From IMG/VR virus record IMGVR_UViG_3300045051_001504, positions 1 to 21,313 of that record: a DNA stretch of 21,313 bases; one strand, 5' to 3'. Within the stretch, counting starts at the first letter, position 1. Every line of letters starts with the position of its first letter. Of this stretch, positions 1 through 21,313 are shown piece by piece. This DNA is from a virus. Under the pieces are notes generated by a model. That model did not search any database. It had not been told where the DNA came from and saw only the letters and a list, made by a program, of their open reading frames with translations. The position numbers and the translations under genes are program-made.

Positions 1-180
1 TTGGGCCTTGGCTGCGGCAGCGGCTTCGGCGTCGGCTTGGGCCTTGGCTGCGGCAGCGGCTTCGGCGTCGGCTTGGGCCTTGGCTGCGGCAGCGGCTTCG
101 GCGTCGGCTTGGGCCTTGGCTGCGGCAGCGGCTTCGGCGTCGGCTTGGGCCTTGGCTGCGGAAGCGGCTTCGGCTTCGGC
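1..180. repeat. 36-bp tandem repeat, five copies
   Basis: Five head-to-tail 36-bp units occupy 1-36, 37-72, 73-108, 109-144 and 145-180. The first four are identical and the fifth differs at two bases. On the minus strand each unit encodes the 12 residues [12 protein letters not shown]. The array may extend past the left edge. Perfect nucleotide identity, synonymous sites included, suggests recent expansion by slippage or recombination. Confidence 0.9.
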
Positions 181-210
181 GTCGGCCGCTGCGATTTCGG
201 CGTCGCTCAT
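1..210 (-). CDS. N-terminus of Ala-rich repeat protein (partial; possible major capsid or scaffold-type protein)
   Basis: An open frame starts at ATG 210 and runs off the left edge without a stop (70 codons visible). It begins [20 protein letters not shown] and continues as tandem 12-residue repeats of [12 protein letters not shown]. The composition is almost purely Ala, Glu, Asp, Lys and Gln, so a long helix or coiled coil is expected. The start lies 3 nt after the TAA of the protease/scaffold gene, so the two are probably co-translated. In lambda- and HK97-like head modules the gene after the protease is normally the capsid or decoration gene, and HK97-type capsid proteins carry an N-terminal helical scaffold (delta) domain. 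The capsid assignment is inference from position. The visible part has no diagnostic motif. Confidence 0.6.
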
Positions 211-213
211 GGC

Positions 214-648
214 TTACTGCTTCGGCTTGTTGGGATCGAGGTGGGGATACTTGGCGATGGCTTCGCGGTGCAGGGCAGTTCCGGTGAGCTTGCTGCCGGA
301 CTGCTGGAGCGAGAGCATCGCCGCATGCAGCGTGGTGGGGACGGCGGACTGCTGGGTCTTACCGCCGGTCGGCGTCGGGGTCTGGTTCGGCGGCGTGTCG
401 CCGGGAGGCGCGAGCAGGGCCAGCTTCTGTTCCAGTTCGGCGCACTTGGTTTTCAGCGTGGCATTTTCCGCCGTGAGCGCGTCGAGCTTCGTTTTCGCGT
501 CGGTTTGGTCGGCCTTTCCGCAGTCTTCGACGATCTGTTCGTCGCTGGCGCCATCGACGAGGGCGAGGGCGATGCGGTCCTTGTGGTGCGCGCCAAGGCG
601 GGTGGTGAGCGCACCGAGGCGCTGTTTGGCGGTGATGGGGTCGGCCAT
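214..648 (-). CDS. Possible nested in-frame scaffold protein (internal start in protease gene)
   Basis: Met190 of the protease (ATG 648-646) begins MADPITAKQRLGALTTRLGA and is preceded by GGAG at 658-655 with a 6-nt spacer, a well-placed ribosome binding site. Starting here would give a 144-residue protein made only of the helical C-terminal region. In lambda the scaffold Nu3 is made in the same way from an in-frame start inside gene C. The internal SD is visible; production of the short protein is inference. Confidence 0.45.
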   Translation of the reverse strand: MADPITAKQRLGALTTRLGAHHKDRIALALVDGASDEQIVEDCGKADQTDAKTKLDALTAENATLKTKCAELEQKLALLAPPGDTPPNQTPTPTGGKTQQSAVPTTLHAAMLSLQQSGSKLTGTALHREAIAKYPHLDPNKPKQ

Positions 649-1215
649 GGGAGTCTCCGTAATGGCGGGTTGGTGAGTGGAGCGGGAGGCGGCAATGCGA
701 CCGGTGCGGTCGTCGGCGCCGAACAGCACGACGCTGGTTTCGTTCAGCACCCCACCGCGCAGACAGAACACCGGCAGATCGCCGGGGGTGATCTCGCGGC
801 CGTTGATGGTGGTGGTGGCGGTGATGGCTTCGTAGCGGCCCGCAGGGCCGGGAATCGCGCCGATGCTGGCCTGCCAGGGAAAGCCCTGGGCCTGCATGGC
901 GCGCACGGCGCGAGCGCGCTCGAATTCGATCAATGCTTGCGTGGCGGGGTCGGTGGATTCGACCAGTGACAGGCGTTCCGTAACGCCCAGCGCAGGGTCG
1001 ATGGTGATCTCGGACCAGGTGCCGATGGGGATGCTGTGCTGGAACAGCGCAGGCAGCGTTGGGGACGGCGCCGTCAGCGTGGTGAGATCGACGACGAGGA
1101 CGATGAGGTTGCCATCATTGAGGCCATCCACACAGGTGACGACGGGCGTCCCGTTGTGGACCAGCCACACGCCGTCGCGCCCGGCAACCGGAGAAGCCAC
1201 AGAGGTGATGCTCAT
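214..1215 (-). CDS. Prohead protease with C-terminal scaffold-like region
   Basis: 333 residues from ATG 1215, which overlaps the portal stop as ATGA, so this start is preferred over a longer open frame. The stretch QASIGA (115-120) followed by LNETSVVLFGADDRTGRI (158-174) matches the usual ending of U35-type prohead proteases (SVG ... EVSLV..GAD..T). Ser117 and His60 are candidate catalytic residues. Family knowledge: these proteases cleave scaffold and capsid N-termini during head maturation. The C-terminal third (190-333) contains a short coiled coil (about 243-268) and a Pro/Thr-rich linker, as expected of a fused scaffold. It sits between portal and the next head gene, which is the normal order. 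The protease call rests on motif and position, and the catalytic residues are inferred. Confidence 0.75.
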   Translation of the reverse strand: MSITSVASPVAGRDGVWLVHNGTPVVTCVDGLNDGNLIVLVVDLTTLTAPSPTLPALFQHSIPIGTWSEITIDPALGVTERLSLVESTDPATQALIEFERARAVRAMQAQGFPWQASIGAIPGPAGRYEAITATTTINGREITPGDLPVFCLRGGVLNETSVVLFGADDRTGRIAASRSTHQPAITETPMADPITAKQRLGALTTRLGAHHKDRIALALVDGASDEQIVEDCGKADQTDAKTKLDALTAENATLKTKCAELEQKLALLAPPGDTPPNQTPTPTGGKTQQSAVPTTLHAAMLSLQQSGSKLTGTALHREAIAKYPHLDPNKPKQ

Positions 1216-2702
1216 GGGGTGGGACTTTCGTTGCGGGGCGCGACGGCGGCGGTGGAAACAGTGGGTGCGGGAGCGGCGGGTTTGGGTTCGCCCGGGACCG
1301 GTAGGCCAAGACGGCGGCATTCGGCGGCGACTTCGGCGCGGCGGGCGAGCTTCTTCTTCCAATCAGGGCCGAGCTCCTCGGCCAGATCGGTGGTGCCGTT
1401 GGCGAGTTCCTTCTCGGTTGCCGCTGCGTCCTTCTCGCGGTCACGGATCTCCAGCTCGTCCCATTCCAGGCCAAAGCGGGCATAATCGGCGGCGAACGGC
1501 AGCGTGCCGCGCAGGATCTCGCAGCGCGCCCAGGCGCGGATCACGGCGGAAATGGGATCTTCGAGATGGCGCGTGCGGAAGTCGGACAGCTTGCGTTGGG
1601 TGAGCTTGCCCAGACCCCGAATGGCGGCGTAGTTCAAATCGCCGACGTCGAGGAAGGCGACCTCGTACGGCATGAGCGGGGCGCACAGACCGCGCAGCAC
1701 TTGCTTGACGAACTCAGGAACATCCAGGTTCGGCCTGTCGGGCGACCAGGGCTTACCGTCGAGGCCCGGGGGCAGGCCCATGATGGATCCCGCATCCGTG
1801 CGCTGCCACCCAGCAGGGGCAGCGGGAGCGGCAGGCGCGGCGGCATTGCCACCACCGATGAGCTGCGTCGGGTTGGCGGTTCCGCCCGTGCTGCTGATCA
1901 GCAGCCACGGCAGACTGGCGGATTCAGCGGTGATGATTTCGGCTTCGCGCAGTGAGCCGATGCGCTCCCAATCGTCGAGTCCGGCGGACAGCACCGGGTG
2001 GCCGCGCGTCTGCGAGGGACGAGTCCGGTAGGCCGAGAACTCGAATGCGGGGGCGAGTAGAATGGGATCGTTCTGGCTATGCTGCAGCAGCCCGCCCGCC
2101 GACATGCTAGCGAGGCGCACACCGATGATCCGGCCCGCATTGTCGAGGATGACGTCGGAGATGCGTTCGGACTCGAAGATCGTGCCGCTGCCGTCGTCGT
2201 TGATGGCGACGCCCGCATCGCCATCGCGAGCGATGCCGCGCGCCAGCAGCGCGACCCATTCCGCCCAATGAAACAGACGCCGTCCATCCAGGCGCTTGGC
2301 CTTGGCGTGGTCGGCGAACAGCGCGGTGGCGGCGTCGTTGAACGCGGCGTTCTGCGATGCAAAAACCGGGCGAGGTCCGCTACCAACCAGGAACGTCGTC
2401 CAGTTCGTCAGCAGGCTGTCGTAGAGATCGTCGTTGCGTTCCAGATCACGCGACGCAATGCGCAGATTCTGGCGCGTGAGGTCGTCGAGGTGATAGTCGC
2501 CGGAACCGTCGATGGTGCGCCAACGGCGGCGGGGATTGTCGGCAGCGCGGAAGCTGCCCGCCGCAAGACGCACCATCTGGTGCGGCGTCACCGTAGCCGG
2601 ACGACCAGTGATCGCGGCGCCGATGGCGCGCAGGCGCAAGCCCCAGGGCAGGCGCGCGTCCTGGGCCGAGTGCAGAGCAGCGAGGCGGATGGCAGCGACC
2701 AT
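1212..2702 (-). CDS. Phage portal protein, lambda family
   Basis: 496 residues from ATG 2702. This codon overlaps the upstream TGA as TGATG; an in-frame GTG one codon earlier (2705) is an alternative. The N-terminal motif RDLERNDDLYDSLLTNW (85-101) followed by FLVGSGPRP (104-112) is typical of lambda B-type portals, where residues near this position read like 'R.L.RNN.....V..l...VVGsG..p'. Length is close to the family's usual 500. Portals form the dodecameric ring at the capsid vertex through which terminase pumps DNA. The C-terminus (about 430-496) is charged and Ala/Pro-rich. The protease gene follows with an ATGA overlap, and the gpW-like gene precedes it. Confidence 0.9.
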   Translation of the reverse strand: MVAAIRLAALHSAQDARLPWGLRLRAIGAAITGRPATVTPHQMVRLAAGSFRAADNPRRRWRTIDGSGDYHLDDLTRQNLRIASRDLERNDDLYDSLLTNWTTFLVGSGPRPVFASQNAAFNDAATALFADHAKAKRLDGRRLFHWAEWVALLARGIARDGDAGVAINDDGSGTIFESERISDVILDNAGRIIGVRLASMSAGGLLQHSQNDPILLAPAFEFSAYRTRPSQTRGHPVLSAGLDDWERIGSLREAEIITAESASLPWLLISSTGGTANPTQLIGGGNAAAPAAPAAPAGWQRTDAGSIMGLPPGLDGKPWSPDRPNLDVPEFVKQVLRGLCAPLMPYEVAFLDVGDLNYAAIRGLGKLTQRKLSDFRTRHLEDPISAVIRAWARCEILRGTLPFAADYARFGLEWDELEIRDREKDAAATEKELANGTTDLAEELGPDWKKKLARRAEVAAECRRLGLPVPGEPKPAAPAPTVSTAAVAPRNESPTP

Positions 2703-2935
2703 CACAGAACCCGAAAGGTCGGGATGAAGACCAACGTGCCTGCGCCGTTCGCGGCGGATTCAGCCGCGTTCTTTTCTGCGACCAATATGTTGATGGTATC
2801 GTTGATGGCGCTGAGCTGCTGGTTGGCCTTGCTCACACCGTCGCCGGTGGCAACCGATGCGAAGCGCAGGGCCGAACGACGGGCGGCGTAGGCTACGGTC
2901 AAATCGGCGTCGATATCGGCAACAGAGCGGTCCAT
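2702..2935 (-). CDS. Small head-tail connector, gpW-like
   Basis: 77 residues, mostly helical, beginning MDRSVADIDADLTVAYAARR. An ARRSAL motif near residues 18-23 and a second helix (about 36-60) fit the small gpW fold. It lies between terminase/zinc-ribbon and portal genes and overlaps the portal start, which is exactly the lambda A-W-B order. gpW seals the portal after packaging and is needed for tail joining. No in-frame start codon exists upstream before a stop at 2986-2984, so ATG 2935 is the likely start although no SD is visible. Assignment is by size and order; sequence similarity is weak. Confidence 0.6.
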   Translation of the reverse strand: MDRSVADIDADLTVAYAARRSALRFASVATGDGVSKANQQLSAINDTINILVAEKNAAESAANGAGTLVFIPTFRVL

Positions 2936-3153
2936 GCCGCGACCGTATGCACCGGCATCACGGATCGCAAATGGGGCGGCGTGTTAAAAACGCCACGCAC
3001 TGCCGAGCGCGCACGGTGCGAGGTCAAAACACGGTGCGGGCCGACGTTTTTGCATCATTTCAAAAATGGTTACAAGTCACACAAAACGCTTGTCCCGCAC
3101 GCCTGCACCTGATTTCACCGGGCATTCGTGCGGGACAGCGGACGAAACGTGGA
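2936..3153. other. 218-bp non-coding gap in the head operon
   Basis: I see no convincing gene here. It holds an 11-bp inverted repeat (3091-3101/3127-3137), a direct repeat CACGGTGCG (3012-3020, 3030-3038), and AAAAACG/CGTTTTT arms (2986-2992/3045-3051). It is the longest gap in an otherwise overlapping operon, so a regulatory or DNA-structural role is plausible but unproven. Confidence 0.5.
3091..3137 (-). promoter_or_regulatory. Stem-loop after zinc-ribbon gene
   Basis: TGTCCCGCACG (3091-3101) and CGTGCGGGACA (3127-3137) are perfect 11-bp inverted arms with a 25-nt loop, 17 bp beyond the stop of the zinc-ribbon gene. No T-run follows on the minus strand, so it is not a canonical intrinsic terminator. 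It could be an attenuator, an mRNA stabilising structure or a protein site. Confidence 0.5.
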
Positions 3154-3363
3154 CTAGAGCAGCTCGATCACACTTTGCAAACCGCCGTTGTCCCGCTCGA
3201 CCGCAACGGGGAAGACCTTGTAGCGTTCGCCGCAGTGGGTGCAGGTGCGGTAGGCGATGGTGCCCTTGCTGCCGCTAGCACGGTAGCGAATGGATGCGCA
3301 CGCGGGGCAGGTGGACTTGAGCGGGAAGATGTGGCGCAGAATGGTGGATACCGTGGTCGGCAT
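3154..3363 (-). CDS. Small zinc-ribbon protein in the head operon
   Basis: 69 residues from ATG 3363, two bases after the terL stop. It contains C-x2-C-x18-C-x2-C (CPAC ... CTHC, about residues 19-43), a clear zinc-ribbon pattern. The segment between the pairs, RYRASGSKGTIAYRT, resembles the basic strand region of Ogr/Delta-type phage late activators, and the size is also similar. Mu Com, another small zinc-binding phage regulator, is a second comparison. Neither similarity is strong enough to assign function. The longer open frame to 3534 would overlap terL and is not supported. A nucleic-acid-binding role is inference. Confidence 0.7.
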   Translation of the reverse strand: MPTTVSTILRHIFPLKSTCPACASIRYRASGSKGTIAYRTCTHCGERYKVFPVAVERDNGGLQSVIELL

Positions 3364-3365
3364 GG

Positions 3366-5402
3366 TCACAGCTTTCGCGGGATGGCGGAGACGTAGTCGG
3401 CGGCGGTGATGGCGGGTTGTTCGATGTGCTGGGCGAACCAGCCGAGCAGGGTGACGGCGGCGTGGCCCATGACTTCGCAGTCGAGCCAGTGGTTGTCGCG
3501 GCGCATGTGCAGCACGCCGCGTTCGTCGGTCCACTGGCGCGGGCGCCAGATGCTACGAATGCAGTGGCGACCCTTGATTACCGCCTGCTCCTGGATGCGT
3601 TCTTCAGCCTGGAGGGAGTCGAGATAGAAACGCGGCGCGTTGGCGGGGACGTTAAATTTCTGGCGACCCGGCGCGCCACGCATGACCTCGAAGAGATCGT
3701 CGCGGAAGTGGTGGGCGTTGTAGTAGAACACCACCGGAAGACCGCACAGCGTCGGTGCGTTGCGTGGGGTTTGCCGTATTTCCGACCACGGGGTTTCCGG
3801 CGACATGGTACCGCTGCCAGCGATCGAGACGCGGCGCATCGGTTCGCGGGCGCACCATTGGCGGATTGAGCGGATCATCGACCCGTTGGCGGTGTCGATG
3901 GTGATAAGGTCGGCGGCGCGCACCTGCTGCCCGATGGGCCATGTCTTGGCGGCGAGCAGCTCGAGCTGGTCGAAGCCGACGACCTTACCAGCCTCAACCA
4001 GCCAGCTTTCCCCGGTGGCGGCATAGGCGCGGACGCGATACGGAAACCAGGACTTTTCCGGGGTTTCGCCCTGCTGGTCACAGGATAACACGACGCGCCA
4101 TGCATCGACCGGGCACATGCCGTGCTGGTAGGCAGGGGTGTCGGCGGTAATGACGGTGATGGTTTCGGCGGTGACGGAGGCGCAGCGGGCAACGAATGGT
4201 TCACAGCGCCAGCCGTTGATAAAGGCTTGGCGATCTTCGTCCTTGGCGTTGCGCGTCTCGATGTCTTTGGCAAGGAATTGACCGACCGTAATGAAGCGCG
4301 AATACATCGAATTAAGCCAGCCAGACCGATGCAATCCGGTGGGACGCGCGACTGTTTCGGCACGGCCTGTGGCTTCACTGAACGTAGCGGCGGCGGTCCA
4401 TGAACCGACGCCCTGTGCGTCCTGCGTCCACTCGCCAGGAACCCACCCACCCGCCTCGCTGAAACCCAAAGATTCACAGGCGCGCGCCATGATGAGATGT
4501 ACATCATCGGTGCAGTGTGGGCGGGCACATTTCGAACATTTCCATATGGCGGCATCTTCGGCGGCGATGGCGCTATGAGACATACCAGAACGCAGCGGCT
4601 CGATGCGGTCGGGGTCTAGATACTGGTGCGCGCCACAGAACCGACAGGCCACCAGAAGGCGTTCATTTGATCCCTTGCAGAGCGATGACCAGCCCAAGGA
4701 ACTGACGAAGGTCGGCGTAGTGATGCCCAGGCGCAGACGGTCGAAGGGGAACGTTTTCTGACGGTCATCGATCAGCGCGATGGGAGATCCTTCTCCGTCG
4801 ACATTTTCCGGAAGTGCGTCGAATTCATCGAGAAAAACCAGAGGCAAGTCGTCGGAACGCAAGTGAAGTGCGACCGCACCGTTTTTGAAATGGATAGCGA
4901 GTTCGGGAAGAAACCATGCCTTTGTCCCCATAAGACGCTGCATTTCGCTGGCTCCTTTGGGGACCAGATGATGTAGGCGTGGCGACTTACGAAATACCTT
5001 GTCGAGTTTATTTTTTCCAAAGTGTTTTGCTGTATCGTGGCTGGGTAAAATTACCCCCAGATCACGGGGATATAGCACCGCGACCCAAGCGAGTAGTGGT
5101 GACATGAGCCCCTGGGTCTTGCCGATCTGAGTCCCTGCAATGAGTGAGATAGCTTCGACCTGATGCGCGGTGGGATCATGGTCCGGAACGATCCCCGTGA
5201 TGCGAGCACGGGCGATGGAATGCCAGTGACGCCAGTAGGGTGTGAGCGACTGGACGTATGGGGTGATGCCGCTGCCGCGCGGGACCATGATGTGCTGATC
5301 CCCCCAATCGCCGATCGACATGCTGCGCTCGGCGTCGGCCTGGGCATCACGGTCGAGGACGGCGGAAATGAAGTCGTCGTTGGTCGGCGCGGCGTGAACC
5401 AT
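3366..5402 (-). CDS. Terminase large subunit, GpA family
   Basis: 678 residues, close to lambda gpA (641). The N-terminal ATPase carries a Walker A-like GTQIGKTQ (90-97) and a Walker B LVFLDEFDALP (188-198). A Cys-pair insertion, CRFC (253-256) and CSKC (289-292), is probably a structural zinc site. The C-terminal half holds acidic residues such as the CDQQGE region, as expected for the nuclease that cuts at genome ends. The protein cuts concatemeric phage DNA and drives it into the prohead. ATG 5402 follows the terS stop by one base. The gene order terS-terL-connector-portal-protease supports a lambda-like packaging module. Confidence 0.95.
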   Translation of the reverse strand: MVHAAPTNDDFISAVLDRDAQADAERSMSIGDWGDQHIMVPRGSGITPYVQSLTPYWRHWHSIARARITGIVPDHDPTAHQVEAISLIAGTQIGKTQGLMSPLLAWVAVLYPRDLGVILPSHDTAKHFGKNKLDKVFRKSPRLHHLVPKGASEMQRLMGTKAWFLPELAIHFKNGAVALHLRSDDLPLVFLDEFDALPENVDGEGSPIALIDDRQKTFPFDRLRLGITTPTFVSSLGWSSLCKGSNERLLVACRFCGAHQYLDPDRIEPLRSGMSHSAIAAEDAAIWKCSKCARPHCTDDVHLIMARACESLGFSEAGGWVPGEWTQDAQGVGSWTAAATFSEATGRAETVARPTGLHRSGWLNSMYSRFITVGQFLAKDIETRNAKDEDRQAFINGWRCEPFVARCASVTAETITVITADTPAYQHGMCPVDAWRVVLSCDQQGETPEKSWFPYRVRAYAATGESWLVEAGKVVGFDQLELLAAKTWPIGQQVRAADLITIDTANGSMIRSIRQWCAREPMRRVSIAGSGTMSPETPWSEIRQTPRNAPTLCGLPVVFYYNAHHFRDDLFEVMRGAPGRQKFNVPANAPRFYLDSLQAEERIQEQAVIKGRHCIRSIWRPRQWTDERGVLHMRRDNHWLDCEVMGHAAVTLLGWFAQHIEQPAITAADYVSAIPRKL

Positions 5403-5403
5403 G

Positions 5404-6141
5404 TCAGGGCTTCCGCTTCAGCTTTGCTGGTGCGGGCGGAGCGGTGGTGCCCGTAGATGCAAGTGCCTCGCGCACCGCTGTGTCGCTGATGGCGAGTAGA
5501 CGCTGACGGATGAGCGGTTCAGATTGAGCACGGGGTCGTTGGGCGATCTCCCAGATCTCGGCTGAAGTCTGACCGCCGAAGCGAAGGTTCAGACCTTGGC
5601 GCAATGCCCCAACGACCTGCACAAATACGTCGATGGCGCGTTTGCGCTGGGTTTCCTGAGCTGCGGCATTTTGCAGGGCGACCTTCTGCGCCTGTTCGCG
5701 CTTCAGCCGATCAGCGGGGTCGTCGGCATCGTCGGTAGATTCAGCGACGATGCGGATCTGCTGCGCGGCAGTAAGGTAGGGCGCGAGCGCGGGTGATGGT
5801 TCCGACAGCGCGGCCTGTTTGCGACCGCCGGGCAGTGACAGGTGCCACAGGCGCACGGCCAACTCATCGAACGGGGCCGACGCGGGCAGCGGGCAGCCCT
5901 TGCCGCGCCAGTTTTCCAGCGTGCGATCGGTGACGCCCAGGGCGGCGGCGAGCGCAGCGATGGTGTCGTGCATCCATGGATATTCCGGCGCGAGGCCGGC
6001 CTCGACCGCCATGCGCCGCAGCTCGCGCCAGTCGGTGGCGGTAAGCGTCTTGCCCCCCTGCGCTTTTTTGAGCAGGTTGAGAAACGCGGCGTTTTGAATG
6101 GCGGCGAGGCGGTCGGTGGTGGTCATGGTGAAATCGGGCAT
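5404..6141 (-). CDS. Terminase small subunit (Nu1-like)
   Basis: 245 residues. A helix-turn-helix spans about 61-80 (IAALAAALGVTDRTLENWRG), followed by a strongly charged helical middle and a basic C-terminus (APAKLKRKP). This is the general layout of small terminase subunits: DNA recognition domain, oligomerisation helices, large-subunit contact. It ends one base before terL. The start is ATG 6141 or ATG 6126 (MTTTDRL...); neither has a visible SD, and a strong stem-loop lies immediately upstream. Called by HTH plus position. Confidence 0.8.
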   Translation of the reverse strand: MPDFTMTTTDRLAAIQNAAFLNLLKKAQGGKTLTATDWRELRRMAVEAGLAPEYPWMHDTIAALAAALGVTDRTLENWRGKGCPLPASAPFDELAVRLWHLSLPGGRKQAALSEPSPALAPYLTAAQQIRIVAESTDDADDPADRLKREQAQKVALQNAAAQETQRKRAIDVFVQVVGALRQGLNLRFGGQTSAEIWEIAQRPRAQSEPLIRQRLLAISDTAVREALASTGTTAPPAPAKLKRKP

Positions 6142-6154
6142 GCACGAACGAGTG

Positions 6155-6187
6155 CCGCGCCGAACAGGAGTGCAAAGTTCGGCGCGG
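6155..6187 (-). promoter_or_regulatory. 11-bp stem-loop just upstream of terS
   Basis: CCGCGCCGAAC (6155-6165) and GTTCGGCGCGG (6177-6187) form a perfect inverted repeat with an 11-nt loop, 13 nt before the terS start. It lies in an 89-bp gap. No T-run follows, so it is not an ordinary terminator. Candidate roles are translational control of terS or part of the terminase recognition (cos/pac) region, which often lies beside terS. Confidence 0.6.
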
Positions 6188-6230
6188 TCATGTTCACAAA
6201 GTCATGAGCGTGTGGGGAGTGGAAGGAGTT

Positions 6231-6368
6231 TTAGATATTGGCGATGAGCCAGTCGACGATGGTTTTGGACAACTCGCCAAGGCGCACAAAAAACACGAGG
6301 ACAAAAACAAGCGGCAGAAGAAATGCATGGAAGATATCGCGCATGATACTGCGTATAAACCTTCTCAT
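6231..6368 (-). CDS. 45-residue single-pass membrane microprotein
   Basis: ATG 6368 lies 4 nt after the methyltransferase stop and the frame ends at TAA 6231. The N-terminus is basic (MRRFIRSIMRDIF), a hydrophobic segment follows (about 15-28, AFLLPLVFVLVFFV), and an amphipathic tail GELSKTIVDWLIANI closes the protein. The charge pattern predicts the N-terminus inside. It is tightly packed with its upstream neighbour and precedes terS. I do not recognise a family. A holin-like or accessory membrane role is conceivable, but it is small for a holin and stands apart from any visible lysis gene. Confidence 0.6.
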   Translation of the reverse strand: MRRFIRSIMRDIFHAFLLPLVFVLVFFVRLGELSKTIVDWLIANI

Positions 6369-6372
6369 GGCT

Positions 6373-7731
6373 TCACGCCCCCATCTGCACCGGAATACGC
6401 ACCGCCGTCTTGCCGGTGAGCGATTCCCAACGCCGCACGATCACATCGCAGTAGCGCGGGGCGAGTTCGACCAAACGAGCGTGGCGACCGAGCTGCTCGC
6501 AGGCAATCAGGGTGGTGCCGCTGCCGCCGAAGGGATCGAGCACCACGCCGCCGGGCGGGCAGGAATTGCCGATGAGGTAGGCGAAGAGTGCGACGGGTTT
6601 CATCGTCGGGTGGTCATCGTTGCGGGCCGGGCGGTCGAATTCGAGCACGGTGGTCTGGCTGCGGTCAGATAACCAGGTGTGTGCGGCGCCGGGAATCCAA
6701 CCGTAGAGGCACGGCTCGTGTCGCCATTGGTAGTCTTGGCGTCCAAGGACGAGGGAGTTTTTCACCCAGATCAGGCACTGGCGCACAGGTAGACCGGCAT
6801 GATCGCAGGCAGTGCGAACAGCGAGGCCCTCGCTGTCCGCGTGCCAGACGTAGAACGCAGCGCCGCGCGCGAGAAAGCGCTCGGCATTGGACAACACTTC
6901 GTCCAGGAAATTCCGATAGTCCGTATCGCTCATATCATCGTTGGCGATGGTCATGGCATCGGCGGTTTTCCCAGCGTAGGCGACGTTGTACGGGGGATCA
7001 GTGAGCAGTAGGCTGACCTGCTCACCTTCGGACAGCAGGGCTTCAAGCACGTCGGGGTTGGTGCTGTCACCACAGATCAGGCGGTGATCGCCCATCCCCC
7101 ACACGTCGCCGGGCTTGGTGACAGGATCGATGGGCACCGGCGGCACAGCGTCGGGGTCGCCGTGGAGCTGCTGCTCGGACAGCTCGCGCAGCATGCGGTC
7201 TAGCGCGGGGGTTTTGATCATCAGATTGTCGATCTTCTCGGCTGCGTTGGCGAGATCGCGCAGCAGCAGGGTGAGTTTGGTCTCGTCCCATTCGCCGGCG
7301 TGACCGTTGAGCGTGATGACCAGGCGCTGCTCATCTGCGTCGGTGCAGGTGACCACCCAGCAGGGCGCGGTGGTATCACCGCGAGCAAGTAGGGCATGCA
7401 GGCACTGATGCCCCGACAGTAGACGGTGCGTGCCATCGGACAGTAGGCGGGCGACGAAAACGCCGACGTAGCTGTGACGCTCGATCGAGGACGCGAGATC
7501 CGCCGCACCCTGTTTGGTGACCGTGCGCGGATTGTCGGCGTTGGGGACGAGAGCGGCGAGAGGAAAGGCGGGATGGAGCGTGGGAGTGGCCATGGTCATG
7601 GTTTCGTAGTTGTCGGTGGTGGTGGTGTCGCGAGCGCCGCGCAGAAACGCGAGGACGAGGCCCAGGATGACGAGCAGCAACCCGATGATCAGGCAGCTCA
7701 GGCCCAGGGCGAAGAGCAGCGGATCATTCAT
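6373..7731 (-). CDS. DNA methyltransferase with ParB-like domain and N-terminal membrane helix
   Basis: 452 residues from ATG 7731, which overlaps the previous gene by 8 nt; GTG 7740 is an alternative. Order of parts: hydrophobic helix (about 4-30), Thr-rich linker, ParB/Srx-like domain (about 50-140, with HRLLSGHQCLHALLARG), then the methylase. The catalytic DPPY motif IV (245-248) precedes the SAM-binding motif DPFGGSGTT (399-407), which is the beta-class order for N4-cytosine or N6-adenine methyltransferases. Such ParB-methylase fusions are common in phages and protect DNA or change its marking. The membrane helix is unusual. A start at Met45 or Met47 (7599/7593) would remove it, but no SD precedes those codons. 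The target sequence cannot be read from the gene. Confidence 0.9.
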   Translation of the reverse strand: MNDPLLFALGLSCLIIGLLLVILGLVLAFLRGARDTTTTDNYETMTMATPTLHPAFPLAALVPNADNPRTVTKQGAADLASSIERHSYVGVFVARLLSDGTHRLLSGHQCLHALLARGDTTAPCWVVTCTDADEQRLVITLNGHAGEWDETKLTLLLRDLANAAEKIDNLMIKTPALDRMLRELSEQQLHGDPDAVPPVPIDPVTKPGDVWGMGDHRLICGDSTNPDVLEALLSEGEQVSLLLTDPPYNVAYAGKTADAMTIANDDMSDTDYRNFLDEVLSNAERFLARGAAFYVWHADSEGLAVRTACDHAGLPVRQCLIWVKNSLVLGRQDYQWRHEPCLYGWIPGAAHTWLSDRSQTTVLEFDRPARNDDHPTMKPVALFAYLIGNSCPPGGVVLDPFGGSGTTLIACEQLGRHARLVELAPRYCDVIVRRWESLTGKTAVRIPVQMGA

Positions 7732-7912
7732 GGGGTTCACTCGGATTCGGGATGGGCGCGGCGTGGAGTGGGCCCACGTCCTGGTCGGGATCGCGCTCGA
7801 TGACGAAGGTGACAGGCAGACTGCCGATCAGGTGGCAGACGCGCGACTGGCACACGCCGTCAAGGACATGCGAGCCGCAACGCGGGCAGCTGATGGTATC
7901 GGTGGTGGTCAC
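7724..7912 (-). CDS. Small Cys-rich (zinc-ribbon-like) protein
   Basis: 62 residues from GTG 7912, which follows the previous stop by 2 nt and has GGAAGGG upstream as SD. A GTG at 7927 would give five more residues. CPRC (9-12) and Cys21/Cys26 could bind one zinc. The Pro-rich tail IPNPSEP ends inside the start of the methyltransferase gene. Function unknown; nothing beyond the Cys pattern is diagnostic. Confidence 0.65.
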   Translation of the reverse strand: MTTTDTISCPRCGSHVLDGVCQSRVCHLIGSLPVTFVIERDPDQDVGPLHAAPIPNPSEPHE

Positions 7913-7914
7913 GG

Positions 7915-8292
7915 TCAGCCCTTCCACTCGTTATCGCGCAGGGCTGGCACCAGTTCGATTTCAACGGCGGAACCGCTGGCGAAATCCCCGCGACGGCTGA
8001 TGAACGTGCGCGGGTTGCGGGCGACGACGTTGGCGACCACGTTGATCAACGTGGCTTCGTGGTGGCGCCCCTTTTCGCCCACAAGCGCACGGTGGTCGGC
8101 GGCGAAGGCGCTGCGCAGGGCGAAGGCCACGATGCCGACGCGCTGCGGCCCGGGATGCTTGCGCAGGTAGTCGATGATCCCTTGCCGGAGCTGGTCATAA
8201 AACCGAGCGCGGGCGAGGTCGCGAGGCCGATCGCATTCCCCCGGCATGACGCCGGGCGGGCAGGAGCCAGCGGGAGCGAGAGTCAGGGTCAT
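7915..8292 (-). CDS. Hypothetical protein, winged-helix-like
   Basis: 125 residues from ATG 8292, overlapping the upstream stop as ATGA. The middle (about 30-105) has alternating helices ending in a basic strand-turn (NPRTFISRRGDFASG), which is compatible with a winged-helix DNA-binding fold. The N-terminus is Pro/Cys-containing and probably flexible. I do not recognise a family. It lies in a block of short coupled genes between the ParB-like gene and the methyltransferase. Confidence 0.65.
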   Translation of the reverse strand: MTLTLAPAGSCPPGVMPGECDRPRDLARARFYDQLRQGIIDYLRKHPGPQRVGIVAFALRSAFAADHRALVGEKGRHHEATLINVVANVVARNPRTFISRRGDFASGSAVEIELVPALRDNEWKG

Positions 8293-8642
8293 GGCGTCGT
8301 TTCCAGAACAGGTGGTGGCAGACGGCGCGACCGCAGCAGTGCGATCTGTGCCTCAATCATGCCGATGGTAGTGGCGTCGGGGGCGCTGCGGCGGGTGGCG
8401 AGCCACGCCAGCAGTTCATCGAGCACGCCGTGGGCTTGCTTGATGATTTGGCGATGCGAGCGGGCGAGCTGGGCGTTGGCGCGTTTCCAGGCGGCGCGAT
8501 CGACGGCATCGAGCTGGTGCTGGTCCACCGCACGGCGGCGCAGCAGTGACGCGTTGGCGTCCAGCGCCGCGCTGAGGTCGATCTGGGTATTGGCCAGAGC
8601 GAGGCGCAGGCGTTTGTTGTCGGCGAGGAGGGCGGCGGTCAT
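8289..8642 (-). CDS. Hypothetical coiled-coil protein
   Basis: 117 residues from ATG 8642, chosen because it overlaps the upstream TGA as ATGA; GTG 8651 is a less likely start. The protein is almost entirely helical (LLADNKRLRLALANTQIDL ...) with many Arg and Gln residues, then a short Pro-rich tail. It resembles small phage coiled-coil proteins of unknown role. No catalytic motif is visible. Confidence 0.65.
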   Translation of the reverse strand: MTAALLADNKRLRLALANTQIDLSAALDANASLLRRRAVDQHQLDAVDRAAWKRANAQLARSHRQIIKQAHGVLDELLAWLATRRSAPDATTIGMIEAQIALLRSRRLPPPVLETTP

Positions 8643-9013
8643 GGCTGCCACCGGATGAGCCAGCCGTTGAACGGGAGTTCGCCATGTTCAGAAAACCACA
8701 AGAGCAGCTCGAACACAGAGCCGAATCCATCGGCCTGGGCGAAGGCCTCGGCTTGGTCCGGGGTAAGCATGACGCCATCCAGCGCGATGTGCGTCCGGCC
8801 TAGGGACCGGCGAATCATGATGGGCTGCACCGCGCTGCAGGTCGTCTCGCGCAGGATGCGCTGCGGGCTGCCGTAGGGACGGCCCGTCCATTCCCGCAGC
8901 GAGAGCTGGTCGCCGACTTTGATGGGGCGCTTGCGTTCGCCGCGAATGGTGTGGGGCTTGGCGCCGGATTCGACGAGGCGGGCGAAGCGGCTGGCGAAGG
9001 TGAGGACGGTCAT
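8639..9013 (-). CDS. ASCH-domain-like protein
   Basis: 124 residues from ATG 9013 (ATGA overlap with the gene before). The segment RLVESGAKPHTIRGERKRPIK (12-32), followed by VGDQLSLREWTGR (33-45), matches the ASCH pattern G.K..TIR..R..i..Gd.l.l. ASCH domains are small RNA-binding-type beta barrels related to PUA, and some act on modified nucleosides. Phages often carry them near replication and modification genes. The substrate here is unknown. The much longer open frame to 9232 would swallow two coupled genes and is rejected. Confidence 0.75.
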   Translation of the reverse strand: MTVLTFASRFARLVESGAKPHTIRGERKRPIKVGDQLSLREWTGRPYGSPQRILRETTCSAVQPIMIRRSLGRTHIALDGVMLTPDQAEAFAQADGFGSVFELLLWFSEHGELPFNGWLIRWQP

Positions 9014-9201
9014 GGCACCGCCCGATCCAGACGGCGTTGAGCGGCGGCGAGGTAGCGCGGCGAGTAGCGATGGTCCGGGTCGGCCATGCCAACGGCGGCA
9101 AAGAGGACGCTGGGAACCAGTGTGCGCGGGGACGGGTGCCGATCGAACGCCCACCCGCCAAAGGAGATCCAATCGGCAAGGTAGAAGAGATCCTCGCTCA
9201 T
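9010..9201 (-). CDS. Hypothetical small protein
   Basis: 63 residues from ATG 9201, with GAGGAGA upstream as SD and an ATGA overlap with the gene before. It begins MSEDLFYLADWISFGGWAFD and ends in a basic helix (YLAAAQRRLDRAVP). No recognised family. Its strong SD and coupling on both sides make it a real gene. Confidence 0.65.
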   Translation of the reverse strand: MSEDLFYLADWISFGGWAFDRHPSPRTLVPSVLFAAVGMADPDHRYSPRYLAAAQRRLDRAVP

Positions 9202-9416
9202 GTGTAATTCTCCTCGGTCGCAGCGGCAGCAATCACAGATTGCTGACCGGCAGCGAACCCACGATTCCATGAGGCATATCCGGGGCTGCGTGGGACATGC
9301 GGATTTAGCGCCAGGATAGCAGCCATGTTCACACGTCCGACTCGAGTCATCGAATCAGCATCAAGCGCCGCTTTGAATCCTGCGTTGTAGTTATCGTCCA
9401 TGATGTCGGTGCTCAT
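9198..9416 (-). CDS. Small protein with RMF-like pattern
   Basis: 72 residues from ATG 9416 (ATGA overlap with the ParB-like stop). YNAGFKAALD near the start, then NPHVPRSPGYASWNRGFAAG (41-60), resembles the layout of ribosome modulation factor and phage RMF-like proteins (G..A ... NPY......W..Gw). RMF proteins bind and silence ribosomes, and some plasmid or phage relatives have been linked to antibiotic tolerance. Similarity is by eye and weak, so function is not assigned. Confidence 0.65.
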   Translation of the reverse strand: MSTDIMDDNYNAGFKAALDADSMTRVGRVNMAAILALNPHVPRSPGYASWNRGFAAGQQSVIAAAATEENYT

Positions 9417-11350
9417 GCCGCACACTCCCGTTCCGCCTGGACGCGCAGGGTGTCGTAGTCGACACCAAACATGCGACAGAGGTCGGGCAGGGCGGGGAGC
9501 TGGGCGACGGCCTGGGTGCGATCGCGCAGGGCGATGGCAACCAGCATGCTGATGCGCGAGGTGGCCTTGTAGACGGCGTTGTCCTCCAGGTGCTGGGAAT
9601 AGCGTTCATCGCTGCTGTCGAGGCCGACGACCAAGGCCAGGGCCAGGAGCTGATGAGCAGTGGGCGACTTGACCTTGCTGTCCATCAGGCGGTCGCAGAT
9701 CAGGCGGCGCAGATGGCTGTCGAGATCCGACGCAGGGACACTAGCGTGCGGTTCACGGCGAACGAACGATGCGGATGCGGGTTTGGTGACGGGCGCGGTG
9801 GCAAAGAGGTCTTCGGCGTCGTTAGCTTGATCGTCGTCGGCCTGGTCGTCGGCAGCTTCATCAAGTGATTTAGCGGCAAGACGGGATGATGTTTCACCGT
9901 CGATGCTAGTGAGATAATCGGGGTCAAGTCCATCAAGCAGGAGAAAGAATGAACTGCCAGACAGTCCCATGCTGTGAAATTCGGTGCAAGAGGTCAGGCG
10001 GCGCAGGGCGCTAGCGGCAGCGAACGCGGGAGTGTTTTGGGCACTGTCGTTGATATTGGGATTCGTGCGAATAACCGATCCATTCGCGGTTTTTACGACC
10101 CCGGAATAGTAATTGGTTTCGCCGCTGCGCTCGGTGAGGCAGTCAACCAACAGGACGATATCGGTGCCAGATGGGAAGGGCAGTTCGAGCGGGAATTCGG
10201 CGGCATCGCAAAACTCTCCGTCGTCGTTCGCGTCGCCGTCACCGTAGGAGAATCCGTTGAGTTCGGCAGCCAGCTTCACGCCGTAGGCGGTGAAGTCGAA
10301 GGCGGGGGCCTTGGATTTTTTCTTGGGTTTGGACGTGTTCTGTTGGGGTTCGTCGGCAGCGCTGCGGTAAAGGGCGATATTTGTCGTGTGGCCAATCGGG
10401 TCGATGCCGTCGATCAATGCGGCGATTTCAGTACCGGTCATGCCGACGTCGTTGCCGATGTTGGGCAAGGTATGGCGCAGGGCATGCGCAACGGCCAAGG
10501 ACGGTTGATCGAAGCCGACGTGTTTTGTGCTGGGCGACAGGCCGGTGCCGCGCGAACTGGTGCGAAGACTCATGCCACCATAGAAAAGATCCGAATCGTC
10601 ACGACCGATAGTGAGAGTGAATTCCGTTCCCTTGGGAAATGGGGCCTTGATCGGGAATTCGGCGGGATCGGTAAATACGCCATGTTCGCTGATCGTTCCG
10701 ACGACGAAGTCGTGAGCGTCGACAAGATTTGCTAACAATGCGCCGCATTCAGCGAAGTCGAACGCTGCAGCCTTCTTGCTCTTCTTCGGCTTGTCGCTGA
10801 CGGTGGTGATACGTCCGTCCTTGCCCTTGCGTTTCTTGGTCTTGGCCCCCTCCACCTCGCTGCGCATCTTCTCGACAAAGTTGGGCGAGACGTGGCATTT
10901 GTCCGCGATTTCACGGTTGGACCACTGCACCCATTCCTCATCGGTGAGGATGGTTTTGACGATCTTGCGCTTATCCTCGTTGGTCAGGGGCAAGCCGTGG
11001 ATGCCGTTGGCACCAGCGGCGTAGAGCACGGCGTCGCGGTGGGTGCCCTTGCGGGTGATGGCGTTGATCTCGGCCAGACCGGCCTTGATCGCGCCCGCGA
11101 TGCGGTGGTGACCGTCGGCGACGTGGTAGTGTTCGTCGCCTTCGACAGTCTCAACGAAGACCATGATCGGCGGGAATTCAGCGCCGTTTTTGTAGGCTTC
11201 GGCATAGGCCTTCACGGTGGCTGGATCGCGGCCTTCGCGAAGCTGCGCGCCATCGAGCTTGGCAAGGACGGCGAGGTCGATCATGGTCACGCGCTTGGGT
11301 GTGGCGGTGAACTGTTCGACGAGAGCGGGTTTCGGTTCAGCGGGTGGCAT
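9413..11350 (-). CDS. ParB-like protein with duplicated unknown domain
   Basis: 645 residues from ATG 11350. The N-terminal ParB-like domain (about 20-120) contains YHVADGHHRIAGAIKAGL (75-92). An HTH follows (144-165, SNREIADKCHVSPNFVEKMR), then a Lys-rich linker. Two tandem copies of an unknown domain come next, at about 195-318 and 348-478. Shared landmarks are PKK.SK..AFDF, then AEFP....PFP.GT, then (L/I)DG(L/I)DP. An acidic linker (495-515) leads to a C-terminal helical domain (about 540-645). ParB-like phage proteins bind DNA or regulate replication genes; some ParB folds hydrolyse CTP or act as nucleases. The longer frame to 11455 overlaps the upstream gene and is rejected. No SD is obvious. 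The duplicated domain is not one I recognise. Confidence 0.8.
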   Translation of the reverse strand: MPPAEPKPALVEQFTATPKRVTMIDLAVLAKLDGAQLREGRDPATVKAYAEAYKNGAEFPPIMVFVETVEGDEHYHVADGHHRIAGAIKAGLAEINAITRKGTHRDAVLYAAGANGIHGLPLTNEDKRKIVKTILTDEEWVQWSNREIADKCHVSPNFVEKMRSEVEGAKTKKRKGKDGRITTVSDKPKKSKKAAAFDFAECGALLANLVDAHDFVVGTISEHGVFTDPAEFPIKAPFPKGTEFTLTIGRDDSDLFYGGMSLRTSSRGTGLSPSTKHVGFDQPSLAVAHALRHTLPNIGNDVGMTGTEIAALIDGIDPIGHTTNIALYRSAADEPQQNTSKPKKKSKAPAFDFTAYGVKLAAELNGFSYGDGDANDDGEFCDAAEFPLELPFPSGTDIVLLVDCLTERSGETNYYSGVVKTANGSVIRTNPNINDSAQNTPAFAAASALRRLTSCTEFHSMGLSGSSFFLLLDGLDPDYLTSIDGETSSRLAAKSLDEAADDQADDDQANDAEDLFATAPVTKPASASFVRREPHASVPASDLDSHLRRLICDRLMDSKVKSPTAHQLLALALVVGLDSSDERYSQHLEDNAVYKATSRISMLVAIALRDRTQAVAQLPALPDLCRMFGVDYDTLRVQAERECAA

Positions 11351-11373
11351 GGGAGTTTCGTGGGGTTGGTGGT

Positions 11374-11697
11374 TCAGGCGTAGATGGCGATGGTGCGAGT
11401 ACGGCCATAGCCGTAGATCGGGATGAGCAGATCGTCGATATCGGAGACCAACCAATCGGATTGGTGCGAGGTAACGAGGATGAGCGTGGGCAGTTTCGTG
11501 ATGCGGCCGGCATCGCGGGATCGCTTGATGCTGGCGAGAGCTCCCTTGAGTTCAGCGAGTTGGTCAAACTCGAGCACGCGAGTGTCGTGATCGATCGGTC
11601 TTTCAGCCCTATCGGCAGCCAGGATGGCATCGGCGACGAAGGTCGCTCCGATGGCCTGTTTGTCGTGATCGATGACGGTAATGCGGGGTTGGGACAT
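11374..11697 (-). CDS. Hypothetical protein downstream of SSB
   Basis: 107 residues from ATG 11697, with a weak SD (GAG, 8 nt upstream). It begins MSQPRITVIDHDKQAIGATF and alternates predicted strands and helices (LPTLILVTSHQSDWLVSDID), suggesting a compact alpha/beta fold. It lies 44 bp after ssb and 23 bp before the ParB-like gene, so a replication-associated role is likely by context only. No family recognised. Confidence 0.7.
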   Translation of the reverse strand: MSQPRITVIDHDKQAIGATFVADAILAADRAERPIDHDTRVLEFDQLAELKGALASIKRSRDAGRITKLPTLILVTSHQSDWLVSDIDDLLIPIYGYGRTRTIAIYA

Positions 11698-11741
11698 GGT
11701 TTTTCTCGGTAAAATAGGGGTATTTATTTTTCAGGATTGAT

Positions 11742-12200
11742 TCAGAACGGCGGCTCATCGTCGGTGAGGCTGGTACCAGCGGGCGCGGCGGCGGGTGCAG
11801 ATGCCGATGAGGTAGACGCAGGTGCGGATTCACCGGCAGCATCCGGCGACTGCGCACCGTGCGCAGTCGCGTCGGACCGCTTGCTGGGCGCGAATTGGAA
11901 GTCGGCGTTCATGAGTTCGAGGCTGGTGCGCGCTACACCGTTCTTGTCGTTGTATTCGCGGGTTTCCGGCCAGCCGGTGCAGATCACCAGGGAGCCTTGC
12001 TTCAGGTATTTCGCGGCAGTCTGGCCGCGCTTGCCCCATAGGGTGACATTCCACCACATGGTTTTTTCCTGCGCTTGTCCGTTGGCGGTGAATTTGCGCG
12101 AAACGGCGACGCTGAACGACACGGCAGTGTCGTTGTTGACGGCACGGACGGACGGGTCGCGTCCGAGGAAGCCGAAGATGGTGGTTTGGGCGAAGCTCAT
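11742..12200 (-). CDS. ssb: Single-stranded DNA-binding protein
   Basis: 152 residues. The OB-fold domain (1-110) shows typical landmarks: IFGFLGRDPSVR, VSFSVAVSR, MWWNVTLWGKRG and LVICTGWPETREY. A disordered Ala/Ser/Pro linker leads to the acidic tip DDEPPF (147-152), the conserved SSB C-terminal hook that recruits primase, RecO and other partners. SD AGGA lies 8 nt before ATG 12200. It follows the primase-helicase gene by 27 bp, forming a replication module. Confidence 0.95.
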   Translation of the reverse strand: MSFAQTTIFGFLGRDPSVRAVNNDTAVSFSVAVSRKFTANGQAQEKTMWWNVTLWGKRGQTAAKYLKQGSLVICTGWPETREYNDKNGVARTSLELMNADFQFAPSKRSDATAHGAQSPDAAGESAPASTSSASAPAAAPAGTSLTDDEPPF

Positions 12201-12227
12201 GGGTGGTCCTTTCGGTGGGTGAGCGGG

Positions 12228-15200
12228 TCAGTGGTCGAGGAAGGGCGGTTCGTCCTCATCCGCACCGGGTTCGCGCGGCGGCGTGGTGCGGAAGAGGTCT
12301 TCGGATTCAGTCGGTGGACCGGCGAAGCGGCGGCGTCCGGTGAGGTCGTCAGTGCCGGGAGGCGGCAGTGGGATCAGTGGCGGTCCAACCGTGGGGTCGG
12401 TCTCGCCAACGATTCCTTCACAGTCTTTCCCTCCCTGTGATGAGAGAGGGAAATTTGAATGGTTGCGCGTATACGCGTGTGCGCCCGCCATCGTTGGATC
12501 GTTGGCGTGTTGCGCCAAGTCCGCTTGTGTCACGGCGTTAGTTCCGCCAACGATTGGCGGAATAATCGTTGGCATATCGTTGGCGGATCGTTGCGAGGCC
12601 GGAAAAATTGGCTGTTGGGCGGTGGAAAACTGGCTGTCGTCGATCAAGTCGAGGGGTGCGTCAGCGGCGGTTTGGCGGCCTGCCAACGATCCGGGGCGGG
12701 AATCGTTGGCGGGCGATCCAGGCAGGGCGCGGGCATCGTCGCCGGGGCCGCGCAGGCGGATGCCGCCATAGGCACTGACCGACTTGGAATGGCCGTCGAT
12801 GACCTGGCGGTCCCAGCGGTCGAGGGTGACGCCGCGCTTGGATAGACGCTGGCCGACGCCCTTGGTCGAGATGGGCTTCTTGCCGTTGCGATCGCACCAG
12901 CCCTTGTATTCGCGGTAGAAGTCGGCCTTGCTGATCGAGTGGGATTCTTCTTCGGTGATGACGAAGAGTTCCTCGAGCATTTCACGCAGCGGGTCTTGAT
13001 CGTCGCGGTAGGCTTGGCTGGCGTTGCGGACGATCTCGGGCGGGTCGAGTCCGCGTTCGGCGTATTCGACGGCACCGGCCACCATCCAGGCGAGAATGGC
13101 GGCGCGGGCGGCGGGGCTTTCGCACAGGTAGGGCTGCAGGTCTTCGTCGCGCTTCGTGGGCAGGTGGTCGCATTTGACCAAGTACATGCGCCGCCAGAAG
13201 CCGCTGTCGGTGTCGCTGACGTAGGGCGCGTCGTTACAGACGAACATGACCTTGAAGAGCGGCTTGTATTCGAAGGGATGGCCGCCCTTACGTTCGGCTT
13301 CGATCTTGGTGCCGCCTGAGACGCTTTTGATTAGGGCGGCGTTGAAGCGCTGGCCTTCCTCGGATTCTTCGCACACGATCAGGCGGCACTGGCTGGCTTC
13401 GGCCAACGACCATTTGCGTTTGTCGGAGTTCTTCGCCAGGAATAGTTCGAAGGGGATGGCGCGGGCATAGCCGCCCAGCACCGCCATGAGGGCCTGGACG
13501 AAGGTCGATTTGCCCGAGCCGCCGATACCGGCGAGCATGAAGGTAGCCTGGGTCTTGGAGAGGCCGGTGCTGCAATACCCGGCGACCCGGCGCAGGAAGG
13601 CCATGAGCGAGGGATCGCTACCGGTGAGCGAGTGCAGGTAGGATAGCCATTTCGCATCACGCGCCGCTGGATCGTAGACGATGTCGGCGGTGCGCGTGAT
13701 GTAGTCGGTACGGTCGTGTGGGCGCAGTTCACCCGTGCGGAGGTCGAGCGTGCCGTTCGTGCAGGTGAGCTTCCAGGGGTCGGTGTCGAGCTGCGCCGCA
13801 TTGATCGTCAGCAGCGAGCGCAGGCGGTTGACCGAGTTCTGCAGCGGGCGGTCGTTTTTGTTCTTGCGCCTCCAGGCGATGAGTTCGTCGCGTCGGTCGG
13901 GGCTGTGTGCGGTTTGGATTTCATCAGCGATGGAGTCGATGGTGGCCACCATCATGCGGTCCACCTGCAGGCCGTTTTCGTCCACCTGCCAGTGGGTTCC
14001 GGTCCAGGTGAGGAACGTGCCCCAGGTTTCGCAGTAGACGACATCCTTGCCGTAGCGGGCCTGAAAGCGCAGGGCGTTGCCGTGTTCGTTGGTCTCAAAG
14101 AACACCGGAGCGGGTTCTTCTGGCTTGGCTGGTGCGCGGGGCTTGCTGCGCTCGTCGGCTTCGGCCTGGGCATTGGCGGCGGCAAGGACCGCGTCGGAGA
14201 GGCGTCGCCGCGCAATCGGGCGGTCGATCTTGAGCAGCTTGGCGGTCTGTGTGAGGTAGAGGTCCGACAGTTCGGTATCGGGGATGGCGTGGATCAGGCC
14301 GATGATTTCATCCAGCACGCGCAGACGAGCGGGCTGGTCGTCGTCGCGCAGATCTGCCGCGAGGCGGTCGAGCAGCCACGGCAAAACTGGCGTGGCCTTG
14401 GTCACCGCGTCGGCGAATGCTTGCTTGGTTTCGGCGGTGGCGGCTTCGACCAGGGCCTCGGCGGGGTCCATGTCGTCAGGCAGGGCGGCGATTTTTGCCG
14501 GAGCACCAGCGGTGAGCAGCAGGCGGGCAGTGCGCTCGCTCGCCTTCTGGCCGGCCTGATCGCCGTCGAGGGCGACGATGACGTCGGTGTTGCGCGCTGC
14601 CCGCATGATGGCGGCGGCTTGGTCGGCGGTGAAGGCGGTGCCAAGCGGTGCGACGCATTCGGGGAAACCGGCCTGCGCCGCGGCGATCACGTCGAGCGCG
14701 CCCTCGAGCACCAGCACGCGGTGGCGGATCTTGGCGGCGCTCGCGGCGGTGCGCAGGTTGAAGACCGAGGCACCCTTCTTGAACACCTCGGTTTCTGCCG
14801 TGTTCACGTACTTCGGGCACGTGCGGTTCTTCTGTTTGGCCTCGATCTCGTCAGCGGGCAGCGCTCGGGCGGTGAAGCCGATCACGCGCCGTGAGGTGTC
14901 GATGATCGGGACCACGACGCGGCGGAAGAAACGGTCGCGCAGCTCGCCGGACTTGGCCTTCATCACCAGATCGGCGGCGACGAGATCTTCAGCGGCGATG
15001 CCCGCATCCAGCGCCGCGACGAGCAGCGCGTCACCGCCGTTCGCCCAGCCCATGCGGAAGGTGCGGATGGTCACATCAGTCAGCCGACGATCTTCCGTCA
15101 GGTAGATCCGGGCGGGATTCCCGGTGACGGTGTCGAGATCCCGCTCATAGACGGACGCGGCGAATTCCAGCGCATGCAAGATGCGGTCGGTGCGCTCGCG

Positions 15201-15518
15201 CTGCTGCGGTGTGGCCTGCGCGAGGTCTTCGAGCGTGACGCCCGCCTTGCGAGCCAGGATCTCCACTGCCGCCTGGAAGTCGCAGGATTCCTTGAGCTGC
15301 ACCAGATCGATCACGTCGCCATGCGCGCCGCAGCCGTAGCAGTGGTGGTGCCCATCGTCGTGGACGTGCAGCGACGGGGTACGCTCGCCGTGCCAGGGGC
15401 AGCACGCCACCTGATGCCCGCCAGACCGGCGCAGGTCCAGGTATTCGCCGTAAACGGCCAGGGATTCGATCCGGCGCTTGACGAGCGCCACTTGGTCCGC
15501 GCCGAAGAATGAGCTCAC
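12228..15518 (-). CDS. DnaG-type primase fused to SF3 helicase
   Basis: 1096 residues from GTG 15518, which overlaps the previous stop as GTGA. Order: CHC2 zinc finger (C40, H43, C60, C63), DnaG catalytic core and TOPRIM (LEGALDV with E272; ALDGDQAG with D318 and D320), an Ala-rich linker, a D5-type N-terminal region (about 475-640), then an SF3 AAA+ helicase. The helicase has Walker A AGIGGSGKST (663-672), Walker B RLIVCEESEE (712-721), sensor FVCNDAP (759-765) and arginine finger GFWRRM (773-778). One protein therefore unwinds DNA and makes primers, like P4 alpha in concept but with a DnaG-type primase. Residues 930-1096 are low-complexity and disordered, carry a cluster of DNA repeats in the coding strand, and end ADEDEPPFLDH, close to an SSB tip. 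Confidence 0.95.
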   Translation of the reverse strand: MSSFFGADQVALVKRRIESLAVYGEYLDLRRSGGHQVACCPWHGERTPSLHVHDDGHHHCYGCGAHGDVIDLVQLKESCDFQAAVEILARKAGVTLEDLAQATPQQRERTDRILHALEFAASVYERDLDTVTGNPARIYLTEDRRLTDVTIRTFRMGWANGGDALLVAALDAGIAAEDLVAADLVMKAKSGELRDRFFRRVVVPIIDTSRRVIGFTARALPADEIEAKQKNRTCPKYVNTAETEVFKKGASVFNLRTAASAAKIRHRVLVLEGALDVIAAAQAGFPECVAPLGTAFTADQAAAIMRAARNTDVIVALDGDQAGQKASERTARLLLTAGAPAKIAALPDDMDPAEALVEAATAETKQAFADAVTKATPVLPWLLDRLAADLRDDDQPARLRVLDEIIGLIHAIPDTELSDLYLTQTAKLLKIDRPIARRRLSDAVLAAANAQAEADERSKPRAPAKPEEPAPVFFETNEHGNALRFQARYGKDVVYCETWGTFLTWTGTHWQVDENGLQVDRMMVATIDSIADEIQTAHSPDRRDELIAWRRKNKNDRPLQNSVNRLRSLLTINAAQLDTDPWKLTCTNGTLDLRTGELRPHDRTDYITRTADIVYDPAARDAKWLSYLHSLTGSDPSLMAFLRRVAGYCSTGLSKTQATFMLAGIGGSGKSTFVQALMAVLGGYARAIPFELFLAKNSDKRKWSLAEASQCRLIVCEESEEGQRFNAALIKSVSGGTKIEAERKGGHPFEYKPLFKVMFVCNDAPYVSDTDSGFWRRMYLVKCDHLPTKRDEDLQPYLCESPAARAAILAWMVAGAVEYAERGLDPPEIVRNASQAYRDDQDPLREMLEELFVITEEESHSISKADFYREYKGWCDRNGKKPISTKGVGQRLSKRGVTLDRWDRQVIDGHSKSVSAYGGIRLRGPGDDARALPGSPANDSRPGSLAGRQTAADAPLDLIDDSQFSTAQQPIFPASQRSANDMPTIIPPIVGGTNAVTQADLAQHANDPTMAGAHAYTRNHSNFPLSSQGGKDCEGIVGETDPTVGPPLIPLPPPGTDDLTGRRRFAGPPTESEDLFRTTPPREPGADEDEPPFLDH
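12405..12710. repeat. Iteron-like cluster; putative replication origin inside primase-helicase gene
   Basis: The 9-mer ATCGTTGGC occurs exactly on the plus strand at 12498-12506, 12565-12573, 12576-12584 and 12702-12710. It occurs on the minus strand at 12405-12413, 12546-12554 and 12682-12690. Near copies start at 12490 (ATCGTTGGA) and 12587 (ATCGTTGCG). Copies at 12565, 12576 and 12587 are 11 bp apart, one helical turn. CCGCCAACGATTGGCGG (12544-12560) is a palindrome containing one copy. The repeats encode AND, IVG, PTI/PTM, QRS and SLA, so they fall in all three codon frames and both orientations, which points to selection on DNA rather than protein. Origin function is inference by analogy with lambda ori inside gene O and with iteron plasmids. 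Confidence 0.7.
12426..12477. repeat. Palindromic elements in the putative origin
   Basis: TTTCCCTC (12426-12433) pairs with GAGGGAAA (12446-12453) across 12 nt. Next to it lies the perfect 12-bp palindrome CGCGTATACGCG (12466-12477), with a short A/T-rich stretch between (about 12450-12460). They lie between iteron copies and could be sites for other initiator or host proteins. Confidence 0.55.
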
Positions 15519-15709
15519 GCCGCCACCTCACGGCAATCAAACGTGCGCGAAACACCGCAAAAAATGAGTCCCCCGAAAATTACAACGAGATCTACCGGGC
15601 GTAGCCCCTCGTCAGGTTGGGCCAGGGAGGCCCCGTGGTCGGCCAAGAGAGGGGGTTGGGGGAGAACGGCGCGGCGGGGGCGCTGGCAGGCGCTCAGAAC
15701 GGAGATCAT
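15515..15709 (-). CDS. Hypothetical small protein with hydrophobic segment
   Basis: 64 residues from ATG 15709. The start overlaps the preceding TGA as ATGA and the stop overlaps the primase GTG as GTGA, so it bridges two coupled genes. This is the main evidence that it is real. It begins MISVLSACQRPRRAVLPQPP and has a moderately hydrophobic stretch, VDLVVIFGGLIFCGV (39-53). The longer open frame to 16057 runs across the next gene and is not supported. Function unknown. Confidence 0.55.
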   Translation of the reverse strand: MISVLSACQRPRRAVLPQPPLLADHGASLAQPDEGLRPVDLVVIFGGLIFCGVSRTFDCREVAA

Positions 15710-16125
15710 GCGGCTGTCCGTGGGCGAGGAGGGGCGGCGTAGGTCGTGGCGTCTGTGAGGCAGAGCGAGGCGACGGCGGACGGTGGATAGACGGCCTCGA
15801 TCCAGGCCTGCAGCAGCGACATGGTCGCGCGGGCGCGGCGGATGCGGTCGTCGGTGATCTGGCCGGTTGCGACCATGGCTTCGGCGCGGTCGAGCTGGGC
15901 GATCTGCCAGCGGTAGTAGTCGAGGTCGAGGCGACGGTAGGTGCGCTGCATCCAGCCATCGCGCTGCTGCAGATCGCGGGCGTGGTACTGCGCTTGGTCG
16001 CCGGGCAGCCAGAGGATGCGCAGATCGGTCGAGACGTGCGGGACATGCAGCGGGCATCTACCTGGGATCAGTTCCGGGCGCTGATGCTCGGCCTTGGTCG
16101 CGACACCGAACGGGTCGGGAGTCAC
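15706..16125 (-). CDS. Hypothetical early protein
   Basis: 139 residues from GTG 16125, which overlaps the preceding TGA as GTGA. An upstream in-frame ATG at 16179 would extend into that gene. The centre is helical and rich in Arg, Gln and aromatic residues (RTYRRLDLDYYRWQIAQLDR, 61-80), then IRRARATMSLLQAWIEAVYP. No recognised family. It belongs to the run of small early genes between the regulators and the primase. Confidence 0.65.
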   Translation of the reverse strand: MTPDPFGVATKAEHQRPELIPGRCPLHVPHVSTDLRILWLPGDQAQYHARDLQQRDGWMQRTYRRLDLDYYRWQIAQLDRAEAMVATGQITDDRIRRARATMSLLQAWIEAVYPPSAVASLCLTDATTYAAPPRPRTAA

Positions 16126-16367
16126 GACGCGATCCGTTGCTCGGTGCGCGGCCAGGCGGTGTCGGCCAGCGTCCACCAATCGCAGGCGTCACAGTCCGCG
16201 AGGATCTCGGGCTTGAGCTGGCGGATCAGCGCGCGCGGGCGACCGCGCATTTCGTCAATCCGATCACTCTGCGCCGCTAGTGCGAAGAACGCCGGGGCGC
16301 GCAAATCGGAACGGCGATTGGCGTGGGCGACGACATCGCGGTGGGCGGTAAAAAGGTGCCGGGTCAT
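16122..16367 (-). CDS. Hypothetical early protein with CxxC
   Basis: 81 residues from ATG 16367 (ATGA overlap). A single CDAC motif (59-62), followed by DWWTLADTAWP, lies near the C-terminus. One Cys pair could join a second chain or His residues to bind metal, but this is not visible. Many Arg and Asp residues. No family recognised. Confidence 0.65.
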   Translation of the reverse strand: MTRHLFTAHRDVVAHANRRSDLRAPAFFALAAQSDRIDEMRGRPRALIRQLKPEILADCDACDWWTLADTAWPRTEQRIAS

Positions 16368-16540
16368 GGCGTCACCGCCCGGCGCTGGCCGATCTCAATG
16401 AGCGCTTCGATGGACTGCTGCAGACGAGTAGCGCGCGGGCTTTGCTCGTCGGCGGCAGGCGCTTCGGAAAAGGCGATTCTCACTGGCCAGTTGGCGGGCA
16501 AGCCGCGCCGACGACGCACGGGGGACTTAGCGACTTCCAT
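16364..16540 (-). CDS. 58-residue early microprotein
   Basis: From ATG 16540 with a strong SD (GGGAGGA, 5 nt upstream) to TGA 16364. It overlaps the end of the previous gene by 14 nt and the next start as ATGA. The N-terminus is very basic (MEVAKSPVRRRRGLPANWPV) and the C-terminal half forms a helix (ATRLQQSIEALIEIGQRRAV). The basic N-terminus suggests nucleic-acid or acidic-partner binding, which is inference. The gene is short but its signals are among the clearest in this region. Confidence 0.65.
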   Translation of the reverse strand: MEVAKSPVRRRRGLPANWPVRIAFSEAPAADEQSPRATRLQQSIEALIEIGQRRAVTP

Positions 16541-16994
16541 GGCTGTCCTCCCGCAGGCTCTGACGGAGGTTGACGACCAGCTCGGTGAGATGGGCGAGAT
16601 GGGCTTCGGCGTTGGCTAGGCAGACCCGCTTTTCCCCGGCGGTGATGCGCTTCCCTCCGGGGCTATTCTTCGACAGCGCACGCATCAGGTTGCCGATGAC
16701 GTCGCCCCCTCCGGCAATCGTTTTCTCCGCTAGGCTCTCGGTGTCCCCTGTCGGGATGGCAGACGCAGGTGGCGAGAAACGGTCCTGCAGCAGCGCCATG
16801 ACCTGTGCGTCGAGATCGGCAAAGCGGGCGAGTTCGCTCCAGCGCCAGTGGTGAGGATCGGATCGGCGTGCGGCGATGCTTTTGCCGTCGAGGCCGAGCA
16901 GGCGACCGAGTTGACGCTCGGTGTAGTGCTCGGCGATGATCTCGTTGATGCCGTTAAACAGGTCGGCATCGAGCCGGTGAGAGTCCCGAATCAT
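16527..16994 (-). CDS. HTH regulator, possible CII-like protein
   Basis: 155 residues from ATG 16994 (ATGA overlap with the gene before). An HTH is visible at about 26-46 (ERQLGRLLGLDGKSIAARRS), followed by a linker and a C-terminal helical region (130-155, HLAHLTELVVNLRQSLRE) that could oligomerise. Second gene of the leftward operon after a Cro-position gene, the location of CII-type regulators in lambdoid phages. The family call is positional. Confidence 0.7.
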   Translation of the reverse strand: MIRDSHRLDADLFNGINEIIAEHYTERQLGRLLGLDGKSIAARRSDPHHWRWSELARFADLDAQVMALLQDRFSPPASAIPTGDTESLAEKTIAGGGDVIGNLMRALSKNSPGGKRITAGEKRVCLANAEAHLAHLTELVVNLRQSLREDSHGSR

Positions 16995-17386
16995 GCCACA
17001 CCGGCCTGCGGAACATGCTCCGCATCATGTTCCTGACTTTCCGCACCCCAGGTGTCATTATCTCTGGTATGACCACCAAGATTCAGCCGCGCGATAACGT
17101 CCCGTGCCTGCTCGACGGTGTCGATGACGATGCCAAAGCGGTCGAGCTTCGCCCGTTCCAGTGCCGCGACGACGATCAGGGCGCGGACGTTGATGCCCGC
17201 CTTGCGGGCGATCTCTTTGAGCGTCTCCGGCTTGGGGATGCGCTTGCCGCGCAGCACCGCGTTGTAGTGGTTCTCGCAGATACCGATGCGCTCGGCGAAG
17301 GCCTTATTGGTCGGGGATCCGGCGCGCTGTTGCGCAGCCCGGAACAGGTCAGCGACTGTCGTATTGGGGGATGGCTGGTGGCCCAT
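16991..17386 (-). CDS. Xre-family HTH regulator, Cro position
   Basis: 131 residues. The Xre-type HTH is clear at 26-50 (NKAFAERIGICENHYNAVLRGKR) and is followed by a helix ending EIARKAGI. It is the first gene of the leftward operon, has a strong SD (GAGGAGAG, 4 nt before ATG 17386), and lies 20 bp from the nearer operator. By position it is the Cro-like or early control protein, expected to bind one or both 18-bp operators. The C-terminal third has no recognised motif. Confidence 0.8.
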   Translation of the reverse strand: MGHQPSPNTTVADLFRAAQQRAGSPTNKAFAERIGICENHYNAVLRGKRIPKPETLKEIARKAGINVRALIVVAALERAKLDRFGIVIDTVEQARDVIARLNLGGHTRDNDTWGAESQEHDAEHVPQAGVA

Positions 17387-17405
17387 ATCGCTCTCCTCGG
17401 ACGCA

Positions 17406-17423
17406 TTCGAGAAAACTCTCGAA
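17406..17423. promoter_or_regulatory. Operator 1 (18-bp dyad)
   Basis: TTCGAGAAAACTCTCGAA has perfect 7-bp arms (TTCGAGA/TCTCGAA) around AAAC. It lies 20 bp upstream of the start of the leftward regulator and just above its SD, so binding here should block leftward transcription. Confidence 0.8.
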
Positions 17424-17470
17424 CATCAGGGCAAAAAGAAGGCGCGGGCATCCGCGCTGGTAGACATTGG

Positions 17471-17488
17471 TTCGAGAGTTTTCTCGAA
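17471..17488. promoter_or_regulatory. Operator 2 (inverted exact copy of operator 1)
   Basis: TTCGAGAGTTTTCTCGAA is the exact reverse complement of operator 1; the two centres are 65 bp apart. It lies on the side of the rightward regulator genes, ending 49 bp before GTG 17538. The pair probably forms the lysis-lysogeny switch. Confidence 0.8.
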
Positions 17489-17502
17489 AGGCAAGCGTTT
17501 TG

Positions 17503-17537
17503 TGTGACTGCAATCGTTGAAGCCATATGGTGATCCC
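17503..17537 (+). promoter_or_regulatory. Possible leaderless promoter of first rightward regulator
   Basis: TATGGT (17526-17531) is a TANNNT-type -10 followed by exactly 6 nt and then GTG 17538, so transcription would begin at the start codon. TGTGAC (17503-17508) is a weak -35 at 17 bp spacing. Leaderless repressor mRNA is known for lambda cI from PRM. No good SD is visible for this gene. Confidence 0.4.
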
Positions 17538-17936
17538 GTGGCAGACGACTTTCGCCAGCTATTAGATCGCCTGATACGGCGAGAGTTCCCGAGCCAACTG
17601 GCCTTCGTGAAGGCGGCTTGGCCGGGGAAAAGCCCAGGGTCGGCGTCGTCGATCGTTGGCCAGGTCATCAGCGGTAAAATGTACCCACCGCTTGACGTGG
17701 TCCCTGCCTGGGCCGACGCGCTCCGCCTGAACGACGAAGAGCGCGCTGCCTTCATCCTCGCCGCCTACCTCGCCCACTGCCCGCAGCTCATCGCCGACGA
17801 GTTCTTGGCCATGCGGGCACAACTTGAGAAGAACAAGCGCATTCATGCGGAAAACCAAGCGAAAATAGCGCAGCTACAAGCCGCCGTTGATCGTCTATCA
17901 CTGCCGCGCAATCGCGTAGCGGACGGTCCTGAATGA
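17538..17936 (+). CDS. Xre-like HTH protein A, candidate repressor
   Basis: 132 residues from GTG 17538; TTG 17517 would add seven. The N-terminal half (1-80) has a compact helical DNA-binding layout, with SSIVGQVISGKMYPPLDVVPAW (38-59) as the recognition and following region. Shared features show it is a paralogue of the next gene: S..V..(L/V)..G(R/K)..PP..VVP.W and AAYLAH. The C-terminal half (about 85-122) is a coiled coil that could dimerise the protein. It is divergent from the Cro-position gene across the two operators, so it is the best repressor candidate. It has no peptidase-type cleavage domain, so induction would differ from lambda. Confidence 0.7.
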   Translation: MADDFRQLLDRLIRREFPSQLAFVKAAWPGKSPGSASSIVGQVISGKMYPPLDVVPAWADALRLNDEERAAFILAAYLAHCPQLIADEFLAMRAQLEKNKRIHAENQAKIAQLQAAVDRLSLPRNRVADGPE

Positions 17937-17982
17937 CGCACCTGTTCAATTGCGAGTTAACTGCACGGGCGCGTCAAACGAC

Positions 17983-17994
17983 TAGCTTGTGGGG
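17983..17994 (+). promoter_or_regulatory. Possible leaderless -10 of second rightward regulator
   Basis: TAGCTT (17983-17988) lies 6 nt before ATG 17995, the same spacing as the TATGGT-GTG arrangement of the gene before. No matching -35 is visible. The GGGG directly abutting the ATG is too close to act as an SD. Confidence 0.3.
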
Positions 17995-18279
17995 ATGGTC
18001 CCCTCTCGCTTCGGCGGCGTCCTGCTGCGCATTCTCGACGCCCACGGGATCACCAGAGCCGAGTTCGCGCGGCAGATCAGCCACCCGCGCAGCTACGTCA
18101 CGTACTTGGTCGATGGGCGAAACCGCCCCCCGCCCGAGGTGGTCCCCTACTGGTGCGCGCTCCTCGGTTTTTCCGACCAGGAACAGGCCGCGCTGCTCGA
18201 TGCGGCCTACCTCGCCCACACGCCCGAGCCCATCGTTCTCGAGCTGCTGCAACTGCGCGCCAAGTCGCGCCACCGCTAA
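17995..18279 (+). CDS. Xre-like HTH protein B, paralogue of A
   Basis: 94 residues from ATG 17995; GTG 17989 would add two. It is one HTH domain without the coiled-coil tail: ITRAEFARQISHPRSYVTYL (19-38) is the HTH, followed by GRNRPPPEVVPYWCALLGFS and DAAYLAH. Alignment by eye with protein A is continuous over about 70 residues. Lacking the dimerisation tail, it could compete with A for operators or form mixed complexes, which is inference. It begins 58 bp after gene A on the same strand. Confidence 0.65.
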   Translation: MVPSRFGGVLLRILDAHGITRAEFARQISHPRSYVTYLVDGRNRPPPEVVPYWCALLGFSDQEQAALLDAAYLAHTPEPIVLELLQLRAKSRHR

Positions 18280-18484
18280 AGCGTCGACCTGGGCATCATC
18301 TGTATCCTGGTCGAGCTGCGGCCGCAGCCATGCCAGCGCCTGGCGTAATCCCTGCTGGCAACGATCGCACGCGGCATCCTGCGTAGTGCAATCGGGTGGT
18401 TCGGTACTGCCTTCCATGGCCGGTGGCCTCCGTCTGGCCACCTTAGCGATGGGCGGACGTGTCAACCAGTTTTCACATTACAAA
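18280..18484. other. Gap between convergent regulator genes
   Basis: No well-supported gene. It contains the 14-bp palindrome GCTGCGGCCGCAGC (18315-18328) and a small GCCAG-CGC-CTGGC stem just after it; these could help end converging transcripts, though no T-run follows. A minus-strand frame from ATG 18417 with a GGAGG SD runs through here but continues antisense through the HTH B gene to 17974. Confidence 0.4.
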
Positions 18485-19003
18485 TCAGTGTGTGAGATCA
18501 TTTTTTTTTACGGCTTCTTTTTGCTTGGAGTCATCCCAACGAGCGAAGACCGCCTGCAGCGCAGCCCAGCGTTCCGGCGTCGCTTGTGGGATCAGTCGCT
18601 GGATCGACTGCACCGCCGATTCGGCGTCGCTACCGTTAAGAATTCCGTAAGCCTCGCGCAAAATGGCGCTCGATTCCTGCGATTTCTTCCAGGCTTTGTC
18701 GATTTCAACCTGGATGGCGTCGACAATGAATTTCAGGTCATCCGGCGTCATGCTGCGCAGCATGAGGGCCATCAGCTCTTGTCGGTCGAAAGGCGAGTCG
18801 GCGCCGAGACGATGCAGCAACTCCGCCAGAGCCAGCGCACGATGGTCGCGCACGATATGGCGATCGTCACCGAACAGCATGCGACGCGCGGCCGTGGGCG
18901 ACAATCCGATCTCATCAACCAATCGACGGACCAGCGCGCGTTCGGAGGCGCCAGCCCCCAGGCAGTTCCACAGCCATTCGCCGAACTGGCTCAGTATCTG
19001 CAT
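18485..19003 (-). CDS. HTH protein of the lysogeny block
   Basis: 172 residues from ATG 19003. A helix-turn-helix-like segment lies at about 24-45 (LVRRLVDEIGLSPTAARRMLFG), followed by helices ALALAELLHRLGAD and MLRSMTPDDLKFIVDAIQVE. The C-terminal half (100-160) is also helical. It is transcribed away from the zinc-ribbon/recombinase pair and converges on the two Xre-like genes. A run of nine A's (minus strand) near the 3' end encodes VKKN and could cause slippage or indels. No recognised family; regulation of immunity or integration is inferred from position. Confidence 0.7.
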   Translation of the reverse strand: MQILSQFGEWLWNCLGAGASERALVRRLVDEIGLSPTAARRMLFGDDRHIVRDHRALALAELLHRLGADSPFDRQELMALMLRSMTPDDLKFIVDAIQVEIDKAWKKSQESSAILREAYGILNGSDAESAVQSIQRLIPQATPERWAALQAVFARWDDSKQKEAVKKNDLTH

Positions 19004-19015
19004 GTCCTAACCCTA
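19004..19015 (-). promoter_or_regulatory. Possible leaderless -10 of the 18485-19003 gene
   Basis: On the minus strand TAGGGT (19015-19010) is followed by exactly 6 nt (TAGGAC) and then ATG 19003. This is the third regulator in the block with TANNNT-6-start. An AGGA 2 nt before ATG is too close to be a good SD. No -35 is evident. Confidence 0.3.
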
Positions 19016-19078
19016 CCCCACGAAGTACCCCCGCGCATCGGGGATGGTGGGGAGATTTCTCCGCAGCAAGGATAAGCC

Positions 19079-19552
19079 ATGGCCGAACGCGTCTGCACCA
19101 ATTGTCGAACGGTTTTTACCGCAAAATTACCCACCGGAGGATGGATTACGCTGGCACTCGGCCTTGCCTTCATGGGGCTTTTCGTCGCCGCGCTCTTCTC
19201 GGGAGTAGGACTGGCGGGCGTTCTGCTCGGTCTGGTTCCCTCCCTCATCTGCCTGAATGCCGCGAGTCGATCCCGCCGATCCTGTCCGGAATGCGGGGGG
19301 AAGGATGCCATTCCGTCAGAAACGCCGCGCGGACAAGAGTTGCTACGCAATACGACGTCGGCGCGGGGCGGAGCTGCGGCAAACACGGAGTTTGCTGGCC
19401 CCGTCTTCAGACCGCCCAAGCAGCCGGGGCAGGGTCGCCCGGCATCGAAACAGCAGATTGATTTCCTGCGTAAAAATGGCGTCTCTGAGGAGACGCTGGC
19501 AACGCTGACGTATGTTGAAGCCGGCATAATGGCATCGCGGGTGAAACAATAA
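19079..19552 (+). CDS. Zinc-ribbon membrane protein coupled to the recombinase
   Basis: 157 residues from ATG 19079, with AAGGA upstream as SD. CTNC (6-9) and CPEC (69-72) form the two halves of one zinc ribbon. Between them lie two hydrophobic segments (about 22-42 and 45-60), a membrane hairpin that would bring both Cys pairs to the same face. A flexible linker leads to a small C-terminal helix-turn motif, ASKQQIDFLRKNGV (122-135) with VEAGIM, a module seen at the end of various mobile-element proteins. Its stop overlaps the recombinase start as TAATG. Function unknown; superinfection exclusion or control of the recombinase are possibilities. Confidence 0.7.
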   Translation: MAERVCTNCRTVFTAKLPTGGWITLALGLAFMGLFVAALFSGVGLAGVLLGLVPSLICLNAASRSRRSCPECGGKDAIPSETPRGQELLRNTTSARGGAAANTEFAGPVFRPPKQPGQGRPASKQQIDFLRKNGVSEETLATLTYVEAGIMASRVKQ

Positions 19553-21060
19553 TGGCCAAGCCTTGGATCATCTACCGCCGTGTTTCAACGGATGAGCAGG
19601 CCAAGGAAGGCGTCAGCCTCGAGGCGCAACTCAACGCCTGCCGCATCATGCTCCAGGCCCAGGGCGTCATGGACGAACCAGAGGTCGTCACCGACGACGG
19701 CTACTCTGGCAAGAACCTCAAGCGTCCTGGCATGGCAGCCATCATCGAGCGTGCTCGCAAGCGCGAGATCTCGGGTGTCTGCGCCTATGCCCTTGATCGC
19801 CTGACCCGTTCGCGCCGCGATATCATGCCGATCCTCGACGCCCTCGAGACCAGTGCGGCCGCGCTCGTCACCGTGCGCGACAAGATCGACACCGGTGGGG
19901 CTGCCGGCCGTTTTGTCCTGCACCTGCTCGTCAACCTCGCCAACCTCGAGATCGAGCAGACGGGCGAGCGCGTGAAGCTGGCGATGCACCACCAGAAAGC
20001 GCAGGGCGGACATCCGCACCAAGCCCCGGCGGGCACCGTCCTCGTCCGAGGAGACGACCGCATCCCACGCCTCGCGCCGCACCCCCAGCATGCCGACGCG
20101 GTGCGTCAAGCGCTGCATCGCATCGCCGATGGCGGCACCCTACGCGAGGCCAGCGAGATCCTGGACGCCGCCAAGGTGCCCACGCGCAACGGCAAAGCGT
20201 GGCTGAAAGCCACGGTCCACAGCCTTGCGCTCAACCGCAACCTGATCGGCCCCCTGATCGACCAACAAACCCATGACCGCATCGTCGCGGCCTTTTCCGC
20301 GAGATCGCCGTCCAAGCGTCGCCTAGCGGCGTCCCAGGAAGGGCTCGCTTCAATCCCCACCAAGCCCGCCTGCGCCCTTGCCGGCATCGCATTCTGTTCG
20401 CGCTGCGGCTACGCACTGGTGCAGGGCTTCGCCGTCGGCGGAAACGGCACCCGTTACGTCTACCTGCGCTGCGCTGGTCGTATCAAGCGTGGCAAGGCGT
20501 TTTGTTCCGCACCCGACATCCCGGCCCCCATCGCCGAGGACGCGATCATCGACGCCCTCGCCGAGTCTGCGACCGACGGGACGATCGCCGCCCGCCTCGA
20601 CGCCTGGATGGCCGAACGGACGGCCTCCGTCCGCAAGGCCCTGAGCGACCAGCTCCCGCTGCGCCGTCAGCGGGACGAACTGAACCGCCGGGTACGCATG
20701 ATCCTGGAGTGCCTCGAGGATGGCAGCCTGCCGCGCCAAACCGCCGGCCAGCGCCTGCGCGATCACGAAGCGGAACTCCAGATCGTCGACGCCAAGCTCG
20801 CCGCCCTGGACAGCGCCGACGACCTCCTGGCCCTGCACCAAAGCGCCCGGGATCAAACTATCGCGGCAATCAGCCGGGGGCTTTCCCTCCTGAGCGAAGA
20901 ACCGCCCGAGACGCGAAATCGCGTTTTATCCGGGCTTTTATCGCGCGTTGAGATGGATCGCGACACCGGCGTGACGATCACGCTCAGCGTCGCGGGTTGT
21001 TCGCAAAAGTGTCAAGAGTGGCGACCCCGGCGTGATTCGAACACGCGACCTTCGGTTTAG
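19552..21060 (+). CDS. Large serine recombinase (phage integrase)
   Basis: 502 residues. The resolvase-type catalytic domain (1-150) has nucleophile Ser12 in YRRVSTDEQ and the arginine motif ALDRLTRSRRD (80-90). The recombinase domain follows (about 155-260), then a zinc ribbon (C282, C285, C307, C318) and a coiled coil (about 365-425). This is the usual layout of large serine integrases, which join attP and attB without supercoiling. The start overlaps the previous stop as TAATG. The last 14 residues, up to the stop, are encoded antisense to the tRNA-Arg gene, so the C-terminus depends on the attachment site sequence. This places the gene at the element boundary. Confidence 0.95.
   Translation: MAKPWIIYRRVSTDEQAKEGVSLEAQLNACRIMLQAQGVMDEPEVVTDDGYSGKNLKRPGMAAIIERARKREISGVCAYALDRLTRSRRDIMPILDALETSAAALVTVRDKIDTGGAAGRFVLHLLVNLANLEIEQTGERVKLAMHHQKAQGGHPHQAPAGTVLVRGDDRIPRLAPHPQHADAVRQALHRIADGGTLREASEILDAAKVPTRNGKAWLKATVHSLALNRNLIGPLIDQQTHDRIVAAFSARSPSKRRLAASQEGLASIPTKPACALAGIAFCSRCGYALVQGFAVGGNGTRYVYLRCAGRIKRGKAFCSAPDIPAPIAEDAIIDALAESATDGTIAARLDAWMAERTASVRKALSDQLPLRRQRDELNRRVRMILECLEDGSLPRQTAGQRLRDHEAELQIVDAKLAALDSADDLLALHQSARDQTIAAISRGLSLLSEEPPETRNRVLSGLLSRVEMDRDTGVTITLSVAGCSQKCQEWRPRRDSNTRPSV
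21019..21060. other. Probable attachment-site region
   Basis: The tRNA 3' half overlaps the recombinase 3' end. Integrases encoded at element ends beside a tRNA normally use that tRNA as attB, and the element carries the tRNA 3' segment so that the gene stays intact. The exact core and the other att site cannot be defined because the left end is outside the window. Confidence 0.6.
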
Positions 21061-21095
21061 GAAACCAACGCTCTATCCAGCTGAGCTACAGGGTC
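21019..21095 (-). tRNA. tRNA-Arg (anticodon CCU)
   Basis: Read on the minus strand it folds into a complete cloverleaf. The acceptor stem is GACCCTG/CGGGGTC with one G-U pair; the D arm is GCTC...GAGC. The anticodon stem TTGGT/ACCGA encloses loop TTCCTAA with anticodon CCT, and the T arm is GCGTG TTCGAAT CACGC. The discriminator is G and CCA is encoded. It reads AGG codons. The recombinase 3' end lies within its 3' half. Confidence 0.97.
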
Positions 21096-21313
21096 ATACC
21101 GTTGTGCGGCGGACTGTAAGTTGGGTTGCCAAAAACCAAGAGGATGAGCCTGTGGATCACTGTGTCCCGGCGCAGTAGTGCGGGGAGGTCTCGCCAATCA
21201 TCGCGGATGATCCCGTGGCCGTGCGCCGCAGTGGCCTGGCCTATTCCATCGAATTCTACTGCGTTCTGCTGGCGGCAGACGCCCCCGGTCTGCACCTCTA
21301 CGTTCTGAATCAT
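21096..21313. other. Presumed host chromosome flank
   Basis: 218 bp upstream of the tRNA. Open frames exist on both strands, including a minus frame that enters from the right edge and ends at 21086 inside the tRNA, but none shows a recognisable motif or start signal. I cannot support a gene here. Confidence 0.4.
21113..21118 (-). promoter_or_regulatory. Possible -10 of tRNA-Arg
   Basis: TACAGT on the minus strand, 17 nt before the first tRNA base, fits a -10 element with a short 5' leader. The -35 is unclear (TTGGTT at 15 bp spacing). It lies on the non-element side of the attachment site, so the tRNA would keep its native promoter. Confidence 0.3.

Follow-up and report, generated by a model that had tools for sequence, protein, structure and literature searches.

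The locus and its genes

The window, i.e., the whole stretch of DNA that was analysed, is an IMG/VR virus record of 21,313 bp that encodes a lambda-type terminase (GpA) and a portal protein. The features discussed here are collected in Table 1. The product of the primase-helicase gene matches the Pfam families DNAG_N, Zn_ribbon_DnaG, Toprim, D5_N and DUF5906 and scores above the cut-offs for TIGR01391 (dnaG) and TIGR01613 (P4-family primase C-terminal). As it combines a primase with D5_N and an SF3 helicase and passes the TIGR01613 cut-off, the enzyme is a member of the P4-family (D5-type), and among solved helicases it shows sequence matches to PDB 7ola (SaPI5) and 8iqh (C962R). At the right end of the record a gene for a large serine recombinase overlaps a tRNA-Arg(CCT) gene (19552-21095), which probably marks the prophage attachment site. 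Two perfect 18-bp dyads of the form TTCGAGA-N4-TCTCGAA, located at 17406-17423 and 17471-17488 with AAAC and GTTT as centres, lie between divergent HTH-type genes and are probable repressor operators of a lysogeny switch. The left end of the contig is occupied by a 36-bp tandem repeat of 5.2 copies (1-187), the minus strand of which is open as 12-residue repeats. The record may be incomplete, i.e., a fragment.

Table 1. Features of the window discussed in the text (positions in the 21,313-bp record)
Feature	Position	Strand	Basis or remark
ParB-like protein gene	9413-11455		matches ParB-like phrog_1033
Single-strand binding protein (SSB) gene	11742..12200	-	PF00436; next in primase-helicase operon; product ends LTDDEPPF
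Primase-helicase CDS, 1096 aa	12228..15518	-	CHC2 zinc ribbon, DnaG-type Toprim primase, D5_N/DUF5906 SF3 helicase
Extended coding tail carrying the array	12228..12716	-	ORF and GC3 profile; ends DEDEPPFLDH
Iteron ATCGTTGGC	12405..12413	-	exact; far side of purine-pyrimidine tract
Hairpin arms TTTCCCTCCCT / AGAGAGGGAAA	12426..12453	.	in lower-GC segment, beside purine-pyrimidine tract
Alternating purine-pyrimidine tract TGCGCGTATACGCGTGTGCGC	12464..12484	.	21 bp; contains palindrome CGCGTATACGCG
Near iteron ATCGTTGGA	12490..12498	+	8 bp from next copy
Iteron ATCGTTGGC	12498..12506	+	exact
Inverted repeat TTCCGCCAA-CGA-TTGGCGGAA	12542..12562	.	21 bp; includes iteron 12546-12554(-)
Iteron ATCGTTGGC	12546..12554	-	exact; inside inverted repeat
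Iteron ATCGTTGGC	12565..12573	+	exact; 11-bp phased
Iteron ATCGTTGGC	12576..12584	+	exact; 11-bp phased
Degenerate iteron ATCGTTGCG	12587..12595	+	third of 11-bp phased trio
Second short direct repeat AAAATTGGCTGT / AAAACTGGCTGT	12604..12637	+	22 bp apart; weak
Iteron ATCGTTGGC	12682..12690	-	exact
Iteron ATCGTTGGC	12702..12710	+	exact; 6 bp past conserved domain
Last conserved part, C-terminal domain ending ...SAYGGIRLR	12717..12850	-	alignment with P4-family relatives
HTH protein genes	16991-17386 and 17989-18279

The repeat array and its statistics

The 3' end of this CHC2/Toprim/D5 (P4-family) primase-helicase gene contains an array of short repeats. The 9-mer ATCGTTGGC occurs nine times on both strands of the whole record and seven of these exact copies lie within the 306 bp of 12405-12710, whereas the only others are single copies at 6937-6945 and 17652-17660; the reversed control pattern of ATCGTTGGC does not occur in the record. 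This count bears out the earlier note, which had described, by eye, seven exact and two near copies in both orientations within about 300 bp and two exact copies elsewhere. Also borne out are the phasing of three copies at 11 bp (12565/12576/12587) and the reading of the iterons in all three codon frames, as AND, IVG, GSLA, MPTI, DPTM and SQRS. The same note had centred one copy in a 17-bp palindrome; the copy at 12546-12554 indeed overlaps an inverted repeat, which however extends over 21 bp. Apart from the 36-bp repeat at the left end, the array word forms the best 8- and 9-mer cluster in the window, and no second iteron cluster was found elsewhere in it. A DnaA-box cluster was not recognised in the array, as ATCGTTGGC is unlike the consensus of DnaA boxes, which are TTATCCACA-like 9-mers.

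The tail of the protein is proline-rich and apparently disordered and the genome is GC-rich with many spurious repeats, so that the array might be attributed to chance or to a codon or protein-repeat artefact of a low-complexity tail. The last 170 codons were resampled among the synonymous codons used by the gene itself. In 20,000 of these codon-preserving draws the 9-mer reached at most four copies compared to seven observed and the 8-mer at most five compared to eight observed, and in 3,000 draws no 8-mer of whatever sequence exceeded six copies. GC3 over the array amounts to 0.58-0.62 compared to approximately 0.8 in the body of the gene. As the copies occur in both orientations and in three frames and exceed the resampling maximum, the repeats are a property of the DNA. 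They are selected as DNA, and a protein repeat does not suffice to explain them, as had been proposed earlier. An origin by chance or artefact, against which the positional match to relatives described below is independent evidence, is practically untenable and is refuted as far as computation allows.

Two further readings accept the array as a set of protein-binding sites and assign it to other proteins encoded in the window. An operator array for an early repressor or activator is conceivable since two HTH proteins are encoded, but the divergent promoter region has its own perfect dyads at 17406 and 17471, the array is situated inside an operon and nine copies are many for an operator, making this reading extremely unlikely. 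A partition site (centromere) for the ParB-like protein is very unlikely: plasmid centromeres typically also have multiple short phased repeats and the gene product matches phrog_1033, but the repeats here are non-palindromic 9-mers 1-3 kb away from the ParB gene, no ParA/ParM-type motor was found among the window proteins scanned, which comprise part of the ORFs, and other P4-family replicons share the location immediately behind the primase-helicase domain.

The coding tail

The last conserved block of the primase-helicase is probably a winged-helix DNA-binding domain; a single-sequence AF2 model of residues 838-940 is of low confidence (pLDDT 56) and shows helices and strands compatible with such a fold. 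The first iteron starts 6 bp beyond the last conserved codon (12717). The open frame continues for approximately 162 codons past the conserved block, while in most relatives it ends after no more than a few dozen. Translation of this tail is likely but not certain, because an open frame of such length is expected by chance with a probability of about 7%. The end of the tail, DEDEPPFLDH, resembles the tip of the SSB of the same phage (LTDDEPPF; 11742-11765), with different codons. This likeness hints that the end of the tail is functional and that the array is placed in a linker; the tip may possibly be a mimic of the SSB tip or may share a partner with it.

Further DNA elements in the array

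Besides the iterons, the array contains a lower-GC segment, a hairpin and an alternating purine-pyrimidine tract, all of which were missed in the earlier note. GC drops to 0.45-0.47 over 12420-12479 compared to 0.65 for the gene. The tract is the only alternating purine-pyrimidine run of at least 13 bp in the 21.3-kb window and sits between the iterons at 12490/12498 and the one at 12405, at distances of 5 and 50 bp, respectively. Of the nine iterons that flank the lower-GC segment 12414-12489, eight are located on one side and a single one on the other, all of them inside the gene. GC skew follows gene orientation with a sign change near 17.5 kb; it neither places an origin at the array nor excludes one there and thus provides no independent support.

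Position of iterons in P4-family relatives

A peptide-pattern scan (primase and terminase in IMG/VR, primase in GTDB) yielded no useful close relatives. Because no close relative was found, the position of the repeats was tested instead of their sequence. Regions downstream of, upstream of and inside primase genes were searched with a blind k-mer cluster scan, in which a score of at least 3 was counted as a cluster. The first sample comprised 40 loci, including the window, taken from a set of 246 genomes of a single phylum, that of a Planctomycetota genome, as well as from named phages and plasmids; the second comprised 32 loci from Alphaproteobacteria and Acidobacteriota scored in the same way. 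Clusters were found downstream in 22 of the 40 loci of the first sample, with none upstream and one inside the gene (Wilcoxon p 5e-9), and downstream in 15 of 32 loci of the second, with none upstream or inside (p 4e-8). Without the window, iterons directly follow the conserved C-terminal domain in 36 of 71 loci (upstream 0, inside 1), a number that refers to sequence loci which are not fully independent and which are only candidates for replicating elements; by the score used here, a cluster is lacking in about half of the relatives. As positive control, the same scoring applied to phage P4 ranked crr first (4291-4590, with alpha at 4636) and ori second.

The iteron words are replicon-specific, such as AACGTCCC, CCGTCAGA, ATCTGTCA, GGACCAACA, AGGGTACT and others. 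Position and layout persist across distant relatives while motif and tail residues change. In a frequent layout, two copies approximately 10 bp apart are followed by a spacer and then by another pair, the inner copies being approximately 55-75 bp apart; compared with this pair-spacer-pair arrangement the array of the window is larger and asymmetric. Where relatives have a cluster, the array in most cases extends across the stop codon or comes after it. It lies wholly inside the coding sequence also in L228, L232 and L292, the tails of which are shorter than that of the window. A zinc-ribbon-like tail follows the winged-helix block in the primases of L228, L232, L215 and L229, and in L228 and L232 the iterons are in frame between these two parts. 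In an Acidobacteriota replicon (L290), iterons of the sequence GGTGAAC (+++---), a word similar to GGTGAACA of P4, are located 1-106 bp after the primase match. In Acidithiobacillus phage AcaML1 (L254) the predicted origin is situated immediately behind the primase gene.

These data support the earlier proposal of a candidate replication origin or element, as P4-family genes of several phyla as well as P4 itself (crr) carry iteron clusters at the same place. Judged from sequence, the array most likely constitutes a cis-acting replication element (an origin or an element of the P4 crr type) of this phage or prophage, to which we assign a rough probability of 0.78.

The purine-pyrimidine tract across relatives

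Alternating purine-pyrimidine tracts of at least 16 bp were noticed in the first sample, where they occur downstream in 12 of 40 loci, including the window, and neither upstream nor inside the gene, and were then met again in the second sample, with nine of 32 loci downstream, none upstream and one inside. Without the window this corresponds to 20 of 71 loci. Of 24 loci checked, 23 have iterons on both sides of the tract, most often at a distance of 15-20 bp on each side; this figure is descriptive, as these loci were chosen mostly by tract length. The distances in the window (5 and 50 bp) are atypical compared to the relatives. No description of an alternating purine-pyrimidine origin centre was found in the literature searched, which is not a proof of absence.

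It is conceivable that P4-family (D5) replicons of many phyla share an undescribed origin layout, in which replicon-specific short iterons are placed on both sides of a tract of approximately 14-27 bp, with a typical distance of 15-20 bp to each inner iteron. The layout would be located immediately behind the C-terminal domain of the initiator, regardless of whether the frame is still open there. DNA opening would be assigned to the tract as a conserved non-B-DNA element (Z-forming or cruciform), and the window would represent an asymmetric variant that is entirely embedded in coding sequence. We regard the case for this proposal as evenly balanced.

The iteron word in other elements

Literal scans for ATCGTTGGC were performed for three copies within 30-bp gaps, for a convergent triple and for an 11-bp phased triple, and a search of the literature for the motif string gave no informative result. 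The first scan gave 53 stretches, with spacings that are mostly multiples of three, as in protein repeats, and the second gave two matches in unrelated genes, near the number expected by chance; both were set aside. The 11-bp phased triple occurs in six stretches in IMG/VR, those in L022, L062/L063 and L064 being part of replication-initiator genes, and in at least 120 in GTDB, which are dominated by Bacteroidales minisatellites. The genes were matched to DUF1376 (L022), to a PHROG replication initiation protein (L062/L063) and weakly to a DnaD-like protein (L064). L022, L062 and L064 carry ATCGTTG at 11-bp phase inside the initiator gene, although these initiators are unrelated to that of the window. 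Like the window, DUF1376/replisome-organiser initiators (L022, L062, L064, L188, L191, L194) have iteron-like arrays in or beside the gene; in Alphaproteobacteria such arrays were found in DUF1376 genes or their neighbourhood at 1304-1360 in L188, 1195-1300 in L194 and 1741-1850 in L191. The words of sister DUF1376 genes are GCGTTAC, GCGTCAC and CGTCACG, and the idea of a universal ATCGTTGG binder was dropped, as these genes use other words. Because sister genes differ and the word was itself the search query, its 11-bp-phased occurrence in DUF1376-type initiators is probably convergent and does not point to a common binder. Dispersed 11-bp minisatellites of the ATCGTTGATAT-type were seen in L068, L072, L080 and many further Bacteroidales contigs, often as inverted arrays separated by approximately 45-55 bp; they are spread over one Bacteroidales MAG (RGIG5467) and its relatives.

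A possible mechanism

Three candidate binders had been named for the array, i.e., the primase-helicase itself, the ParB-like protein and an early HTH protein. By analogy, the primase-helicase is the best supported of these as the likely binder, because its relatives SaPI Rep and Cch2, self-loading initiator helicases (Primase_Cterm, D5-like), attach via the C-terminal domain to iterons just 3' of their own genes (PMC7581432). Recognition by this domain is unproven here, because the similarity of the domain and that of the iterons do not covary significantly across the relatives (Mantel p 0.19); pairs sharing at least six iteron bases have a mean domain similarity of 0.243 compared to 0.145, a difference that is only descriptive.

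In the mechanism that we propose, the C-terminal winged-helix-like domain would bind the 9-bp iterons in both orientations and thereby bring helicase subunits to the lower-GC segment 12414-12489. This segment, with its hairpin and the 21-bp purine-pyrimidine tract, would then open, the tract being able in principle to melt, to extrude or to turn to Z-DNA under negative supercoiling. The D5 helicase would load at the opened segment, the N-terminal Toprim domain would prime and the SSB encoded next door would cover the strands. Initiator and target would travel as one cassette, in which the DNA target would moreover be translated and form a linker within the extended tail.

Elements of the P4/SaPI type are known as such; potentially new are the embedding in a coding sequence and, as a general layout, the arrangement around a purine-pyrimidine centre. 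If true, a single simple rule would suffice to predict the origins of many uncultured elements from their sequence, and it would become directly testable how non-B DNA contributes to the loading of a self-loading helicase. The window would be an added case of an origin that is also translated.

Comparison with known systems

The analogy to the P4 iterons drawn in the earlier note stands, as crr is directly 3' of alpha and is ranked first by the same scoring. As in P4, in which alpha acts as primase, helicase and origin binder on crr and ori, a Toprim primase is fused to a D5/SF3-type helicase and short iterons in both orientations lie directly 3' of the primase-helicase domain. In P4 crr lies after the stop codon of alpha and a terminator, whereas the array of the window is inside the coding tail. 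The P4 motif is GGTGAACA and P4 is without a purine-pyrimidine run longer than 12 bp. Furthermore, unlike the window, P4 has a second iteron cluster (ori), located approximately 2 kb past the distal end of alpha, and its mapped start is ori and not crr, though crr is required. The array could accordingly be a crr-like helper, needed in cis for replication and bound by the primase-helicase at its iterons, while the strand-opening start is located elsewhere, and crr, distinct from ori, occupies exactly the array's position. Against this, the window has only the single copies at 6937 and 17652 and no second cluster, in a record that may be a fragment, the lower-GC segment, the hairpin and the purine-pyrimidine tract are all inside the array, and in PICI/SaPI-type elements the 3' region is the origin itself (PMC6092414). 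We consider a pure helper role unlikely, the preferred reading being an ori/crr-type element that may itself be the start site.

Such an element would resemble the rep-ori of SaPIs and PICIs, in which a self-loading initiator helicase (the SaPI5 primase-helicase, PDB 7ola) has iterons directly 3' of its gene. In these origins an easily melted, AT-rich centre is enclosed by two sets of iterons (PMC6092414). SaPI primases are, in contrast, of the AEP type, whereas the window encodes a Toprim type in a GC-rich element, with the array in a coding tail and with a purine-pyrimidine tract. The putative origin of SCCmec Cch2 is similar in that direct repeats downstream of a Primase_Cterm/D5 helicase are bound there by the C-terminal domain; unlike the window, it has only three 5-bp AAGTG iterons and a separate CCPol-MP primase. 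For pRN1 it was shown that a stem-loop just after the primase gene is needed (PMC4234260).

The analogy to lambda ori, also drawn earlier, holds in one part. Iterons are embedded in the coding sequence of a replication gene in both cases (gene O in lambda). The iterons of lambda are dyads of approximately 18 bp bound by O, which recruits the host DnaB through P, while those of the window measure 9 bp and no O/P-like pair was found among the window proteins scanned, so that the array does not qualify as a lambda-type ori. Unlike lambda, the element in the window encodes its own helicase and primase.
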